Below, piece after piece: positions 1-64,000 of a stretch of DNA of 64,000 nt. This stretch comes from a virus: positions 1 through 64,000 of IMG/VR virus record IMGVR_UViG_3300048589_000504; one strand, written 5' to 3'. How positions within the stretch are numbered: the stretch's first letter is position 1; the number at the start of each line of letters is the position of its first letter. The position numbers were made by a program, and so were the translations under genes. The notes below the pieces were generated by a model. The model worked only from the letters and a program-made list of their open reading frames with translations. It searched no databases and was not told the DNA's origin.

Positions 1-177
1 CGGCCGTCCGGGCCGGAGCATCCGTGCGCGCTGTTCAGCGCCGAGCAAGTGCGCGAGATGCGTGAGCTGTACGAAAGTGGCGTGACCATCCGCGAGATCG
101 CCAACCGCATGGACCTCGACGCCGACCTCACCACGATCCACGGCGTTGTATACGGCCGGACGTACCGCAACGTTTAG
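1..177 (+). CDS. 3' end of a helix-turn-helix protein (partial)
   Basis: The frame is open from base 1 to a TAG at 175-177 and gives 58 residues without a start, so the 5' part lies outside the window. The residues FSAEQVREMRELYESG followed by VTIREIANRMDL read as a helix-turn-helix of the kind found at the C-terminus of phage HNH/NUMOD-type proteins and small DNA-binding proteins. The family assignment is inferred from this pattern only. It could be the tail of a homing-type nuclease or a stand-alone regulator. Confidence 0.6.
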   Translation, partial: RPSGPEHPCALFSAEQVREMRELYESGVTIREIANRMDLDADLTTIHGVVYGRTYRNV

Positions 178-364
178 GCGGCGTGACATGACCCTACACG
201 GCCTGCCAGCCCGCGCAGGGTAGCGGAAATTTCAATTTTGCAGCGGTGAATGGGTGTTTCTGCGTCCACAAGGGTTATATATCATTTCTAGGTCGTTTTT
301 GTCATTTCATGATTTGGTAGTTTTGAGCAGAAAAGAGCGCAAAAGAGCGCAAGGGAGTACGACA

Positions 365-787
365 GTGAGTAAGACAGAGAGCAGGGCAAGAGCAGAAAAG
401 ACAGGCGTCACCCTAGACGCGCTGCTGACTGAGGCGGCGGCGTATCTGGCCCGCGCCGAAGCGGGTGCGCTGGGCAGCGCCGAAGCCACGGCCGCTGAAG
501 CGATAGACATCTATCGCAGCGTCGCCGGTATCCGCAAGCAGGCGGACGCGCTGTTTGACCAGGTGCAGGGTCGGGCAAAGGAACTGCTGAGCGAGATCAT
601 CGTTGAAACCGGCAAGATGGAATGGTCTACCGAGTTTGGCAAGGCGTACATCCCGAAGCCGAGCATCTCCGCCCGCTACGACACGAAGGCGCTTGACGCC
701 CTGTGTGCCAGCGATCCCGAACTCGCGGCGCGGCTGGCTCCGCATCGCATCGAGAGCGAACGCGCCGGGTCGTTGACGATCCGCTGA
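365..787 (+). CDS. early phage protein of unknown function
   Basis: 140 residues. The GTG at 365 is preferred over upstream starts because GGGAG lies 9 bases before it in a leader (GGAGTACGACA) that recurs before the genes at 907 and 63829. The N-terminal half is helical and Ala-rich (LLTEAAAYLARAEAGALGSA). The C-terminal part, with YIPKPSISARYDTKALDAL and a final ERAGSLTIR, looks like a conserved small phage early protein whose function I cannot name. A direct repeat aaaagagcgc occurs just upstream (about 331-350). Product function is unknown. Confidence 0.75.
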   Translation: MSKTESRARAEKTGVTLDALLTEAAAYLARAEAGALGSAEATAAEAIDIYRSVAGIRKQADALFDQVQGRAKELLSEIIVETGKMEWSTEFGKAYIPKPSISARYDTKALDALCASDPELAARLAPHRIESERAGSLTIR

Positions 788-814
788 GTTGGTGCAGGTT
801 GATGACTTGTATAC

Positions 815-843
815 TTGACATGATTATAACCGGCTGTTATACT
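815..843 (+). promoter_or_regulatory. sigma70-type promoter with inverted repeat
   Basis: TTGACA at 815-820 and TATACT at 838-843 with the ideal 17-bp spacing, about 60 bases upstream of the gene at 907. The spacer and -10 contain an inverted repeat ATAAC(826-830)-N5-GTTAT(836-840), which could be an operator. A similar CCGG/GGTTAT arrangement lies in the promoter at 23272. Confidence 0.75.
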
Positions 844-906
844 TCTATTACGTTGATTGACCGGTTGGGGGTAGTTGCCCAACCCGTAGCAAATGGAGTA
901 CGAGCA

Positions 907-1161
907 ATGTTCAGAGCACCTAAGACAAGCAAAAAGAATCACACAATTGCAAACCTGAAGGCGCTGTGCATCGACACAGTGGTCAAGGAGTATCGAGCGA
1001 TTTACAACCGCGAGAGCGACGACGACCGGCTGGCGGTGGACAGTGTAAGCATCACCGCCGATGCCTGCAAGGTACTGTTTGAGTTGGCCGAGTTAACCGG
1101 CCAGATCACACACCTGGATCGGTGGGGGAATGGTCTGGTCATGGTTTGGATTAAGGAGTAG
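907..1161 (+). CDS. small early protein, unknown
   Basis: 84 residues, starting at the ATG at 907 behind GGAGTACGAGC. The 15 bases 895-909 are identical to those at 63817-63831, so the two early genes share a translation leader. The protein is basic at its N-terminus (MFRAPKTSKKNH) and otherwise mixed helical/strand, with no motif I recognise. It is transcribed from the promoter at 815-843 and is followed by a strong terminator at 1174-1207, so it may form a one-gene unit. Confidence 0.75.
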   Translation: MFRAPKTSKKNHTIANLKALCIDTVVKEYRAIYNRESDDDRLAVDSVSITADACKVLFELAELTGQITHLDRWGNGLVMVWIKE

Positions 1162-1173
1162 CAGGGTTTTGAC

Positions 1174-1207
1174 GCGCGCCGGATAGTGACCGGCGCGCTT
1201 TATCTTT
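1174..1207 (+). terminator. intrinsic terminator
   Basis: A perfect 9-bp stem (1174-1182 with 1190-1198, GCGCGCCGG/CCGGCGCGC), a 7-base loop, then TTTATCTTT. It ends the transcript of the gene at 907. Confidence 0.85.
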
Positions 1208-1230
1208 AGCGAGTACGAAGGAGCATACAC

Positions 1231-1380
1231 ATGAAATTCTTGGAACTGTTAGTGAGCTTTACAATCGACAATCCGCTGGCTGTTTTGGGGCTGATCGTGA
1301 TCGGATTTGTGCTGCTCGGTTATGAGCTGCATTGTCGGTTCACCGGTGGCTACGATGACAACACAGGCCGGAGAGAGTGA
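1231..1380 (+). CDS. 49-residue single-pass membrane protein
   Basis: Starts at the ATG at 1231 behind GAAGGAGCATACAC and ends with TGA at 1378-1380. Residues about 14-31 (PLAVLGLIVIGFVLLGYE) form one transmembrane helix, followed by a short polar tail with one Cys. It overlaps the next gene by 26 bases. Function unknown; a small membrane modulator is possible. Confidence 0.65.
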   Translation: MKFLELLVSFTIDNPLAVLGLIVIGFVLLGYELHCRFTGGYDDNTGRRE

Positions 1381-1549
1381 GGTGGCGGCCGCGAAGAAGC
1401 GACCGGGGAATGGGATCGTTTTCAGTGACGGCCGTTGGGTGACTTTGTGCGGCGCAAGCGAGCGCCCACTGAATGGCTACGTAAATAGAGACGGCGCACC
1501 CGTGGAACCGGAGACGCCGCATAAGGAGAATAGCGATGGCGATGAATAA
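1355..1549 (+). CDS. small hypothetical protein
   Basis: 64 residues from the ATG at 1355 (MTTQAGESEVAAAKKR). The core GNGIVFSDGRWVTLCGASE carries a DGR tripeptide encoded by an ACGGCCGT octamer. The gene overlaps both neighbours (26 bases upstream, 14 bases downstream), consistent with translational coupling into the ATPase. No family recognised. Confidence 0.55.
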   Translation: MTTQAGESEVAAAKKRPGNGIVFSDGRWVTLCGASERPLNGYVNRDGAPVEPETPHKENSDGDE

Positions 1550-2834
1550 TATGTTTCGTAAAGCGGTGAAGGAAGAGGCCAAGCTGCTGATGGCGGTTTC
1601 CGGTCCATCCGGCGCGGGCAAGACGTACACCGCGCTGCGGTTCGCGACCGAACTGGCCGGGCTGGGCGGCCGCATTGCCGTGGTGGACACAGAGCACGGA
1701 TCGGCCAGCAAGTACGCCGACCTGTTCAGTTTCGACACGCTGCACATGGAGCCGCCTTATCATCCGGCGCGGTTCGCTGAGGCCGCGCGCGCGGCAAAGG
1801 CTGCCGGGTACGATGTGCTGGTCATTGACAGTCTGTCACATGCGTGGGCCGGTTCCGGCGGCGCGCTGGAAATGGTGGATGAAGAGGCCAAGAAGATTAA
1901 GGGCAACTCGTATATGGCTTGGGGTGCGGTGACGCCGGTGCATCGCAACATGGTTGACACAATCGTGTCAGTTGGCGGGCCTGACGGGATGCACGTCATT
2001 GTGACCATGCGCAGCAAAACAGAGTACGTGCTGGAACAGGACGCGCGCGGCAAGACAGTGCCGCGCAAGGTCGGCATGGCTCCCATCCAGCGCGACGGGA
2101 CCGAGTACGAATTCGACGTGTGGATCGAGATGACCATCGACAACGATGGCATTGTCCAGAAGACGCGCTGCCCTGAATTGACCGGCCGCGTGTTCTCGAA
2201 GCCCGGCGCAGAAGTCACCGACATCCTGAAAGAGTGGCTCAAAGGCGCTGCGCCGCTCACGCAGGAAGAGTACGAAGCGGCGATGCTTGACGCGACCGAC
2301 GCCGGAACGTGGGCCTACAATGCCCACCGCCTGAACGTGGTCAACAGCGTATTTGCCGCGCCGCAGAATCTGATCGACTTTCGCGGCTATCTCGGCGCTG
2401 AGGTGTACGGCCGTGGCGACAATGAGCGGGTCTGGTCTGTGCTGCGCAGCTACAGCAATGCCATTCTGGACGGTAGTGACAAGCGCGACGCGGCGGCCGC
2501 TGCGCGTATGGCGTGGGCGGCGGATGATCCGACGGTGAAAGCGAAGCCGCAGCCGCAGGCGAATGGGCAGGTGAAGGCGGAAGCGCAGTCAAAGGCAAAG
2601 GCGGGACCGGTGGAGGACGAACCGAAGCCTGCCGCTGCCTCCACCGCCGCGGCTGTTCCTGCCACGCCCACGACCCCCGCGCGGATCGGCAAGGACCCCG
2701 CCGAACTGCTGAAAGCGACCGGAACCGAGATCGACGCCGACATGCTGAGCGGCGGTGATGACGGGGAAGGTGAAGACGACGATCTTGATTACGCTTTTGC
2801 GAGCGAAGACGATTTCGCAGAGGCCGGAAACTAG
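1536..2834 (+). CDS. Sak4/RecA-like AAA ATPase (AAA_24), recombination
   Basis: 432 residues. Walker A is GPSGAGKTYTA (about residues 21-31), followed by a Walker B-like VLVIDSLSHAW (about residues 89-99) and a sensor-like VIVTMRSKTEYV. This arrangement is that of phage AAA_24 / Sak4 proteins, RecA-core ATPases that support single-strand annealing recombination and replication. After about residue 300 the sequence becomes Ala/Pro/Lys-rich and ends in an acidic tail (GGDDGEGEDDDLDYAF), similar to the acidic tips of SSB-interacting proteins. The nuclease at 3200 is a plausible partner. The ATPase assignment is firm; the Sak4 sub-family is inferred. Confidence 0.85.
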   Translation: MAMNNMFRKAVKEEAKLLMAVSGPSGAGKTYTALRFATELAGLGGRIAVVDTEHGSASKYADLFSFDTLHMEPPYHPARFAEAARAAKAAGYDVLVIDSLSHAWAGSGGALEMVDEEAKKIKGNSYMAWGAVTPVHRNMVDTIVSVGGPDGMHVIVTMRSKTEYVLEQDARGKTVPRKVGMAPIQRDGTEYEFDVWIEMTIDNDGIVQKTRCPELTGRVFSKPGAEVTDILKEWLKGAAPLTQEEYEAAMLDATDAGTWAYNAHRLNVVNSVFAAPQNLIDFRGYLGAEVYGRGDNERVWSVLRSYSNAILDGSDKRDAAAAARMAWAADDPTVKAKPQPQANGQVKAEAQSKAKAGPVEDEPKPAAASTAAAVPATPTTPARIGKDPAELLKATGTEIDADMLSGGDDGEGEDDDLDYAFASEDDFAEAGN

Positions 2835-2835
2835 C

Positions 2836-3210
2836 ATGGCCGGGCAACGAGATAACGTGTCTCGCGCTGCCAAAGTGGCAGCGCCGCTCTTGGTCTTTGA
2901 CGAAAGACCGGTTGCGGAGCGGCGCTATCTTATCCGAACGGTGCTGCCATATGACGCAGAGCAGGAAGGGAAGCTGGTCACGATGACGCGAGTAGGGCAC
3001 ACAGTTTGCGGGTTCGTTGATGCCGACGGTGTGAGTCACGAGCGGGAATTTGTGATCTGGAACGATGATCCAAGCTGGATAATCTACCTGCTTAGCATTT
3101 TCTTCGTGACCTTCATGTCAGCGGGCGCGGTTACGGCCGTGCTGTTGACCGGATTCATCGCCGTCGCGTTGGTGGTACTGCGCATCGGAGTGGCGCGTCG
3201 TGGCCGGTAG
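2836..3210 (+). CDS. membrane-anchored small protein, unknown
   Basis: 124 residues from the ATG at 2836, one base after the stop of the ATPase gene. The N-terminal two thirds are soluble and beta-rich (RRYLIRTVLPYDAEQEGKL). Residues about 76-117 are strongly hydrophobic (IIYLLSIFFVTFMSAGAV then LLTGFIAVALVVL), giving two transmembrane helices. It overlaps the nuclease gene by 11 bases. No family recognised. Confidence 0.65.
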   Translation: MAGQRDNVSRAAKVAAPLLVFDERPVAERRYLIRTVLPYDAEQEGKLVTMTRVGHTVCGFVDADGVSHEREFVIWNDDPSWIIYLLSIFFVTFMSAGAVTAVLLTGFIAVALVVLRIGVARRGR

Positions 3211-3664
3211 CAGCAGCAAGCGCATCGGCGCGCGTAACCAGCGCGTCGGCAAGGCCGGAGAGCAGGTCGCCGAGATTATGCTGCGACAGGCGGGCGTGTG
3301 CATGGTCGAGCAGATCGCCACGCCCTACGTAATCTACGCCTCGCGCGGCACTGGCCGCAATCGCTGGGTGCAGATGCGCCACACTGTGAAGGTGAGTGGT
3401 GACCGGCGCGGGATCATGCCGGACGGCCGTCGTGTGCTTTGTGAAGTCAAGGTACGCAGCGGCAATCTGCGCAAGTCGGATTTCGAGGCGCATCAACTCG
3501 CGGCGCTGGAAGAGAACTCGCAACTGAACGGCGTGAGCCTGGTCGCGTGGATTCACCCGGACGAAAGCCTGCTGCTGCGCTGGCCGCTGCCCGGCTTCGA
3601 GAAGGCGCGGGCCAGCATCACGCTGGAAGCAGCGCGCGGACTGCGTTGGGACGGCCGTACATGA
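3200..3664 (+). CDS. PD-(D/E)xK nuclease, Holliday-junction-resolvase-like
   Basis: 154 residues from a GTG at 3200 that overlaps the upstream gene. The catalytic signature is visible as GIMPDGRRVLCEVKVRSG (D, then E-x-K, around residues 72-89), with an N-terminal KAGEQVAEIMLRQAG helix and a Gln in HQLAALEE. This is the layout of RecU/VRR-type phage resolvases that cut branched DNA before packaging. Placement two genes after a recombination ATPase supports the role. Exact sub-family is uncertain. Confidence 0.75.
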   Translation: MAGSSSKRIGARNQRVGKAGEQVAEIMLRQAGVCMVEQIATPYVIYASRGTGRNRWVQMRHTVKVSGDRRGIMPDGRRVLCEVKVRSGNLRKSDFEAHQLAALEENSQLNGVSLVAWIHPDESLLLRWPLPGFEKARASITLEAARGLRWDGRT

Positions 3665-3726
3665 CTGCGCCTGCTAAAGTTTCATATCGTTTTATAGATG
3701 TTTGTGAAGTTTGGAGGTGATTGGTG

Positions 3727-4191
3727 ATGATTGAAAAGAATGAACCATTGGCGAGAGTGGATCGGGCGTTGCGGCGGGCGCAGTTGCAGTCGCTCGGCGC
3801 TGGGCCGGAAGCGGGAACGCAGCAGCAACCGGAACCGGTCGATTTGGAGATGTGGATCGCCCTGAACCGCGTCAAGGGCGGGGCGCTGATTTACAACGTA
3901 GCCAATGACTGGTACATGGCTACGGCGTCGCTGAGCAAGATGGTCCCGAAACTGGTCGGCGCATTGGCCGCCGCCGGTTACATCACGCAGTCCGGTCCAG
4001 GTGTGTACCGGATGAGCGCGAAGGGGCTGCAAGCGTGGGAGGCGTTCCCAACGACAAGCGTGCGCGGCGCCAATGTCGAGGGTATGTGCGACATCTGTCA
4101 CGAGGTCACGGATCTGCACGCGGTCTATGAACGGGCAACCGAACGTTACATGTTTCTGTGCGCCGACTGTCACGAATGGGAGCGGATGTGA
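3727..4191 (+). CDS. winged-helix protein with C-terminal zinc ribbon
   Basis: 154 residues. The ATG at 3727 is chosen because an exceptionally strong Shine-Dalgarno GGAGGTGAT sits at 3713-3721. Residues about 50-105 (LIYNVANDWYMATASLSKM then LVGALAAAGYITQSGPGVY) look like a winged helix-turn-helix. The C-terminus holds two CxxC/CxxCH knuckles (CDICHEV and FLCADCHEW), probably binding zinc. DNA binding is inferred; the target is unknown. Confidence 0.65.
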   Translation: MIEKNEPLARVDRALRRAQLQSLGAGPEAGTQQQPEPVDLEMWIALNRVKGGALIYNVANDWYMATASLSKMVPKLVGALAAAGYITQSGPGVYRMSAKGLQAWEAFPTTSVRGANVEGMCDICHEVTDLHAVYERATERYMFLCADCHEWERM

Positions 4192-4192
4192 G

Positions 4193-4471
4193 ATGGGGAC
4201 CATCTTCCGAAACAGCTACGTGCCGACAGGGCCAATTGACGAAGCCCCGGCCGTGCTGACCCAGACGCCGCATGAGTGGCGCAATGCTGAGTTTACGAAC
4301 GCGGTGTACCGCACGCCTGACGGCGGCAAGACGGCCGTATCTGACGAGTGGGTAAAGCGCAATCTGCGCTGGTATGGCGGCGGGCACATGCGCGGCCCGG
4401 AGCCGACACTGCCTTACTTCGCGTGGGATGCGCCGTGGGTGACGCGCGGCTTCAAAAGGGGGACCGCATGA
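4193..4471 (+). CDS. small hypothetical protein
   Basis: 92 residues from the ATG at 4193, one base after the preceding stop. Rich in Trp, Tyr and Pro (HEWRNAEFTNAVYRTPDGG, DEWVKRNLRWYGGGHM), which suggests a compact soluble fold, but no known domain is visible. It overlaps the next gene by 4 bases (ATGA). Confidence 0.6.
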   Translation: MGTIFRNSYVPTGPIDEAPAVLTQTPHEWRNAEFTNAVYRTPDGGKTAVSDEWVKRNLRWYGGGHMRGPEPTLPYFAWDAPWVTRGFKRGTA

Positions 4472-4740
4472 GATACGACATCACGCTCAGGACACAGGTG
4501 GAGATTGCCGACGACGCCGCGCAGCCGGTACGCCCGCTAAAGCTGGCCGAACTGCTCAAGGATGCGGTCACGCGCACGGCCGTCTTCCAGCAGATCGCGT
4601 TCAGTGAACCGCTCGACGTGAAGGTGACGCGGGTGAAGGAAGAGGGACAGGGCGGGTCGGAGACGGCCGTGGCGGAAACGCCGGGAAAGGCTGCGCCAAA
4701 AGCCAAAACGAAAACAACGCCGGATGCACCGGCGTCATAG
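4468..4740 (+). CDS. small hypothetical protein
   Basis: 90 residues starting at ATGA overlapping the previous stop. The N-terminal 55 residues are mixed alpha/beta (MRYDITLRTQVEIADDAAQP); the C-terminus is a Lys/Ala/Pro-rich flexible tail. No recognised family. Part of the tightly packed early operon. Confidence 0.6.
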   Translation: MRYDITLRTQVEIADDAAQPVRPLKLAELLKDAVTRTAVFQQIAFSEPLDVKVTRVKEEGQGGSETAVAETPGKAAPKAKTKTTPDAPAS

Positions 4741-4758
4741 CAGAAACAGGAGATAGAC

Positions 4759-5169
4759 ATGGTTGACAACATTGACAACATGATTATTGAACATGGCGGG
4801 AAGACGTTCGATATCAGAGCGATGGACAGGGGCGAGCTGCTGCTGCTCAAAATCTCCATTGAGAGCGACATCGACGCGATCAAGTCACAAATCAGGGAAG
4901 CACAGAACCGCGTCGCTGTGGAGCACGAGTACGCGGACCGCGACTGGTATCGTCGCGCCAACGACGCGGCGAAGATCAAGGGGCGGCAGGGGCAGCTCAT
5001 TCAGGCGCGGCTCGGCATCCTGAAACAGCAGGAGAGGGAAGCTCGCCTGAGCAGCCTGCCGCGCCGGTTCATGGACGCGGCTTATGAACTGCTGGATTTG
5101 GAAACGTATCAGCGCATTAACGACGAAGCGCACGCGGCGTTGCGGCGTGAAGGGTTGTTGGAGGATTGA
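4759..5169 (+). CDS. coiled-coil early protein
   Basis: 136 residues behind AGGAGATAGAC. After a short beta segment (IIEHGGKTFDIRAMDRGEL) the protein is almost entirely charged helix from about residue 28 (LLKISIESDIDAIKSQIREA), with heptad spacing suggestive of a coiled coil. Function unknown; one base separates it from the RNA ligase gene, so they are co-translated. Confidence 0.65.
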   Translation: MVDNIDNMIIEHGGKTFDIRAMDRGELLLLKISIESDIDAIKSQIREAQNRVAVEHEYADRDWYRRANDAAKIKGRQGQLIQARLGILKQQEREARLSSLPRRFMDAAYELLDLETYQRINDEAHAALRREGLLED

Positions 5170-5170
5170 C

Positions 5171-6145
5171 ATGGCGAACGATCAAAAGGTCGATGTAATG
5201 AGCGAACTAATGAGCTGCGCGCTAGGAACCGCGATCAGCAGCTACCCCAAGGTCATGGCGTTGGGGCATAAGATGCTTGGCCGCGAGTTTCTTGTCGGCC
5301 AGGTGGTGGTCGAGGAAAAGATCGACGGCAGTCAGTTCTCTTTCGGTACGCGCGACGGGGAGCTGCTATGTCGCAGTAAGAACGTGCAAATCGACCTTGC
5401 CGATCCGGGCATGTTTGCAAAGGCGGTCGCGACCGTGCGCGAGATTCAGCACCGGCTCGTGGACGGCTGGATTTACCGCGCTGAATTCCTCAGCAAGCCG
5501 AAACACAACACATTGAAATACGGCCGTGTGCCGGAGTACTACCTGATCGGCTTCGACGTAGAGGTCGCGCCGTCTGAATTCCTGCGCGAGGCGGCCAAGC
5601 ACATCGCCTTTGAAGAGATCGGCATGGAAGTGGTTCCGCTGTTTTGGCGTGGGCTGGGCAGCGACCTGACACAGGACCTGATCGACAAGTGCCTTCAAGA
5701 AGAGTCGATTCTCGGCGGCGCGCTGGTCGAGGGTGTGGTTATTAAGAACTATGACCAGTTCACGCCGGATGGCAAGATAGCGATGGCGAAGGTTGTCTCT
5801 GAGGCGTTCAAGGAAAAGCACGCGACCGACTGGAAGCAGCGCAATCCGAGCGGTAAGGACGTGATCGTGCTGCTGGCGAACCAGTACGCCACTGAAGCGC
5901 GTTGGCGCAAGGCGGCGCAGCATTTGGCCGAAAGTGGAAACCTTGACGGCTCCCCGCGTGATATCGGCCCGCTCATGAAAGAGGCGCAGCAGGATTTGCG
6001 CAGTGAAGAAGAAGACGCGATCAAGGCCGCGCTGTTCAAGCACTTCTGGCCGCAGATTGCGAAGGGCGCGACGCGCGGCTTGCCGGAGTGGTACAAGGAC
6101 GAACTGGCACAGGCGATGTTCGCGGCAATGGGCAAGGAGGATTGA
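5171..6145 (+). CDS. RNA ligase (Rnl2-like nucleotidyltransferase)
   Basis: 324 residues from the ATG at 5171. The nucleotidyltransferase motifs appear in order: motif I EEKIDGSQFSF with the adenylated Lys at residue 50, a motif III-like RAEFL, motif IV EGVVIKNYDQF and motif V MAKVV. This matches the RNA-ligase family (PF09414-type), which seals nicks through an enzyme-AMP intermediate, in phages often repairing tRNAs cut by host defences. No kinase/phosphatase partner is visible nearby. The C-terminal about 100 residues are helical as in T4 Rnl2-like enzymes. Confidence 0.85.
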   Translation: MANDQKVDVMSELMSCALGTAISSYPKVMALGHKMLGREFLVGQVVVEEKIDGSQFSFGTRDGELLCRSKNVQIDLADPGMFAKAVATVREIQHRLVDGWIYRAEFLSKPKHNTLKYGRVPEYYLIGFDVEVAPSEFLREAAKHIAFEEIGMEVVPLFWRGLGSDLTQDLIDKCLQEESILGGALVEGVVIKNYDQFTPDGKIAMAKVVSEAFKEKHATDWKQRNPSGKDVIVLLANQYATEARWRKAAQHLAESGNLDGSPRDIGPLMKEAQQDLRSEEEDAIKAALFKHFWPQIAKGATRGLPEWYKDELAQAMFAAMGKED

Positions 6146-6146
6146 C

Positions 6147-6599
6147 ATGATTTTCAAAGACCTGCCCATTGGCGCACTGTTCCAGGTAGAACACGAAGAC
6201 CCGCGCCTGCTGCTGTGCAAGACCGAACCGCAACAGAAGAAGATCGGTCGCCGCCTGTGCGTCTTTAACGCGAAAGTGGTCGGAGCGCCGTCCGATCTGT
6301 TCAGCGTTGACGCCTACGATTCAGTTATCGTGGTCGATCCCGAAGACGAGCAGATCGTGGCTGAACGCAAGCTGCTGTGCCTGCTGGATACGGCCGTGGA
6401 CGCGCTATTCGAGCAGATGGAGCCGCCGCCCGCGTGGGCGCAGCAGTTGCGCGTGGTCGCCTACTGGGAAGATCGCGACGCGGTGATGCGGGCTATACAG
6501 CCGTACAAGGGCGAGGTGCGGCCGTTAGTGCACCAGCCGATCAGCTCATCCGCCGGTGAAGCGATAGTGGAGATTGCGCGGGATGAGGTGCGCGAGTGA
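6147..6599 (+). CDS. hypothetical protein next to RNA ligase
   Basis: 150 residues, one base after the ligase gene. The N-terminus ([19 protein letters not shown]) resembles small beta-barrel phage proteins that begin with FKDLPIG and are common beside replication genes, but I cannot assign a function. The gene ends with a GTGA overlap into the methyltransferase gene. Confidence 0.65.
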
Positions 6600-7963
6600 A
6601 CGAACAGGAGCGCGAATACCATCCGGCAGCCAACATATTCCCGCTGATGCAAGGGGCGGAGTACGAAGACCTGAAAGCCGACATCGCTGCCAATGGCCTG
6701 CGGGAAGCTATCTGGCTGCACAAAGACGGCCGTATCATCGACGGGCGTAATCGGCATAGGGCGTGTCTGGACACCGACACGCTGCCGCAATTCAGGACGT
6801 GGGGCGGGAAAGGGTCGTTGGTGTCGTTCGTGGTGTCGCTGAACTTGCACCGGCGGCATCTGAGCAGCAGCCAGCGCGCGGCCGCGGCGATTGAAATGTT
6901 ACCGCTGTACGAAGCTGAGGCGAAAGAGCGGCAAGTGACGCTGGCTGGTACGCGCCGGAACGATGAAGCAGACCTTCCGCAATTAATTGCGGAAGGTGCA
7001 ACCGGTGAAGCGCGCGACATTGTTGCGCAAGACTTCGGCACGAACCGGCAATACGTTTCCGACGCCAAGCGCCTGAACGAAGAGGCGCCTGACATTTTTG
7101 AGCGAGTCAAATTAGGAAAGACCACAATCCCGAAGGCGAACAAGGAACTGAAAGAGCGCAATCAAGCCCCTCGTCATTTGACAATCCCCTCCCTCGCTGA
7201 AGAGATGATCGGCCTACCCGATCAAGAACGCTTCGAGCGGCTCGGCTGGGGTCTGCGCACATGGGATGACTGGCGCTTCGACAAGTGCGATGAACGCTTT
7301 GGCGACGACTGGCCCGGCCGCATTCCCGCGCAATTAGTCGCTCACACGCTGTTCTACTTTACTCGCGAGGGAGACAGAGTGCTCGATCCAATGGCGGGCG
7401 GCGGCGTGGTGCCGGATGTGTGCAAGGTGTTCGGACGGCCGTGTGATGCCTTCGATCTGGCGACACGGCCGGAGCGACCGGAGATCCGTAAGCACGTCTG
7501 GAATCCGGCGTCTCCACAGTGGCCCGCGGACACCGAGCCGCCGGACCTTATCTTCTTCGACCCGCCTTACTTCAGCAAGAAACAGAGCGAGTACGCAGAC
7601 AAAGCCGGAGCCGGAGAAGTGCCGATCAGCGACCTTGACCGGCGCGCCTACCTGGACTTCTTTGCCCGCTTCTTCCGGCTGGCACGCGCACGATCCGGAC
7701 ATGGCACGCGCATGGCGTTTCTGAACGCGGATTGGCGCGACTTTCAGGGCACTCCCGCGGTTGATGAAGCGCACTATGAGGCGATCACGCTGCTGGATTA
7801 CGCCGACCTGCTGAAGCGCAACGGCTGGAACATCACGCACCTGATCGACGCGCCGATGTCAACCGAACGCTTTAACGCCGGGGTTGTGTCAGCGATGCAA
7901 AAGCGGCGCATCCTCGGCGTCGTGCGCAGGACACTCATCATGGCGGTGGCGACGAATGACTAA
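6596..7963 (+). CDS. ParB-like domain fused to DNA methyltransferase
   Basis: 455 residues from the GTG at 6596. Residues about 10-60 form a ParB/Srx-type nuclease-like domain with the signature [13 protein letters not shown], followed by a helical region ([14 protein letters not shown]). Residues about 240-455 are a DNA methyltransferase: SAM motif [12 protein letters not shown] near residue 260 and catalytic DPPY in [13 protein letters not shown] near residue 320. Such ParB-methylase fusions are common phage orphan methyltransferases that modify phage DNA. The DPPY motif suggests N4-cytosine or N6-adenine; the target is unknown. A 24-bp perfect palindrome lies inside the gene at 6973-6996. 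Confidence 0.85.
6973..6996. repeat. 24-bp perfect palindrome inside a coding region
   Basis: The 24 bases are their own reverse complement, with arms CCTTCCGCAATT/AATTGCGGAAGG. They encode DLPQLIAE between the ParB-like and methyltransferase domains. The same arm sequence CCTTCCGCAA returns at 44711-44734 in an intergenic hairpin. Confidence 0.9.
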
Positions 7964-8669
7964 CATCTGGTTCGTGAAGCACAGCGAAGTGCTTTACAAA
8001 TTGCAGCAGTCCGGTATCAAGTATCCGACCTTCAAGCGCACCGGCATGCACATGCGCGACATCAATGCCGGATACAAAAACGCGCCGGTGATCCCGCTGC
8101 TGTATGGCTACGTGCAAACGCAAGGCCGCCTGCCCGCGCCGGAACTGTGCGCGCGCTGGCTGTACGATAACCACGCCGACGAAACAGAAAAGCGCACAGA
8201 GCGCAAAGAGGTTATCCAGCGCACGATCAAGCTGGTACTGGACTTCTATCGCGAGCTGCACACGTTCGGCCTGCTGGCATCCAATGACTTCTTTGGCGTG
8301 GTTCGTTATGCCAAAGTTGACGACATCGATCTGGGCGTCGATTACACGGCCGAAGTGAGCGAGGCGCAGCAGCTCATCACACTGGACAAGATCGGCGTAC
8401 AGGCGGCAATCGGTGACGCCCGCGCCTACACGCGGGAAGGGTACTTTCAGCCGGTGAAGGCGGCGCGGAAACTGACACGTACCGGCGGCGCGCTGAAGTG
8501 GGACGGCCCAATCCACTGGCTGACAAATGAGTTTCGGCGCGCGGCCTACGAGCCGGTTAGCGGCACGTTGTTGTTCACTGAAGCGCACGTCGCCGATCTT
8601 GTCGAAGAGGTAGCCGGGCAAGGTATTGTGCGCACGGCCGTGCAAGCGGACGCGGACACGCCGGAGTAG
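7956..8669 (+). CDS. hypothetical protein, 237 residues
   Basis: Starts at the ATG at 7956, overlapping the methyltransferase stop by 8 bases. The sequence is soluble alpha/beta ([40 protein letters not shown]) without a motif I can name. It is the last gene before two small isolated genes, so it may close the early operon. Real coding is supported by length, codon use and coupling. Confidence 0.65.
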
Positions 8670-8733
8670 GCGCAGGCATGAAAGCGTGCACAGGTGCAAC
8701 AGGGTGCTAGGCACTCAAAGGTAAGGTATCACA

Positions 8734-8931
8734 ATGGAATTTGTTCAAAGCCCACTATTCACGATGTACCTGTTCGTTGGCGCATTGCTTGGCGCGGCGA
8801 TTGTGGTGAAGAAGACCGGACGCGGCGACGGTCTTGGTTCCTGTCTGGCCTACGGCCTTATCGCCGCGCTTGTCTGGCCGCTGCTGCTGTTTCTGGCGAT
8901 TATCGACACGACCAGCAGACCGAGCCGGTAG
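8734..8931 (+). CDS. small two-helix membrane protein
   Basis: 65 residues from the ATG at 8734. Two hydrophobic segments (TMYLFVGALLGAAIVV and CLAYGLIAALVWPLLLFLAI) flank a basic loop KKTGRGDG, predicting a hairpin in the membrane. Function unknown. Followed by a short intergenic stretch with a promoter-like -10. Confidence 0.6.
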   Translation: MEFVQSPLFTMYLFVGALLGAAIVVKKTGRGDGLGSCLAYGLIAALVWPLLLFLAIIDTTSRPSR

Positions 8932-8989
8932 CTCTCTTTTTTCGGCTTGCATGAAATGATGGATAATGGTAGAGAATGATGAAAAACCA

Positions 8990-8998
8990 TGATATACT
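8990..8998 (+). promoter_or_regulatory. TG-extended -10 element
   Basis: TGATATACT (extended -10) at 8990-8998, about 38 bases before the gene at 9037; no good -35 is visible. The same extended -10 form occurs at 17072-17080 and 58404-58412. Confidence 0.45.
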
Positions 8999-9036
8999 AA
9001 ACGCAGCCAGACGCGGCCAGCATTAAAGAGAGGAAC

Positions 9037-9429
9037 ATGCCAACGTTACCGGACATTGAAGGGATTCCCGCCGCACAGTTCAAAACGAACGTCACCAAGC
9101 GCCTTCCGGCACTGGCTAAAGAGCATTATCCAGAGAATCAGCCGCGGCGCGCGGCAGTGCTGCGGCGAGCGCTGCAACTCGCGCCGGAAATGCCGGAACC
9201 GGCCTGGCGCATGGCCAGAGGCGAACACGTCTGGGTTGTCGATCCCAATTACGTCCTGCGCGTGTGGCGTCTGGCGAACAAGCGGTGGTGCTGTCAGTTG
9301 ATTGGCGCGACCCCGCTCAGCAGCTACGTATGCTTGCAAGAGACAGCCAGCAGCGGCAAGGCACAACTGGAAGCATATCTGTTATGGCGGGCCGCAAGCG
9401 CGGCCATATTCGACGCAGAGGCCGGGTAG
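9037..9429 (+). CDS. hypothetical protein, 130 residues
   Basis: Starts at the ATG at 9037 behind AGAGAGGAAC. Predicted alpha/beta; a helical N-terminal half (FKTNVTKRLPALAKEHYPEN) is followed by a Trp-rich beta section (YVLRVWRLANKRWCCQLIG). No family recognised. Probably transcribed from the extended -10 at 8990 and ended by the hairpin at 9497. Confidence 0.6.
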   Translation: MPTLPDIEGIPAAQFKTNVTKRLPALAKEHYPENQPRRAAVLRRALQLAPEMPEPAWRMARGEHVWVVDPNYVLRVWRLANKRWCCQLIGATPLSSYVCLQETASSGKAQLEAYLLWRAASAAIFDAEAG

Positions 9430-9496
9430 GGATTGCATCATGAGAACGTTTGTGCTACCGTCACCGCGTCCGACATCCACGCATTTACCCCTCATA

Positions 9497-9541
9497 GAAA
9501 CGGCCGTCAGCAGACCTCCTCTGACGGCCGTTTCGCATTTT
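9497..9541 (+). terminator. hairpin terminator built from two ACGGCCGT palindromes
   Basis: A perfect 14-bp stem (9497-9510 with 9521-9534) with a 10-base loop, followed by GCATTTT. Each arm contains one complete ACGGCCGT. The T tract is short, so efficiency is uncertain. Confidence 0.7.
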
Positions 9542-9564
9542 GGGGCCGGAAATGGGGGTAGGCT

Positions 9565-9828
9565 ATGCCGAGAATAGTCAAGAACAGATCATCGGAACCA
9601 TCTGAGCCGGTCAAGCCGCCAATCGTGGCCAACGAAGTGAACGCACTCGCGGCCCGCATCTCCCGCAAATATGGGGACGTGCCCGGCGCGGTCGTGGCCC
9701 TGATCGTCGCGCACGACGGGCCGGTCCAGTGCTGCATACAGGTCGGTGGCTTTGAGGTCGCGTATCAGACGGCCGCCACGATTGCCGAGGCTATGGCGCT
9801 GGCTGAAGCGGAAGCGTGCAACACATGA
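9565..9828 (+). CDS. small hypothetical protein
   Basis: 87 residues from the ATG at 9565. A Lys/Pro N-terminus is followed by NEVNALAARISRKYG and a beta segment VVALIVAHDGPVQCCIQVGG with two adjacent Cys. It overlaps the next gene by 4 bases (ATGA). No family recognised. Confidence 0.55.
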   Translation: MPRIVKNRSSEPSEPVKPPIVANEVNALAARISRKYGDVPGAVVALIVAHDGPVQCCIQVGGFEVAYQTAATIAEAMALAEAEACNT

Positions 9829-10436
9829 GCGAGAAGAAGGTCAAGTGCTCACGCTGCGGCGCGCTGACAAAGCATCGCCAACTGTGCGACCAGTACCCGC
9901 CGCCGCGCGATCTGGTCATGCTGCTCATTGAAACGCCGATGCTTATGAGCGATTACGAGCGCGAATTCCTGCGCGCCGGATCGCGTTATTTCATTTACAC
10001 CCGCTACAACCTGGGTCTTGCCATTTTGGAGCAGGAAAACCCGCAGTTGTTGGCGCGCTGGCATTCGTGGCGCGTCGATGAAACGAACAAGCGCAGGTTG
10101 AAGGGGCAAAGAAACAGCGGGAGGTACGGCGTCAACGCCAAGTACTGCGCCTGCTGCGAGGCAAAGCTGAGTAGTAAGCGCCTGCTGAAAGCAGCCGGGG
10201 TCTATGGCGATTATTGCGGGTGGTGCGTCGCTGAGCTGCGCTACAAGGCGGTATGCAGCGGCGACGTTCCCGAAGATATGCCGCTTGCTGAATTCGCCGA
10301 AGTGCTGGCAAAAAGTGGGACCGTGGCGGCGATGCAGAAGCGCCGCGAGTGGGTCAGCAAGGCCGCCGGAAAAGAGAGTAAACATCGGCCCGGCGCGAAA
10401 GCGATTGCGGGGCAGAACGTGCCAGCCTTCGCATAA
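9825..10436 (+). CDS. zinc-finger hypothetical protein
   Basis: 203 residues from the ATG at 9825. Several Cys pairs are visible: CSRCG at the N-terminus, and CACCEAK and CGWCV in the middle, consistent with one or more zinc knuckles. The C-terminus is basic (RREWVSKAAGKESKHRPG), suggesting nucleic-acid binding. It sits just upstream of the terminase pair, where phages often carry HNH or transcription factors; no HNH motif is complete here. Confidence 0.6.
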   Translation: MSEKKVKCSRCGALTKHRQLCDQYPPPRDLVMLLIETPMLMSDYEREFLRAGSRYFIYTRYNLGLAILEQENPQLLARWHSWRVDETNKRRLKGQRNSGRYGVNAKYCACCEAKLSSKRLLKAAGVYGDYCGWCVAELRYKAVCSGDVPEDMPLAEFAEVLAKSGTVAAMQKRREWVSKAAGKESKHRPGAKAIAGQNVPAFA

Positions 10437-10564
10437 CCATTAGTGAAAATCACGGCAAGTTTTCAGGAAGGAAAGAGTAAAACGCAGGATCAGCGAAGGT
10501 ATGCATATGCGGGGGTCGGTTTCGTGCGCTCGCGAACGTTTCGCAAAGGTTTACAGGGTTTTCT

Positions 10565-11278
10565 ATGGGTAGTCGCAACTACGCCGAACTAATCCAGCAA
10601 GAGCTGGACGCGCTGGATCACCTCAATTCCAGACGCTCGATGCGCGACAAGACGTTGCTCGCCGTCGCCGCTGCGGTTGTGGACGGCCGTTCGATCAACT
10701 CCGTGCTCGGCACAGGCGGTGCGGTGCGAGAATCCACCTACTACAGCAAGAAAAAGGACTGGCACAACAACAGGGACTTTAAGCGCGCGCTGAACAACAT
10801 TATCGCGCTGTACCGCCAACGCGACACTGAGATGCGTGAAGCGGCGGAAGCGGAAGCGCGAGAGAAGCGGCATCGGGAGCGGGCGCGCCTGATCGATGAG
10901 GGCAAGGCGATCTTGACCTCCCTCATCGCCGAACAGCTTCACCAAGCGGAGCTAATCAAGCTCAGAGCGCAAGACGCGCTGGAGAACGGGGAAGTGCCGC
11001 AGTCGGTCGGCTTGGAAGCCAGGCTCGACGAATTGACCCGCTTCATGAAAGTCATCTTTTCCGAAGAGCGTACCGAGTTCGACGAGACACCGGCCAGCAA
11101 GATACAAGCCGAATTTGATTGGCGCGCCAATTTGCCGGATGGGGTCACGCCGTCGGACGCGGACGAGGCTCTGAATCAGTTTGCGGAGATCATTGTCAGG
11201 CAGCAGCTACAAAACGTACTAGACGGCCGTCTCGGAGCCGACGACGAGAGCTTCACAGACGCGGACGGTGCCGACTGA
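10565..11278 (+). CDS. terS: probable terminase small subunit
   Basis: 237 residues. The assignment rests on position (stop overlaps the start of the large terminase) and architecture: an N-terminal helical DNA-binding region (MRDKTLLAVAAAVVDGRS, with TYYSKKKDWHNNRDFKRAL) and a long charged coiled coil from about residue 85 (REAAEAEAREKRHRERAR). Small terminases recognise the packaging site and regulate the large subunit. The sequence itself is not diagnostic, so the call is moderate. Confidence 0.6.
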   Translation: MGSRNYAELIQQELDALDHLNSRRSMRDKTLLAVAAAVVDGRSINSVLGTGGAVRESTYYSKKKDWHNNRDFKRALNNIIALYRQRDTEMREAAEAEAREKRHRERARLIDEGKAILTSLIAEQLHQAELIKLRAQDALENGEVPQSVGLEARLDELTRFMKVIFSEERTEFDETPASKIQAEFDWRANLPDGVTPSDADEALNQFAEIIVRQQLQNVLDGRLGADDESFTDADGAD

Positions 11279-13011
11279 TGGACGCCGCCTACGCGCCGCT
11301 CATTCGCCAACTATGGGGCGACAACGCCCCGCCTGCGCTGCAAGAGGCGATCACCGGCGAACTGCAAGCGCGGGTTGCCCTGCTCATGCAAGAGGAAGCG
11401 CGGTCGCACGAACTGCTGCGGGATTGGCGCAAGTGGGTCACGTCGATGTTCCCGACCTACGCTTCCAAGCCTTTTGCTGATCATCACGTCGATTTCTGGC
11501 GCTGGGTGTGGGATATAGAAGAGGGTGTCCGGCCACGGCCGTTCGTGGCTATCTGGCCACGTGGCGGGGGAAAGTCTAGTTCGGCTGAAATGGCCTGTGT
11601 CGCTATCGGCGCACGCAAGGTACGCAAGTACGTCTGGTACATCGGCACGACCCAGGATCAGGCGGATAAGCACGTCGAGAACATCGCCGACATGCTGGAA
11701 AGCAGCGAGATAGCCGCCAATCACCGGCTGCTGTCGCAGCGGGAGATCGGCAAGTATGGCAACTCACGCGGCTGGCGCCGCAGCCGCCTGCGCACGGCCA
11801 GCGGTTTCACTGTTGACGCTATCGGCCTCGACACTGCGCGGCGTGGTTCGCGTGTGAAGGACGCGCGGCCGGACGTACAAATTTACGACGACATCGACGA
11901 GAAGCACGACACAGCCAAGACCATCGAGAAGAAGATACAGATCATCACCACGTCGCTGCTGCCGGCCGGTTCCAACGATCTGGCGGTCATGATGGTACAG
12001 AACCTGATCCACCCGGACAGCATTTTCGCGCAGCTCGCCGACGGCCGGGCCGGATTCCTGTACGACCGCGAAGTGTCCGGCCCACATCCGGCCGTGCGCG
12101 GCCTGACCTATGAAGAGCGCCCCGGCGGCGGATACGTCGTGACCGGCGGCGTGCCGACGTGGGAAGGGCAGGGGCTTGCCACGGTACAGGAGCAGATCAA
12201 CGAGTGGGGCATCTCCGCATTCGAGGCCGAAGCGCAGCACGAAGTCGCCGCGCCGCTCGGCGGCATCTGGGATCACGTCATCTTCCGGCACGTCACGCAC
12301 GACAAAGTACCGGGCATCGTGACCGGCTGCGTCTGGGTCGATCCGGCCGTGACGGAGACAGACAACAGCGACAGTCACGCCATTCAGGCCGACGGCATCG
12401 CCGCCGACGGTACGATCTACCGCTTCTTCTCGTGGGAGCAGGTCACGTCGCCGGAAGAAAGCATTTGGCGGGCGGTATTGAAGGCGGTCGAACTTGGTTT
12501 TGTGACCGTCGGCATTGAGACGGATCAGGGCGGCGACGCATGGCGGTCGGTGTATCGCTACGCCACGAACAGCATGCGCGAGATTTCGACGGCGCTTGTG
12601 GCATTGGAGCAGGGCGGGCTGGAACAGGACGCGGGTAAAGACGACAAGTATCAGCAGTTGCGCGCCCTGTCACCGGAAGACGCGGCGCGGCACACGGCCG
12701 TGCTTGCCGCGCATGACGAGACGAAGGTCGGGCAGGTACGGCCGTATGCGGCCGGTATCGTTTACGGCAATATCATGCTGCCGCGCTTCAAGTCAGCAAA
12801 GGCCGGGGCAGGGCATGGCAGCAAAGTGGAGCGCAACGCGCGCATGCTGACAGATTACGAGCGTGGGCGCGTGGTGCATGTGACCGGCACACACGAGGCG
12901 TTGGAAAAGGCATTGAAGCGTTTCCCGAAGGCGAAACCGTTCGACCTGGTGGACGCGGCATATTGGGGTTGGGCTGACCTTCGCGGCGTGTCGAAGGGCG
13001 TATATATCTAG
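11278..13011 (+). CDS. terL: terminase large subunit
   Basis: 577 residues from the ATG at 11278, overlapping the previous TGA. The ATPase domain shows Walker A WPRGGGKSS (residues 93-101) and Walker B VQIYDDIDE (about 199-207). The C-terminal RNase H-like nuclease shows GCVWVDPAVTETDNSDSHA (about 350-368) and IETDQGGDAW with the conserved acidic residues. The enzyme pumps DNA into the prohead and cuts it. Length and motif order are typical; no intein is present here. Confidence 0.95.
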   Translation: MDAAYAPLIRQLWGDNAPPALQEAITGELQARVALLMQEEARSHELLRDWRKWVTSMFPTYASKPFADHHVDFWRWVWDIEEGVRPRPFVAIWPRGGGKSSSAEMACVAIGARKVRKYVWYIGTTQDQADKHVENIADMLESSEIAANHRLLSQREIGKYGNSRGWRRSRLRTASGFTVDAIGLDTARRGSRVKDARPDVQIYDDIDEKHDTAKTIEKKIQIITTSLLPAGSNDLAVMMVQNLIHPDSIFAQLADGRAGFLYDREVSGPHPAVRGLTYEERPGGGYVVTGGVPTWEGQGLATVQEQINEWGISAFEAEAQHEVAAPLGGIWDHVIFRHVTHDKVPGIVTGCVWVDPAVTETDNSDSHAIQADGIAADGTIYRFFSWEQVTSPEESIWRAVLKAVELGFVTVGIETDQGGDAWRSVYRYATNSMREISTALVALEQGGLEQDAGKDDKYQQLRALSPEDAARHTAVLAAHDETKVGQVRPYAAGIVYGNIMLPRFKSAKAGAGHGSKVERNARMLTDYERGRVVHVTGTHEALEKALKRFPKAKPFDLVDAAYWGWADLRGVSKGVYI

Positions 13012-13026
13012 GGGCAGGGGAAGATT

Positions 13027-15063
13027 ATGGCAGTTAGACGATGGTGGCGCGGGTTTGGAGAAGGGAGCAACAAGGCACGCTCCGGTCCGCCGACAGAACA
13101 GAAGATGTCATTGAGTATCACGTCAACCGGCGTGCAGAAAGTGGCGAATTTGCCGGATACCGGCGCGGGCGCGTTGGTGGCCGCGTACCGGCACAACCAG
13201 CTCGTGCGCGCCTGCGTGGACATTCTCGCTAACAGTGCGACCGATCCGCGCCTGATCGTGCAGGCCCGCGACAAGGACGGCGACTGGAACGAGGTTATGG
13301 GCCACCCGTTCCGGCGGCTGCTCATGCGCCCGAACAGCTACATGGATGAAGCGATGTTTATCTCCTTCGCAGAGATGAGCATCGAGGTCATGGGCGTGTT
13401 CTACTGCGAGATTGTGCGCTCACGCGGCAAAGTGCCGGTGGAGCTGCATCCGCTGCAACCGCAGCTCGTAACGCCGCAGTATCGCACGCTGCGCAATGGC
13501 GAGAAGGAGCTGACGCACTATCTGTACAAGGATGGTCTGTACGAGCAGAAGTTTGCGCTGGAAGAAATGCTTGTGCGCGATGACAAAATGCTTGGCGGCC
13601 GATTGTCGCCGTTAGCATCTGCTATGCGCGCCATCGACAGTGACAACGCGCAAACCGACTACGTGCGTGCCTTCTTCGGCAACGCCGGTGTGCCGTCCGG
13701 TTTGTTGAAAATCCACAACCGCACGATTGACCAGGACGAGAGCCGCCGCCTGCAAGACCAGTGGGACGCGCGGTACAGTCTCGCGGGCGGCGGGGCGAAT
13801 GGCACGGCCGTGCTCGACGAGAACGCGGATTACCAGAAGATCGGCGCGAATCTGAACGAACTGGACAGCCAGACGCTGCGCGGCTTCGACGAGAGCCGGA
13901 TCACAATGGCCTTCGGGGTCCCGCCCCTGATCGTTTACGCCTATTTCGGCCTCATGCGCGCGACGTACAGCAATCTGAAGGAGGCTTGGTCGCAGTTCTG
14001 GCAGACGACGATGAGCAGCAAGCTAAAGGGCTGGCGCAGCTTTTTCACAGTCAATCTGTTGCCTGCGTTTGAAGACCAGAACGCGATCCTTAATGAGCAG
14101 ACGCGCCTGTTTTGGGACATCTCGCAAGTCGGAGCGCTGCAAGAGAACGTGGACGCCGCCAATGATCGCGCGCGCAACAACTTCACCGCCGGTGGCATGA
14201 CCTTGAACGAGTTCCGCGCGGCGGTCGGGTTGCGCGACTTCCCGGAACCCGACCTGGGCGACATGATCTACTTCCAACTGCGCGCCGCATCCGGTCTTTC
14301 CGGCATGTCGCCTCTGGCTGCTCTATCCGACGCGCAGACAGAAGCGGACGTTGCCAAGATTCTGAGCGAAGGCTTTGCGCGGCTGGAATTGGCACAGGGG
14401 GGAGCGCGGGAGGGCGGTAGTACGGCCGTCCAAACTACTCCGTCCGCTTCCAAGTGGCAGCTCGTTCGGCCGCAAGACGCGAAGATGCGGCAGGCGGAAC
14501 AGCAGCGGCTTAAGCAGTATGGCGATGAGTTGTACGCATTAGCGGACAAGGCGCGGCAAGGGCAGATCGACAAGGAGCAGTTTGTCATCGACCTGAAGGC
14601 CCTGAGCCGCGACAGTCTCGTCGCTGCCTACGTGCTCGGTATGCTGCTCGGTGACGACGAGTTAACCGACGAGGAATTCGCGTCGGTGTACACGCACATT
14701 CAAAAGGCCGAAGAGAGCGCTGCCAATCTCGGTGAGGACATCTATGCCGGTCGTTATGGCGGGGTGCATCGGGACGAGGAAGACGAGGGCCAACCGGCCA
14801 GCCTGACGGCGCGCACGGCGCTCTGGGTCGGCGCGGCGGCGGCGGTGATCGTGCTCGGCCGGACGTGGCGACGGGATGACCCGGAACTGATGTGGAGGCG
14901 CGGCGCTACCGAAGAGCCGTGCAACGACTGTCTCGCCTTTGAGGGCACGACGATGAAGGCCAGCGTCTGGCGGGCGACGTGGGATGCTGAACGCCTGCCG
15001 CGCGGGCATGGGCTGGAATGCGGCGGCTGGAACTGCGAGTGCGATCTGTATGTGGTGGCGTAG
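13027..15063 (+). CDS. HK97-family portal protein with MuF-like C-terminal extension
   Basis: 678 residues, longer than the usual 400-500 of HK97 portals. Residues 1-about 430 are the portal (LVRACVDILANSATDPRL; RGFDESRITMAFGVPPLIV; NLKEAWSQFWQTTMSSKLKG), forming the ring through which DNA enters. After a linker rich in Ser/Gly, residues about 460-678 are helical, include a hydrophobic stretch (ALWVGAAAAVIVLG), and end in a Cys-containing block CNDCLAF...HGLECGGWNCECDL, like the zinc-type tail of MuF minor head proteins. I infer a portal-MuF fusion. Confidence 0.85.
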   Translation: MAVRRWWRGFGEGSNKARSGPPTEQKMSLSITSTGVQKVANLPDTGAGALVAAYRHNQLVRACVDILANSATDPRLIVQARDKDGDWNEVMGHPFRRLLMRPNSYMDEAMFISFAEMSIEVMGVFYCEIVRSRGKVPVELHPLQPQLVTPQYRTLRNGEKELTHYLYKDGLYEQKFALEEMLVRDDKMLGGRLSPLASAMRAIDSDNAQTDYVRAFFGNAGVPSGLLKIHNRTIDQDESRRLQDQWDARYSLAGGGANGTAVLDENADYQKIGANLNELDSQTLRGFDESRITMAFGVPPLIVYAYFGLMRATYSNLKEAWSQFWQTTMSSKLKGWRSFFTVNLLPAFEDQNAILNEQTRLFWDISQVGALQENVDAANDRARNNFTAGGMTLNEFRAAVGLRDFPEPDLGDMIYFQLRAASGLSGMSPLAALSDAQTEADVAKILSEGFARLELAQGGAREGGSTAVQTTPSASKWQLVRPQDAKMRQAEQQRLKQYGDELYALADKARQGQIDKEQFVIDLKALSRDSLVAAYVLGMLLGDDELTDEEFASVYTHIQKAEESAANLGEDIYAGRYGGVHRDEEDEGQPASLTARTALWVGAAAAVIVLGRTWRRDDPELMWRRGATEEPCNDCLAFEGTTMKASVWRATWDAERLPRGHGLECGGWNCECDLYVVA

Positions 15064-15312
15064 GTGGACGTGAGCGAGATTGTGATGGACATCGTTGTGC
15101 TGTTCCTGATTGGCAACCAACTCTTTTTCATGGTTCTGGCGCTGTTGTTCGCTCTGGTCCAGAAGGAGCACGGCCGTGCGGGGTGCGACGTAACAGAGGG
15201 CATGTTAGCCGGTGTGCGCGGCGGTGAAGGTCAGGCAGACCGACCGCGTGTGGTGCATAAACGACACAACCGATTCGAGGTGAGATCGACTTATGGCGAC
15301 GAGGGAAGATGA
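15064..15312 (+). CDS. small membrane protein
   Basis: 82 residues from a GTG directly after the portal stop. One long hydrophobic segment (MDIVVLFLIGNQLFFMVLAL then LFALVQ) is followed by a basic hydrophilic tail. Other starts (GTG 15070, ATG 15085) are possible. Function unknown. Confidence 0.5.
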   Translation: MDVSEIVMDIVVLFLIGNQLFFMVLALLFALVQKEHGRAGCDVTEGMLAGVRGGEGQADRPRVVHKRHNRFEVRSTYGDEGR

Positions 15313-15493
15313 GCTTTTGAGGCGTGAGCAGGCGGCGATCCGGAAGGCGCGTGATGCGCGGCTGGCTCCGTGGCAGGTGCAGGCGGCGTACTACATCGCC
15401 ATGCTGAACAACGCCGCCTTGCGCGACGGTGGGCAGGCAGTGACGTTGACGCTCACGCCGGGCAGCCCGCCGACATTGCAGAAGAGCGAGTAG
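15293..15493 (+). CDS. small hypothetical protein
   Basis: 66 residues from the ATG at 15293, overlapping the previous gene by 20 bases. Basic amphipathic N-terminal helix (LRREQAAIRKARDARLAPWQ) and a Thr/Pro-rich end. No family recognised. Confidence 0.5.
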   Translation: MATREDELLRREQAAIRKARDARLAPWQVQAAYYIAMLNNAALRDGGQAVTLTLTPGSPPTLQKSE

Positions 15494-15540
15494 GCAGGTG
15501 GAAATTATCAACCTTTAGCTGGGGAGCCAAAGGGTGTGTA

Positions 15541-16008
15541 ATGATGACTGAGTTGGAAGCTGACAGGATGGTGCAGATTGACGGGGAGGTAACGGCGCGG
15601 GCGCTGCCCATGCGGCCGGATGGGGAAACGTTCAGCGCCGTGTTCGCCCTCCCATCCCGCGAACATGACCCGGAAGGGAAGATAGCGAAGGCGATAATTC
15701 AGGATGCGAAGATGAACGCCCTGCGCAGGGCGTTCGTAGACAGCGGCGCGATCTGGAACGGCCGTACGTACACGATCCAGTTCGACGAAGAGCGGGAACG
15801 GGTTCCTGAGTTCTACGGCCGTTTTGCGGATGGTGTACGCTTGCATTTATCTGTCCGGCCGGTGGCTCGGAGCGTCTTTGCTTACAACGACTTCACCCGC
15901 TATGTGACGAAAGACGGCCCGATACAGATGAGGCGCAGAGGTTGGCGCGGCAAGGTGCTGCGAGCGGTTGAACGGTTGCTGAATGTGGGCAGTGGAGGTG
16001 GACGATGA
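15541..16008 (+). CDS. hypothetical protein, 155 residues
   Basis: Starts at tandem ATGs (15541/15544). Alpha/beta sequence with a helix IAKAIIQDAKMNALRRAFVD and a strand-rich middle (NGRTYTIQFDEERERVPEFY). No recognised fold. A 4-base overlap (ATGA) couples it to the next gene. Its place between portal and protease is unusual for a structural protein, so it may be an accessory (moron) gene. Confidence 0.55.
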   Translation: MMTELEADRMVQIDGEVTARALPMRPDGETFSAVFALPSREHDPEGKIAKAIIQDAKMNALRRAFVDSGAIWNGRTYTIQFDEERERVPEFYGRFADGVRLHLSVRPVARSVFAYNDFTRYVTKDGPIQMRRRGWRGKVLRAVERLLNVGSGGGR

Positions 16009-16388
16009 AGGGTGGAATGGAACTTGAAACAGTTAATAACATTAAGTGGGATGTGATAAGCGAGCCGTACTTGGGAGGGTACAAGTTATACGGCTTCATA
16101 GACGCAAACATGGGGGGATTCGCCGTCCCCGTCAAGAAAGCGGTCTGGGAGACAAAAGAGGTGGGCACGGTCGTGCCGATTGATGAGGTTGTTCCACTCT
16201 TGGCCTTGACCCACGAATCCGCCAGCCAGCTCATGGATCAGCTATGGCTGGCCGGTGTACGGCCGTCCAACGGCGCGGGCAGCCAGGCAACGCACGAGGC
16301 GCTACAGGCTCATATCAAGGATTTGCAGCGCACAATTGAACGGCTCTTTAACGAGATTGAACGGGCCGGGAAGCGGGGTGGCGCGTGA
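16005..16388 (+). CDS. hypothetical protein, 127 residues
   Basis: Starts ATG at 16005 in an ATGA overlap. N-terminal beta-rich region (YLGGYKLYGFIDANMGGFAV) and a C-terminal helix with coiled-coil character (HIKDLQRTIERLFNEIERAG). No family recognised; coupled to the LexA-like gene by another overlap. Confidence 0.55.
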   Translation: MKGGMELETVNNIKWDVISEPYLGGYKLYGFIDANMGGFAVPVKKAVWETKEVGTVVPIDEVVPLLALTHESASQLMDQLWLAGVRPSNGAGSQATHEALQAHIKDLQRTIERLFNEIERAGKRGGA

Positions 16389-16990
16389 TCGGGAAAGACA
16401 CTCGCTCCGCCGACATTCTGCGCTTCCTGTACGAATACACGGCCGACAATTACGGCCGTTCGCCAAGCTCACGCGAGATCGCAAGCGCGGTCGGCCTATC
16501 CTCCACAAACAGCGTGCATATCTATCTCAAGCGGTTGGTTGAAGCGGGCTACATCGAACTTGTAGACGGCGGCGCGCGCAATATCAGGATCGTCGGCGCA
16601 TGGTACAGCAACCCGCCGCTGCCGGATGAACTCGCGGCGCAGTACAACGAAGGCTATACCACGCGCGACCTCGGTGACTTGTACGGCGTGTCGCAGAGAA
16701 CGATCACGACTTGGCTGAAACGTTCGCCGGATTACGCGCCGCGACAGAACGGGGTGAAGTGCTCCAAGCTGCTGAGCATGAAACCGCAGCATCCCTGCGC
16801 GGTGTGCGAGATTGACCTCGATCACCCGGACATGATCCGCATTGGGGACAAGTGCCTTTACTGCGCTGAAGAAGAGCTGCGGCAGAAGCTGGCCGAGGTC
16901 ATGAGCGACCGCCCCGGCGTCCGCATGTCCGATCTTGACCTCTACCCCGCTAAATTCGCCGTGCACGTCGCACGGAGCCACTCACGATAG
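16385..16990 (+). CDS. LexA-type helix-turn-helix regulator with zinc knuckle
   Basis: 201 residues. Residues about 9-70 match the LexA DNA-binding domain (LRFLYEYTADNYGRSPSSRE then IASAVGLSSTNSVHIYLKRL and LVEAGYIELVDGG). A second helix-turn-helix follows at about 93-118 (TTRDLGDLYGVSQRTITTWL). The C-terminal part has CAVC and CLYC pairs for a zinc site; no Ser-Lys autoprotease domain is present. Likely a DNA-binding regulator of late genes, since it lies directly before the late promoter at 17054. The target is unknown. Confidence 0.7.
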   Translation: MIGKDTRSADILRFLYEYTADNYGRSPSSREIASAVGLSSTNSVHIYLKRLVEAGYIELVDGGARNIRIVGAWYSNPPLPDELAAQYNEGYTTRDLGDLYGVSQRTITTWLKRSPDYAPRQNGVKCSKLLSMKPQHPCAVCEIDLDHPDMIRIGDKCLYCAEEELRQKLAEVMSDRPGVRMSDLDLYPAKFAVHVARSHSR

Positions 16991-17053
16991 ATGCGACGCT
17001 GTGCGCCGCAAATCGCCGCCTGCGCCATCCTGTGCGGCGTAGCTGACGCAAAC

Positions 17054-17080
17054 TTGACTTCTCAGAAACAATGATATAAT
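17054..17080 (+). promoter_or_regulatory. late promoter with extended -10
   Basis: TTGACT at 17054-17059 and TGATATAAT at 17072-17080 (extended -10, 15-bp spacing), about 115 bases before the prohead protease. Downstream are three AACGTT-containing boxes (17087, 17096, 17122) and then a terminator. The same arrangement is repeated at 23272-23412. Confidence 0.7.
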
Positions 17081-17137
17081 GGTGTAGAACGTTGTGAAAC
17101 GTTAGATAACAAATAAATCGAGAAACGTTAGAAACTC

Positions 17138-17174
17138 GCCGTCGTCAGCATCCTTGCTGGCGGCGGCTTTTTTT
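17138..17174 (+). terminator. leader terminator/attenuator, copy 1
   Basis: A 13-bp stem (17138-17150 with 17155-17167, two G-U pairs), 4-base loop, then seven T. It lies between promoter 17054 and the protease gene. The preceding 26 bases (17122-17147) are identical to 23361-23386, and the hairpin shows a compensatory G-C to A-U change between copies. Confidence 0.85.
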
Positions 17175-17194
17175 GTTTTCCGAGGTGGGGGCCG

Positions 17195-18379
17195 ATGGCT
17201 AAACAGCAAACTGAGTTCAAAAGCGTGCCGCAGTACATCAAGAGCGTGGACGGCCGTACGGTCGAGGGCGTGTTCGGCGTGTTCGGTAATCTGGACAGTT
17301 ACAACGACATCTCGCATCCGGGGTCATTCGCCAAGACCATCGCTGAACGCGGCGGGAAGGTGCTGCATTTGTGGCAGCACGACTTCTGGTCGCCGCCTAC
17401 GGCCGTCGTGACCAGTCTGCGCGAGATAGAGCGGCTGGAACTACCGGCTGTGGTACAGGCCAAGTTCCCGGAAGCGACCGGCGGCGCGGCGGTCAAGCGC
17501 ACGTACATCGAAAGCCCGCGCGCCGACGAGATTCTGGCCTTGATCAAGGCTGGATCGCCTCTTGAAATGTCCTATGGCTACGACGCGATCCGCGTCGAGT
17601 ACGAGGAAACCGAAGATCACGGCACTGTGCGGCACCTGCTGGAACAGCGTCTGTGGGAGACATCGGACGTGCTGTGGGGAGCCAACAGCGCGACGACGGT
17701 CAGCAAGGCACGGCCGTCTATCCCGCTGGACACGCTGTTGGGGCAGCTTGACAACTACCTCAGCGGCATGAAAGAGGGGCGGCGCAATGCCGAGGGCGAC
17801 CTGGAACGCATCAATACCATCGCAACGCTTGCTTATGAACTGGGAGCGACCAGCGTCAAGTTGGTGACCAGTGAAGACGAGAAGGGGAAAGAAGCGGCGC
17901 TTGCTCAGGTAGCAGAAGCGGCAATGGCGGCCGCCACGAAAGAGGGCAAGGCAGAGAGCGAAACGCCGGAAGACGGCGAGCCGAAAGCCGACGCGCTCAT
18001 CGTGGTCGTCGATCCGGAGCAGGCTGCTGCGCCTGAGCCGCCCGCCAACGCGGACGCGGATGGAAAGATCGCGGTAGGCGGCAACGTGGCCGAAGAACCG
18101 AAGGCAGAAGCGGGAGACCCCGAAGAAGCGGACAAGCCGGAAGCGGAAAACGCCGCGCCGGAACCGCCCGCCATTGACCCGGAAAGCGCGCCGGAGCCGG
18201 AAGATGCTCCACCCGCTGAGCCGGATAGCACAGACCACGCCGAAACAGAAGACACACACGAAGAAGTAGACGACGAAGCAAAGCAGCGCCGAGCCGGAGC
18301 CGCCGCAAAGGACGAGCAACCACTCACCCTGTTATTCGCTGAACTGGATTTGTTGGAATTGGAAGTTTTTCACCTTTGA
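17195..18379 (+). CDS. HK97-type prohead protease with acidic C-terminal (scaffold-like) region
   Basis: 394 residues. Residues about 1-180 are the S78/U35 prohead protease: VEGVFGVFGNLDSYNDISHP, a catalytic His in LHLWQHDFW and a Ser in LEMSYGYDAI. Residues about 180-394 are Glu/Ala/Pro-rich and acidic (PEAENAAPEPPAIDPESAPE), about 200 residues longer than a minimal protease. This probably acts as the scaffold that is removed during capsid maturation. It lies directly upstream of the capsid gene as expected. Confidence 0.9.
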   Translation: MAKQQTEFKSVPQYIKSVDGRTVEGVFGVFGNLDSYNDISHPGSFAKTIAERGGKVLHLWQHDFWSPPTAVVTSLREIERLELPAVVQAKFPEATGGAAVKRTYIESPRADEILALIKAGSPLEMSYGYDAIRVEYEETEDHGTVRHLLEQRLWETSDVLWGANSATTVSKARPSIPLDTLLGQLDNYLSGMKEGRRNAEGDLERINTIATLAYELGATSVKLVTSEDEKGKEAALAQVAEAAMAAATKEGKAESETPEDGEPKADALIVVVDPEQAAAPEPPANADADGKIAVGGNVAEEPKAEAGDPEEADKPEAENAAPEPPAIDPESAPEPEDAPPAEPDSTDHAETEDTHEEVDDEAKQRRAGAAAKDEQPLTLLFAELDLLELEVFHL

Positions 18380-18398
18380 GGGAAGTAGGGAGCCACTC

Positions 18399-19610
18399 AT
18401 GTTAACGAAAGAAGCGAAGTTACAGAAGTTGGTTGCGGACGCGAAGGCGCTCCGTAACACGTTGGAAGAGCGTCAGGAAGCCGGGGGCGATGTCACGCAG
18501 GAAGAGCGCAATAACCTGCAAGCGATGATCGACGACGGCACGAAACTGAAAGCGCAGATCGAGCAGGAAGCGAAGCTCGATGAGATGGACACATGGATCA
18601 ACGCGCCCGCGCACGAACGCCGCTCCAAGCTCGGAGCCGAGGCGCCGCAGCGGGCCAAGTCGTGGGGCACGATGGTCGTTGAATCGAAGGAATTCGAGTT
18701 CGCGTCCGAGAACGGCCGTGGCATGGCTCCGGTAATGGTCAAGGACATTCACGGCCTGGCCGAAGCCGCAGGCGGCGCATTGGTCGAGGCGATGCGTGAT
18801 CCGGAACTGGGCATGATTGCCCAGCGTCCGCGCTCCGTGCTGGACCTGATCACCGTCGCGCAGACGAACAGCAACAGCGTGCAGTACGCGCGCCAGTTGG
18901 CGCGCACGAACGCCGCTGCACCGAAGCTGGATTACGACAGCGGCTGGGTGAGCAAACCGGAAAGCAACATCACCTTTGAGTTGAAGACCGCGCCGGTGGA
19001 GACGATCCCGACCTATGTCGAGGCCCATCGCCACATTCTGGCCGACGCGCCACAACTGCGCAGCCTGATCGATTCCGAACTCACGTACATGGTACGCAAG
19101 GTTCTGGAAGATCAGATCGTTTCCGGCAACGGCACGTCACCGCAGTTCGACGGCTTGACCCACGTCTCCGGCATTCAGACCCGCACGCAGGGAGCGACCG
19201 GGGATCGTGGCGGCGAGACGACCGACACGAAGGCCGACGCGCTGCGCCGCGCGATCACCGACATTCAGCTTGCCTTCTACGAAGTGGACGGCGTTCTGAT
19301 CAATCCCGGCGACGCCGAAGACCTGGAATTGGCGAAAGACGCCAATGGCAATTATCTGAACATCTACGATCCGGTCGCGCTGCGCCTGTGGCGTGTGCCG
19401 GTCGTGGAATCGAGCGTGATGACCGCCGGGACTGCGCTGGTCGGCAATTTCCGCATGGGCGCAACCCTGTGGGATCGCCAACAGACGGAAATCCGCGTCG
19501 GTGAGCCGGGCAGCATGTTCCTTCAGAACGCGGTGGCGATTCTGGCTGAGCTGCGCGCTGCCTTCGGCGTGAAGCGCCCGACGGCATTCGAGAAAGTGAC
19601 CTTCGCCTAG
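18399..19610 (+). CDS. major capsid protein, HK97 fold
   Basis: 403 residues. The N-terminal about 70 residues are a charged coiled coil (LRNTLEERQEAGGDVTQEER), the delta/scaffold domain normally cleaved by the protease. The body contains typical HK97 phrases: SVLDLITVAQTNSNSVQYAR, TVETIPTYVEAHRHILAD-like text (APVETIPTYVEAHRHILADA), DQIVSGNGTSPQFDGL and FLQNAVAILAELRAAFGV at the C-terminus. Forms the icosahedral shell. Strong assignment. Confidence 0.95.
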   Translation: MLTKEAKLQKLVADAKALRNTLEERQEAGGDVTQEERNNLQAMIDDGTKLKAQIEQEAKLDEMDTWINAPAHERRSKLGAEAPQRAKSWGTMVVESKEFEFASENGRGMAPVMVKDIHGLAEAAGGALVEAMRDPELGMIAQRPRSVLDLITVAQTNSNSVQYARQLARTNAAAPKLDYDSGWVSKPESNITFELKTAPVETIPTYVEAHRHILADAPQLRSLIDSELTYMVRKVLEDQIVSGNGTSPQFDGLTHVSGIQTRTQGATGDRGGETTDTKADALRRAITDIQLAFYEVDGVLINPGDAEDLELAKDANGNYLNIYDPVALRLWRVPVVESSVMTAGTALVGNFRMGATLWDRQQTEIRVGEPGSMFLQNAVAILAELRAAFGVKRPTAFEKVTFA

Positions 19611-19651
19611 GTCGCTCTGTCATCTCTGGTAAGCGGAGCCAACACTTACCA

Positions 19652-19708
19652 CCTCGCGGGGCCGGGCGGCATGGGGATACCAGTCGCTAACCGCCCGGCC
19701 GTGCGAGG
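19652..19708 (+). other. large GC-rich hairpin after the capsid gene
   Basis: Arms 19652-19669 and 19691-19708 pair over 18 positions with one mismatch and one G-U, loop of 21 bases. No T tract follows, so it is probably an RNA-processing or mRNA-stability structure rather than a simple terminator, reducing read-through or protecting the capsid message. Confidence 0.7.
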
Positions 19709-19753
19709 GGACAGACACCGAACGCGAGTAACAGGGGAACAGGGAGCCAACTA

Positions 19754-20155
19754 ATGAGCGTAATCGCTAAACACCAACCTATTGACTATCAGGGCTTTGC
19801 CATCCTCAAAGTCGCGCTTGCCGATGCTGACACAGCGGGTGGCATCGCGGCTGTGGCCAATCCGGCAGGGGAGGCGGCAATCATCCATCGCCTGCTTATC
19901 GACGTTGAAACCGAGTCCACCGGCGCGTGCACTGTTGATGCGGGCGTCGCCGCGGATGCGGAAACCTCATCCGACACGCTGATCGACGGCGCTTCTGTCG
20001 CCGCGGCCGCTTTGCTGAACAACAGCAACAACGCGGGCACGAATGGCAAGGCGGTCGTGGCGTGGGCGGCTGACAAGTTCGTGACGATCAGCATGGCCAC
20101 CGGCGCGGCTGCCGATCTGGCCGGGAACGCCTACATCGTCTATTCGCTGGCCTAA
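19754..20155 (+). CDS. probable capsid decoration / head fibre protein
   Basis: 133 residues immediately after the capsid. Small Ala/Thr/Asp-rich beta protein (IAAVANPAGEAAIIHRLLID; GACTVDAGVAADAETSSDTL) ending in YIVYSLA. This composition and position are those of small decoration or cement proteins on HK97-like heads. Family assignment is by position and composition, not by a diagnostic motif. Confidence 0.55.
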   Translation: MSVIAKHQPIDYQGFAILKVALADADTAGGIAAVANPAGEAAIIHRLLIDVETESTGACTVDAGVAADAETSSDTLIDGASVAAAALLNNSNNAGTNGKAVVAWAADKFVTISMATGAAADLAGNAYIVYSLA

Positions 20156-20159
20156 CGCC

Positions 20160-20492
20160 ATGAATCTGAACGAGTACATCCCGGACCATGACATCACTGA
20201 GAAGCTGCCCGACGGCCGTAACGTGCTGATCTGGGCAGCCGGTAAGCCGATGGACATTGACCGGGCCGTGGCGCTGGGTCTGATCGAGCGCAGGCAGCCG
20301 GTTGTTATACGGCCGTCGGAGACGAAGGCCGAAGCGGAGCCGGAACCTGAACCGCTGCCGCCCGCCGCCGACCGAGCCACACCCGGCGCGTTGGCGCTGG
20401 CTAAAAAGAACAAGCTGGACATCGACGCCCTGGAAGGCACCGGCATCGGCGGGCGCATCACCAAGCGTGACGTGGAGGCGCTGCTCAAGTGA
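20160..20492 (+). CDS. head-region protein with E3-binding-like domain
   Basis: 110 residues. N-terminal half: YIPDHDITEKLPDGRNVLIW. After a Glu/Pro linker, residues about 72-109 read ATPGALALAKKNKLDIDALE then GTGIGGRITKRDVEALL. This is the peripheral subunit-binding fold of 2-oxoacid dehydrogenase E2 enzymes, here a mini helical domain probably used for docking on the capsid or connector. The domain match is good; the role is inferred. Confidence 0.7.
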   Translation: MNLNEYIPDHDITEKLPDGRNVLIWAAGKPMDIDRAVALGLIERRQPVVIRPSETKAEAEPEPEPLPPAADRATPGALALAKKNKLDIDALEGTGIGGRITKRDVEALLK

Positions 20493-21073
20493 CCGACTAC
20501 GCCTATGTCACCCCCGCTGAGTTCGGCGGCGCTTCCGGTTATCTGAAGCAGATCACCATTACCGACGATGCCACGCTGCTGAAAGTGAACGCGGTCATTG
20601 CGCGGGCACAAGCGGTAGTCGATGGCGTGCTGGAACTGTCCTATGCCGAAGACTACGTGAATGAAGAGCGCCAGGTGCGCTCTTCTCGCGGCGCGTACTT
20701 CACCTTGCCGCCGCATGAAATCGGCAGTGTGTCGCAAGTGACGACGATGGACGGCGGCGACGTGTCGGATTACTTCCAGGAACTGCCTAACGGCGTCCTG
20801 TACGCGGTGGACAGCGGCGGTTACGAAGGCAACTGGGGAGCCGGTATGTATCTCGTGACCGCCGCGTGGGGCTGCGGGCCGGTGCCGCAAGACGTGAAAG
20901 AAGTGACGCTGGAAGTTGCGGTGAATCTTTGGCGCAGTGCCGAGGCGGGCCGCTTCTCCAATGTGATCGGCGCGTCCGATGGCGGCGCGGTCGGGTACGA
21001 AGGCGCGCTCACACCCTTTCAGGTGATGGTGCTGAAAAACGCGCGGCGCAAGTTGGTGCCGCAGGCGGTTTAG
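20489..21073 (+). CDS. head-tail connector (gp6-like adaptor)
   Basis: 194 residues from a GTG in a GTGA overlap. Layout of the HK97 gp6 / phage connector family: YVTPAEFGGASGYLKQITIT, a helix AVIARAQAVVDGVLELSY, and a C-terminal helix VTLEVAVNLWRSAEAGRF. These proteins form the ring beneath the portal. Assignment rests on pattern and position. Confidence 0.65.
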   Translation: MTDYAYVTPAEFGGASGYLKQITITDDATLLKVNAVIARAQAVVDGVLELSYAEDYVNEERQVRSSRGAYFTLPPHEIGSVSQVTTMDGGDVSDYFQELPNGVLYAVDSGGYEGNWGAGMYLVTAAWGCGPVPQDVKEVTLEVAVNLWRSAEAGRFSNVIGASDGGAVGYEGALTPFQVMVLKNARRKLVPQAV

Positions 21074-21499
21074 ATGGCTGACAGTGAACTGGACACCATC
21101 CTGATCGGCTTGCACGAGCGGTTCGCGACAGTCACGGCGCTGGAAGCTCTGTTGGATCACGAGCCGCGCTCGATCCACAACAGCTCGCTGCTGTATTCCC
21201 TCTACAAGGAAACGCGGCGGGCGCAGCATGGGCAGGTCCTTTCCGAGACACATCAATTCACGCACCGCGCCTGCTTCTCCTACGCCGATCCGCAGGCTGC
21301 GGAAAAGGCGGTCAGAGCAGTGGTTACGGCCGTGCCGCTAAGTGTGGAGCAGGACCCGCAGCTGGGCCGACGCATTACGAGCGGCGGCGCGGTGGTGGAA
21401 GAAGGGCGCGGCGGGTTTGTGCTGATCGACGGCACGGTCTACCGCGTCGTGGACTTCACAAGCACGGTCGTTGTGAAGAGGCCGGTGCAGCGTGCCTAG
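21074..21499 (+). CDS. head closure / head-tail joining protein candidate
   Basis: 141 residues starting directly after the connector stop. Begins with a helix (LDTILIGLHERFATVTALEA) and ends in short strands (GGFVLIDGTVYRVVDFTSTV). Position between adaptor and tail completion protein suggests a neck component; no diagnostic motif. Confidence 0.5.
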   Translation: MADSELDTILIGLHERFATVTALEALLDHEPRSIHNSSLLYSLYKETRRAQHGQVLSETHQFTHRACFSYADPQAAEKAVRAVVTAVPLSVEQDPQLGRRITSGGAVVEEGRGGFVLIDGTVYRVVDFTSTVVVKRPVQRA

Positions 21500-21911
21500 T
21501 ATCGAAGTGCGCGATCTGCCGGATGTGCTGCGCGTGACCTACGACATCGCGCAGGCGATGAAGGCCGGGGAGCTGGGCAAGGTCTACTCGCACGGCGCGA
21601 ATCAGGGACGCGGGAATTACGAGTTCTGGGTGCAGAGCGACGAGATGCAGACCTCGCAGCATCAACGCACCGGCTGGCGTACCGACGAGACGGCCGTGCG
21701 CGAATTCGAGCCGAAGGCCGAGCAGATTTTCAACGATGTGATGAAAGACCTCGGCGGCGGCAAGGCCAGCGACCTGCTGCGCGAAGGGACGCGAGAGCTG
21801 CTGAGCCAAATCCTTGAATTCATGGAGTGGTATCCGCCGGAACCGCCGCAATCGACGTATGTGCGCACCGGCACGCTGCACGATAGCTGGGATATGGAGC
21901 TGAACCTATGA
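21492..21911 (+). CDS. HK97 gp10-like tail completion protein candidate
   Basis: 139 residues from a GTG overlapping the previous gene by 8 bases. Contains helix FEPKAEQIFNDVMKDLGGGK, LLREGTRELLSQILEFMEWY and a terminal TYVRTGTLHDSWDMELNL, where the RTGTL.DSW phrase is typical of gp10-type neck proteins and minor capsid morphogenesis proteins. Moderately supported. Confidence 0.65.
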   Translation: MPSIEVRDLPDVLRVTYDIAQAMKAGELGKVYSHGANQGRGNYEFWVQSDEMQTSQHQRTGWRTDETAVREFEPKAEQIFNDVMKDLGGGKASDLLREGTRELLSQILEFMEWYPPEPPQSTYVRTGTLHDSWDMELNL

Positions 21912-22144
21912 GCGAGATCGCTTTCTTTTACGACGAAACCAAAAACCAGCAGGGCCGCTTTATTTCCGGCGTGCCGCTGCGGAACCTGACACAAGACGAG
22001 GTAGACGCGCTGCCGCCGCACAAACAGGCCAGTCTCGCCGCCTCACCGATGTATCTGACTGCGCTGGACGCAGGAGAAGCCGACGTGGCCGATGAAGTCA
22101 TCCTGAATGAACTGGATTGGCTCGCGGACGACGAAGAAGAGTAG
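21908..22144 (+). CDS. small hypothetical neck/tail protein
   Basis: 78 residues, ATGA overlap with the previous gene. Contains RFISGVPLRNLTQDEVDALP and an acidic C-terminus (ELDWLADDEEE). The phrase GVPLRDLT.dev is frequent in short phage tail-region proteins. Function unknown. Confidence 0.55.
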   Translation: MSEIAFFYDETKNQQGRFISGVPLRNLTQDEVDALPPHKQASLAASPMYLTALDAGEADVADEVILNELDWLADDEEE

Positions 22145-22241
22145 ACGTGAGCCGACGCTGAGGTGTGGAGCCGCCGCAGCAACAGGGCTGAAGCAATAGT
22201 GCTGACGCGATTGAGCTAAAGCACAGGGGAAGGGGAGACAC

Positions 22242-23255
22242 ATGGCTGAAATAGCTTTTGAATCATTGGCAATGGCGCTGGAAGGGACGACCGGCACGGC
22301 CGAAACCGCACCGACCAGTTTCATGAATCTGGCTGGTACGTTAGAGCCGGTCATTGAGTATTACGAGCCGGACGAATCCAGCGGCTTGCTGGCTGCGCGT
22401 ATGCGCACGAAGCAGACGCGCAAGTATGGCAATTTCGACGCGGATGGTCCGCTGGACCCGAACACGCTCATTGAGTTCCTCTCGATGATCGCCAAAGGCG
22501 GCGTTACTCCGGCGCAGCCTGGCGCCGCGTCGGATACGTATGATTGGGATTTTTCGCCCACGATGGACGCGGACGATCTGAAGTTCGCCACCCTGTGGTG
22601 GGGCGATCCGAACATGACGCATGTCCTGCGCGGCAAGTATGGCTTCATCGACAGTCTCACGATTGCCAGTGATGCTTCCGGTATCGACGGCGCGACGCTT
22701 TCCATCTCCGGCATGACCAACTTCCCGGAGAAGGTCACGCCGCCGACGTATCCGGATCAGGCATTTGCGCCGCTGATCGCCGGTGTGAACATGCAGCTCT
22801 ATCTTGACACGACCAGCGCCATCGGCACGACGGCCGTCACCGGTCGCGTGGTCAGTGCGCAGCATGTGCTCGAATCCGGCATCACGCCGAAGTACGTCGC
22901 CGCCGGTCCGACGGCCGATTTGTCCTACTCGCGGCATGGCCGTGGCAAGCGCGGCATGGTTACGAGCGTGGTCATGGAGATCCCGGATTACGCGCAGTAT
23001 GACATCGCCATGCTGGCCGATACCGTCGCCAAACTGCGCGTCGTGCACAATGGCGCGTTCATCGAAACCGACAGCGTAGCCCTGTACTACGGCGTGACTG
23101 TAGATACCTACGGCGTGCTGCGCTTCGGCGGTTGGGGCGAGCTGGAAGGCACGAACCGCACAGCGACCTTTGAGGTGCACAGCGAGTACAACGCGGGCGC
23201 GGGTGTAGACTGGGCAATCAAGGTCCGCAATAAGGCCGCTGCGCTGGCTGCGTAG
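22242..23255 (+). CDS. major tail (tube) protein
   Basis: 337 residues behind AAGGGGAGACAC. Starts MAEIAFESLAMALEGTTGTA and is beta-rich with many Gly/Thr (DGATLSISGMTNFPEKVTPP; GRVVSAQHVLESGITPKYVA). Length, position upstream of the tail chaperones and composition fit the siphovirus tube protein that polymerises around the tape measure. No intergenic terminator follows before the promoter at 23272. Confidence 0.75.
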   Translation: MAEIAFESLAMALEGTTGTAETAPTSFMNLAGTLEPVIEYYEPDESSGLLAARMRTKQTRKYGNFDADGPLDPNTLIEFLSMIAKGGVTPAQPGAASDTYDWDFSPTMDADDLKFATLWWGDPNMTHVLRGKYGFIDSLTIASDASGIDGATLSISGMTNFPEKVTPPTYPDQAFAPLIAGVNMQLYLDTTSAIGTTAVTGRVVSAQHVLESGITPKYVAAGPTADLSYSRHGRGKRGMVTSVVMEIPDYAQYDIAMLADTVAKLRVVHNGAFIETDSVALYYGVTVDTYGVLRFGGWGELEGTNRTATFEVHSEYNAGAGVDWAIKVRNKAAALAA

Positions 23256-23271
23256 GCGCGGAAAACTGCTC

Positions 23272-23301
23272 TTGACAGTCTTTATCCGGCGGTTATATAC
23301 T
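23272..23301 (+). promoter_or_regulatory. tail-gene promoter
   Basis: TTGACA at 23272-23277 and TATACT at 23296-23301, 18-bp spacer containing CCGGCGGTTAT, resembling the spacer of the promoter at 815. Followed by GAAACGTT boxes at 23307 and 23361 and a terminator, as in the cassette at 17054. Confidence 0.75.
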
Positions 23302-23376
23302 TTTGTGAAACGTTGCAAAATGATGTGAAACAACATCAAACCCGCAACCGCTCACGCCGAGAAACGTTAGAAACTC

Positions 23377-23412
23377 GCCGTCGTCAACAGTTCTGTTGGC
23401 GGCGGCTTTTTT
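23377..23412 (+). terminator. leader terminator/attenuator, copy 2
   Basis: A 13-bp stem (23377-23389 with 23394-23406), 4-base loop, six T. It sits between promoter 23272 and the chaperone gene at 23447 and is the second copy of the element at 17138. A covarying base pair (A23387-T23396 against G17148-C17157) supports selection on the RNA hairpin. Confidence 0.85.
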
Positions 23413-23446
23413 GTTGTCTGTGAACACAAAGCAAGGAGAGCCGACG

Positions 23447-23875
23447 ATGTTCATTAACCCGCAGGAAACGTTAACCGTACACGACGACAAGGGCAATTCC
23501 ATTGTCATCAAAGCCAAGATGGATTTTGCCGATTACGCCAAAGTCGAAGCCGCGCTCATGCAGTTGAAGTTAAAGAGCGGCACGAATGGCAGCACGCGGC
23601 CGGCAGACCAGGCCGAGATGGAGATCGACGCGACTGTCACCTACAGCGCGCAGAAGATGGCGCTGCTGAAGGTCTGCATCCGCAGTTGGGATGGTCCTGA
23701 TTTCGTCGGTGTGGTGTGCAGCGAAGCCAACATTGCGCGGCTTGACCCGAACGAGCCGCTGGTCGAGAAGGTGCTGGACGTGATTAACCAGCGCAACGAA
23801 GAGCCGACCAAAGCGCCGCCCGCAGCCCCGGCGCCTGACCCAAACTTCCAGGAGCCGCCTACCTTCGCGGAGTAA
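23447..23875 (+). CDS. tail assembly chaperone (lambda gpG analogue)
   Basis: 142 residues from the ATG at 23447 behind AAGGAGAGCCGACG. It begins NPQETLTVHDDKGNSIVIKA and is acidic and mixed alpha/beta, as usual for the first of the two chaperones between tube and tape measure. A slippery CCCAAAC at 23839-23845 near its end lets about a fraction of ribosomes move to the -1 frame and add the 23845-24108 extension. The final residues in frame 0 are Pro/Ala-rich. Confidence 0.8.
   Translation: MFINPQETLTVHDDKGNSIVIKAKMDFADYAKVEAALMQLKLKSGTNGSTRPADQAEMEIDATVTYSAQKMALLKVCIRSWDGPDFVGVVCSEANIARLDPNEPLVEKVLDVINQRNEEPTKAPPAAPAPDPNFQEPPTFAE
23839..23845 (+). promoter_or_regulatory. -1 ribosomal frameshift site CCCAAAC
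   Basis: The heptamer is read C CCA AAC in frame 0, the canonical X XXY YYZ slippery form, 27 bases before the frame-0 stop at 23873-23875. The -1 frame stays open to a TAG at 24106-24108. Confidence 0.85.
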
Positions 23876-24108
23876 AAGGCAGGTGGCTGAACCGCCTGCG
23901 CGGCATCCCGTCGCTGTCACCCGCAGGCTATCACGATCTGTGCGTGACGTTGGCGGTGAAGCACAACTGGACGCCGGAACAGATCGGCCGCATGGACCCG
24001 TATTTCGTGAACGAACTGTTTATGCGGCACGAGGCGGAAGCGGATTATCAGGCGGCTGAGGCCAAGAAGGCGGAACGGAAGAACAGGCGGGGTAGGAAGG
24101 GCAGGTAG
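23845..24108 (+). CDS. tail assembly chaperone -1 frameshift extension (gpT analogue)
   Basis: About 87 codons read only after -1 slippage at 23839-23845, giving a gpGT-like fusion of roughly 220 residues with the upstream chaperone. The extension contains WLNRLRGIPSLSPAGYHDL and ends in a Lys/Arg-rich tail (KKAERKNRRGRKGR), typical of the second chaperone that contacts the tape measure. There is no good independent start codon with a ribosome-binding site, supporting the frameshift reading. Confidence 0.85.
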   Translation, partial: LPGAAYLRGVKGRWLNRLRGIPSLSPAGYHDLCVTLAVKHNWTPEQIGRMDPYFVNELFMRHEAEADYQAAEAKKAERKNRRGRKGR

Positions 24109-24146
24109 CAGGGTAGGGGACTAGGGGGCAGGGGAGCGCGTAGAGA

Positions 24147-27100
24147 GTGACCGCAGAACTCGCAATCATCGCCAAGCTGGAAGACAACGCAAGCAAGGGC
24201 CTTGCGTCTCTGGACGGCCAGCTGCGCGGGCTGGAAGGCGCGGGCGGTGTCGCGTCCAAGGGGTTCGCCAACCTTGAGACAGTGATGAAGGCGACCGCTG
24301 TGGCGGGGGTTGCGGCGTTTGCGGCTGTTGGCGCGGGTGCGATAAAGCTCGGCGTAGACGGTGTGAAAGCGTTCGCTGACTTCCAGGGCGGCATGAACGA
24401 AGTGTTCACGCTTATGCCGGGCATGTCGCAGGACGCCATGTCGGCCATGAGCAACGACGTTCTCGCGTTCGGCCAGTCCATCGGTAAAACGTCTGACGAA
24501 ATTATCCCGGCGCTGTATCAGGCTATCTCTGCCGGTATACCAGCAGAGAACGTGTTCACGTTCATGGAGACGGCGAACGCGGCGGCGGTCGGCGGCGTGA
24601 CCGATCTGGAAACGGCCGTGGACGGTATCACGTCCGTGGTCAATGCCTACGGCGCTGAGACGATGAGCGCGGCGCAGGCCAGTGACTTGATGTTCACGGC
24701 CGTGAGGCTGGGCAAGTGCGTCACCGGCGACACGCGGGTACTACTCGCGGACGGCCGTTACGTGCGCATTGACGAGCTGGAAGAAGGCGCGGACGTGGTG
24801 TCTTATGACGGCCGTACATTCCAGGTACGTCCGGCGACGTGGGTGGATCAGGGTACGAAGCCGACTGTGAAGCTGACCACACGCCTGGGCCGCGAGATCA
24901 CCACGACATGGAACCATCCCTATCTGGCGCACAAGAAAGGACGCGACATACGCTCCAATGCCCGGCCGGAGTGGACAAAGGTAAGCGACCTTGAAGTTGG
25001 CGACCGCATTGCGGTGCCGACGGCGCTCCCCTACTTCGGTGACGTTGATGTGCCGGAACACGAAGCCGCGTTTCTGGGCTTGTGGCTTGCTGAGGGCGCT
25101 GTACAGAAAGGCTCCGCGAAGATAACCACCACGCTCTACGGCGACCAGATCACGACATGGGCTGACAAGTTCGGCTGCGTCGCCAACAACACTGACAAGC
25201 GCGAAGGCGCTGCTCCTGTTTACCAGTTCACGAAAGGTTACAGGGGCGGCCGTGAGCGCACACGGCCGCAAGAGCTGCTTATCGAGCTTGGCTTGGATGA
25301 CGTGACATCGGCCACGAAGCACATCCCTGAGCAGGTGTTTAGCTGGAAGCGTGAGCGTATCGCTACGATGTTGCACTGGCTGTTCAATGGCGACGGGTGG
25401 CTGAATGACGTGAGGCAGCAAGGGCGCAGCGGCTTCCAGCTTGGCTTTTGCTCCAAGAGCGAGCAGCTAGTGCGCGATGTGAATCACCTGCTTTTGCGCT
25501 TCGGCATTGTGGGGCGCATTCGCCAACGTAAGGATGTCAATGCATGGGTCTGGGAAGTCAACCGGCACTATGAGATTTCGCGCTTCGTGCGCTTTATCGG
25601 TATCGACCGCCCCGCCGCCGAACGTGTCGCAATCCATGTGCCGGAAAAGCAAAAGGCAAGCTTCGACGTAGTTGAATACGACCGCATTGTCAGCATCGAA
25701 TCCGGGCCAGAACAGCACGTTTACGATCTGTGTGTCGATGAGCTGCATAACTTTGTCGCCAACGACATTGTGGCCCACAACACCGACTTCAGCCAACTCT
25801 CCGCCTCCCTCTTCCAAGTCACGCCAACCGCCGCCGCCCTCGGTGTCGGCTTCGGTGATGTCACCGCCGCCCTGGCCAGCCTGACCGCGCAGGGCGTGCC
25901 CACCTCTGTCGCTACGACGCAGATGCGGCAGATGTTCATTGAGTTGAGCAAGGAAGGCGGCAAGACTAGCGCCACGTTCCAGGAGCTGGCCGGCCAATCG
26001 TTCAAGGACTTCATCGCTTCCGGCGGTAACGTGGCCGACGCGCTGGAAATGTTGGAAGCATACGCCAAAGAAACCGGCGTCGGCGTAAACGATCTGTTCG
26101 GTTCAGTGGAAGCGGGCGCGGCGGCGCTGGGCCTCACCGGTTCCAGCATGGAAGGCTTCCGCGCCAACCTCGCGGCGATGGACGAATCGGCCGGAGCGAC
26201 GCAAGCCGCTTACGAACAAATGAAAACCGGCATGCAGCTCGTCTTCGACATCATCGGCGCGACGGTTGACAACTTCAAGATTCGGATCGGCGCGGCGCTG
26301 GCTCCGTTCGTGGACGAACTCGCTCCGAAGATCGCTGCCTTTGCAGAGCAGGCCCTGCCGAAACTGGAAACGGCGTTCAAGGCGGTCACAGAGGTGATCG
26401 CGCTGTTTACCGGCCTCGGTTCGGATTCCATTGACACGCTGGACAACATGCGCGACGTGCTGTTCGACCTGGGCATGACATCGCCCCAGGTGGATGCCCT
26501 GGAAACGGCCGTGCGCAACGTGGCCGACGCCATCAAGTCGTTCATCGCCAACCTGCAAGAGGGCATGTCGCCGATGGATGCCTTCATTGAGGCGATCTGG
26601 GATATGGTTCCGCTAGAGACCGCGATGGCCTTGGCGAACATACGTGATGGGATAAACAGCTTTATCGATGCGGTAAAAACAGCGGTAGAGCCGATCACCT
26701 CCTGGATTCAGGAGAACGTCAAGCTGCAAGACATCCTCGCCGTCATGGGCCTGGTTGTCGCGTCCGTTGTCCTACCCGCGCTGGCCTCGTTGCTGGTTAC
26801 GGTTCTTGGCTTTATTGCGCCAATTGCGGCGCTCGTTCTCGCCGTCGCCGGACTGCGCGTCGCGTGGGAGAGTGACTTCCTCGGCATCCGCACGGCCGCT
26901 GAGGGCGCTTTCGAGTTCTTGCAAGGCGCATTTGAGTCGGTCAAGACGGCTATTGACACGTTCAAAACCGCAATGGCTGACGGCCTCGATCCGGTTGACG
27001 CGCTGCGTGAAGCTATAGGCACGTTTGGCGAAGACGCACAAGGCGTATTCGACAAGGTGATGGAAGCGGTCGGCAAGCTCACAGACTTCTTCGCGCCCAC

Positions 27101-30100
27101 TATCGAGCGCATACAGGAAGCGTTCGCCGGATTAGGCGACAGTATGAGCGAAAACAGCGATGTGATCGATGGGCTGAAAGAAGCCTTTGATCGCATCGTG
27201 CCGATTCTTGAAACAGTCGGCGGAATCATTGGCGGGGCGCTCGTCCTGGCGGTGAAGGTGCTCATGGAAGCCTTCGGGCAGCTAATCGAGAACGCCGGTC
27301 AAATTTTCGGCGGGCTGGTCGAGACTATCACCGGTGCACTGGACACGATTTCCAGCATCGTCGAAGGCGTGATCGGGATCGTTAAGGCGGCCATTGAAGG
27401 CGACTGGACAGGCGCGTGGGAAGCATTCAAGGAAACAGCGTCCGGCGTCATCGAAGGCGTGACAACCATTATTAGCGGGTTGGGGGAGATCGTCGATGGT
27501 GTCTTCGGCGCAATTTGGGACACGATATCCAATCTCGTCACCGACCTCGGCGGCACGGCCGTCACATGGGATGAGTTCAAAACCAATATCAGCACCGCCT
27601 TTGAGGACGCCAAGACAGCGGTCACGACAGCGCTCACTGACGCGCTGGCCGCTGTCACCGGCTTTGTGACCGACATCACGCAGGCAGGCCGCGACATCAT
27701 CAATGGCCTGATCGGCGGTATCGAAGAAAAGAAGGAAGCCGTCAAAACCAAGATAACCGATATCATTGGCAGCATACCGGACGCGGTGAAGAAACTGCTC
27801 GGCATCGCGTCACCATCTCGCGTCTTCGCCGCTATCGGCAGCTTCATCATGGACGGCCTCGCCATCGGCATTGTCGAAGGCGCTGACGGCCCAGTCGCGG
27901 CCATTCGCACGGCCGTCGGTGACATTAAGCTCACCGCCATGAACGAGATCGCGGAGATGGTCGTCAACGTCACCTCGGCGATCAATCCGGCGATTAACGC
28001 CCTGAACCAGTTGGCGAATTTCAGCGTTGACCCGCGCGTCGGCGAGAACACGAGCCAGTTCATGTTCTATCTGCGGCATCTGGTCGCCTCGGTGGTTGTC
28101 ATGGCCTTCGAGCTGGACGGCGCGCGCAACAAGACGCTGAAAATGGCGCAGATCATCAATGAGATCGTCGGCAGTGTCGGCAGCGGAATCACGTCCTTTA
28201 ACCAGTTAGCGCGCATGGCCTTCCCGCCCTCGCTATTGCCCAACATCGACCAGTTCGCCGGAGCGGTCGGGCTGTTGGCGTTCCAGTTCGCCTCCATCGC
28301 TGACCAACTGGAAACCGAGTTGATCGTCAAGGCACAGGCGCTGGCTGAGATGACCGGCGAGTTGTTTGGCGTTATCTCCGAAGTGCTGGACGGCTCTCGT
28401 GCGCTGGCAAACATGGATTTCGCGGCAGTCGTGTCTGGGCCTTACGGCACGCTGGCGAATCAGATCGTTGTTTTCCGCAACATCGTGCGCACGTTGGTTC
28501 GTGAGTTCGCCGAAGCCGCGCTGGAACTTGGCGGCTTTGCCGATTTCGTAAGCGCGTTTGCTGAGGCGGCAGATAAGGTAGTCGGCCTAATCGCTGAGGC
28601 ATTGGAAGCGTCATTGGCGCTGGCTCAGACTGACTTCGATGCCTTGGTCAATGGCCCATACAACCATCTGGCGACGCAGATCGTGACGTTCCGCAACATC
28701 ATTCGCACGCTCGTGCGCGAATTCGCCGGAGCAGCGTCAGATTTCAGCGTCGAACTCATGGACAGCGTGAGCGCCTTCGCCGACGCGGCTGGGGATATTG
28801 TCGGCCTCGTCGCCGACGCGCTGGCTGCAACGACGCTGCTTTCGGAGTTCGACTTCGTAACGGCCGTCGGTGGCATGACGTTGGCAAACAACATCCTCAT
28901 TTTCCGCAACATCGTCAATACGCTTGTCGCCCGCTTTGCCGAAGTCGCCGCCGGTTTCACCGACGCTCTGTCGAGCCAGGTGCAGTCGTTTGCCGACGCA
29001 GCCGAAGCGGTGCTTGACCTGATCGAGCCGGGTATCGAAGCGGTGCGTATTCTGGCCAATGAGAGCATTCCCTCACTGGCCGAAGCCGGAGCCGGGACTG
29101 ACACGACGCTCATTCGTTTATCGGACTGGATCAGCCTGATTGCCCAGCAGTTTTCCATGATCGCCCAGGGCATGAGCGAGGAAATGTTTACCAATGTTGA
29201 GGACTTCACCAACGCGGCGCTGGATTCGATGAGCTTGATCGAGCCTGGTATTGCGGCCGTGCGCACATTGGCTACCGAAACCATCCCGTCCGTTGCTGAG
29301 GCCGGTGCGGGTACTGACACAACACTCATTCGCCTATCGGATTGGGTAAGTCTGATCGCGCAGCAGTTCAGCATGATCGCGCAAGACCTCAGCGAAGAGG
29401 CGGCAACGGCGATCAATCGCTTTGCAACCGCAGCAGAGGCGGTTCTCGGTTTGATTGAACCGGGCATCGCTGCGATTAAGGCGCTTGTTGAATATGAAGG
29501 GGTAAGCACGCTGAAAGGCAAGGTTGAAACGTTTGCCGATGATTTGAAAACAGCCGTGGTCACGTTGGCGAACAAGCTGAACGAGATTGCTGACGGGGTG
29601 GAAGGCACGCTTACGGATGCGGCGACACTGGCTGGGACAGCTTCCGGCGTGCTGGCGATTGTTGGCCCGGCTATCGACGCGCTGAAAAAGCTGGCCGAGT
29701 ACGAAGCTGTCAATAAGTTGCCGGAAAAGATGACTAAGTTCACGACCGACCTTGATACGGCCGTGCGCACGCTATCGGAGAAGCTGAACGCGCTGGCGAA
29801 TGACATCGGTGACGAAGTGGCGACTGCCGCCACGTTCGCGGGCAGCGTCACTGCTATCTTCTCGGAAGTGTCGTCGGCGCTTGACGGCCTGAAAGCTATC
29901 GCTGATGCCAAGACTCCCAAGACAGAGCCGAAGATGGAATATCTAGTCGAGCAGGCCAACCTCATCGCCACGACGCTCAGCGGCGCGAATCAGACGATCA
30001 ATGGCACGATTGTTGCGGCCGCCAAAGCATTCGCCGCCGCAGTGAATGAAGTCGTCAGTGAAGTCATCGAGGCGCTGGCAAGCCTGAACCGGCTCGTCAC

Positions 30101-30782
30101 CGCCAACACGCCGGGCGGCTTACAAGCGATCCTTGACGCTATGCGCGCGGCGCTCAGTAACCAGATCGGACCGGCGGGGATTATCGGACGCGAAATCGGC
30201 AACGCTTTTGCGACCGGCCTAATGGCTGAAATGCAAAGCCTGCTCAATCAACTGAGCGGAGCCATGAACACGCTGCTGGCTATTCTGCGCTCCGGCATTG
30301 GCCCGGCGGGGCAGGCGGGAACTGATTTGGGGAGAGCGTTTGCCTCGGCGTTGGCGGCACAGCAAGGGCTGGCGGCTCAGGCCGGTGCGCTTATCGGCGA
30401 CGCAGCGGCCAATGGCCTGAAAAACGCGCTGAACAAGCAGGCCGCCAACATCGCCAACGCCGCGCGGGACATGGCGCGGCAGGCAGCGGAATCGGCGCGG
30501 CGGGAGTTACAGATCGCGTCACCATCTAAGGTGTTCACAAAGATCGGCGAGCAAGCCGGTCAAGGGTTCGTGCTGGGCCTGCCGACCATCAACGCCGCTG
30601 CCTTTGCGGGCGCGGGCGCATCTTCTGCCACAACTAACAACGTGCGCCAAGGCGACAACATTTCGATCCACATCTCGGTTGGCGGCAACGTCAGCGCGTC
30701 AACGCTGCGCGACGTGGAGACGGCCGTGCAGCGCGGGCTGAACAGCGCCGGTCGCAGCGCGGAAAGCAGGAGACGGCGATGA
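24147..30782 (+). CDS. tape measure protein interrupted by an intein
   Basis: 2211 residues from the GTG at 24147. The intein occupies residues 191-545, leaving about 1856 extein residues. The N-extein (MTAELAIIAKLEDNASKGLA) and the junction LGK/TDFSQLSASLFQ belong to the conserved phage minor-tail (TP901-type) domain. A hydrophobic region lies near residues 860-905 (VMGLVVASVVLPALASLLVT). A motif IASPSRVF or IASPSKVF, usual near tape-measure C-termini, occurs twice (about 1219 and 2121), and heptad-like repeats (FRNIVRTLVREF, LIRLSDWISLIAQQFSMIAQ) fill the space between. At about 1.5 angstrom per residue the tail would be near 280 nm. Longest gene in the window. Confidence 0.95.
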   Translation: MTAELAIIAKLEDNASKGLASLDGQLRGLEGAGGVASKGFANLETVMKATAVAGVAAFAAVGAGAIKLGVDGVKAFADFQGGMNEVFTLMPGMSQDAMSAMSNDVLAFGQSIGKTSDEIIPALYQAISAGIPAENVFTFMETANAAAVGGVTDLETAVDGITSVVNAYGAETMSAAQASDLMFTAVRLGKCVTGDTRVLLADGRYVRIDELEEGADVVSYDGRTFQVRPATWVDQGTKPTVKLTTRLGREITTTWNHPYLAHKKGRDIRSNARPEWTKVSDLEVGDRIAVPTALPYFGDVDVPEHEAAFLGLWLAEGAVQKGSAKITTTLYGDQITTWADKFGCVANNTDKREGAAPVYQFTKGYRGGRERTRPQELLIELGLDDVTSATKHIPEQVFSWKRERIATMLHWLFNGDGWLNDVRQQGRSGFQLGFCSKSEQLVRDVNHLLLRFGIVGRIRQRKDVNAWVWEVNRHYEISRFVRFIGIDRPAAERVAIHVPEKQKASFDVVEYDRIVSIESGPEQHVYDLCVDELHNFVANDIVAHNTDFSQLSASLFQVTPTAAALGVGFGDVTAALASLTAQGVPTSVATTQMRQMFIELSKEGGKTSATFQELAGQSFKDFIASGGNVADALEMLEAYAKETGVGVNDLFGSVEAGAAALGLTGSSMEGFRANLAAMDESAGATQAAYEQMKTGMQLVFDIIGATVDNFKIRIGAALAPFVDELAPKIAAFAEQALPKLETAFKAVTEVIALFTGLGSDSIDTLDNMRDVLFDLGMTSPQVDALETAVRNVADAIKSFIANLQEGMSPMDAFIEAIWDMVPLETAMALANIRDGINSFIDAVKTAVEPITSWIQENVKLQDILAVMGLVVASVVLPALASLLVTVLGFIAPIAALVLAVAGLRVAWESDFLGIRTAAEGAFEFLQGAFESVKTAIDTFKTAMADGLDPVDALREAIGTFGEDAQGVFDKVMEAVGKLTDFFAPTIERIQEAFAGLGDSMSENSDVIDGLKEAFDRIVPILETVGGIIGGALVLAVKVLMEAFGQLIENAGQIFGGLVETITGALDTISSIVEGVIGIVKAAIEGDWTGAWEAFKETASGVIEGVTTIISGLGEIVDGVFGAIWDTISNLVTDLGGTAVTWDEFKTNISTAFEDAKTAVTTALTDALAAVTGFVTDITQAGRDIINGLIGGIEEKKEAVKTKITDIIGSIPDAVKKLLGIASPSRVFAAIGSFIMDGLAIGIVEGADGPVAAIRTAVGDIKLTAMNEIAEMVVNVTSAINPAINALNQLANFSVDPRVGENTSQFMFYLRHLVASVVVMAFELDGARNKTLKMAQIINEIVGSVGSGITSFNQLARMAFPPSLLPNIDQFAGAVGLLAFQFASIADQLETELIVKAQALAEMTGELFGVISEVLDGSRALANMDFAAVVSGPYGTLANQIVVFRNIVRTLVREFAEAALELGGFADFVSAFAEAADKVVGLIAEALEASLALAQTDFDALVNGPYNHLATQIVTFRNIIRTLVREFAGAASDFSVELMDSVSAFADAAGDIVGLVADALAATTLLSEFDFVTAVGGMTLANNILIFRNIVNTLVARFAEVAAGFTDALSSQVQSFADAAEAVLDLIEPGIEAVRILANESIPSLAEAGAGTDTTLIRLSDWISLIAQQFSMIAQGMSEEMFTNVEDFTNAALDSMSLIEPGIAAVRTLATETIPSVAEAGAGTDTTLIRLSDWVSLIAQQFSMIAQDLSEEAATAINRFATAAEAVLGLIEPGIAAIKALVEYEGVSTLKGKVETFADDLKTAVVTLANKLNEIADGVEGTLTDAATLAGTASGVLAIVGPAIDALKKLAEYEAVNKLPEKMTKFTTDLDTAVRTLSEKLNALANDIGDEVATAATFAGSVTAIFSEVSSALDGLKAIADAKTPKTEPKMEYLVEQANLIATTLSGANQTINGTIVAAAKAFAAAVNEVVSEVIEALASLNRLVTANTPGGLQAILDAMRAALSNQIGPAGIIGREIGNAFATGLMAEMQSLLNQLSGAMNTLLAILRSGIGPAGQAGTDLGRAFASALAAQQGLAAQAGALIGDAAANGLKNALNKQAANIANAARDMARQAAESARRELQIASPSKVFTKIGEQAGQGFVLGLPTINAAAFAGAGASSATTNNVRQGDNISIHISVGGNVSASTLRDVETAVQRGLNSAGRSAESRRRR
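24717..25781 (+). mobile_element. intein with LAGLIDADG-type homing endonuclease
   Basis: 355 residues, starting at Cys (CVTGDTRVLLADGRYV) and ending IVAHN, followed by Thr as the first C-extein residue. Block B is TTTWNHPYLA with its His; the C-terminal blocks are EQHVYDLCVDELHNF and NDIVAHN. The central DOD endonuclease shows two dodecapeptide-like motifs, FLGLWLAEGA and LHWLFNGDGW. All splicing residues look intact, so it should excise and ligate LGK to TDF. The element carries two ACGGCCGT octamers (24751 and 24808), matching its surroundings. Confidence 0.95.
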
Positions 30783-31969
30783 GCGAGTACGCAGTGCTTG
30801 AACTCGTCTGCGGGCGCACGACGCTGGACCTGCTGTCTGCGCCTTATGCGCTGGCTGCCAACGGCTACGCTCCGGCCATCGCCTCACGCAGCAAAGGTGA
30901 CTTGGGCGGCAAGGGTATCTATAACGATGTGCCGGAAGAGATCATTATCGACATTCACGGCCGTACACCTGCCGAGGTGTATGGCGGGCAGCAGAATCTT
31001 ATCGCCATGCTGGATCGCGCCGACGCATGGGAGAACAGCGGCGCGCGCGAAGCGGTGATCCTGCGTTTCCAGCCGCAGCACAGTTTGCTTGACGCCCCGC
31101 TGGAAAGTCTCGTCGTCGGCAAGACCGGCGACAGTGACGCGCTGCTATCGCTGGCCGCCAACTACAATGACCGCATCCTCATCTACGAGATCGAAGGGGC
31201 GCGCATTGCCTTTCGCCGACGCGGGCAACTGCTCGGCGATGAGGAAACAGCGGAGAGCACAAGCGCGGTCACGCTGCCGGGTGTGGTATCGGCGGCGGCG
31301 CTTTCAGAAACCGACTTCGCTTCGCCGACGGCCGTGGAACTGCTCGGCCTCGGCCTCGGCACGGAGCTGCTCGGCGACGGCTTTCTGGCGTTGACTACTG
31401 CGCCGGTTGCCAGCGTCAATGGCACGAATTTCGGCATCTTCGCCGTGGCCGACATGACCGGCGACAACTTCGCCTCACAGGACGATTCGGCGAACAATGC
31501 CTACGGCGACGACATCATGCGCATTGACGCGGCCAGCAATCAGAGCGGCTCGCTCACGATTGACGTGGACAGTGATTATGAGGCGCTGCTGGTCTACGTC
31601 GCGCTGCGCAATAACGGCGCGACAACGCCGTGGCGCATCCGCGCGCGCTCCACCGGCTATCTGGACACGACCACGCGCTGGCAAGTCGTCGGCACAGCTT
31701 CGCAGCAGCCGCAGATCGTGGCGCTTGACGTGCTGCGCAGCGTGGCCGACTACCACAAGCGGATCGTGATCGAAGTCGAAACAGCCAAGAGCAGCGGTAC
31801 GTTGGACGTGAACTACATCGCCACCGTGCCGCTGGTCGAAGACACGCACGTTATCGCCATCCGCGGCGGCGCGTACACGACGCAGGCGTACACCTACGAT
31901 CTGGTCATTGACCATCAGGCGCTGGCGCGCAAGCGGGCAATCGCTTATTTGAGGGCGGCGCAATCATGA
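30779..31969 (+). CDS. distal tail / baseplate protein
   Basis: 396 residues, ATGA overlap with the tape measure. Starts MSEYAVLELVCGRTTLDLLS and is beta-rich. Position immediately after the tape measure is that of distal tail proteins. The middle contains Thr/Ala-rich strands (SAVTLPGVVSAAALSETDF); the C-terminus ends in LVIDHQALARKRAIAYLRAA. Function by position. Confidence 0.65.
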   Translation: MSEYAVLELVCGRTTLDLLSAPYALAANGYAPAIASRSKGDLGGKGIYNDVPEEIIIDIHGRTPAEVYGGQQNLIAMLDRADAWENSGAREAVILRFQPQHSLLDAPLESLVVGKTGDSDALLSLAANYNDRILIYEIEGARIAFRRRGQLLGDEETAESTSAVTLPGVVSAAALSETDFASPTAVELLGLGLGTELLGDGFLALTTAPVASVNGTNFGIFAVADMTGDNFASQDDSANNAYGDDIMRIDAASNQSGSLTIDVDSDYEALLVYVALRNNGATTPWRIRARSTGYLDTTTRWQVVGTASQQPQIVALDVLRSVADYHKRIVIEVETAKSSGTLDVNYIATVPLVEDTHVIAIRGGAYTTQAYTYDLVIDHQALARKRAIAYLRAAQS

Positions 31970-32820
31970 CAACAGTTGTAGAGCTAAACGCAAGTAAAGA
32001 CGCCTGGCACGAGGAAAAGCGCGCAAGTACGAAGTTCGGCACTGGCGACGGTTTGCATGTGGCCGTGCCGGGGCGCACAGAGTACGGGCAGCGCAATTCG
32101 TTCCTGCACTTTGACTTGTCCGGCATTCCCAGCGGCTCGATATGCGAGAGCGCGGTGCTGACGCTGACCAACTACTACAATGGCGCGGGCGGCGCGTCTA
32201 TTTCGCTGCATCCGATGCTGTTCGGCTGGTCGGAATCGCAGCTTAACTGGTATCAGTACGACGCCGGATTTAGCTGGCCCGGCGGGGCAGGCGGCAACAA
32301 GGCGGGCGTCGATTACGACAACAGCGTCACCCTCGGCACGTTCACCGGCCCGAACAGCAACTACGCCAAAGCCAGCGTCAACCTGAACCCGACAGAAGTC
32401 GCGAAGTGGTTCGGCGCCGCACCGGCGCGCGCCAACTTCGGCATGACCATGCGCGCAACGGCGCGTGTGAACAATTTCTATGGCAGCGGCGCAAGCGTAG
32501 CCGACCGACGGCCGAAGCTGATCGTCACTTACACCGAAGCGACTGTCGGCAAAGCAGAGGTCGCGGCCACGGCTTACCGCGCAGGCGGGCAGGCATTGGC
32601 GACGGTTACGACGGCGGTGCAGGAATTTGGCGTGATCCGTCTGCCGCCTATCCCGATCACCACCGGCGGCAATCTGTTCTGGCAAACGCGCGGCCCGGTC
32701 ATCTCGGCGGCGCTGTTGATGACGCAGGGCGATATGTGGGTGATGTCCGATGACAGCGACGATCCGCAGACGTTTACGCTGCGGGTGAAGCGCAAGCGCG
32801 CGTATTTGGGGCCGCAATAA
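31966..32820 (+). CDS. DNRLRE-type adhesin in the tail module
   Basis: 284 residues. Residues 1-about 195 match the DNRLRE/CBM96-like beta-sandwich: an early Asp/Lys segment, RNSFLHFDLSGIPSGSICES, then YGQ and GASISLHPMLFGWSESQLNW, and a closing ADRRPKLIVTYTEA. Such domains bind carbohydrate on surfaces. A second small domain follows (YRAGGQALATVTTAVQEFGV). Related domains occur in the genes at 38226 and 39350. Probably a baseplate-borne receptor-binding part. Confidence 0.7.
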   Translation: MTTVVELNASKDAWHEEKRASTKFGTGDGLHVAVPGRTEYGQRNSFLHFDLSGIPSGSICESAVLTLTNYYNGAGGASISLHPMLFGWSESQLNWYQYDAGFSWPGGAGGNKAGVDYDNSVTLGTFTGPNSNYAKASVNLNPTEVAKWFGAAPARANFGMTMRATARVNNFYGSGASVADRRPKLIVTYTEATVGKAEVAATAYRAGGQALATVTTAVQEFGVIRLPPIPITTGGNLFWQTRGPVISAALLMTQGDMWVMSDDSDDPQTFTLRVKRKRAYLGPQ

Positions 32821-34361
32821 TGAGAGTGAGCATTGAACTATACGACGAGCCGCAGGGACGCCTGCTTGAGGACTGGACGGCCGTGGCGGTCGATCCGGTG
32901 ATCAAGAGCGACGAGCACGGCTACTGGTCATTCTCGCTTTCTGTGCCGATGTCGCTGCGGGAGGGTTTTGAGTTCTACGCCAACAGCTACCGCCTATGGC
33001 TGGTCGTCTCATTTGGTGGGCGGGCGATTTGGGAAGGACGCGTGGAGGATGTCAAGCTCTCGGCGGGCATGATCGACGTGGTGGCCTACGGCGCGTGGAA
33101 CTACCTGACTGACACGCTCTACACCGCGCTCTGGTCAGATACCGGCTACGGCCGTTGGTTCCTGCTGACCGGCGACGACAGCGCGGCGGCAGGCGCGGAC
33201 CGCTGGCAAGCGGACAACAATAACCGCCTCTATGCCGCGCCGATGAAGGATGAGCAGTTCGGCAATGCGGCGCATGTCTGCACCTGGGCCTACGCCATCC
33301 CGCAGAACAGTGAGCGGCAGATTCAGGAGATTGAATTCGACTACGAGATGAAAGGGCCAAGCGGCGACTGGCGTATGCGCGTCTGCCGCGCTGACGGCTC
33401 GTGGGCGGCCAACCTGACCACGATCTGGCAGCTTGAATCCAACGGCTCGGTGCAGACAGGCAGCGGTGCGGTGGACTGGTCAGCGACGCCGACGGATCGC
33501 CTGATCGTGCAGATGTTTTACGACGCGGCCGGGCCGACGACGTACACCGGCGAGACCGGTGACGACGTGTATTTCAAACTCACGGCCGTGCGCGTCAAAA
33601 GCTTCACCGCCGACGAGCTGACCGCCGATGTCGTGGTACAGGCGCAGACCGCCTATGCCGCCTCACGCGGCGCGCCGCTGGCAACTGACGCGGCGCTGAT
33701 CAGCAGCCCGAACGTGGACCTTGACGATCTGATCATCGAGGACAAGCGGCCCGCGGAGACGATTAGCGAACTGGCCGCGCAGGGCGACGATTCCACGCCG
33801 CCGCAGAGCTATGAGAGCGGGGTCTGGGAAGACGGCCGTGTTTTCTTCCGGCCACGCATCGCCGCCGACGCCGACGCCGGAGACGGCGATCACATGGTTT
33901 GGCATCTGTTGGTTGAGGCCATTGAGGCGGAGCGCAGCATCGCTACGCTGGCGAACAGCGTCTATGCCACCTATAGCGAAGACGGCCGTACAGAGCGGCT
34001 CACAGACGCCGACAGCGTGGCCCTGACCGGCGTGCAGCGTGACGAGATGGTCAACGTCAGTACGAGCAGCGCGGCGCGGGCCGAAAACGTGCGCGCGGCC
34101 AAGCTGGTGGACACGTCCGATCTCGAATCGCGCGCGTCGATTCGCATCGGCGCGATCATGGACACGCTCGGCACAGACGTGCCTTACTGGTCGGTGCGCA
34201 GCGGTGACGTGGCCTATCTGACCAACTTGCCGCCGGGCAACCGCTTTCTGGACGGCATCCGTTCGTTCCGGATCAAAACGACTGAATACAACCTTGCCAC
34301 CGGCGAGCTGGCATTAACGCCATCAGAACTGCCGCAGCTTGACGTGATTCTGGCGGGATAG
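32820..34361 (+). CDS. baseplate hub-like tail protein
   Basis: 513 residues. Opens MRVSIELYDEPQGRLLEDWT and WSFSLSVPMSLREGFEFYAN, the pattern of tail hub proteins (gp27-like or prophage endopeptidase N-terminal domains). The C-terminal half contains IRIGAIMDTLGTDVPYWSVR and PGNRFLDGIRSFRIKTTEYN, typical hub closing strands. No peptidase motif is visible. Overlaps the adhesin gene by one base (TAATG). Confidence 0.65.
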   Translation: MRVSIELYDEPQGRLLEDWTAVAVDPVIKSDEHGYWSFSLSVPMSLREGFEFYANSYRLWLVVSFGGRAIWEGRVEDVKLSAGMIDVVAYGAWNYLTDTLYTALWSDTGYGRWFLLTGDDSAAAGADRWQADNNNRLYAAPMKDEQFGNAAHVCTWAYAIPQNSERQIQEIEFDYEMKGPSGDWRMRVCRADGSWAANLTTIWQLESNGSVQTGSGAVDWSATPTDRLIVQMFYDAAGPTTYTGETGDDVYFKLTAVRVKSFTADELTADVVVQAQTAYAASRGAPLATDAALISSPNVDLDDLIIEDKRPAETISELAAQGDDSTPPQSYESGVWEDGRVFFRPRIAADADAGDGDHMVWHLLVEAIEAERSIATLANSVYATYSEDGRTERLTDADSVALTGVQRDEMVNVSTSSAARAENVRAAKLVDTSDLESRASIRIGAIMDTLGTDVPYWSVRSGDVAYLTNLPPGNRFLDGIRSFRIKTTEYNLATGELALTPSELPQLDVILAG

Positions 34362-34373
34362 GGAGACACAACC

Positions 34374-35288
34374 ATGAAGTGGACGACAAGAGGGTTACGC
34401 AGACTGTTGGGTTATTCGTTTCGCGGCGAGAACGTGCCCGGTAATTTCTATCTGGCGCTCATCACCGCCGCGACGCCGCCGACGGCCGCGACAAAGAAGC
34501 TGAGCGAGCTGACGCAGATCGCCACCGGCTACGGCTACGCCAATGGCGGCGTCGTGCTGACGCGCAGCGATACCGACTTCACCCCGCTGACAGAAGACGA
34601 CCTGCGCGGCCGCGCGGTGCTGCGACTGGCGACCAAGACGGTGACCGCAAGCGGCGGCGCGATTCCGGCGAGCGGCAGCCGCCCGCGCTATGTGGCCCTG
34701 ACCGGCGACAACGCGACCGTGGCCGACCGTGAGGTGTGGGCCTATTGGGATTTGGGCACAGAAGAGTATGCACCGGCGGGCGCTTCGTTCGACATTGAGG
34801 CGCTGCGCCTCCTCTTGTCGGCGGAAACGCGGTTCACGGTCGTCGGCCTGGCCGAAATGCTGGACTGGACTTTTCGGGCCGCGACCGCGCCGACGAACCT
34901 GTATATGGCTCTGGTCACGTCGGCCGCCGCGCCGACGGTCGCGACGGAGACGATGAGCGAATTGACGCAGATCGCGGCTGGAAATGGCTACAGCGCAGGC
35001 GGCTATCTACTGGCGCGCAGCGCGGCAGATTTTGACACGCTCAACGAAAGCGATGTAGCAAATACGGCCGTGATCGGGGTGAAGGGCCTGTATTGGAGTG
35101 CGACCGGCGACCCGATACCGGCTTCCGGCGACGGCGTGATGTATGGCGTATTGACCACCGACGAAGGCACAGTCTCGGCGCGCAAGGTGCTGGCGTGGTG
35201 GCCCGTGCCGGATGGTCCGAAGACGGCGTTGGCCGGTAATCAGATCGCCCTGCGCGGCGCGACGGCGACATTCAGCGTGGCAGCGTGA
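34374..35288 (+). CDS. tail protein with internal duplication
   Basis: 304 residues consisting of two homologous halves (about 10-155 and 158-304): NFYLALITAATPPTAATKKL against NLYMALVTSAAAPTVATETM, both followed by SELTQIA..GYGYANGG / GNGYSAGG and later IPASGSRP / IPASGDGV. Beta-rich. Resembles short phage fibre or baseplate-wedge repeats. Exact role unknown. Confidence 0.65.
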   Translation: MKWTTRGLRRLLGYSFRGENVPGNFYLALITAATPPTAATKKLSELTQIATGYGYANGGVVLTRSDTDFTPLTEDDLRGRAVLRLATKTVTASGGAIPASGSRPRYVALTGDNATVADREVWAYWDLGTEEYAPAGASFDIEALRLLLSAETRFTVVGLAEMLDWTFRAATAPTNLYMALVTSAAAPTVATETMSELTQIAAGNGYSAGGYLLARSAADFDTLNESDVANTAVIGVKGLYWSATGDPIPASGDGVMYGVLTTDEGTVSARKVLAWWPVPDGPKTALAGNQIALRGATATFSVAA

Positions 35289-35602
35289 ACGATATGGATT
35301 TTGGCGCGGTTCTCATTTTTGCTTTGCTCTGGTTTGGTGGGCTGATCTGCCTGCTCAATGCTTGGCTGTACGGTTCGCAGTTCCTGCGCTTGCAGTTCGT
35401 GTCGTTTGCTCTGGCGCTGTTTACCGCCGCGTCATTTTATGGCTATCTGGCCTACGTCAGCTATTCCGGTGCAGAACTGGATATTGAATTCTCGCGGGTG
35501 TGGGCGCGGATTGTTTTCGTCACGATTGGCCTGTTGTTAGGCCTGAACGCGACCGCGTGGCTCGTACTGGCGTGGTCACAGGGACAAGACGTAGAGACAT
35601 GA
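35285..35602 (+). CDS. three-helix membrane protein
   Basis: 105 residues from a GTG in a GTGA overlap (ATG at 35294 is an alternative). Three hydrophobic segments: AVLIFALLWFGGLICLLNAW, LQFVSFALALFTAASFYGYL and IVFVTIGLLLGLNATAWLVL. A membrane protein inside the tail operon is odd and may be a lysis component or second holin. No family recognised. Confidence 0.6.
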   Translation: MNDMDFGAVLIFALLWFGGLICLLNAWLYGSQFLRLQFVSFALALFTAASFYGYLAYVSYSGAELDIEFSRVWARIVFVTIGLLLGLNATAWLVLAWSQGQDVET

Positions 35603-36081
35603 GCGCAGAGCAGCAAATCATCTTGGGCATTTTGGCAAGCGGCGCGATGGGCGCGCTTGTCGCCGGTTTCTTTCAGGTGATTAACGCGCACGGCGCGCGC
35701 AAAGCAGACGCGCCGGTTAAGGAAGCTGATGCGGCAAGTAAGCTATCGGATAGTGCCATGAAATTTGCCAATGAGCTGCAAGAAGAGCTAAAGAGGTTCC
35801 AGATCGAAAGAAACGAACTGCAAGAAGAGCTAAAGCGCTTCCAGAGCGAGATACGCGATCTGCAAACCGAGCGGCAAGTAGAGCGACAGGCAGAACAGGC
35901 CGAGCGCCACGCTGAGCGCGAAGAACTGCTTGGCCGCGTGCGCGTGCTGGAAGCGCGTGTGTCAACACTGGAAGCGGAGAAGGCGGAATTGACTGTCGAG
36001 ATTGAACAGTTACGTAACGAGAAAGCCGACAAGCGTCGGCGTGACGATATGGGGCGCTTTGTGCCCGAAAAAGGAGAGTAA
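35599..36081 (+). CDS. membrane-anchored coiled-coil protein (spanin-like?)
   Basis: 160 residues. One N-terminal transmembrane segment (IILGILASGAMGALVAGFFQ) followed by a long charged coiled coil with an exact duplication NELQEELKRFQ at about 58-83 and RLEARVSTLEAEKAEL-like heptads. This is the topology of an inner-membrane spanin or a tail-tip anchor. Coupled by overlap to the preceding membrane protein gene, so the two may act together. Function inferred from topology only. Confidence 0.55.
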   Translation: MSAEQQIILGILASGAMGALVAGFFQVINAHGARKADAPVKEADAASKLSDSAMKFANELQEELKRFQIERNELQEELKRFQSEIRDLQTERQVERQAEQAERHAEREELLGRVRVLEARVSTLEAEKAELTVEIEQLRNEKADKRRRDDMGRFVPEKGE

Positions 36082-36084
36082 GTA

Positions 36085-38226
36085 ATGTTAACCGATTGGC
36101 AGTTTTTCAAGCACAGCGGCAACCCCTCCGGCATACAGGACGGAGATGTATTCAGCATCTCCACCGATGGCGGGGAGAGGGGCACTTTTTTCAGATATCT
36201 GGAAGGCGTCACGGCCGGCCAGTTGGTGCGCTATACAGGCGGCTCAAGCGGCAGTACGCCGCAGACAAAGGTTCTGTTCTATAAAGGGAATACGTACACA
36301 AATAAAAGTGTCGATGTCGAGAGCGGCAATGTCGTCACTGTGCCCAGTGGCGTGAATAAGCTGCGTCTTGATCTGCGCAACTGGGGCGGCGGCGGCACGG
36401 CCGTTTGGGAGAATCCGCAGCTCGCGCTTGTTGACGATCCTGAACCTGAGCCGCCGACAGAGCCGGATGAGCCGGAACCCGATCCAGTTCCCGATCCACA
36501 GCCGGAACCGGAGCCTGACCCTGAACCGGAGCCGCAACCCGATCCAACCCCTGAGCCACCGACGGGGCCGGTCTACTTTGTAGCCACAAATGGCAACGAC
36601 AGCGTGAGCAAAGAAGCTAACAGCATCGACCGGCCGTGGAAAACGCTGCACCTGAGCGCCGCCAAACTATCGGCAGGTGACACGCTGTACGTGCGTGGGG
36701 GCACGTACGCGCTCCCGGTTGATGGCGAGATAGCTATCAAAAAATCGGGCGTTACCATGTCCGCATATGACAATGAGACAGTCATGATTGATGGGCGTGC
36801 TACTTTCCACCAGGCGCTTGGCATCAATTCCAGGGCCACGAATCCCGTGGGCACAACTGAATACGAGCCGCTTATTAGTGTTGAGGCTTCCGGCGTGACA
36901 TTAAAGGGGTTGCGTATACGCGACAGCGGGGGGGAGGGTATCCGCATCAAAGGGTTAAACGGCACGGTTGACAACTGTCATGTTGATACGTCATTTGGGC
37001 CAGGCATTTCATTTTTGAGTGGTGGCAGCGGTCTGGCGAAAGATTCCTCTGTTACACGGGCCAGTCGCAAGGACAAGGGAGAGGCATTTCGGGCCAGGCT
37101 TGCATCAGGCCCCGTCACTTTTTTGCGCTGTAAGTGTTCGCACGGCGGGGCCGAGGGGCTTTGCTCTGTTCAGAGCGACGACGTTACGTTTCTGGACTGC
37201 GAGGCTTGGGATAATAACAAAGTCCAGGTTTATTTTGAGGGGTCGCGCCGTACCCGAATGGACGGGTGTCTAATCTACTGCACAAATGAAATTGAAAATG
37301 GCGGGTTTGAATACTCAGAAGGAATTCATATTGCATCAGAAATATACGATAACGCTGACGGTAGAGTATGGGTTTGTGAAGATATTGAAGTAACAAACAC
37401 CCTGATTGTCGGGTGTGGCCCCAATCTATCCATCTCCGGTGGTAAGCACCGGGATAGGCCAGTAGATGTTTGGGGTCTGCGTAATTTTCGATTCTTTCAC
37501 AATACTTTCGTCAATGCCCGTGCTAACGAAGGCATACTCATTGGCAACCAAATCCCTGCCGACAACAACAAAAATAACACGCCAAGTTGGTTTGTCAATA
37601 ACATTATTGTGCAAGAGGGCAACCTGCCGATAGCCCGAACATTTACGGGGACGGATTTTTCAAAGTTCGTGTTTAGTCATAATGTATGGAGCAAACAGCC
37701 TTCCCCAGCCGATTTCTATAACGCTGCTACCGACAAGCTGGGAAACGCCGGCCTCAGCAATCCTCCGGCGATCCTTGAATCTCCGGCAGACATGCATGTC
37801 AGAGACTACAAACTTACAGGCAGCAGCGCGGCCATCGCTGCGGGTACAAAAGCATACAACGCGGCGAGTGGTGTCAGTGTGAAGGTTGATTACTTTGACG
37901 CCCCGCTGAGCAGCCCGCCTGATGCGGGGTTCCACCAGTTTGGCGCAGTGCCACAACCGGAGCCCGATCCTGATCCAGTGCCCGATCCTGACCCTGAACC
38001 GGAGCCTGATCCTGATCCAATCCCTGAACCCGATCCGGTTCCCGATCCTGATCCGCAGCCTGAACCGGTTGCGGCGAGTGGATACAGGATCGGCACGGCC
38101 GTTGTGCTTGTCATCCCGGCACTGGCTGACATGACAGCGCCGCTATTCGGTATGCAACTGTCAGTGCGCGGGGAATGGGTTGACGGCGAACTGCACTTGA
38201 TCATCGACCAGCTACAGGAGAGCTAA
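36085..38226 (+). CDS. tail spike with parallel beta-helix between Pro-Glu linkers
   Basis: 713 residues. Residues 1-117: beta-sandwich head. Residues about 118-165: an Asp/Glu-Pro linker (DPEPEPPTEPDEPEPDPVPD). Residues about 166-620: a right-handed parallel beta-helix of the pectate-lyase / DUF1565 type, opening YFVATNGNDSVSKEANSIDR then PWKTLHLSAAKLSAGDTLYV. Residues about 625-670: a second Pro-Glu/Asp linker, then a C-terminal cap. The helix segment is clearly more AT-rich than its flanks and lacks ACGGCCGT copies (36400-38097), suggesting a swapped receptor-binding or polysaccharide-degrading domain. Confidence 0.8.
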   Translation: MLTDWQFFKHSGNPSGIQDGDVFSISTDGGERGTFFRYLEGVTAGQLVRYTGGSSGSTPQTKVLFYKGNTYTNKSVDVESGNVVTVPSGVNKLRLDLRNWGGGGTAVWENPQLALVDDPEPEPPTEPDEPEPDPVPDPQPEPEPDPEPEPQPDPTPEPPTGPVYFVATNGNDSVSKEANSIDRPWKTLHLSAAKLSAGDTLYVRGGTYALPVDGEIAIKKSGVTMSAYDNETVMIDGRATFHQALGINSRATNPVGTTEYEPLISVEASGVTLKGLRIRDSGGEGIRIKGLNGTVDNCHVDTSFGPGISFLSGGSGLAKDSSVTRASRKDKGEAFRARLASGPVTFLRCKCSHGGAEGLCSVQSDDVTFLDCEAWDNNKVQVYFEGSRRTRMDGCLIYCTNEIENGGFEYSEGIHIASEIYDNADGRVWVCEDIEVTNTLIVGCGPNLSISGGKHRDRPVDVWGLRNFRFFHNTFVNARANEGILIGNQIPADNNKNNTPSWFVNNIIVQEGNLPIARTFTGTDFSKFVFSHNVWSKQPSPADFYNAATDKLGNAGLSNPPAILESPADMHVRDYKLTGSSAAIAAGTKAYNAASGVSVKVDYFDAPLSSPPDAGFHQFGAVPQPEPDPDPVPDPDPEPEPDPDPIPEPDPVPDPDPQPEPVAASGYRIGTAVVLVIPALADMTAPLFGMQLSVRGEWVDGELHLIIDQLQES

Positions 38227-39350
38227 TGTCCTACTGGTTTGGCGAGGTAAGCCACTCGCTTGACGATATCTTCGAGGAAGATGACGGGACGGTGCAAACC
38301 GCCGACAACTACGAGCCGTTCAAGAACGACTGTTGGCGGTTAGCACGGTTCACCGAGGTTGCTATCCCGCGTGGCGCGACGATTCTGGACGCGCGCTATA
38401 TGACGTTCGTTGCATCAGTCAGCGACGCGGGCAAGGCTGACTTCCGTATTTATGGCGAAGCCGTGGGTAGCTCGGCACGGCCGTCGGCGCTTGCACTCGA
38501 TTACGCAATCAGCAGCAAGAGCCTGACGGCCGCCTATACGTCATGCGTTAGCGAGCGATTCGTCGGAGATAAGGCCGGCTACTATCACTGGGATGTAACC
38601 GACGTTATACAGGAGCTTGTCGATCGCGGCGACTGGACATCCGGCAATGCCCTGTCGCTCATCATGCGTGATAGCGGCGCGTCTGACACTCGCTTTAAGA
38701 GTTATGACATCGGCCAGCCGGACAAACTGGAAGTGCTCTACCAGATGTCGGGGTCAAGCATTTGTCGCTGGATCGAACACTCGCTGGACGATGCGCGACA
38801 GGCCGGAGTGAGTGTTAATACTGACGGGGACGGCGTGTATATCGGGACGGCCGCATACGGGTATTTTCGGTTTACGGACGTGGGTATCCCGCCCGGCGCG
38901 GAGATCACGGCCTGTACGTTGCAGCTTTTCTGCCCGACCAGCGACACCGATGATGCCAATCTTAAGATTAGCGTTGAGGACAGCGCAGACGCGCCGCGTC
39001 TGGCAGTAGATGAGCAGTTCGTCTCCACGCGCGACTACGGCGCGGTCAATGTTAGCTGGTCGCAGTCCGGCCGTTTGTATTGGCACGAAACGCCCGATCT
39101 GACGTTGCTTATGCAGCGCGTAGTGGATCAGGGCGGCTGGGCCAGCGGCAACGCCTGCGCCTTTGTTCTGTATGATCAATCCTCGCTGGTCTACAACGTA
39201 TCCACTTACGACTACGACGATGCTCGACAAAACAACCATTGGTATGCGGCGCGGCTGCACGTTTCCTATCTGGGCGGCGCTGCGGCTCGCTATAAAAAGA
39301 AGGCCTTGTGGTCCGGCCTGAGTGGCGGGCTGAGTCAGGGGGTGGCCTAA
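38226..39350 (+). CDS. tandem DNRLRE-like adhesin
   Basis: 374 residues with two related domains (about 1-175 and 180-355). Each opens with SHSLDD or EHSLDDARQAG, has a jelly-roll phrase (FTEVAIPRGATILDARYMTF / FTDVGIPPGAEITACTLQLF) and a closing segment (YYHWDVTDVIQELVDRGDWT / YWHETPDLTLLMQRVVDQGG). The C-terminus is basic (ARYKKKALWSGLSGG). Probably surface-carbohydrate binding fibres. Related to the next gene. Confidence 0.7.
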   Translation: MSYWFGEVSHSLDDIFEEDDGTVQTADNYEPFKNDCWRLARFTEVAIPRGATILDARYMTFVASVSDAGKADFRIYGEAVGSSARPSALALDYAISSKSLTAAYTSCVSERFVGDKAGYYHWDVTDVIQELVDRGDWTSGNALSLIMRDSGASDTRFKSYDIGQPDKLEVLYQMSGSSICRWIEHSLDDARQAGVSVNTDGDGVYIGTAAYGYFRFTDVGIPPGAEITACTLQLFCPTSDTDDANLKISVEDSADAPRLAVDEQFVSTRDYGAVNVSWSQSGRLYWHETPDLTLLMQRVVDQGGWASGNACAFVLYDQSSLVYNVSTYDYDDARQNNHWYAARLHVSYLGGAAARYKKKALWSGLSGGLSQGVA

Positions 39351-39943
39351 TGGCGACGTTTAACGGACAAGTCAATAGCAGCGCAGGTGATGCGCGGCAG
39401 GCCGGAGCCACAGTAGATCTCACCAGCAGTGAAATCTACTTTGGCTCATCAGTCGTAACTGTAGGCCTGTTCTTCCCAAGCGTAACCATCCCGCCCGGAA
39501 GCACTATCACAAGCGCGATTTTGGAAGGGTATTTCTCCAGTACGTCTTACGATTCCGGCACGTTCACGGCTGCGTGCGAGGATGCAGACAGCGCGGCTAT
39601 TTTCACATCCGACGACAAAAACGTGTCAAACCGAACGCCAACCAGCGCGACGGTTGCGGTCAGCCTGAGCAATGTCATGACCAGCGGTAGCGGGTTTTAC
39701 GGGATTTGCGACTTAAAAGACGCCGTGCAAGAGGTAATAGACCGGCCTGGTTGGTCGTCCGGCAACAATATCGCCGCGCTGCTGTACTCGCTGACCAGCG
39801 GCGAGATTCGTTTTCGTACATATGACAACAATTCCGCCGAAGCGGCCAAGCTAACGATCACGTATACCGCTCCGGCTTCCGGCGCGGCGAAGAAGCGAAA
39901 GCTAAGACAAGGCACACGTTTCGGCGCACGGGCCGGGACATAA
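39350..39943 (+). CDS. single DNRLRE-like adhesin, paralogue of the preceding gene
   Basis: 197 residues from the ATG at 39350, overlapping the previous stop. DARQAGATVDLTSSEIYFGS, SVTIPPGSTITSAILEGYF and DLKDAVQEVIDRPGWSSGNN align with one repeat of the 38226 product. The tail is likewise basic (AKKRKLRQGTRFGARAG). The set looks like gene duplication generating alternative adhesins. Confidence 0.7.
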   Translation: MATFNGQVNSSAGDARQAGATVDLTSSEIYFGSSVVTVGLFFPSVTIPPGSTITSAILEGYFSSTSYDSGTFTAACEDADSAAIFTSDDKNVSNRTPTSATVAVSLSNVMTSGSGFYGICDLKDAVQEVIDRPGWSSGNNIAALLYSLTSGEIRFRTYDNNSAEAAKLTITYTAPASGAAKKRKLRQGTRFGARAGT

Positions 39944-39964
39944 CACGAGGGAGGCTGGGGAGTC

Positions 39965-41425
39965 ATGATACTAGAAAAAAGCACGGCGACACTAATCACG
40001 TTTTTGCTCGTTGACGCAACCGACGATGAAACATCCGAAACCGGCAAATCGCCAAGCGTGCAGCTAAGCAAGAACGGCGGCGCGTTTGCGGCCGCGACGA
40101 ACAGCCCCAGCGAGATCGGGCTTGGCTGGTACAAGCTGGCTCTGACCACGGCCGAAACCGACACCGAAGGGCCGCTGCTGGTTGACGTTACGGCCGTCGG
40201 CGCGGACGTATTCCGCGACCGCTATTTCGTGTTCGATTTTGCCAAATTCAAGGCCGATACCAGCGCACTGGGCACACTGGCGAACCAGACGGCGATTAAA
40301 GCCAAGACCGACCTGCTACCCGCGTCACCGGCGGCCGTGGGTGACGCCATGACCTTGACTGTCGCCTACGACGCGGCCAAGAACGCGGCTAGTTCGTCAA
40401 CGGCGCTAGCAATTAAGGCATCGACTGACAGTATCGGCGACTTGCCGACGGCCGCCGAAGTTGCCGACGCGGTGTGGGATGAGGCGCTGGCCGATCATGA
40501 CGACGCGGGTAGTGCCGGTAAGGGTCTGGCCGACGCGGGTGCGGGGCTGACCGCTGAATCCATCGCTGACGCGGTTTGGGATGAAGACATCACCGAACAC
40601 GCCACAGAAGATTCAACCGGCGCGGCGCTGGCAGGCGGCGTCGATCCGAACGCCATCGCCGACGCGGTTTGGGATGAGCTGATCGGAGATCATGTGGCCT
40701 CCGGCAGCTTCGGGGAAGAAGTGCAGGCGCACACGAAGAGCGACGAATTCCCCGACGAAACAGGGCTGGCCGACCTGCTGGCCGACGCGGTTTGGAATGA
40801 GCTGCTGGCCGGGCATGTTATCGGCGGTTCGTCCGGTAAGGCGCTCGGCGATCTGGCCGATACCGACGCGGCGGCGATTGCCGACGCGGTTTGGGACGAA
40901 GATCTGGGCAGTCATACCAGCGGCGGTACGTTCGGCGAGAAAATGAACGATTTGAACCCGCTCACAGTGGTGAATCAGGTGAAGCGTTCGACCGGAGAGC
41001 GGCAGGTGGCGCAGGTTGGCGCGACGTACCGGCACACGATGCCCGGCCTCATCATCCCGGCCTCGTGGACGCGCATGATCTTCGTAATCAAGAAGGATTT
41101 GGCCGCCGCCGACGAAAGTGCCGATCTGTACGTGATGGTCACGAATCCAGCGGCCAGCGAAGCGGACGGTACTGTATACGTGAACGGCCGTGAGGCAGAT
41201 AGTGAACAGCGGCTGTTGGCGGCGCTGAGCGTGAACCAAGCGGGCGGCTCCACCGGTATCTACATTGACGAGACATTGACCGCCCTGATCGGCGAGATGG
41301 ACGCGCGTTACGCGCTCAAAGTCGAGTGGGAGAACGACGGCGAAAGCGACGAGACAGTGCTGGACAACGGCGTCGGCGACTTCATCTTCGAGAAGCACGC
41401 CACGCGCTCGCCGATTATTGGTTAG
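39965..41425 (+). CDS. tail fibre with five ADAVWDE repeats
   Basis: 486 residues. N-terminal domain (LITFLLVDATDDETSETG) is shared with the fibre at 41977. Residues about 160-320 hold five degenerate repeats beginning (I/V/L)ADAVW(D/N)E followed by about 15 residues ending in SFGE or SGKAL type text. The C-terminal domain (RHTMPGLIIPASWTRMIFVI) is a compact beta/alpha fold. The repeats would form a fibrous shaft. Receptor binding is inferred. Confidence 0.75.
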   Translation: MILEKSTATLITFLLVDATDDETSETGKSPSVQLSKNGGAFAAATNSPSEIGLGWYKLALTTAETDTEGPLLVDVTAVGADVFRDRYFVFDFAKFKADTSALGTLANQTAIKAKTDLLPASPAAVGDAMTLTVAYDAAKNAASSSTALAIKASTDSIGDLPTAAEVADAVWDEALADHDDAGSAGKGLADAGAGLTAESIADAVWDEDITEHATEDSTGAALAGGVDPNAIADAVWDELIGDHVASGSFGEEVQAHTKSDEFPDETGLADLLADAVWNELLAGHVIGGSSGKALGDLADTDAAAIADAVWDEDLGSHTSGGTFGEKMNDLNPLTVVNQVKRSTGERQVAQVGATYRHTMPGLIIPASWTRMIFVIKKDLAAADESADLYVMVTNPAASEADGTVYVNGREADSEQRLLAALSVNQAGGSTGIYIDETLTALIGEMDARYALKVEWENDGESDETVLDNGVGDFIFEKHATRSPIIG

Positions 41426-41455
41426 TTTCAGTTTAGAAAGTACGGAGAAAGGATC

Positions 41456-41968
41456 ATGGCACTAACAGCACAGCAATTACTTGACACATTCAACGCACGA
41501 GGCATTGACACCGCGACGAAACTGACCAACTTCCTGATACTGGATCAGGCAATTCAGGCAGCGTTCCTCGGCTCCGGCTTCGCTTCGCAAGAGCAGGCCA
41601 CGGCCGCACTCTCTGGCCTTAAAATGCAAAACGATCTGAACTCCGCCAATGCCGCGCTGAGTGCAGAGCAGGTGCGCTGGCAGACTGTCTCCAATGATCA
41701 CGCTGCCGAAATGAGCGCCGCTATCGTGCTGCGTGACGCGGCGCATGAGGCGTGGAAGACGTTTGTTTTGGCTAATAGTTCGGTGAGTGGAACCAGCGCC
41801 GACGCATATTCGCAGGCAAAGCGCGATCTCGATGCGGCAGAAATTGCGTTGGAAGTGATTGCTGCACAGTATGCCACAGATGAGGCGGCGCATAATCAGA
41901 CAGTGAGTGATCTGGCGGCGGTCGTAGCTGCGGCGCAGGCCGCACTTGACGCGCACGCCACAGGGTAG
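41456..41968 (+). CDS. helical tail-region protein
   Basis: 170 residues behind GGAGAAAGGATC. Almost wholly Ala-rich helix (LLDTFNARGIDTATKLTNFL; AKRDLDAAEIALEVIAAQYA), probably coiled coil. Lies between two paralogous fibres and may be a fibre chaperone or shaft partner. No family recognised. Confidence 0.6.
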   Translation: MALTAQQLLDTFNARGIDTATKLTNFLILDQAIQAAFLGSGFASQEQATAALSGLKMQNDLNSANAALSAEQVRWQTVSNDHAAEMSAAIVLRDAAHEAWKTFVLANSSVSGTSADAYSQAKRDLDAAEIALEVIAAQYATDEAAHNQTVSDLAAVVAAAQAALDAHATG

Positions 41969-41976
41969 GAGGGCGC

Positions 41977-42939
41977 ATGTTAATTAACAAGAGTAGTACA
42001 CCGACAATCGCCTTTCTACTGGTCGATGCCACCGACGACGAAACCGCCGAAACCGGTCTGTCGCCGACTGTCCAGATCAGTAAGAACGGCGGCGCGTTTG
42101 CAAACACGACCAGCAGCGCCACAGAGATCGCCAACGGCTGGTACAAAGTCGCGCTCACAAGCACCGAAACCGGCACAGAAGGCGAGCTGATCCTGCGCGC
42201 GACCGGAACCGGCGCGGACGAGTGGCGGGACGTGCATCAGGTGGTTGATTTTGCCAACTTCAAGGCAACAGTCAGCAGTCTGGCCTCACAGACAAGCGTT
42301 GACGCAATCGCCGGATACGTGGACACCGAAGTAGCCGCAATTCTGGCCGCCGTCGATACCGAAGTCGCGGCGATTAAGGCCAAAACCGACAACCTGCCCG
42401 CGTCACCGGCGGCCGTCGGCTCGGCCATGACGCTGGCTGACAGCGCCATCACCGCCGCCAAGATCGCGACAGACGCCATCACCGCCGCCAAGATCGCCGC
42501 CGACGCGGTGAGCGAGATTCAAAGCGGGCTGGCCACGGCCGCGAGTGTGGCCGCGCTGAATGACGTGAGCGCGCTGGACATCTGGACTTACGCCACGCGC
42601 GAGCTGACAAGCGGCGGCGGCGGGGCATCGGCGGCAGACATCTGGACCTACGCCGGGCGCACGCTCACCGACGATACCAGTGTCGTGGACGGCATCGCTA
42701 CAGACGTGGCCGCGCTGCCTACGGCCGTGGAGATCGCCGACGCGGTGCTCTCGCGCGGCGCTGACAACGTGGAGGATACGGCCGACTTGCTGAGCCTGGC
42801 CGAACTGATTCTGGCTACGTTTGAAGCCAAGCGCACGGCCGGTTCGCTGACGATCTACAAGGCGAATCACTCCGATGTGTTCAACACGCGCACATACACG
42901 ACAGACTCCGAAGCCGAACCGATTACTGAGGTGAATTAG
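41977..42939 (+). CDS. tail fibre paralogue
   Basis: 320 residues. The first about 90 residues (TIAFLLVDATDDETAETGLS) are homologous to the N-terminus of the 39965 product, so both probably attach to the same baseplate site. The shaft is Ala-rich with DTEVAAI repeats, ITAAKIATDAITAAKIAADA and two DIWTYA units instead of ADAVWDE repeats. It ends SDVFNTRTYTTDSEAEPITE. Alternate or stacked fibre. Confidence 0.7.
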   Translation: MLINKSSTPTIAFLLVDATDDETAETGLSPTVQISKNGGAFANTTSSATEIANGWYKVALTSTETGTEGELILRATGTGADEWRDVHQVVDFANFKATVSSLASQTSVDAIAGYVDTEVAAILAAVDTEVAAIKAKTDNLPASPAAVGSAMTLADSAITAAKIATDAITAAKIAADAVSEIQSGLATAASVAALNDVSALDIWTYATRELTSGGGGASAADIWTYAGRTLTDDTSVVDGIATDVAALPTAVEIADAVLSRGADNVEDTADLLSLAELILATFEAKRTAGSLTIYKANHSDVFNTRTYTTDSEAEPITEVN

Positions 42940-42942
42940 CCA

Positions 42943-43761
42943 ATGGCCGGAATCCTGTCATGGCTGTGGGGCAAGGTTGGCGGCACGCCCGGCGTCAACC
43001 TGCCGCCGATCCGGCCCGGTCTGGACAACAGCGGGCTGACATGGGTTATGCGCGACGATTTCACGACGGCGCAGAAGCCGGTCGTGTGGCCGCGCACGGC
43101 CGTGCCGGGACCGGGCGCGCTGTTTGCCAGAGATACGGCCGCTGGTGATCCGTTCGTGATTGCCGAAGGGCGGCTGCGCACACCGGCACTGGCGACGGCG
43201 AGCTGGCTGTGGGCCGGGCCGTTCCCGCGCGCCGCCGGGCGCACGTTCATCTTTCGCGGGATTGCCAGCAAGCGTGACAACTATATCGGCGCGTTCGGCC
43301 TCTCGCCTTTCGTGAGCGCCGACAGTAATCCGTTCATCGTCAGCGAGGGTTCGCTGCGCGATGAGACAGTCGATTACCGGGACGCAATCATCTCGTGGAC
43401 TGCCAACGCGGCCAACAACTGGACACGCCCGCTGCTGCAATTTGTCGGCGGCGTGTGGGATAGCACGGCCGTCTCCGGCGAGATAGCGGCGGTAACAGGG
43501 CAGGGCGTGGACGTGGCGATTGTGCTGCACACGGCCGGCTACGTTGCCTACTACCGCGTCGGCCGGTCGCGGGATTGGTACGTGTTCGACAGCAGCACGA
43601 CTGAGAACAACGCCTACATCTATATGTCCGTTACCGGCGGGGCGAACAACGTCTCGCTGGCATCGCTGCGCGTGATTGACGCGCCGCAAGTTGTGATTGA
43701 TGCCGGGGCGGTCGTACCGACCGGTCCGGCGCTGAATTGGCTGCGTAGGGCAGTCATGTAG
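42943..43761 (+). CDS. lectin-like tail protein candidate
   Basis: 272 residues. Beta-rich with many aromatic residues (ASWLWAGPFPRAAGRTFIFR; VAYYRVGRSRDWYVFDSSTT), suggestive of a concanavalin-like jelly roll. N-terminal GILSWLWGKVGGTPG may be an attachment peptide. Last gene of the tail-fibre cluster. Fold is inferred from composition. Confidence 0.5.
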   Translation: MAGILSWLWGKVGGTPGVNLPPIRPGLDNSGLTWVMRDDFTTAQKPVVWPRTAVPGPGALFARDTAAGDPFVIAEGRLRTPALATASWLWAGPFPRAAGRTFIFRGIASKRDNYIGAFGLSPFVSADSNPFIVSEGSLRDETVDYRDAIISWTANAANNWTRPLLQFVGGVWDSTAVSGEIAAVTGQGVDVAIVLHTAGYVAYYRVGRSRDWYVFDSSTTENNAYIYMSVTGGANNVSLASLRVIDAPQVVIDAGAVVPTGPALNWLRRAVM

Positions 43762-43811
43762 AGGCCCAAAAGGGCCACACAGATGCGCTAACGCGCAAAG
43801 GGGAGACAGAC

Positions 43812-44132
43812 ATGGATTTTCCAGCTTTTCAGATCGTGGCAATGGCGCTCATCTCGTTTGGATTGGAGCTAATCCCTCCACTGAAACGATGGTGGGATAG
43901 CGTATTCAACAGCGCACAGAAGCAGTTCGTGATCGCGGTCGTGGTGCTGCTGCTGGCCGTCGGGCAAATGGCCTACGGCTGCGCGTTTAATCAGACCTGC
44001 CCGGCAGACTATGCCAAAGCAGGCGTCGATCTGGTTATCGCCGTACTTGCCGGGCTACTAACTTCAGCCGGTGCGTACAAATCGACGAACTACATCGGCG
44101 AAGAACTGGCCTACGGCCGGGGCGCTGAGTAG
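43812..44132 (+). CDS. holin candidate
   Basis: 106 residues behind AAAGGGGAGACAGAC. Three transmembrane segments: FQIVAMALISFGLEL, QFVIAVVVLLLAVGQMAYGC and DLVIAVLAGLLTSAGAY, with short loops, fitting a class I holin that opens the membrane for the lysin encoded two genes downstream. Assignment rests on size, topology and position. Confidence 0.6.
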   Translation: MDFPAFQIVAMALISFGLELIPPLKRWWDSVFNSAQKQFVIAVVVLLLAVGQMAYGCAFNQTCPADYAKAGVDLVIAVLAGLLTSAGAYKSTNYIGEELAYGRGAE

Positions 44133-44148
44133 CAGCTTGTTCACCATG

Positions 44149-44240
44149 ACAGGGCGCGCGACGGTTACGGCCGTGCTGGTAGCTTCTCCTTTTCTCTCTC
44201 TCCTTGCGCCCTGTCTTTGTCACCAAATCCAGCACGGCCG
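44149..44240 (+). other. two interlocked inverted repeats (pseudoknot-capable)
   Basis: Arm A GACAGGGCGC (44149-44158) pairs with 44206-44215; arm B CGGCCGTGCTGG (44168-44179) pairs with 44229-44240. The order A-B-A'-B' is that of an H-type pseudoknot or of two mutually exclusive hairpins. A pyrimidine tract lies between B and A'. Found between the holin and spike-base genes. Confidence 0.65.
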
Positions 44241-44269
44241 GGCCGACCTAACACAGTGAGGATTGACAC

Positions 44270-44539
44270 ATGGCAGCAGTAGACAACTTCGACAACATGA
44301 CTATCGGCCTCGTTTCGCCGCATGGTAACGCCTTCGCGGTGACGCCGGATAACGACAACGATCTGGATTTCGTGACGCGCGGCATCTACGTCGGCGCAAG
44401 CGGCACACTGAAGGTAGACACCGACAACGGCGACACAGTGACCTTCACCGGCATCGCCGCCGGGGTGATCCACACCCTGCGCGTCAAGAAAGTGTACGCG
44501 ACCGGCACAAGCGCAACCGGCATCGTTGGCCTGTACTAA
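44270..44539 (+). CDS. spike base protein (RCAP_rcc01079-like)
   Basis: 89 residues. The phrases PHGNAFAVTPDNDNDL, VTRGIYVGASGTLKVDTD and GVIHTLRVKKVYATGT followed by GIVGLY match the small spike base family seen in phages and gene transfer agents. A compact beta trimer that anchors head or tail spikes. Size is as expected for the family. Confidence 0.8.
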   Translation: MAAVDNFDNMTIGLVSPHGNAFAVTPDNDNDLDFVTRGIYVGASGTLKVDTDNGDTVTFTGIAAGVIHTLRVKKVYATGTSATGIVGLY

Positions 44540-44674
44540 CAGACCGGCAAATCGCCACGCAGCACCGCGCAGGCTGGCGCTGGTCGTGTTTTCATGCGCG
44601 GCATGGATGATTCTGCGTCTACGAACGTTTTACAACGTTGTGCGGCGTTTTTTGAGGATTCGAGAAAGCAAGAA

Positions 44675-44768
44675 CCTTCGGCCAATTGGCCGGAAGTGGC
44701 GAGAGCGCGACCTTCCGCAATTCTTTGCGGGAGGTAGGAGAGTGAACCTAATGCCAATTGGCATTAGG
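44675..44768 (+). repeat. three consecutive palindromes before the lysin gene
   Basis: Hairpin 1: 44675-44696, centred on GGCCAATTGGCC (44680-44691). Hairpin 2: 44711-44734, 10-bp stem CCTTCCGCAA with TTGCGGGAGG. Palindrome 3: 44747-44768, a perfect 22-bp palindrome with arms CCTAATGCCAA. The last ends 13 bases before the lysin start and could hide or expose its ribosome-binding site, or be an operator. Upstream, 44626-44655 holds AACGTT boxes and a GCGGCGTTTTTT stretch like the late leaders. Confidence 0.8.
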
Positions 44769-44781
44769 TGAGGGAGAAGAC

Positions 44782-47589
44782 ATGGCATTCCTGAAAGTGA
44801 ATGGATTCCATACCGCTGCGGCCGGAAGCCGCACGGATGGTATCGGCGATTTTCTGAGGCAGGTAGACGCGGCGGGCGTGCCTTTTCTGGCCTACTGCGT
44901 CGGCGGCACGGCTAGCCTGATCGACGCGCAGAACATCATGCGCAGATCAAGCGTGCCGCATAACGCGATCTTCCGGCAGGATGTGTTCCCGCACAACCAG
45001 GGCGGAGACGACGTGCCGGATTACAACAAGCCGCCCAAGCAGGCGGCGCAAGAGCAGTGGGAATCTCACGTGGCCCGCTGGCCGAGCGAGCTTGATCCGG
45101 CCCTGATCTGGGGCGAAACAGTCAACGAGTTGCGCAAGGAAGTCGAGTGGGCGGACTGGATTGGCGAGTTCTGCTATGAGACTGGCTTGTTAGCGGTCGC
45201 TTCCGGCCGTAAATGGTGCGGGCCAGGATACAGCGCGGGCACGCCGGACGAGGGCGCGTGGGAGACGCCGGGCATGCTCAAGTTCCTGCGTTTGTGCGCC
45301 GCGCATCCGGATCAGGTCGGCGTGGCCTTACACGAGTACAGTCTGGAACCGGAAGACCTCTGGCACAACAAAGGCTATCACATTGGCCGCTTTACGCAGC
45401 TCATCGCCGCCTGTGAGCGGCATGGCATTGCGCCGCCTACGATCTTCTTCACAGAATGGGGTTGGGGGGAGCGGGCCATTCCGGGCAACCGGCAAGATGC
45501 GCTCGACGAAATTCTGGAAGTCGGCGAACTGTACGCCAAGTATCCAAGCGTGAAAGGCGCGGCGATCTGGGCGCTGGACAATGGCTGGGGCGGGCTGGCC
45601 GACCAGGTGCATGGCCTGATGGAACCGCTTGCGCAATTGCTGACGACCACGCGCTATCCCGATCCGGTCACGACAAAGCCGCCTGCCGAAGGCTCGACTG
45701 AACCGCCATACGGCACCGGCAACGCAGGCTCCGGCGCGCCGCGTGTGCAGTATAAGCGCCGCTATCTGGTCGCGCCGCAAGACTGCACGAAAGAGCAGTG
45801 GCTGCGCATCGCTGAAGCTGCCTACGCCGGTCGCGTGACGATGGGCGGCTCCTACGATGACGCCGGAGTTGGCGCGTTGGCTGACAAGACGGCCGTGCTT
45901 TACGACCTGCAGGCCGCGCAGCATGACACGTTCGTAGCATGGTACGCGCAGCATTATCCCGGCACGAAAGTGGAGTTTGCGAGCAGTGACCCGGCCGCCA
46001 ACGCGCCGACCTTCACCATCCCGACCAAGCGCGCTGACATGCCGCTTGTCGTGGACATTTCCAAGTGGCAGGCGCGGGCGGTGAGCGGCGGCGGCTTCGC
46101 GACAGATACCATCGACTGGCAGACGTTGCGCGACAGCGGCAACGTGCGCGGGGCGATTCTGCGGGCGTCTGTCGGGCTGGCCGTCGATCCGACGTACAGC
46201 GCCTTCGCCGGACAGGTGGACGCGCGCGGGCTGGCACGCGGCAACTACCACTTCCTGACCAACGACGACGGCGCGAAACAGGCGGCGCTGTTTCTGAAGC
46301 ATCGCTTGCCCGGCGCGCTCGGTGACTGGCTGGACATTGAGGCATTGGCCGGAAAGCTGCCCGCTACGGCCGTGGTGCTGGATTTCGTCGCCGCGTATTT
46401 CAAGGCGACTGGTAAGGCCATCGGCATCTATACCAACAGCGGGTCATTCAACCCGCTCGGCCTGACCCGCGCGCAGGTGCTCGGCGCGCAGCTTTGGGTA
46501 GCGAACTACGTCGATTTGGACCGGCCGCTCTCTATTCCGGCCGCATGGAACGCCAAAGAATGGGGTGTGGACAACAGCGCGATCCGCTTCTGGCAGTACG
46601 CCGCCGGTCGCTTGCCCGGTTATGACCGCGATATCGATCTGAACGTCTTTCACGGATCGCATGAGGAATTCAGTCACCTGTTCGGTGAACCTACAGCGCC
46701 GGTTGTGGTCACGCCCACGCCGCCGGTTGCTACGCCCAAACCGACGAAGCCGGTCCTGCTCGGCTTGCACGCCGGAGCGGACGGCGGCGACATCGGCACG
46801 CTGGAAATGCGCGAGTTTCAGACGCTGGCGCCGGGCGTGATTAAGGTTCTGTCCAGTTCATCTGAGTTCACCGTGCGCACATTGGCCGTCCAGCATCCAA
46901 AGGCCGCGTTCATCGTGCGCGCCTTTCTGGATATCGGCGGCAGGCCGGTCACGCCGGAACAGTTCGTTGACTGGACCTTGCCGGACGTGCGCAGATCGGT
47001 GAACGCACTGGCCGGGCATGAGGTATGGGTAGAGCTGCACAATGAGCCGAACCTGACAATGGAAGGGCTGAAAGCGGCGTGGGCCAGCGGCGCGTATTTC
47101 AACATCTGGTATCTGAAGCTGCTCGGCCTGTATCGCAGGGCGCTGCCGGGCGGGCGCTTCCTGTTTCCGGGGCTGTCACCGGGCGGGGACATCGCCGGTA
47201 TTCGTGAGGATAGTTTCGGATTCCTGACCGCTTGCGCGGGCGCGGTCAACGCTTCCGACGGCCTGGCGGTGCATGGCTACTTTGCGCCGCAATCCGGCTG
47301 GTCAATGGAGCGCACGCTGGATCAGATCGGGCCGGTCGCGAACCTGTTTGCGCACAAGGCGCTCTGGGTAACTGAGGCGAGTAACAACCAGCCCGGCGCG
47401 ACACCGAGCGAGAAGGCGGCGCAGTACGTGCGCTTTGCTAAAGAGTTGGCCCGGTGGCCGAACGTGCGCGGCGTGACCTACTTTGTGGCGAGCGCCTCTA
47501 ATCCGGCGTGGGGCTGGCAATCCGGCGGCAGCGCGGAAACGTGGGTCCCGGTCGGCATGGCGGCTCTTGTGAAGGAGCGTGGCGGGTGA
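44782..47589 (+). CDS. multi-domain lysin: glycosidase, GH25 muramidase, second glycosidase
   Basis: 935 residues from the ATG at 44782 behind GAGGGAGAAGAC. Domain 1 (about 1-300) is a TIM-barrel glycosidase with WGETVNEL near 112 and FFTEWGWGER near 222, the two acidic residues of clan-A enzymes. Domain 2 (about 420-630) is a GH25 lysozyme: VVDISKWQA, LRASVGLAVD, DWLDIEALAG and IRFWQYAAGRLPG. Domain 3 (about 650-935) is another clan-A-like glycosidase with ELHNEPN near 752 and WVTEASNN near 861. It should cleave peptidoglycan and perhaps a cell-surface glycan. No signal peptide, so release through the holin. Confidence 0.85.
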   Translation: MAFLKVNGFHTAAAGSRTDGIGDFLRQVDAAGVPFLAYCVGGTASLIDAQNIMRRSSVPHNAIFRQDVFPHNQGGDDVPDYNKPPKQAAQEQWESHVARWPSELDPALIWGETVNELRKEVEWADWIGEFCYETGLLAVASGRKWCGPGYSAGTPDEGAWETPGMLKFLRLCAAHPDQVGVALHEYSLEPEDLWHNKGYHIGRFTQLIAACERHGIAPPTIFFTEWGWGERAIPGNRQDALDEILEVGELYAKYPSVKGAAIWALDNGWGGLADQVHGLMEPLAQLLTTTRYPDPVTTKPPAEGSTEPPYGTGNAGSGAPRVQYKRRYLVAPQDCTKEQWLRIAEAAYAGRVTMGGSYDDAGVGALADKTAVLYDLQAAQHDTFVAWYAQHYPGTKVEFASSDPAANAPTFTIPTKRADMPLVVDISKWQARAVSGGGFATDTIDWQTLRDSGNVRGAILRASVGLAVDPTYSAFAGQVDARGLARGNYHFLTNDDGAKQAALFLKHRLPGALGDWLDIEALAGKLPATAVVLDFVAAYFKATGKAIGIYTNSGSFNPLGLTRAQVLGAQLWVANYVDLDRPLSIPAAWNAKEWGVDNSAIRFWQYAAGRLPGYDRDIDLNVFHGSHEEFSHLFGEPTAPVVVTPTPPVATPKPTKPVLLGLHAGADGGDIGTLEMREFQTLAPGVIKVLSSSSEFTVRTLAVQHPKAAFIVRAFLDIGGRPVTPEQFVDWTLPDVRRSVNALAGHEVWVELHNEPNLTMEGLKAAWASGAYFNIWYLKLLGLYRRALPGGRFLFPGLSPGGDIAGIREDSFGFLTACAGAVNASDGLAVHGYFAPQSGWSMERTLDQIGPVANLFAHKALWVTEASNNQPGATPSEKAAQYVRFAKELARWPNVRGVTYFVASASNPAWGWQSGGSAETWVPVGMAALVKERGG

Positions 47590-47843
47590 CATTCTCAACC
47601 TCGTGGCAAAAGCGGCTGCCGGTGCGTGACGTGTGGTATGTGCATGTCACGTTCCGGCACGCGGTAGACGGCCGTACGGAAGAGCTGATCGAATGCCCGT
47701 CGCGGCAGGTCGCGGAACTGTGGCTGCATCATATACCGCTTAATCAGGTGCGGGCGCTGGATCATCCGCTGGAAACCGCCGACGAATATAACTGGCTGAA
47801 CATTCGCAGCGCAACGCTGAAACAGGGAGCATCACTGAATTAG
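47586..47843 (+). CDS. small hypothetical protein
   Basis: 85 residues from a GTG in a GTGA overlap with the lysin. Contains DVWYVHVTFRHAVDGRTEEL and AELWLHHIPLNQVRALDHPL. Its stop codon is the first part of a terminator, so it ends the lysis operon. No family recognised. Confidence 0.6.
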   Translation: MTFSTSWQKRLPVRDVWYVHVTFRHAVDGRTEELIECPSRQVAELWLHHIPLNQVRALDHPLETADEYNWLNIRSATLKQGASLN

Positions 47844-47874
47844 GCCGCAAGGGAACTCCCTCTGTGGCCTTTTT
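47843..47874 (+). terminator. intrinsic terminator of the lysis operon
   Basis: An outer 7-bp stem (GGCCGCA with TGTGGCC, 47843-47869) encloses an inner GGGA/TCCC hairpin and is followed by five T at 47870-47874. Confidence 0.8.
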
Positions 47875-47888
47875 CTTTGCAGAAGATT

Positions 47889-49133
47889 ATGAGCGACCAA
47901 GAAGTAATTCGCACGCCGATCAGTGACAACATCGAAGAAATAGAAGCGCCGCATTCCAAGTCTATCCGCTCGCTGGAACAGCTACTCGCAGCCGGGCGGG
48001 TGGATCAGAAGACGTGGAAGGTGCTGCAATGGAACCTGAACACGTGGGAAAGCGCGGCCAAGCGCGGGTCCGGCGACGACGCTGAGTGGATGGTGCAGGA
48101 CTTGTGGCAGGTCAAGGCGACGCTTATTCGCAAGAAGATGGTCGCGCAGTTCCCGATTGTGCGCCCGCTGAAGGTAGAGCGCACAGTGCGCCAGGTCAAG
48201 TCTTCGCAGTACCGGCGGCCGCAAGGGATCGAGACGACGCTCATCGTGCCGGATATGCACATCGGCTTCGTGCGCGACCCGAAGAGCGGCGAGCTTGAAC
48301 CGCTGCACGACATGCGGGCGATGGACGTGGTGTTGCAGGTCGCGGCTGAATTACGGCCGCATAACCTGATCATCCTCGGTGATGTGCTCGATCTCGCTGA
48401 GTGGTCTACCAAATTCTTGTCATCGCCGGATTTTGAGCAGACCACGCAACCGGCCGTGATCGCCGCCAACTGGTATCTCGGCGCGCTGCATGACGTGACA
48501 CCGGGGAGCCGCGCGGTGGTGCTGGAAGGGAACCACGACAAGCGCGTCGAAACCGCACTGTTGACAAACATGAAAGCCGCCTATGGCCTGCGTCCGGCTG
48601 ATGAGCTGGCCTTGCCGCCCGCCATGTCAGTGCCGCGTCTGCTTGCACTACACAAGCTCGGCTACGCTTACAGTGCGGCGTACCCCAATGGCGAGTATTG
48701 GCTAAGTGACAGCCTGTACTGTCAACATGGCAACATAGCGCGGAAGGGTGGAGGAAAGAGCACGTCCGCGGTTATTAAGGATTTGGACGTGTCTGCAATT
48801 TTCGGACACATCCACCGCCTGGAACAGGCCATGCGCACGACGTTCAGCCAGAGCGACACGCGCACCATCGGCGCGTATGCTTGCGGCTGCCTGTGCCGGA
48901 TTGATGGCATCGTACCGGGCACGAAAGCGCGTCAGGATTGGCAGCAAGGTTATGGTGTTTGTCATACAACGCCGGACGGGCAGGCGACGGTGCAGCTCTA
49001 TGAGATCACGAAGGGGCGGTCACTGTTCGGAAACAAGCTGTTCGTCGGGGAAGATCGCACGGCCGTGCTGCGGGAAGATACCGGCTGGAATTTTGCGGTG
49101 GCGGGGCAGAAGGAAAAGCAGCAGCCCGCCTGA
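47889..49133 (+). CDS. calcineurin-like metallophosphoesterase
   Basis: 414 residues from the ATG at 47889. The five metal-binding motifs are intact and in order: PDMHIGF (D-x-H), LGDVLDLAEW (GDxxD), EGNHDKR (GNHD), CQHGNIA (H) and FGHIHRLE (GHxH), starting near residue 120. The N-terminal 115 residues are helical (LEQLLAAGRVDQKTWKVLQW). Phage enzymes of this type are nucleases or phosphatases; the substrate here is unknown. The gene is isolated between two terminators, so it is probably an independent unit. Confidence 0.85.
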   Translation: MSDQEVIRTPISDNIEEIEAPHSKSIRSLEQLLAAGRVDQKTWKVLQWNLNTWESAAKRGSGDDAEWMVQDLWQVKATLIRKKMVAQFPIVRPLKVERTVRQVKSSQYRRPQGIETTLIVPDMHIGFVRDPKSGELEPLHDMRAMDVVLQVAAELRPHNLIILGDVLDLAEWSTKFLSSPDFEQTTQPAVIAANWYLGALHDVTPGSRAVVLEGNHDKRVETALLTNMKAAYGLRPADELALPPAMSVPRLLALHKLGYAYSAAYPNGEYWLSDSLYCQHGNIARKGGGKSTSAVIKDLDVSAIFGHIHRLEQAMRTTFSQSDTRTIGAYACGCLCRIDGIVPGTKARQDWQQGYGVCHTTPDGQATVQLYEITKGRSLFGNKLFVGEDRTAVLREDTGWNFAVAGQKEKQQPA

Positions 49134-49280
49134 TGTATGGCTAGGGCCTTGCGGCCGCACGGCTTGGAGCCGACTTTCGCCAATACATAAGCGGGCCGCG
49201 CACCCAACCACCGAAGCGATTGGGGGGATGCGATACCGCTATGGGTATCCACCTGCGCTTAACGCATTAGGGATAGTATA
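49134..49280. other. structured intergenic region
   Basis: This 147-base stretch has no good gene but several inverted repeats: ACGGCT/AGCCGA (49163-49177), GATACC/GGTATC around 49231-49248, and TGTATGGC near 49132 facing GCCAATACA near 49182. It lies between the + strand phosphoesterase and the leftward operon end. It may be a structured RNA, a recombination remnant or an origin; I see no tRNA T-loop. Confidence 0.35.
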
Positions 49281-49286
49281 GCACAA

Positions 49287-49313
49287 GAAAACCGCCGCCT
49301 CGTAAGGCGGCGG
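49287..49313 (-). terminator. terminator of the leftward accessory operon
   Basis: Stem CCGCCGCC/GGCGGCGG (49292-49299 with 49306-49313), loop TCGTAA; on the minus strand it is followed by TTTTCTTG. It lies about 90 bases beyond the last leftward gene. Confidence 0.8.
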
Positions 49314-49403
49314 GGGCCGGTGAGCCGCGTGGCCCATCCGGGGATGGTTTCTGTAAGTATAGCATCACTCTTCAATCGGAGCGGCCAGCGAAGGCGCGAC
49401 AGA

Positions 49404-49715
49404 CTAAGGCAGGGGAGGCGGCAACGTGTCGCAGAGCCAGTGCTGGAACAGGCTCTTCGTGAATTTTTCGTCAAACATGATGACCGGCACGCCCAAGAAG
49501 GCGTCGGCAAGGCTTGTGCCTTCCACCGCCTTCAGCGGCAGCGCGTCGAAGTCGGCGCGGTCGATGACCACGTACAGACGGCCGTCCTTAAGCGGCCAGC
49601 GGGCGATCTTGCCGCGCATGGCCGGGCTATCGGTGACGACGATAGCGGTGATTCTTTCGGGTTGGCCCGCTTCGAGATCGCTTCTTACTTTGCGCATGTC
49701 GTCGAGGATAGTCAT
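49404..49715 (-). CDS. small protein, paralogue of the 50416-50715 product
   Basis: 103 residues (MTILDDMRKVRSDLEAGQPE). Aligns with the gene at 50416: both have a short helix, ITAIVVTDSPA / LSGVVVTDYVA, KDGRLYVVIDRADFDAL / KDGRMYLLMSKADMDKL and VPVIMFDEKF / VPVIYSNDFA. A small alpha/beta domain of unknown function, last gene of the leftward operon. A truncated copy of a second gene pairs with it just upstream. Confidence 0.7.
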   Translation of the reverse strand: MTILDDMRKVRSDLEAGQPERITAIVVTDSPAMRGKIARWPLKDGRLYVVIDRADFDALPLKAVEGTSLADAFLGVPVIMFDEKFTKSLFQHWLCDTLPPPLP

Positions 49716-49788
49716 GTTACCTCCTTTGGAGCAGGGCGGTACAGCGCGTTCAACTGATCCACTGTCAAGCCGTGCCGCTTGCAGAACA
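49712..49788 (-). pseudogene. truncated duplicate of the 50942-51124 gene
   Basis: The minus strand reads LFCKRHGLTVDQLNALYR then PAPKEVT and stop, matching FCKRHSLTVNELNELYRPAP at the C-terminus of the 60-residue product of 50942-51124. The N-terminal half is missing; similarity stops near 49790, where AT-rich DNA belonging to the Panacea gene begins. A remnant of a duplicated gene pair cut by insertion. Confidence 0.75.
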
Positions 49789-49830
49789 AGTGCACTATAC
49801 TATAATGTTCAACTCCATATTTTGGGAAAG

Positions 49831-49858
49831 TTGAGCATAGATTTGGAATTTATATTAT
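49831..49858 (+). promoter_or_regulatory. promoter for a leaderless Panacea mRNA
   Basis: TTGAGC at 49831-49836 and TATTAT at 49853-49858 (16-bp spacer). The expected transcription start falls on the ATG at 49864, and no Shine-Dalgarno is present. A second candidate, TTGCAG(49779)-N16-TATAAT(49801), lies further upstream. Confidence 0.6.
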
Positions 49859-49863
49859 ACTGA

Positions 49864-50430
49864 ATGGTGAAAATGGTTGGCTCTCCAATAATGTACAGAC
49901 GGAAGCAGATAGAATCAATTATATATGTCGCCAATCGGGCAAAAAACCCGACTGTCCTCAAGGTCTTCAATCTGCTGTACCTTGCAGACCTAGAGCATCT
50001 AAGCCGCTACGGCCGTTTCATAACCTATGACCGGTATGTCGCCATGGAAAACGGCCCCGTCCCTGCGAAAATGTATGACCTGACCAAGGAATCTGGTGCC
50101 GCCGACAGTATCGAAGGCTTTGTTGTGCCGCCAAAACCATCTGGTGAGCGCGGGCGTGAGATTGTGACGCAGAGGGATGCAGACCTGGACGAATTCAGTC
50201 AATCAGACCTGCAATGCCTGGACGAAATCATAGCAAACTACGGCACATATTCAATTTCCGATCTCGTGCATAGATGTCACGATGCGGCATGGAACAAGAC
50301 CACCGGCGACGGGGCAATGTTTGCTGACCAATCTTCCAGCAAGTCCAAACCTATTGATCTCGCTGACATCGTCGATATGTTGTCGAACGCAGACGAAGTG
50401 AGGCTGCACTTGCAGTCACATGTCTGTTGA
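49864..50430 (+). CDS. Panacea / SocA-like (DUF4065) protein
   Basis: 188 residues. VFNLLYLADLEHLSRYGRFI, YVAMENGPVPAKMYDL and IANYGTYSISDLVHRCHDAA are the hallmarks of the Panacea domain, known as the antitoxin half of many toxin-antitoxin pairs and in SocA, a proteolytic adaptor. No obvious toxin gene lies beside it. It is the only + strand gene in the leftward block, is AT-richer than its neighbours and splits a duplicated gene pair, all signs of recent insertion. It overlaps the 3' end of the leftward gene at 50416. Confidence 0.85.
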   Translation: MVKMVGSPIMYRRKQIESIIYVANRAKNPTVLKVFNLLYLADLEHLSRYGRFITYDRYVAMENGPVPAKMYDLTKESGAADSIEGFVVPPKPSGERGREIVTQRDADLDEFSQSDLQCLDEIIANYGTYSISDLVHRCHDAAWNKTTGDGAMFADQSSSKSKPIDLADIVDMLSNADEVRLHLQSHVC

Positions 50431-50715
50431 GTACTGGTTAATCAGCTCTTGCGCGAAGTCGTTGCTGTAAATCACCGGCACATCAGTCAGTTTCCGAGCC
50501 GTCGAACTGGCCGCGTTTGTCGGCAGTAAGTCTTCCAGCTTGTCCATGTCTGCCTTGCTCATGAGCAGGTACATACGGCCGTCTTTACGACTGGTGATGT
50601 GGAGCATGTGCCCCGCTGCCACGTAGTCAGTGACGACTACGCCGGAAAGTGGCCTTTTCGGGTTGGCCCCGCGCAATTCGTTGACTGCTTTTTGTAAGTC
50701 GTCGATGGTTGTCAT
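50416..50715 (-). CDS. small protein, paralogue of the 49404-49715 product
   Basis: 99 residues (MTTIDDLQKAVNELRGANPK). Same fold as the product of 49404 (see there). Its 3' end overlaps the end of the + strand Panacea gene by 15 bases. Co-directional with the small membrane protein gene upstream (4-base overlap). Confidence 0.7.
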   Translation of the reverse strand: MTTIDDLQKAVNELRGANPKRPLSGVVVTDYVAAGHMLHITSRKDGRMYLLMSKADMDKLEDLLPTNAASSTARKLTDVPVIYSNDFAQELINQYSTDM

Positions 50716-50945
50716 CCGCCAAACACCGCCATCAACAGCCACATCGCAAACGCGCCGAACGCGGCGGCGATGAGCAGCGGGAGCAGGGTGGAGAGGAATG
50801 ATGGTTCTTTATCCGGCCTGCCAAAGTCGCAGTCAGGAACCGGCTGTATCGGCACCTCTGTGTCAGTGCGCTTCTGGTAACGGCCGTCTAGTTCCTTGAT
50901 GAGTCTCCACTTTTCCATGTCTTTCCGAGTTTCTTTGATTATCAT
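50712..50945 (-). CDS. small membrane protein with DGRYQKR motif
   Basis: 77 residues. Cytoplasmic N-terminus with IKELDGRYQKRTDTEVPIQP and one C-terminal transmembrane segment (LLPLLIAAAFGAFAMWLLMA). Paralogue of the 54835-55059 product, which has DDLDGRYQKRKDTEVPIRPV. The shared motif is encoded by an ACGGCCGT octamer in both. Function unknown; duplication within the operon suggests dosage or partner specificity. Confidence 0.65.
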   Translation of the reverse strand: MIIKETRKDMEKWRLIKELDGRYQKRTDTEVPIQPVPDCDFGRPDKEPSFLSTLLPLLIAAAFGAFAMWLLMAVFGG

Positions 50946-51124
50946 TTCACCTCCATCGGGGCAGGGCGGTACAACTCATTCAACTCATTCACGGTCAAGC
51001 TATGGCGCTTGCAGAACCAGCGCACGATCACGGCACGTTCGGCCTGCGTTTCGGCGCGATTGAAATTGCGCTCAAGTTCGGCAAGATCGGCGGCGGTTGG
51101 GGCTGGAAGTGTGTCGGTGCTCAT
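50942..51124 (-). CDS. small hypothetical protein
   Basis: 60 residues (MSTDTLPAPTAADLAELERN), wholly helical with a closing WFCKRHSLTVNELNELYRPA. The intact version of the fragment at 49712-49788. The repeated Cys-Lys-Arg-His block may bind nucleic acid. Function unknown. Upstream (51125-51212) is AT-rich and holds no gene; it is the natural place for attP because it adjoins the integrase 3' end. Confidence 0.6.
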   Translation of the reverse strand: MSTDTLPAPTAADLAELERNFNRAETQAERAVIVRWFCKRHSLTVNELNELYRPAPMEVK

Positions 51125-51212
51125 GGGCGGTTCCTTTTGCGGGGTGGGGCGGTGACTAGCCCTACGATAATTCTATAATTAAATTAACTGTCATTAGCCA
51201 CAAATCGGAAAA

Positions 51213-52208
51213 CTAAAGTATAACGCCATTCTCAAAGGCTGAATCGACACTGTATTCAGGCAGGAAGTAAGCATAGCTTTCGCGCGTCGTCTCTGCACTG
51301 ACATGGTTAAGAATTTCCTGAACCGCTTCCAGCCCAACGCCATTCTGCAACATCGTAGCGGCGCGGTAATGCCGGATGTGATGTGGCGTGACACGGCCGT
51401 CCAGGCCAAGCGTCCGCATGGGCCGCTTGATTGCATTGTAAATTGAGGTAACGCTCAGGCGCTTGCCGTCGCTGTTGCGCGAGTGAGAGACAAACAGTGC
51501 CTCATTCGTGTCGGTTCGTTCGCTCAGGTACGCTCCCAGCGCGGGCACGGCGCGGCTGCTCCCATTGCGCAGCAAGCGCAGAACGTGCGGCCGGTTGCCC
51601 TTGCCTTTCACGCTCACAAGACGGCCGTCTTTCAATGCGGCGAAATCGGAGCGCGTCAATCTGCCCACTTCGGCCGTGCGTGCGGCCGTTTCGTACAGTG
51701 TCCAAAACAGCGCAGTATCTCGCAGCGCAGTCAGGCGACGGCCAAACGAGTCGTCTTCGGTTGGCGGTTCTAATACTTCAAAGTAGGCTCTGAGCTTCGG
51801 GATGCCATCCATCCATAACTCGTGATACAGTACGCGGTCGCGCCATGTGCGATCTGGCGGAAGTGGCGCTTCCTTACGGATTCTGTTATCAAGCGCGTCA
51901 AAATTGATGATTGGTGCGCCGCCTACTTCACCGACGACAAAGTGCAGGTAACGAGAAACTACCGTCCAGTAGGTATTGATCGTTTTGCCCTTTGAGTATT
52001 CATCGCTCAGATGCAAGCGAAACGCGAAGGCGGTTTCGCCACTTAACGGGCGCTTACCGGCCTCGGAACAAAATTTCTCGAACTTGCGGAGTGCGGATTT
52101 GTAGGTTAAAAACGTCTTTCCCTTGTCAATGTACTGATCAAGAAACTCGCCAGAGTACGGAAGACTCGCCCCGCCCTGCTGTTGTGATGTAGAATGGTTG
52201 CTATTCAT
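51213..52208 (-). CDS. int: tyrosine recombinase / integrase
   Basis: 331 residues from the ATG at 52208, chosen for GGAGGTG six bases upstream. N-terminal SAM-like core-binding domain (YIDKGKTFLTYKSALRKFEK). Catalytic residues: Arg in YETAARTAEVGRLTRSD, Lys in VSVKGKGNRPH, HxxR in TPHHIRHYRAATMLQNG, His in ILNHVSAETTRESYAYF and a C-terminal Tyr in the same block. It integrates the phage at a host att site. This makes the element temperate. Confidence 0.95.
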   Translation of the reverse strand: MNSNHSTSQQQGGASLPYSGEFLDQYIDKGKTFLTYKSALRKFEKFCSEAGKRPLSGETAFAFRLHLSDEYSKGKTINTYWTVVSRYLHFVVGEVGGAPIINFDALDNRIRKEAPLPPDRTWRDRVLYHELWMDGIPKLRAYFEVLEPPTEDDSFGRRLTALRDTALFWTLYETAARTAEVGRLTRSDFAALKDGRLVSVKGKGNRPHVLRLLRNGSSRAVPALGAYLSERTDTNEALFVSHSRNSDGKRLSVTSIYNAIKRPMRTLGLDGRVTPHHIRHYRAATMLQNGVGLEAVQEILNHVSAETTRESYAYFLPEYSVDSAFENGVIL

Positions 52209-52289
52209 GGTTGCACCTCCGTTGTGCACTGTGGGTCACGCTCAGGGATGGTGAGACATCGCCTGAGCACTTCGTTAATACACCCATAA

Positions 52290-52298
52290 TTATAGCAC
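52290..52298 (-). promoter_or_regulatory. integrase promoter (extended -10)
   Basis: On the minus strand TGCTATAAT at 52298-52290, about 82 bases before the integrase start. The -35 is weak. The same TGCTATAAT block occurs at 63403-63411 on the minus strand. Confidence 0.55.
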
Positions 52299-52331
52299 GT
52301 TTGTTCGGGAAGATGAAGTAATTGACGGCTA

Positions 52332-52949
52332 TTATTGCCCGCCAACAAACTCCGCAGGATTGACCAGATTAAGCCCTGCGTCTGTCACAAACCCCGGCAA
52401 ATTAATCACGGTCGAAACATCCCCCCACTCGATCACGATACCGCCACAACTCTCGTCCTCGATTATTTTGGCGACGGCGCGACCTTCGGGCCAGTCGATG
52501 TTACCTAGCTCGTGGTTAACCGCCGCGCCCCACAGTCTCCCACGGCCCGCCCTGCCGCGCCGACTTCTCACCTCACTCGCAACGGCCGTGGGCAGGCAGA
52601 CAATCAACTCTTTGCTATCCTGCTCGTGGTTTTTGTAGAGATACTCTGTGCTGCGCTGGCTAAGCCACCAAACCGCGTACTTGTTATTTGCGTTCATGTC
52701 AGCATCCTTACTCTCCCGCGCCTCTACACTCATTACCATCTTCCGCAAAATCTCTTGCATAGACACGGTATACAGTTGTCCATCGATTTCGACGACCGGC
52801 GAATACTCGTTAGTGCAGTTCGGCCGTACAAGTGCCGCCTCGTAGTCTTTGCCGTCATGGCGCGTAACGCCAATGGTATCGAGCATAGATGGGTTCACGC
52901 TCGTTCTAGACACGTCAATTTCTATCCTCATCGGTTCCAAATGCCTCAC
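52332..52949 (-). CDS. hypothetical protein, 205 residues
   Basis: Start at a GTG (52949) in a GTGA overlap; ATG 52931 is an alternative with GGAA before it. Soluble alpha/beta (IDVSRTSVNPSMLDTIGVTR; ELGNIDWPEGRAVAKIIEDE). No domain recognised. First gene downstream of the unknown pair at 52946-53744. Confidence 0.6.
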   Translation of the reverse strand: MRHLEPMRIEIDVSRTSVNPSMLDTIGVTRHDGKDYEAALVRPNCTNEYSPVVEIDGQLYTVSMQEILRKMVMSVEARESKDADMNANNKYAVWWLSQRSTEYLYKNHEQDSKELIVCLPTAVASEVRSRRGRAGRGRLWGAAVNHELGNIDWPEGRAVAKIIEDESCGGIVIEWGDVSTVINLPGFVTDAGLNLVNPAEFVGGQ

Positions 52950-53203
52950 CTTTTCACCGTGTACGTAGTAGTCGTACTCTTGCGCAGATCGTGTCTTTCG
53001 GCCGTGACACTGGCGACGTAGTGGTACATAAAGACACCATTTGCCAAAGGTACACCAGAGAGGTCAACTTCGCTGATCTTATATCCAGTCTTCTGCGAAA
53101 ACTCAAAACACAAGTCGCTTATCTGCTTAGCGAGTGCTGCCAGTTCAGATTGCACATCCAATTGCTCAGCAGTCGTTTCTTGTGTGTCTTTATCCTTGCT
53201 CAT
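52946..53203 (-). CDS. small hypothetical protein
   Basis: 85 residues from the ATG at 53203, with GGAG seven bases upstream. Starts MSKDKDTQETTAEQLDVQSE; a helix LAALAKQISDLCFEFSQKTG is followed by strands including FMYHYVASVTAERHDL. No family recognised. Confidence 0.6.
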   Translation of the reverse strand: MSKDKDTQETTAEQLDVQSELAALAKQISDLCFEFSQKTGYKISEVDLSGVPLANGVFMYHYVASVTAERHDLRKSTTTTYTVKR

Positions 53204-53744
53204 TGTCATCTCCACTTACCAGTATAAGCCAGTCAATTTCGGGGAAGTAACAGAACCGCTGCACGTATCGCTCCCCGCTTTCGTCGCGCAGCGCAGTGCG
53301 CAGGATCGGCGCGGTGAGGGTGCGTCCTAGCGCTGCTGGCTGACTAAAATCAGGATCGGTATCTGCAAACCAATCATGGCTCACCGTCGGCGGCATCGGG
53401 AGATTGATATGGTTCAGATCGGGATCGACCCGGAGGCGTTTAACTTTCATGGCGGTCTGATATGACAGATACCTGTACAGAGCATATTCGGCGCGTGTCT
53501 TTTTGCCAAGAATCCAGTTGTTGACAATATCTACCCATTGGTAGAACGCAGCGCGAAAGTGACCGCAGTCGGCCTCAAAGGTGACTTTGCAACCGCCGCG
53601 CGCGGCGCAATATTCCCACACGATCTCTATGGTTCCTGTGTCTAGATCGGGAACGACAGTGCGCCACATCCAAGCCGGTATCTCTCTTTCAACACAGTCA
53701 ATGGTTCTCTGTACCGGGTTCACCTTATCCCCCTGCTCCGACAT
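53190..53744 (-). CDS. hypothetical protein, 184 residues
   Basis: From the ATG at 53744. Sequence is mixed (CVEREIPAWMWRTVVPDLDT; RAEYALYRYLSYQTAMKVKR), aromatic-rich and soluble, without a recognised domain. Overlaps both neighbouring genes slightly, supporting real operon membership. Confidence 0.6.
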   Translation of the reverse strand: MSEQGDKVNPVQRTIDCVEREIPAWMWRTVVPDLDTGTIEIVWEYCAARGGCKVTFEADCGHFRAAFYQWVDIVNNWILGKKTRAEYALYRYLSYQTAMKVKRLRVDPDLNHINLPMPPTVSHDWFADTDPDFSQPAALGRTLTAPILRTALRDESGERYVQRFCYFPEIDWLILVSGDDNEQG

Positions 53745-54006
53745 CAAACACCTTGCCGATGGCGTCGATTATCTCATTTACGCCAACGCCCTTTCTCTCG
53801 GCCATCTTGTTAAACTCGATTATGTACATGAGGTGTCTCGATCCTTCGTCGAACTTGCTTGTCCGCGCGAACAGAATCCATATGTCGCGCTGCAATAATT
53901 CAGGGCTGCTGCTGTAGTCGAATTGCGGGTTGGCGTAGAACCTGTTGCGCAGCTCGTCGTTGTCGATCATTTCGACGTAGGCGGTGAGCAGTTGGTCTAA
54001 CATCAT
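53725..54006 (-). CDS. hypothetical protein, 93 residues
   Basis: Start at ATG 54006 in an ATGA overlap with the HNH gene stop; longer upstream starts would run through the HNH gene. Helical (MMLDQLLTAYVEMIDNDELR; MYIIEFNKMAERKGVGVNEI). Function unknown. Confidence 0.6.
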   Translation of the reverse strand: MMLDQLLTAYVEMIDNDELRNRFYANPQFDYSSSPELLQRDIWILFARTSKFDEGSRHLMYIIEFNKMAERKGVGVNEIIDAIGKVFDVGAGG

Positions 54007-54347
54007 TTCTCCGGCCATAGGTCCCATAGCTCCAATTGCCCTGCGTCGATCTGCCTCTGTCGCCGCGTCTGCGCCGCGTTCGCCGCGTGATAGGGCGCGT
54101 CGTAGGAAAGGTGACAAAGTTGACACATGGCACGAAGGTTGTCCAGATCGTTGTTGGTCGTGTCGTGATCCAGGTGCGCAGTCGTGAGCACAACCATACT
54201 ACCGGTTTCGGGATGCGGCCGCCCATGCTCGGCGCGGCAGTCTGGGTACAGCGGCGATCCTTCGCAGCAGCCGCCCGCGCGCACGAAGCGGACGTAGTGG
54301 CTGAGTTCTTCCCAGTTGTCGGGATAGTCGGCGCGGTTCATTGGCAT
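54003..54347 (-). CDS. HNH endonuclease-like protein
   Basis: 114 residues. YPDNWEELSHYVRFVRAGGC then CEGSP, the core LTTAHLDHDTTNNDLDNLRA and MCQLCHLSYDAPYHAANAAQ give the Cys pairs and His/Asn/His of a phage HNH domain. Nicking or cutting activity is probable. Such small HNH proteins often cooperate with the terminase in packaging, although here it lies in the leftward accessory operon. Confidence 0.8.
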   Translation of the reverse strand: MPMNRADYPDNWEELSHYVRFVRAGGCCEGSPLYPDCRAEHGRPHPETGSMVVLTTAHLDHDTTNNDLDNLRAMCQLCHLSYDAPYHAANAAQTRRQRQIDAGQLELWDLWPEK

Positions 54348-54350
54348 GGT

Positions 54351-54833
54351 TTACCCTTCCTCTACCTCATAACCGAGTGCACGAAAATCAGCAGCGGTCA
54401 TGAACACGCTACCGAAAGGCCACGGTATCTCGGCAATCGGTTCATTATCCTTCGGGTAACACTTCGGGCAAACCCACGATAGATGACAGCCCTCGCCCCA
54501 AATGATTGTTGCCAGGCGCTGAGCCGCTTCACCACAGTCGGGACAAAAGACAAGCACGTCTTGCTCTCGCATCTCTTGCAGCTCCCGCTCGTGAAGCGCC
54601 TTATTACACGCATCTCGCAGCGCCTCGATTTCGGTGCGTGCAAAGTAGCCGATAATACGGCCGTTGTAACCTGTGGGCGGCGGCGTCGCGAACACAACCG
54701 GCTTGGCTACATACTCGCACCCATCCAGAGAGGCGCTGGCCCGCAGCTCGTACCTGCCTTCTTCATCGTTGTACCTGACATCGAACACGACATCGGCAGG
54801 CCAAAGGCTGCCTTGCTCATTTTCGTTGCTCAT
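54351..54833 (-). CDS. zinc-ribbon hypothetical protein
   Basis: 160 residues from the ATG at 54833. N-terminal beta region (VVFDVRYNDEEGRYELRASA), a helical middle (TEIEALRDACNKALHERELQ) and a zinc ribbon made of FCPDCGEAA and WVCPKCYPKDN. No named family. Coupled to the small membrane protein gene upstream with one base between them. Confidence 0.6.
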   Translation of the reverse strand: MSNENEQGSLWPADVVFDVRYNDEEGRYELRASASLDGCEYVAKPVVFATPPPTGYNGRIIGYFARTEIEALRDACNKALHERELQEMREQDVLVFCPDCGEAAQRLATIIWGEGCHLSWVCPKCYPKDNEPIAEIPWPFGSVFMTAADFRALGYEVEEG

Positions 54834-54834
54834 T

Positions 54835-55059
54835 TCACCACCCAAACCGCAACAGAGCCAGGATCACAAGCACAGATGTAAGCGCCCCTGCTAGAAACAT
54901 CACCACGCCATACACAAACCGCGCCCAGTCAGAGCCGCCGCCATCTCTGAAGGTCGTATCTGGCACGGGACGGATCGGCACTTCCGTATCCTTCCGCTTC
55001 TGGTAACGGCCGTCCAAATCATCGATCAACATCCAATATTCGTCACTGCCTTTTTTCAT
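54835..55059 (-). CDS. small membrane protein with DGRYQKR motif (second copy)
   Basis: 74 residues from the ATG at 55059. IDDLDGRYQKRKDTEVPIRP followed by a C-terminal transmembrane segment (FVYGVVMFLAGALTSVLVIL). Paralogue of the product of 50712-50945; the motif is conserved while the membrane segment is not, so the motif is probably functional. Confidence 0.65.
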   Translation of the reverse strand: MKKGSDEYWMLIDDLDGRYQKRKDTEVPIRPVPDTTFRDGGGSDWARFVYGVVMFLAGALTSVLVILALLRFGW

Positions 55060-55075
55060 TACGCATTCTCCTTTA

Positions 55076-55270
55076 TCATCCCCACACGCCCGCGCGCATG
55101 GCGTCAATTGTGACCACAGCCAGCCCGGTGGCACTGAAGACAAGCGCCCACAGCCCAATTTTGCGTAGTGCGCCGCGCCATGACAGGACGGCAGTTAAGG
55201 CGGGCACGAACAGGAGCCAGGTCAGCGGCACGCCGCAGCGGAATAGTGTGAGCAGCGCGGCCTTATCCAT
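55076..55270 (-). CDS. small membrane protein
   Basis: 64 residues (MDKAALLTLFRCGVPLTWLL). Two hydrophobic segments, about 8-29 and 37-55 (IGLWALVFSATGLAVVTI), separated by a basic loop. Overlaps the next upstream gene by 8 bases. Function unknown. Confidence 0.5.
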   Translation of the reverse strand: MDKAALLTLFRCGVPLTWLLFVPALTAVLSWRGALRKIGLWALVFSATGLAVVTIDAMRAGVWG

Positions 55271-55454
55271 TTCTGCCCACCCGCCCGCCGATGGCCGCGC
55301 TGCGCAGCCATCTCATCTCTTTCAGCAGTGCCGCCGCCTCCACCGGCCCTACGGAGATGCGCACACCATCAGCGGCGCAGCATTCCAGCGCGACTATGAT
55401 TTGAGCCAGGGCTTCTGCTAATTGTTCGTCGGTGTAGTTGCTCGTCTCATTCAT
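55263..55454 (-). CDS. small hypothetical protein
   Basis: 63 residues from the ATG at 55454 in an ATGA overlap. Helical: DEQLAEALAQIIVALECCAA and VEAAALLKEMRWLRSAAIGG. No family recognised. Confidence 0.55.
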   Translation of the reverse strand: MNETSNYTDEQLAEALAQIIVALECCAADGVRISVGPVEAAALLKEMRWLRSAAIGGRVGRNG

Positions 55455-56161
55455 TCTTGCCTCTTTCCTCTGCGGCCAAACAGCCCGCGTACAATTTCCT
55501 CCACTTCTTCCATGCCGCTGCTGTGGTACTGGCAGTCTGGCGCGATTAGGCCACGGCTCAAATACGCCCCGTCGCAGGTGCACTCCGGAACCCACTTCAA
55601 TATTTCTCTCAGCGCTTCATCCCGTGCCTGCGCCGCGTCAACTTCGCGGGCGGGTATGTCTACAATGATGCGCCCAAGGTGGGCCTGCAAGCTGGTTAGC
55701 AGCGCGTTTAGCCGTTCTGCTTCGGCCGCTTGTCCGACTAATGTGGCCTGCTTTTCCAGAAGTTCATTCACGCCTTTTAGCCACACCGCCGCCTCCGTTT
55801 CAATGGCCTGCGTCCTCTCACGTTTCGCTATGTCGGCACGGATGTATTCCGTATCTCCGTCGCCAACTGGTTCATCGTAGAACAGTTCGTACCATTCTTG
55901 GCTGGTGTACTCTGTGATATATGCACCAATACGCTCCGGAGGTCTGCCCATCTCGCTTCTCCCCCTGTCCTCTCGACCATCGCCAACAAACACCTCACCA
56001 ATCCGATGCTGCAAATCTTGCGGCAGGTTGGCGTAGTCGATGTGTGGTAGCAGGTCGTGGAGCAAGGTCTGTAGTTTTGCGGCCCGATCGCGACGCTCTG
56101 GATCGAGGCCGAACTCGCTTGCGGCTCTCTTGTCACTATCACCTTCAAAGCCTTTTAACAT
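55451..56161 (-). CDS. hypothetical coiled-coil protein, 236 residues
   Basis: From the ATG at 56161 with GGAG upstream. Residues 20-60 (RRDRAAKLQTLLHDLLPHID) and 130-190 (VNELLEKQATLVGQAAEAER) are helical; the C-terminus holds ECTCDGAYLSRG with Cys and His that may bind zinc (APDCQYH). Function unknown. Confidence 0.6.
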   Translation of the reverse strand: MLKGFEGDSDKRAASEFGLDPERRDRAAKLQTLLHDLLPHIDYANLPQDLQHRIGEVFVGDGREDRGRSEMGRPPERIGAYITEYTSQEWYELFYDEPVGDGDTEYIRADIAKRERTQAIETEAAVWLKGVNELLEKQATLVGQAAEAERLNALLTSLQAHLGRIIVDIPAREVDAAQARDEALREILKWVPECTCDGAYLSRGLIAPDCQYHSSGMEEVEEIVRGLFGRRGKRQE

Positions 56162-56463
56162 CTCATTCTCCACAACCGCAGCACACGGCCGTTTCGCGTC
56201 GTCTCTGTCCCTTCTTCCACGAAGCCGCGTCGTTCGTACCAGCCGTTGGCGGCCAAATCAGCCGGGCACTTCGCAAACAGGCTCGTCGCGCCGGGCGTCG
56301 TTTTCAGCGTTTCCAGCATCGCCGAGCCAGCGCCCGGCCGCGTGCTGATAATCTCGCGGATGGTGAGCTGCCCGTCGCGGCGCAGATGCCAATGGGCCAT
56401 GCCACCCTCGACCAGGAGCAGCTCGCCGCGCTGCGCTGATTCGTAAAGCGTTTCAAAAATCAT
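56155..56463 (-). CDS. GNAT-like acetyltransferase, small phage type
   Basis: 102 residues. LLLVEGGMAHWHLRRDGQLT, IREIISTRPGAGSAMLETLK and AANGWYERRGFVEEG trace the beta4-alpha3-beta5-alpha4 core of GNAT proteins, with GAGSAM in place of the usual Q/RxxGxG/A acetyl-CoA loop. Residues 1-15 are a short helix. The protein is shorter than typical GNATs, so catalytic ability is uncertain. Confidence 0.6.
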   Translation of the reverse strand: MIFETLYESAQRGELLLVEGGMAHWHLRRDGQLTIREIISTRPGAGSAMLETLKTTPGATSLFAKCPADLAANGWYERRGFVEEGTETTRNGRVLRLWRMRC

Positions 56464-56686
56464 CGTCTTCCATCTCCATCGTGCTCGTACCGTCGCTCAA
56501 TCGCCACGCTACAAACGCCGGTGACGTGACAGTGATGACCACCTGCCCGATGCCGCAATACATGAGGTAGTCGCCGTGGCGCTCGCAGATCACATCGCCG
56601 TAGGGGCTGCCGTCGCGGTTAACGATGCGGGCCTCGATGGTCACGTTTTCCGGCGGCTGGGCGGCGCTTTCAATCCATTCGTTCAT
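56453..56686 (-). CDS. small DUF551-like protein
   Basis: 77 residues from the ATG at 56686. Opens MNEWIESAAQPPENVTIEAR, a form of the DUF551-type start (WI...P...V), followed by strands (YLMYCGIGQVVITVTSPAFV) and an acidic end. Similar in style to the product of 57174. Function unknown. Confidence 0.55.
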   Translation of the reverse strand: MNEWIESAAQPPENVTIEARIVNRDGSPYGDVICERHGDYLMYCGIGQVVITVTSPAFVAWRLSDGTSTMEMEDDDF

Positions 56687-56694
56687 TTCGTCAC

Positions 56695-57177
56695 CTACCA
56701 AAGCAGCCACTCGGATAGCTGCTTTTCGTCGTCGTCGGCAATGCGGCGTAAGGCATCAGCGACAATATTATGCGCCGATCCGACCACATCATCGTCAATC
56801 GCCGCAGCTGCTTCCAGCCGCGCAATCTCTTTCAGCGCGGCGATTTGCTTTCGCAAGTCGTCTATCTGGTCCTGTACGTTGTTCGCGCACAGTTCATAGA
56901 TCGGGAGCGCCTCGGTGCAGGCTTCGGCCATTTCCGCGAACCACGGATCGTCTACGTCCTCCCCAAGTTCAGCGACCATCGCCTGATTCTCTGCCTGGTG
57001 CAACCGCGCCTGCTTCTGCAACGCTTCAGCCCACGTAGACGCGGTGCGATTTGCCCAGTAGGCGCGCTCTTCGCGTTCTTTGCGCTGCGTTGCCCAGCGG
57101 TGCCGCTGTTCTTCTTCAAAATTGTCCACCTGATCGCGGAGCTGCTCTTTTTCGTAGTCGTATGTTATGTCGCTCAT
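56695..57177 (-). CDS. coiled-coil protein, 160 residues
   Basis: Almost fully helical: KEQLRDQVDNFEEEQRHRWA, LQKQARLHQAENQAMVAELG and DDLRKQIAALKEIARLEAAA. Overlaps the gene upstream by 4 bases (ATGA). Function unknown. Confidence 0.6.
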   Translation of the reverse strand: MSDITYDYEKEQLRDQVDNFEEEQRHRWATQRKEREERAYWANRTASTWAEALQKQARLHQAENQAMVAELGEDVDDPWFAEMAEACTEALPIYELCANNVQDQIDDLRKQIAALKEIARLEAAAAIDDDVVGSAHNIVADALRRIADDDEKQLSEWLLW

Positions 57178-57407
57178 TTCGTCACCTCATCCGGCAGCTC
57201 CGGCAGCTTTTGCCAGTGCGTAATCTTCGGCCTGGCAGTCGGCACGCCTGCCGCACACCACAGCAGACTGCGCTTTTGTTGCGCGTCGTCAAAGCCCTCA
57301 CCAACGTAGGCGAGGGTGTAGCGTTGACCATGTTCCAAAGCCAATACCAGCTTGTATGGTTCCGGCTGGGCGTCTGTTGCGTCTATCCATTCGTTTGCCT
57401 GGTTCAT
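57174..57407 (-). CDS. DUF551-like protein
   Basis: 77 residues. NEWIDATDAQPEPYKLVLAL, TLAYVGEGFDD and the closing KITHWQKLPELPDEV match the DUF551 pattern (WI...LP...V, ..ITHW..LP..P). These small phage proteins are widespread and of unknown function. Confidence 0.7.
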   Translation of the reverse strand: MNQANEWIDATDAQPEPYKLVLALEHGQRYTLAYVGEGFDDAQQKRSLLWCAAGVPTARPKITHWQKLPELPDEVTK

Positions 57408-57607
57408 CTCGTCCCCTCGCGCTGCGCCAACTCCGCTTTAATCTTCTGAACAATGGCGCGGTTTGTGTCTAGTCGGTCCTGCACCGAGCCGCCGCTGTAG
57501 GTGGCGATGCCCTCGCGGATCGCGATTGTGCAGACCTTAATGTCTTGCAGCGACGCGGCCAGATCGTTTTCGAGTTCGCTCGTAGGTATCTCTGTGATGT
57601 CATTCAT
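57404..57607 (-). CDS. small hypothetical protein
   Basis: 67 residues, helical (ELENDLAASLQDIKVCTIAI; LDTNRAIVQKIKAELAQREG). ATGA overlap with the downstream gene. No family recognised. Confidence 0.55.
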   Translation of the reverse strand: MNDITEIPTSELENDLAASLQDIKVCTIAIREGIATYSGGSVQDRLDTNRAIVQKIKAELAQREGTR

Positions 57608-57616
57608 TGCGCTCCC

Positions 57617-58042
57617 TCACTCCAATACATTCATTTGCTTCAGCCGCGCCGCACATCGGGCGCAAATCGGCGCGTCGTCGTAGGTGTCCCACTTGTTTAA
57701 GGCAGACCAGCCTCCGCTCCTGCGACCAGGTTGCGTTCCGCAGATGGCGCGCCAAGATATTCGATTCCCGCGCTCAACTTCCAGTGGTAGCAAATGCAAC
57801 ACCCGGCCAGCAGGGTCGGTGTCGGTTCGGTTGCGCCCCTGCTTCCAACAGTAAACGAATTCGCACATGCGCCCTTCGCTGTACGCGCGTGTCGTGCGTC
57901 GATGCAGGTGATCGTAATACGTAAAAGTTCGATTCATCAACGCTTCGTGACGTTCGCGTGCTTCGCGTTCTGCGATTTCCTCAGCGGTCGGCGGGACCCA
58001 ATCCGGTCCCATCAGCGCGATCAACATCTTTTCAAAGCTCAT
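57617..58042 (-). CDS. hypothetical protein with Cys pairs
   Basis: 141 residues from the ATG at 58042 (ATGA overlap). Basic and aromatic (FTYYDHLHRRTTRAYSEGR; EFVYCWKQGRNRTDTDP) with a C-terminal APICARCAARLKQ zinc-like pair. Function unknown. Confidence 0.6.
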   Translation of the reverse strand: MSFEKMLIALMGPDWVPPTAEEIAEREARERHEALMNRTFTYYDHLHRRTTRAYSEGRMCEFVYCWKQGRNRTDTDPAGRVLHLLPLEVERGNRISWRAICGTQPGRRSGGWSALNKWDTYDDAPICARCAARLKQMNVLE

Positions 58043-58281
58043 CTCGCCTCCCCCTGCCCCGCAGCCGCCCAACCCGCAAACAGCGTGTCCGGTCGCGGGA
58101 TAAAGGAGTTGCCGGTGCGGAACGTGTCGGTCTGGGCATGGTACGTGGCGAACGTGGCTCCGAGATCGTATACACGGCCGTCTTCCATGATCTTCACTGC
58201 CGCGTCGTCGCCGATGGCGTCGTCGCGATCCTGGCCGCCCGAAAATTTGCTTTCAAAATACTTGTCCAATAAGTCGCTCAT
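58039..58281 (-). CDS. first gene of the leftward operon, small hypothetical
   Basis: 80 residues (MSDLLDKYFESKFSGGQDRD). Acidic N-terminal helix, then DGRVYDLGATFATYH and PRPDTLFAGWAAAG. About 45 bases downstream of the promoter-operator at 58326-58353. Being first, it may be a regulator or inhibitor, but no DNA-binding motif is visible. Confidence 0.6.
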   Translation of the reverse strand: MSDLLDKYFESKFSGGQDRDDAIGDDAAVKIMEDGRVYDLGATFATYHAQTDTFRTGNSFIPRPDTLFAGWAAAGQGEAR

Positions 58282-58325
58282 CGTTTTGCTCCTTGCTCTC
58301 GCTACTCAAATGCCTAACTAATCTA

Positions 58326-58353
58326 ATTTTATCATGTATACATGAAATGTCAA
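58326..58353 (-). promoter_or_regulatory. leftward early promoter with palindromic operator
   Basis: On the minus strand TTGACA (58353-58348), 16-bp spacer, TAAAAT (58331-58326). The spacer contains the 14-bp palindrome TCATGTATACATGA (58332-58345). The 32 bases 58332-58363 match 63775-63744 in the opposite orientation at 31 positions. Confidence 0.8.
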
Positions 58354-58383
58354 TAACTAATTGACCGGTTCATGGCCGCAATC

Positions 58384-58412
58384 TTTACACGTCAATAACC
58401 ACGTGATATACT
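58384..58412 (+). promoter_or_regulatory. rightward promoter for a leaderless mRNA
   Basis: TTTACA (58384-58389), 17-bp spacer, TGATATACT with -10 at 58407-58412. An inverted repeat ATAACC(58395-58400)/GGTTAT(58416-58421) flanks the -10 and reaches into the start codon. The ATG at 58420 falls at the expected transcript start and has no Shine-Dalgarno. Confidence 0.7.
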
Positions 58413-58419
58413 GCCGGTT

Positions 58420-58809
58420 ATGAAGTGGATTGCCGCGTTCCTTATCACTTTCGCCCTTGCCTTCATTTTTGGCGCTCTCTCTGTCGTTGCCGACAACCCC
58501 CTGCTCGACGCAGCCGCGTCGGCTATTGCCCCCACGCCGCCCGATCCATACCAGCAATTACTCGACGCTCGCGCCGCAGAAGGCAGCAGCGTGCCGCTGT
58601 TCGTGGCCGCCGCGCTCATGGGCGTGGTGCTGGTCGGTATCGGCTGGTACGCGCTTTCGGAGCGCACGACCAAGACGCTGCGCGCCTTCAACACCGCGCG
58701 ACGACCGGTGCGCACACGCCGCGTTCAGCCGCTGCAACAGGACCAGTACCAGCCCGCGCAGTTTCAACCGATCCAACCCATCGCTCTTCCTGAAGTATCG
58801 GAGGTCTAG
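58420..58809 (+). CDS. two-helix membrane protein
   Basis: 129 residues. An N-terminal signal-anchor (KWIAAFLITFALAFIFGALS), a short outside loop (PPDPYQQLLDARAAEGSSVP), a second transmembrane helix (LFVAAALMGVVLVGIGWYAL) and a basic, Gln/Pro-rich cytoplasmic tail (QDQYQPAQFQPIQPIALPEV). Four bases from the ATPase gene, so probably its membrane partner. Function unknown. Confidence 0.65.
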   Translation: MKWIAAFLITFALAFIFGALSVVADNPLLDAAASAIAPTPPDPYQQLLDARAAEGSSVPLFVAAALMGVVLVGIGWYALSERTTKTLRAFNTARRPVRTRRVQPLQQDQYQPAQFQPIQPIALPEVSEV

Positions 58810-58812
58810 CCG

Positions 58813-60462
58813 ATGAAACAATTCGCCACGCTTGCCGCGTTCTTCGCCCTGCTGCTCCTTGCCGGATGCGCGCCCGCGCCGACCGGCAGCAGCCAGGCCG
58901 CCTACGTCGCCCTACCCGCGCAGGACGCCGCCGACGCGCGGGCCACGATTGCCGCGGCCGACATCGCGATTCAGGCGACGCGAGAAGTCGGCGCGCAGCA
59001 GACGGCCGTCGCGGTCGATGCGACGCGGGCATGGATCGCCGCCGCAACCGCTGAGGCGCAGGCGGCGACGCGGCAGGCGCAGGCCACGACGCAGGCACTG
59101 CAAGGCCAGCAGACAGTTGTCGCCTTACAGATGGCGGTAGACGAAGCCACGCGCGTCGCGCAGGCCGAGCAGACGGCCGTCGCGGTCACAATTGCCGCTG
59201 AGCAGGCGCGCGAAGAGCTGCGCGCCGGAAACACGCTCATGCTGCGTCAGGCCGAAGAAGAGCGGATGCAGTCCGGCATCTTTTGGCGTAACGTGTTCAA
59301 TGGCCTGCTGGCGACGTTGCTGTTTGCCGGTGTTCTCTCGCTGCTCATGATCGCCGGGTCGGTTGTGGCCCGCGTTCGTTCGCTGAACGATAATCCAGTC
59401 CGGCAGTACAACGACAGCGACGCGCAGATTAACATCCTCGTCGTGCCAAATGGCTTGTTCGGCACCGACGTGCGGCAGATCGGACGGCCGTCTACAGTCG
59501 TGCCGCAGCTCCCCCCGCCCTCGATCCCGCAACTACCCGCGCCGCTGCGCGAACTGCCGGAAATCCAGATCGGCCATGTGTTGGTTGCCGGACAAAGCGG
59601 ATCGGGCAAGAGCAGTGTCATGCGAGCGATCATCCGCCACCGCCAAAACGTGGTTGTGCTCGATCCACACGCGGCGCCAGGTGAATGGAACGCCGCTCGC
59701 GTCATCGGCATGGAAGGCAACTTCGACGAGATCGCCGACTTCTTCGGCTGGATGGACGCCGAACTGGATCGGCGCATGGGCCTGCGCGGGCGCGGTGAGC
59801 AATTGGATTTTGATCCGATGACTGTCGCTACTGACGAAATGCCTGCTATTGTGGATCGGCTTGGGCGCGACGTGGCAAACTCGGCGTGGGTTTCGTGGGT
59901 GCGACAAGGGCGCAAGTACGGGCTGTTCGTCATGATCTCCACGCAATCGACGCGAGTGAAGTCGTTGGGGATCCCCGGCGAGGGCGACCTGGTCAAGCAA
60001 TTTGAAGCGGTGATCAGCCTCGGCACTGAGGCGACCGACAACTATCGCACCCTGCTCAATACCGCGCCTCCCGGCAAGGCCGTGCTTCAACTGGCCGGGC
60101 AAGCCCCGCGCGTGATCCGCGTGCCGAACGTGCCCGCCTTTGCCGGGGCATCCGGCTCCCCTGCCGGGGCCAGCTTTGCGGCCGGCAGATCGCAAAATGG
60201 CGGGAATGGCTACGCAGGCAGCGCCGCGTCTGATCTGTTCCGGCCTCGTGCGGACGCGCCGGTCGTGGTGGAGCAAGGCGGTGGGATTGACACGCCGCAT
60301 GGATTCGTGACCGCTGCTGAGGTCGATGAGATTTTGCACTACGGCCGTAATATGTCTTCGCTGCGCGGCGTGGCGTACAATGTATACGGCTCCACCGGCG
60401 GCGCGGGATTTTACAAGACGCGGGCGGTGCTAGACCGGCATGGCGTTGCGCCGGGCGCGTAG
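58813..60462 (+). CDS. lipoprotein-anchored FtsK/HerA-like ATPase
   Basis: 549 residues. A lipoprotein signal peptide ends in LAGC with Cys19. Residues 30-150 form an Ala/Gln/Thr coiled coil with repeats of QQTAVAVDATR / EQTAVAVTIAAEQAREE. One transmembrane helix spans about 157-187 (FNGLLATLLFAGVLSLLMIA), then a Pro-rich linker. Residues about 253-450 are a P-loop ATPase: Walker A GQSGSGKSS (260-268), Walker B-like TVATDEMPAIV (about 336) and an arginine/Gln segment GLFVMISTQSTRVK. This predicts an outside lipid anchor with an inside DNA-pumping domain. A role in DNA transfer, segregation or entry is inferred. Confidence 0.8.
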   Translation: MKQFATLAAFFALLLLAGCAPAPTGSSQAAYVALPAQDAADARATIAAADIAIQATREVGAQQTAVAVDATRAWIAAATAEAQAATRQAQATTQALQGQQTVVALQMAVDEATRVAQAEQTAVAVTIAAEQAREELRAGNTLMLRQAEEERMQSGIFWRNVFNGLLATLLFAGVLSLLMIAGSVVARVRSLNDNPVRQYNDSDAQINILVVPNGLFGTDVRQIGRPSTVVPQLPPPSIPQLPAPLRELPEIQIGHVLVAGQSGSGKSSVMRAIIRHRQNVVVLDPHAAPGEWNAARVIGMEGNFDEIADFFGWMDAELDRRMGLRGRGEQLDFDPMTVATDEMPAIVDRLGRDVANSAWVSWVRQGRKYGLFVMISTQSTRVKSLGIPGEGDLVKQFEAVISLGTEATDNYRTLLNTAPPGKAVLQLAGQAPRVIRVPNVPAFAGASGSPAGASFAAGRSQNGGNGYAGSAASDLFRPRADAPVVVEQGGGIDTPHGFVTAAEVDEILHYGRNMSSLRGVAYNVYGSTGGAGFYKTRAVLDRHGVAPGA

Positions 60463-60490
60463 CATTTAGGTCGCAAGTAAGGATTTGAGC

Positions 60491-60703
60491 ATGCAAACTG
60501 ACATGGCGGCCGCCAACGAAGCCATGCTAGAGATTGCCGTCAACGCGGCTGCGGCCGGGCATGACCTCAGCGGCTTCGAGCCTGTAGAGGATGCGGACGG
60601 CCGTGCGAACGGCTGGCAAGCACGGTGCAGGATTTGCGGCATGACCGCGTGGGTTGGTCTGAACGGAGTGCAATACAGCCTGTTAGAGGATGTTTGCGAA
60701 TGA
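60491..60703 (+). CDS. small hypothetical zinc-knuckle protein
   Basis: 70 residues from the ATG at 60491. Helical N-terminus (NEAMLEIAVNAAAAGHDLSG) and a CRICGMTAWVG block with a CxxC. Its stop overlaps the methyltransferase start (ATGA), suggesting co-expression. Function unknown. Confidence 0.55.
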   Translation: MQTDMAAANEAMLEIAVNAAAAGHDLSGFEPVEDADGRANGWQARCRICGMTAWVGLNGVQYSLLEDVCE

Positions 60704-62367
60704 CAAAGCCGATCACCCGCAACACGCTCTTCTACGGCGACAATCTAGGCGTTCTGCGCAACTATGTGCCAGATGAGAGCGTTGATCTTGTCTATCTCGA
60801 TCCGCCGTTCAATTCCAAGCGCACTTATAACGTCCTGTTCAAGCAAGAAAGCGGGGAAGAATCCGAAGCGCAGATCGCCGCGTTTGATGACACTTGGCAC
60901 TGGGATCAATCCACGGCCGCGCAGTATCACGAATTGATCACCGAAGCGCCCGATCATATCAGCCGCATGATCGGGGCCATGCGGGAATTCATCGGCACGA
61001 ATCAGATGATGGCCTATCTGGTCATGATGGCCGCCCGCCTGATCGAACTGCACCGCGTCCTCAAACCCACCGGCAGCCTCTACCTGCACTGCGACCCGAC
61101 GGCCAGTCACTACCTAAAAGTTGTCCTGGATACAATTTTTGAGCCGCAAAACTTCACAAATGAAATTATCTGGAAGCGCACAAACACGCACAATGATGCA
61201 ACGACAAAGTTCCCAGATGTAGCAGATATTATCTTGCTATATTCAAAATCAAGAAAGAGCTTGTTTATTCCACAGCATTCAGAACATGATCCGAAATACA
61301 TTAAGAATTTTTATCGTCATGATGATAATGACGGACGGGGTCCATACACCTTAGATAATATGGCAAGTCCTAATCCACGCCCTAACATGATGTATGATTG
61401 GAAGGGCTATCCATACCCAACAATGGGCTGGCGTTACCAGGAAGAAACGATGGCCAAATTGGATCAGGAAGGGCGAATTTATTATCCCAAAAACAAAGAC
61501 GGTTCTTTTGACACCACCAAAAGGCTAAGGTTAAAGCGCTATCTACATGAGCAGCCGGGTCCAGTTATCGGGAACGTTTGGACAGATATATCCCCTGTAT
61601 CTGCTCATGCCACAGAGCGTTTAGGATACCCTACGCAGAAACCTATAGAACTTCTGGAACGCATCATCTCCGCCAGCAGCAACCCCGGCGACGTCGTCCT
61701 CGACCCGTTCTGCGGCTGCGGCACGACCATCGCCGCCGCCCAAAAGCTGGAGCGCCGCTGGATCGGCATCGACATCACCCACCTCTCGATCACGCTCATG
61801 AAATATCGCCTGCAAGAGATGTTCCCCGACGCCGAATTCGCCATCATCGGCGAGCCGGCCGACCTGGACGGCGCGCGCCGCCTGGCCGCGCAAGACCGCC
61901 ACCAGTTTGAATGGTGGGCGCTGTCGCTGGTCAAGGCACGGCCGTCCGGCGGCGCAGCGGGCAGCAAGCGCGGCAAAAAAGGCGCGGACCAGGGCATCGA
62001 CGGCGTGATCACCTTCATCGACGACGCCGGCGGCGCGCCCAAACGGATCATCGTGCAGGTCAAAAGCGGCCACGTCAAAAGCGGCGACATCCGCGACCTG
62101 GCCGGCACCATCGAGCGCGAGAAGGCCGCTATGGGGATATACATCACGCTTGAAGAGCCAACGAAGCCAATGATTACTGAAGCGGCTTCGGCCGGGTACT
62201 ATCACTCGCCGGGCTGGAATCAAGACTATCCGCGAATTCAGATTCTAACGATCCGGGAGCTGCTCAACGGCGCGGCTGTAAAGATGCCGCCCGCAGGAAT
62301 GACCTTCAAGCAAGCGGAGCGAGTGAAGGAATCGGGGGCAGTCCAGAAAGGTTTGTTCGATGGCTGA
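60700..62367 (+). CDS. DNA methyltransferase fused to an Mrr-like endonuclease domain
   Basis: 555 residues from the ATG at 60700. Beta-class methyltransferase order: catalytic LVYLDPPFNSKR near residue 28-39 and the SAM motif VLDPFCGCGTTIAAA near 331-345. Residues about 145-310 (NEIIWKRTNTHNDATTKFPD) are the target-recognition region and are markedly AT-rich (61130-61640) without ACGGCCGT. Residues about 400-555 contain DQGIDGVITF and RIIVQVKSG, the D and Q/ExK of an Mrr/PD-(D/E)xK nuclease. This reads as a single-chain restriction-modification enzyme. Specificity is unknown. Confidence 0.85.
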   Translation: MTKPITRNTLFYGDNLGVLRNYVPDESVDLVYLDPPFNSKRTYNVLFKQESGEESEAQIAAFDDTWHWDQSTAAQYHELITEAPDHISRMIGAMREFIGTNQMMAYLVMMAARLIELHRVLKPTGSLYLHCDPTASHYLKVVLDTIFEPQNFTNEIIWKRTNTHNDATTKFPDVADIILLYSKSRKSLFIPQHSEHDPKYIKNFYRHDDNDGRGPYTLDNMASPNPRPNMMYDWKGYPYPTMGWRYQEETMAKLDQEGRIYYPKNKDGSFDTTKRLRLKRYLHEQPGPVIGNVWTDISPVSAHATERLGYPTQKPIELLERIISASSNPGDVVLDPFCGCGTTIAAAQKLERRWIGIDITHLSITLMKYRLQEMFPDAEFAIIGEPADLDGARRLAAQDRHQFEWWALSLVKARPSGGAAGSKRGKKGADQGIDGVITFIDDAGGAPKRIIVQVKSGHVKSGDIRDLAGTIEREKAAMGIYITLEEPTKPMITEAASAGYYHSPGWNQDYPRIQILTIRELLNGAAVKMPPAGMTFKQAERVKESGAVQKGLFDG

Positions 62368-63142
62368 TAAAGAGCTGCAAACACTGGATCAAAAAACAGT
62401 CGATTTCTACGGCGACGAATTGGCGGCGGCCCGCCTTGATGACGGCCGTATCTACGCCAGTCTGCGGCATATGTGCCAGGCGCTAGATATTGACACAACA
62501 GGCCAGCGGCAGCGGATCAACCGGCACAAGGTTCTCAATTCGGGGCTAGGGGTTTGCAAATTACAAACCCCTGGGGGATTGCAAGATTCTTACGTGCTGC
62601 GCGTCGATCTGGTTCCGCTATGGTTGACTGGCATCCGTACAAGCGCAGTCAATGAGACAGTCCGACCGAAACTGGAAAAGTTTCAGGAAGAGGCGGCTGC
62701 CGTTTTATGGGAGGCGTTCCAAGAAGGGCGACTAACTGCCGATACATCATTTGATGATCTGCTGGCCAGCGACAGCCCGACAGCCCAAGCCTACAGAATG
62801 GCTCAAGCGGTGATGACACTGGCACGGCAGCAGCTCCTAATTGAAAGCCGCGTCGTCAACGTGGAAGGTCGCTTGGAGTTGATCGAAGCGCAGCTGGGCG
62901 CCTCAGATCGGTTTGTTACCGAGGACCAGGCCAGCCAGATCAGCCAAGCCGTGAAAGCGGTGGCAATGGTTCTGAGCAAGGCCAGCGGCACGAATCAATA
63001 CGGATCAGTGTATGGCGAGCTGTATCGGAAGTTTGGCATCACCTCATACAAGCAGCTCCCGGCCGCAAGGTTCGAGGAAGCAATGGCATTTCTTACTTCT
63101 CGTTTCCGATACCACTCGGCGCTGCTAATGTACTTGCTGTAA
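62360..63142 (+). CDS. P22-type antirepressor (P22_AR_N + ORF6C)
   Basis: 260 residues. N-terminal domain: VDFYGDELAAARLDDGRIYA, SLRHMCQALDIDTTGQRQRI and the hallmark LRVDLVPLWLTGIRTS. C-terminal ORF6C-type domain: NQYGSVYGELYRKFGITSYK, QLPAARFEEAMAFL. Such proteins bind and inactivate the prophage repressor. The gene overlaps the restriction enzyme gene by 8 bases and lies beside the palindromic operator at 63759. A 9-bp inverted repeat with a 7-base loop (62549-62573) lies inside the gene at TPGG. Confidence 0.85.
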   Translation: MADKELQTLDQKTVDFYGDELAAARLDDGRIYASLRHMCQALDIDTTGQRQRINRHKVLNSGLGVCKLQTPGGLQDSYVLRVDLVPLWLTGIRTSAVNETVRPKLEKFQEEAAAVLWEAFQEGRLTADTSFDDLLASDSPTAQAYRMAQAVMTLARQQLLIESRVVNVEGRLELIEAQLGASDRFVTEDQASQISQAVKAVAMVLSKASGTNQYGSVYGELYRKFGITSYKQLPAARFEEAMAFLTSRFRYHSALLMYLL

Positions 63143-63180
63143 CCTTTCATCGTTTCAATCCATTGTCACCTCAATTTTTA

Positions 63181-63397
63181 CTATCCTTGCCCAGGCAAGC
63201 CACGCCGGGCCTTGCCCAGCATCGCCCCGTCAGGCCTCACCCCGCCTTGAACGTAAAACAGCCACCCTTTACTTCGTAAGTTGTTGAGGCCTACGGCGGT
63301 GGTCCCGCTCAAGCAAAGGGTGGCTGTTTTGCCACGAAGTATTAAGTTTTCATTCAGCGGGTACAAAAACACCACCGCATTCCGTAAGCCTCAACAA
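63181..63397 (-). ncRNA. structured non-coding RNA candidate
   Basis: Transcribed leftward from the promoter at 63403-63430, the RNA would begin at about 63397. Long complementary arms exist: 63382-63397 with 63281-63296 (15 of 16), 63371-63377 with 63297-63303, 63356-63361 with 63304-63309, 63315-63330 with 63256-63271 (16 of 16) and 63334-63341 with 63272-63279. The first three nest into one rod; the last two pair its apical loop with the 3' side, as in a pseudoknot or a two-state switch. The overlapping 64-codon minus frame is probably fortuitous. No known family recognised. Confidence 0.5.
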
Positions 63398-63402
63398 AAA
63401 TA

Positions 63403-63430
63403 ATTATAGCACGGCCGTTCCAGTAGTCAA
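63403..63430 (-). promoter_or_regulatory. strong leftward promoter of the structured element
   Basis: Minus strand TTGACT (63430-63425), 16-bp spacer containing ACGGCCGT, then TGC TATAAT (-10 at 63408-63403). Near-consensus with extended -10. The start would coincide with the first base-paired arm of the downstream structured element. Confidence 0.75.
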
Positions 63431-63497
63431 CAACCAAACCGCATGATATTAATGATCGCATCTCCACAGTTAATCAATCAACTTAACTCTGGAAAGC

Positions 63498-63529
63498 AAA
63501 AGGCCCAACCGGTGATGGTTGGGCCTTTT
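63498..63529. terminator. bidirectional intrinsic terminator
   Basis: A perfect 13-bp stem (63498-63510 with 63517-63529) with GGTGAT loop, bordered by AAAA on one side and TTTT on the other, so it can act on both strands. It separates the antirepressor and structured element from the early promoter at 63754. Confidence 0.85.
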
Positions 63530-63536
63530 GTATTTC

Positions 63537-63715
63537 AGGCGCTACGGCCGTCTCCGCCCGCGCTTTTGCCCGCTTTTGTAGCGCTTGCGGTAGCGCTTCA
63601 AGGGCGCTTCTGCTCTCTGTAGCGGCCGCTACAGGCCGCTTCACATGCGCTTCAGGCGCAGCGGTCCGTAGCGGGCCGGAAGCGCCTGCTGTAGCGGGCA
63701 TTTTCAGGCGCTCCC
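63537..63715. repeat. GC-rich GCGCTT/GTAGCG repeat patch
   Basis: Short words GCGCTT, GTAGCG and their complements recur many times, with a small palindrome GTAGCGGCCGCTAC near 63619-63632. An 87-codon minus frame spans it but is low-complexity and starts at TTG, so I do not call a gene. It could be an iteron-like origin, a protein-binding array or a decayed gene. Confidence 0.45.
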
Positions 63716-63753
63716 CCTGCCCTTGCCGGTCCCTGAAGTATTCCAATTAGTTA

Positions 63754-63781
63754 TTGACATATCATGTATACATGATATACT
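63754..63781 (+). promoter_or_regulatory. rightward early promoter with 20-bp palindromic operator
   Basis: TTGACA (63754-63759), 16-bp spacer, TATACT (63776-63781). A 20-bp perfect palindrome (63759-63778, core TCATGTATACATGA) covers the whole spacer. A bound repressor would block RNA polymerase. Near-identical inverted copy at 58332-58363. Confidence 0.85.
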
Positions 63782-63828
63782 TAGAGTAGTTGAGAGCAAG
63801 AGTAGTTAACAGTTTAGGAGTACGAGCA

Positions 63829-64000
63829 ATGACAACTTACACGAACGAAACCTACGCCAAACATTACCCGCAACTGGTCGCCCAGGCCGTCGCCGCCGGT
63901 TATGTCGCTGAAGACGATCCGACCGATGTCGATGTCGTCGAATACATCAAAAGCGAGCATGTGGACGCTTTCAAGGCCTACGCCGATTGCGGCCTGAGTG
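63829..64000 (+). CDS. first rightward early gene (partial)
   Basis: 57 codons to the window edge. ATG at 63829 behind GGAGTACGAGC, the same 15-base leader as the gene at 907. Begins MTTYTNETYAKHYPQLVAQA and continues with an acidic region (AEDDPTDVDVVEYIKSEHVD). The 3' end is outside the window. First gene behind the repressible promoter at 63754. Function unknown. Confidence 0.65.
   Translation, partial: MTTYTNETYAKHYPQLVAQAVAAGYVAEDDPTDVDVVEYIKSEHVDAFKAYADCGLS

Follow-up and report, generated by a model that had tools for sequence, protein, structure and literature searches.

Genomic context of the lysin gene

The stretch of viral DNA analyzed here, hereafter the window, covers 64,000 nucleotides of a 70.6-kb virus record (IMGVR_UViG_3300048589_000504). 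It encodes terminase, portal, head protease, and tape measure proteins and, immediately downstream of the tail genes, a protein of 935 residues with three predicted catalytic modules (44782..47589, + strand). The ORF opens with an ATG at position 44782, preceded by AGGGAGAAG, and closes with a stop codon at 47587-47589; no signal peptide is seen. The protein has the attributes of an endolysin, being a peptidoglycan hydrolase encoded in the late region of a phage genome with a holin candidate nearby. This candidate, an ORF of 106 residues with at least three hydrophobic segments (43812..44132, + strand) picked by hydropathy alone, did not return any PHROG match. Several of the related lysins described below are adjoined by small membrane-protein genes, one of which matches holin PHROGs. 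The location of the gene just downstream of the tail genes, and the fact that depolymerases are often virion parts, might rather suggest a virion-associated depolymerase used for entry. Such a role is very improbable in view of the small hydrophobic ORFs that lie near this gene and directly against several of its relatives, including the one matching holins, and of the 935 residues themselves, in which no tail domain is recognized.

Directly upstream of the lysin ATG, two palindromes of 24 nt each (44674-44697 and 44746-44769), the second of which is perfect, share the core GCCAATTGGC, and a third hairpin lies between them. The RNA folding of this stretch is far better than that of its shuffles (z -4.7). 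An Rfam search of the hairpins returned zero matches, and a similar motif sought in the lysin relatives was absent. These hairpins possibly control lysin expression. Of note, the window carries at its right end a gene (62360-63142) with a 35% homologue (L171, 14344-15174), located a short distance downstream from the lysin region in a prophage-like contig from the metagenome-assembled genome (MAG) G441.

Modular organization of the probable endolysin

The PF01183 profile identifies a GH25 muramidase in the whole protein (E 5.8e-15, 56.5 bits vs a cut-off of 27), which covers residues ~424-633 (46051..46680, + strand) and returns E 3.7e-16 when the domain is scanned alone. Its acidic residues are located at D425 (46054), D518 (46333), and E520 (46339), matching the first-strand Asp and the DxE motif of the GH25 active site. 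Like other GH25 endolysins (PF01183; PHROG 291), the protein thus combines this core and its acidic residues with the lack of a visible signal peptide and a nearby holin candidate. Unlike them, it has its core surrounded by a pair of GH-A-like domains and by a new domain of small size. The small domain, which the sequence-only reading of this DNA overlooked, spans residues ~317-405 (45730..45996, + strand) and is conserved across L052, L062, L097, and several viral loci; it is duplicated in L097 (residues ~296-393 and ~403-492). It is modeled with low confidence by AlphaFold2, so that no fold is assignable, it has no library match, and sequence searches against solved structures gave nothing convincing. 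It may represent a new wall-binding module.

Library scans of the whole protein leave ~300 and ~280 residues unnamed on either side of GH25. The sequence-only reading had proposed that these segments are two clan-A-like glycosidase domains, each with two acidic motifs, and both the predicted folds and the near-invariance of the catalytic residues confirm this proposal. Alignments of viral and Chloroflexota relatives served as AlphaFold2 input for both flanks. The N-terminal flank (residues 1-300; 44782..45681, + strand) is predicted as a confident (β/α)8 barrel, with pLDDT values >80 in most ten-residue blocks, and the C-terminal one (residues 657-935; 46750..47586, + strand) as a (β/α)8 barrel as well (pLDDT 90.4, pTM 0.91). 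Their best fold neighbors in the PDB are clan GH-A-type enzymes, including GH5, GH39, GH86, GH26, GH128, and PslG, matches that hit several GH families without separating GH5, GH39, and GH128 for the flanks. By sequence, comparison with the PDB yielded nothing, or weak matches only, for an assignment to these three families, and neither flank returned a sequence-level match with characterized enzymes. No Pfam profile hits the N flank, even scanned alone; the C flank scanned alone hits PF11790 (Glyco_hydro_cc; 25.8 bits vs a cut-off of 21) over profile positions 127-209 out of 237, a match unlisted in the whole-protein scan. Compared directly, the two flanks do not exhibit significant similarity to each other.

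The acidic motifs are N115-E116 and E225 in the N flank (codons 45127-45129 for E116 and 45454-45456 for E225), and N754-E755 and E865 in the C flank (codons 47044-47046 for E755 and 47374-47376 for E865). In the models, E116 and E755 occupy the acid/base position after strand 4, and E225 and E865 the nucleophile position at the end of strand 7. Among distinct sequences, the Glu pair is intact in 89 of 90 N domains and in all 31 C domains, the sole exception being an N relative devoid of the acid/base residue. Both Glu residues and a His/Tyr of strand 6 are near-invariant over these 121 flank domains. Many lysins possess binding domains beside their enzyme, and the flanks have no known activity, so they might be glycosidase-derived wall-binding domains accompanying a core that alone cuts. 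This is unlikely, because binding alone would not need such near-invariance of the two Glu and the strand 6 residue. The sequence-only reading would have been refuted by non-catalytic binding folds lacking the acidic pair; the pair is present in both flanks, an outcome that speaks for catalysis. Judging from fold and conserved residues, the flanks are thus best regarded as predicted retaining clan GH-A glycosidases. They share with PslG and other GH39 and GH128 enzymes the fold and the placement of the two Glu, PslG and GH128 being among the best structural matches of the C flank. They differ from these enzymes in being lysin parts, and show no significant sequence match with them. A literature search for lysins with GH39-type domains found no paper.

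Architectures of related proteins

The three-module layout is not unique but belongs to a family common to phages and hosts, which could not be seen from the window alone. One or both flanks are found in 31 viral contigs, which include near-copies (e.g. L118/L119, L123/L126/L127, and L142/L143), and in many genomes. Among the viral loci, L125 joins the N flank, the small domain, M23, and the C flank, L131 has the N flank and then the small domain, M23, and the C flank, and L137 carries Amidase_2 between the two flanks, as does L136, whose N flank is cut by the contig end. The N flank is followed by M23 in L116, L117, L118, L123, L130, and L138, the latter with a separate C gene, and by GH25 in L121 and L132. 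Finally, L140, L141, and L142 assemble GH24, the small domain, and the C flank. The flanks hence persist in viral loci, and the peptidoglycan enzyme varies between GH25, M23, Amidase_2, GH24, and, in a prophage-like contig, a C39-like peptidase.

Genomes provide further arrangements. L052 comprises N, small, and C domains without any recognized peptidoglycan enzyme, and L097 the N flank, two small domains, M23, and the C flank. L006 (Anaerolineae bacterium CH7) and L007 join the N flank to Ig-like domains, C39, and a GH-A-like C part. A host protein of ~800 residues, found in five genomes, begins with an M23-like part and also carries SH3-like repeats and the C flank, M23 and SH3 being recognized by eye. 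In the host order, L106 contains the N flank, GH25, M23, SH3, and the start of the C flank; this protein (3565-6646), cut by the contig end, has four predicted catalytic modules in a single chain. The multidomain hydrolases encoded by the host order (L006, L007, L097, L106, and L166-L170) resemble the phage protein in carrying the N and/or C flank, often beside C39 or M23. They differ from it in being mostly cellular genes, often with N_BRCA1_IG or SH3-like domains, and GH25 occurs in L106 alone among those scanned. Several of these wall-hydrolase-like proteins (L166-L170; L006, 2728-5889; L007 and L008, 5995-9156) are apparently devoid of a signal peptide despite domains suggesting extracellular work. 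The host order also commonly encodes the N flank in a protein of ~450 residues, where it is accompanied by an N-terminal extension and a Pro/Thr-rich linker, features suggesting that this protein is secreted.

These architectures bear on the substrate of the flanks. As the flanks travel with peptidoglycan enzymes in both phages and cells, they could act on peptidoglycan itself, either on its glycan strands or on a modified sugar, the three modules then sharing one substrate. This is improbable, considering that their nearest folds are polysaccharide hydrolases (GH39, PslG, GH5, and GH128) and that the single-domain, probably secreted form is common in the host order without a peptidoglycan enzyme. 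Rather, since the flanks are kept, the core is freely replaced, and the ~450-residue N-flank protein is found in the host order, an envelope glycan of this order is the most likely substrate of the flanks. That related viruses keep the barrels and swap the middle cutter suggests a second polysaccharide in the host wall, which would have to be cut as well.

Distribution of the flanks and link to the probable host

Single-sequence scans of viral contigs with the whole protein, the N flank, the C flank, or GH25 returned zero matches, and the viral relatives were found only with profiles built from Chloroflexota relatives. Against 50,697 GenBank phages, tblastn did not find either flank; the GH25 part alone matches rhizobial and lactobacilli phages, and an M23-bearing relative gives matches confined to M23. 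The portal query returned identical copies from other samples and nothing else. The first N-flank relatives were three Chloroflexota loci, and the Anaerolineae order of the first N-flank genome, with 56 genomes, was taken as the search set. The N flank is present in 50 of these 56 genomes vs 3 in a phylum-wide draw of 400, and all three of the latter recur in the list of the order. A class-wide profile reports weak N matches elsewhere, the full-length strong ones being those of the order, along with one unplaced short fragment (G740, 102 residues, E 4.5e-35). Strong N-domain matches are therefore almost entirely restricted to one Anaerolineae order. The C flank is found in 47 of the 56 genomes, several via weak matches only.

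Phage contigs occur in two MAGs of the order, with homologous genes for structural proteins. In G441:C62, homologues of the tape measure and tail genes are followed by a lysin with N, C39-like, and C domains, and then by two membrane-protein genes. G406:C211 encodes homologues of the window terminase (50%), portal, protease, and tape measure, and ends before any lysin. As MAGs may be misbinned, this prophage evidence is not proof of the host. In a quick tree without bootstrap, the N flank of the window groups as sister with a cellular gene from G413 (67% identity, support 99), which also carries the small domain, and viral and cellular N domains are interspersed. The flanks were thus likely captured from hosts, more than once, as far as these sequence relationships indicate. 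The host itself is probably a filamentous member of the Anaerolineae, filamentous growth being suggested by the habitat and by the literature on sludge Chloroflexota.

Proposed function in lysis

The protein is probably an endolysin whose core cuts peptidoglycan and whose flanks would cut an envelope glycan typical of the host order. Late in infection, a putative holin would open the membrane for the three-module endolysin, and the small domain between the N flank and GH25 may keep the enzyme attached to the wall. The GH25 core would then cleave the glycan strands of peptidoglycan, and the two retaining GH-A flanks would hydrolyze one or two β-linked envelope polysaccharides typical of the host, so that the combined cuts would make the whole multilayered wall fall apart. 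The earlier suggestion that the layout hints at an additional polysaccharide, and at the type of host envelope, is strengthened by the N matches in a single order and by the retention of the flanks despite the core swaps. Chloroflexota lack outer-membrane markers and are regarded as monoderm, yet have several envelope layers (PMC13319060). In the filamentous Litorilinea aerophila (class Caldilineae), tomography reveals layers, both inner and outer, whose composition is unknown (PMC13319060). A further proposal, which we put forward tentatively and consider somewhat less probable than its contrary, is that the flanks represent two undescribed clan GH-A families cutting a structural polysaccharide of the additional layers of this Anaerolineae order, and that for phages of the order a peptidoglycan cutter placed between two wall-polymer cutters is a general answer to a non-standard envelope. 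Mycobacteriophage LysA and LysB similarly are lysis enzymes matched to an envelope layer beyond peptidoglycan; LysB is a separate lipolytic enzyme, whereas the glycosidases predicted here are fused to the peptidoglycan enzyme.

The N flank is near to an order-specific marker and can link uncultured phages to these bacteria. More broadly, a lysin family that retains two glycosidase-like flanks and exchanges its peptidoglycan enzyme offers reagents and a prediction for the content of the Chloroflexota envelope layers.

Follow-up and report, generated by a model that had tools for sequence, protein, structure and literature searches.

A predicted lipoprotein-anchored FtsK/HerA-type ATPase and its membrane partner in a candidate phage-plasmid, with relatives on plasmids and prophages

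The operon and its ATPase

The stretch of DNA analysed here, termed the window, comprises bases 1-64000 of the 70,608-base IMG/VR record IMGVR_UViG_3300048589_000504, and contains a two-gene operon that encodes a small membrane protein and an ATPase (Table 1). Both reading frames are open and lie 3 nt apart, a GGAGG motif is found upstream of the second, and the operon diverges from a leftward cluster of small genes. The region holds two promoter-like sites (versus 0.6 expected), one for each direction. That of the operon has its last base at 58412 and the partner ATG lies at 58420, such that the predicted transcript starts at or next to the ATG and would be of the leaderless type, in agreement with a preliminary description of this DNA made from its letters alone. 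The membrane partner has hydrophobic helices near residues 4-22 and 57-75, as expected for the two-helix protein of that description, and had no match in Pfam or PADLOC, its best E values being 0.099 in NCBIfam and 0.48 in PHROGs. The methyltransferase gene at 60625-62367, which is probably in the same transcription unit as the ATPase, encodes in a single chain both the methyltransferase and a C-terminal Mrr-like/NACHT-associated inactive nuclease domain; a P22-type antirepressor gene is also found downstream of the operon.

Table 1. Features of the operon and of the surrounding phage genome (window positions)
Feature	Position	Strand	Basis or details
Terminase large subunit (phrog_38, E 6.6e-39) and portal (phrog_12)	11119..15063	+	tailed phage with its own packaging motor
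Phage tyrosine integrase	51213..52229	-	PF00589, phrog_1; context of a temperate phage
Divergent promoter-like site, leftward small-gene cluster	58326..58353	-	TTGACA-16-TAAAAT, 11/12
Promoter-like site, membrane-protein/ATPase operon	58384..58412	+	TTTACA-17-TATACT, extended TG, 10/12
129-aa membrane partner	58420..58809	+	two hydrophobic helices, basic Gln/Pro-rich tail
549-aa predicted lipoprotein-anchored FtsK/HerA-type ATPase	58813..60462	+	motifs, hydropathy, predicted structure
Predicted type II signal peptide, lipobox LAGC, residues 1-19	58813..58869	+	sequence
Predicted external Ala/Gln/Thr-rich helical segment, about residues 20-162	58870..59298	+	composition, predicted helix
Transmembrane helix region, about residues 163-187	59299..59373	+	hydropathy peak at residue 168
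P-loop ATPase domain, about residues 240-440	59530..60132	+	motifs and predicted fold
C-terminal three-helix domain with conserved family motif, possible HTH, about residues 496-549	60298..60459	+	predicted structure, alignment
N4/N6 DNA methyltransferase with Mrr-like C-terminal domain	60625..62367	+	PF01555 E 5.6e-46, PF04471 E 4e-10

The ATPase chain is built as previously described, with a lipobox, an Ala/Gln/Thr-rich helix, one transmembrane helix (around residues 168-186) and a P-loop ATPase in one ORF. Its N-terminal hydrophobic helix spans residues 4-22, with LAGC at residues 16-19 (Cys19), and by sequence the protein would be a bacterial lipoprotein, given a type II signal peptide with lipobox. 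In related loci, a strict lipobox is present in 5 of 71 ORFs with a hydrophobic N-terminus, all five of which resemble real lipoproteins, and the ATPase is the sole ORF of this type with a strict lipobox in the record of the window phage. The 141-residue segment after the lipobox consists of 30% Ala, 13% Gln and 10% Thr and is predicted to be helical: the coiled coil proposed earlier corresponds to a long predicted helix, whose placement outside the cell would follow from the lipobox. Because the positive-inside charge at the transmembrane helix is weak, the N-out topology rests on this same lipobox.

The ATPase domain displays a Walker A motif (260-267), an acidic Walker B motif ending in D341-E342, a conserved R367-K368 and Q378; across the family, G260, G265-K266-S267, E342 and R367 are conserved, as is, largely, Q378. 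No Pfam or NCBIfam model reached its cut-off on this protein, which gave only sub-threshold or P-loop-limited matches (for Pfam FtsK_SpoIIIE, PF01580, 19.2 bits against a gathering cut-off of 24) and weak matches in PHROGs. An AlphaFold2 model had high confidence in the ATPase, with block means of about 83-94 for residues 261-380, and low confidence in most other parts of the chain. When the ATPase domain was compared to the PDB, TcpA of pCW3 (6o1x) ranked at the top (Z 13.2, 3.2 A over 166 residues, 21% identity), with the EssC/EccC ATPase domains (Z 12.4-12.6) and the FtsK motor (Z 12.4) tied within one Z unit of it, and HerA (Z 10.3) following. The likeness to FtsK and HerA that had been noted from the letters is therefore upheld by structure prediction, and the motifs and the modelled RecA-like fold mark the protein as a predicted member of the FtsK/HerA superfamily. 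The top BFVD match was A0A345MZL5 (E 5e-13), and matches to TPR proteins were discarded since they look like artefacts of designed consensus repeats. The C-terminal domain alone, a low-confidence three-helix model, had no significant match in the PDB and none to the gamma winged helix; Pfam HTH models match it weakly, and in some relatives only.

This ranking leads to a rival reading, a motor for the export of proteins or peptides of the EccC/EssC kind, whose ATPase domains score almost at the level of TcpA. However, EccC and EssC are multi-ATPase chains in type VII loci, whereas the window protein has a single ATPase domain followed by three C-terminal helices, a domain with HTH character in some relatives, and the scanned ORFs included no type VII gene; we consider export very improbable.

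The window phage

The two ends of the record, window 1-151 and record 70458-70608, share a 151-bp overlap in which 1 position is mismatched, and their join is spanned by a second contig, IMGVR_UViG_3300048839_001047. The phage genome is thus circular or circularly permuted, with a length of about 70.46 kb, and the record is essentially closed. In addition to the phage genes in Table 1, the phage encodes a head protease, a major head protein (phrog_10), a tape measure protein and a GH25 endolysin, and the record beyond the window encodes a ParA-like partition protein (phrog_164), a small ORF that is ribbon-helix-helix-like by eye, and a replication-initiator-like DnaA_N protein that matches a phage replication-initiation family. 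The ParA gene is not adjacent to the ATPase gene but ~5 kb downstream of it. Virion genes, plasmid-type partition and replication genes and a closing genome occur together, which fits a phage-plasmid; an integrase is present as well, hence the plasmid prophage state is a candidate one.

Two PHROG matches, of the ATPase to phrog_2666 ('terminase large subunit', E 5e-7) and of the lipoprotein part to phrog_456 ('Rz-like spanin', E 0.02), would agree with a component of virion packaging or lysis, i.e., a terminase-like motor or a lipoprotein spanin fused to an ATPase. But the window phage has its own TerL beside the portal, on which ground the ATPase was rejected as terminase, its endolysin gene is far from the operon, and relatives of the ATPase reside on small plasmids without annotated virion genes, all of which makes a virion or lysis role hardly credible. 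The ATPase gene itself is accessory, since a distant 67-kb phage that shares TerL with the window phage (45% identity), and little else, is without such an ATPase.

A link to a Chloroflexota host is suggested by the distribution of the ATPase family and by low-complexity stretches, Thr-Pro-rich and Ala-Thr-Gln-rich stretches being typical of Chloroflexota; one such stretch was found in an insert of a sister contig. Two further host indicators were set aside: the portal, which has only 24-30% similarity to Chloroflexota portals and does not fix the host, and the DnaA_N protein, most of whose matches fall in the N-terminal domain of larger DnaA-like ORFs. The insert (positions 1100-3754 of sister contig L118) amounts to ~2.65 kb extra relative to the window, at window position ~63096, and encodes a membrane protein with Thr-Pro repeats, an ORF that looks HNH-like by eye and a short ORF similar to the C-terminal motif of the ATPase; the two versions diverge at the 3' end of the antirepressor gene. 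Elsewhere in the window, positions 49864-50430 encode a SocA/Panacea-domain antitoxin-like protein.

Relatives of the ATPase and their neighbourhoods

With tblastn, small plasmids of cyanobacteria were found to encode the ATPase domain, among them pDU1 (6.4 kb), and a pattern scan of an 84,980-species genome collection with a domain alignment recovered cyanobacterial contigs together with one Herpetosiphonaceae (Chloroflexota) contig. A pattern scan of viral contigs with the whole ATPase protein as query returned no relative, and tblastn against phages gave no match for either the window ATPase or the Herpetosiphonaceae homologue. The 84,980-species scan also yielded two contigs binned as Patescibacteria (L024 and L026), which are probably misbinned: their ATPase sequences group with the cyanobacterial ones, and they carry plasmid genes grouping with cyanobacterial plasmids. 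A profile search placed the family in 22 of the 400 Chloroflexota genomes at E values up to 1e-10, where the weakest matches are FtsK-like, and in 13 of the 292 Cyanobacteria genomes at E values up to 1e-15.

The ATPase core is common to all members and the C-terminal motif LEAGxSxSxIIKxxLGxxG (consensus) to many, and many have one or two transmembrane segments before the ATPase. Of the 49 sequences examined, which represent 24 lineages at 60% identity, the window one is alone in having a lipobox in signal-peptide position together with a long, predicted external helix; in the family tree it is a lone long branch of uncertain placement. The family is unnamed in the libraries searched, and its carriers are plasmids, integrated elements and prophages of Chloroflexota and Cyanobacteria, as opposed to the ordinary chromosomal paralogues that the preliminary description had raised as the contrary case. 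Every plasmid matched by the pDU1 ATPase (13/13) was typed as non-mobilizable. The pDU1 ATPase is probably accessory to plasmid replication, given that a 1,747-bp fragment of pDU1 is sufficient for replication (PMC13416735) and is shorter than the ATPase gene and the other large gene together. The named cyanobacterial carriers (including L004-L007) are all of filamentous genera, a raw pattern that is uncorrected for sampling; many plasmids in the same collection come from unicellular cyanobacterial genera.

The next upstream gene, counted if on the same strand and within 250 bp, encodes a transmembrane protein in 14 of 19 non-redundant loci as against 41 of 288 other small genes (14%; Fisher p=4e-8), counts that are approximate because gene calls in related loci are longest-ORF calls. 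The pairing with a membrane protein, proposed earlier for the window alone, is thus recurrent. Six of the Chloroflexota partners are homologous to one another, and no homology was found between these six and the 129-aa partner in the window.

In four Chloroflexota loci (L074, L076, L082 and L084), an actin-like gene (PF21522, PF17989, phrog_691 'partition protein') is situated 2-4 genes upstream of the ATPase, and at least three of the four are prophages with phage structural genes (G283, G112 and G104). When scanned, the G283 prophage contained TerL (phrog_2), portal (phrog_64), head (phrog_267) and integrase genes; G112 is of the same type, with near-identical openings of those genes, and G104 is of another type (TerL phrog_979, portal phrog_2662). 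Contigs carrying the G112 and G104 versions of the ATPase are listed as viral in IMG/VR. Elsewhere in Chloroflexota, loci without the actin-like gene carry genes for a primase, a serine or tyrosine recombinase and HTH proteins, and primase-type replication genes and integrases recur near family ATPases.

These neighbourhoods bear on the superinfection barrier that the preliminary description had entertained, i.e., a defence or exclusion device that would act at the membrane against DNA entering the cell, possibly together with the methyltransferase-Mrr protein. The window ATPase matches PADLOC mad8 (E 2.4e-6), its relatives do so more strongly (2.4e-11, 2e-8 and 7e-9), weak HerA matches are found in PADLOC as well, and the next gene encodes a DNA methyltransferase with an Mrr-like domain. 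However, the mad8 matches are limited to the P-loop or to a portion of the ATPase domain, which proteins of one superfamily would be expected to share; among the proteins scanned no further MADS gene turned up, and the methyltransferase neighbour, which matched general methyltransferase models, is not conserved beside the ATPase in relatives. As the recurrent neighbours are replication and partition genes rather than defence genes, and the barrier comes down to weak similarity to MADS protein 8, we regard a defensive role as improbable; nothing points to host takeover, which had also been suggested.

Proposed role and comparison with known systems

One membrane-bound motor with a small partner recurs on diverse elements that have an extrachromosomal phase, which suggests that the motor works at the membrane on the DNA of the element that carries it. 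We tentatively favour a role in positioning or segregating the episomal DNA of the element, for which the protein would serve as a dsDNA motor anchored in the membrane. The ATPase, of the FtsK/HerA superfamily, would probably form a hexameric ring that translocates dsDNA; the lipid anchor, external helix, single transmembrane helix and co-transcribed partner would keep this ring on the cytosolic side of the cell membrane, and the C-terminal three-helix domain may contact DNA. Acting on the extrachromosomal circle of the element, the motor would place it at the membrane or division site and move it so that both daughter cells inherit it. Segregation is favoured because partition genes accompany the motor in phages and because the plasmid carriers are uniformly non-mobilizable; against this, the ParA gene of the window phage lies apart from the ATPase gene, ParA or ParM could suffice for partition, and the actin-like gene occurs in four loci only. 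Actin-like transport of phage DNA has a precedent in AlpC/AlpA of prophage CGP3 (PMC4446434).

The main rival is a motor for transfer between cells, a minimal dsDNA translocase made of one protein, of the type of Streptomyces TraB, TcpA or Thermus TdtA, which would pump the element across a septum or into a neighbour with the partner as a Spd-like protein. We judge transfer to be unlikely but take it seriously as an alternative, since the non-phage loci have the architecture of actinomycete single-motor conjugative elements and TdtA provides a precedent outside actinomycetes. The nearest fold is that of a coupling protein, TcpA, and the non-phage Chloroflexota loci combine an integrase or recombinase, a primase or Prim-Pol, a small membrane protein and the motor, a set that resembles actinomycete integrative conjugative elements (PMC3218068), in which the motor serves transfer. 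DNA donation is driven by TdtA, a hexameric, membrane-associated motor of an ICE that has a PF01555 methylase beside it (PMC5365140), and a PF01555 methylase is likewise next after the window motor; moreover, the crossing of septa could matter in filamentous hosts, the host pattern being read with its sampling uncorrected. On the other side, at least three phage lineages carry the motor, though phages spread by virions without need of conjugation, and a Pfam scan of the larger window ORFs revealed no relaxase or T4SS gene, although TraB-type transfer needs none. Of the maintenance or transfer proposed in the preliminary description, both thus gain from the ParA, replication-initiator-like and integrase genes, and we place maintenance before transfer. 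It is a long shot that a temperate phage drives its own circular genome through or along the filament septum via a lipid-anchored motor, which would allow spread or inheritance without virions.

FtsK-type genes in phages are already known and are not new (PMC8597652). In the literature searched, we did not find a description of a family linking plasmids and prophages, of the recurrent membrane partner, or of the lipoprotein-anchored form. The family is found on plasmids, on integrated elements and in prophages, across two phyla with many filamentous members, and since one member lies on pDU1, a plasmid used in cyanobacterial shuttle vectors, the role of the family is directly testable. If the motor does segregate or transfer DNA, phages and plasmids would be exchanging a common module for handling DNA at the membrane, and its lipoprotein-anchored form would be a new way of mounting such a motor.

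Among characterized systems, TcpA of pCW3 is, like the window ATPase, a membrane-anchored single FtsK-type ATPase of a mobile element, but it belongs to a conjugation locus, of which none was found among the larger window ORFs scanned, and it is without the lipobox and long external helix. The FtsK/SpoIIIE motor shares the ATPase core, the membrane anchor and the DNA-motor motifs; the window ATPase is much shorter, and its three-helix C-terminal domain is unmatched to the gamma winged helix. The Chloroflexus-associated temperate virus vO23 has an 'FtsK/SpoIIIE accessory gene', mentioned and left uncharacterised in that report, which is likened to the window ATPase by its published label only (PMC8597652). 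TdtA of Thermus ICEth1, an FtsK/HerA-superfamily membrane motor of a mobile element with a PF01555 methylase next to it, is similarly likened by description only, and differs in having a NurA nuclease partner (PMC5365140). Streptomyces TraB/Tra and the actinomycete elements have one membrane-bound motor with adjacent small membrane proteins, as does the window locus, where a transmembrane helix lies N-terminal to the ATPase and a small membrane (Spd-like) gene is adjacent, and integrase and primase genes near the motor are common to them and to loci of the ATPase family (PMC3218068); however, TraB/Tra gave no above-cut-off sequence match to the window ATPase, and several carriers of the window family are phages. 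The pDU1 'ATP-binding protein' (WP_011666303) and its cyanobacterial plasmid relatives belong to the same family, with about 31-34% identity over the domain and a related C-terminal motif: unlike the window ATPase, they have a short N-terminal region with neither lipobox nor external helix.
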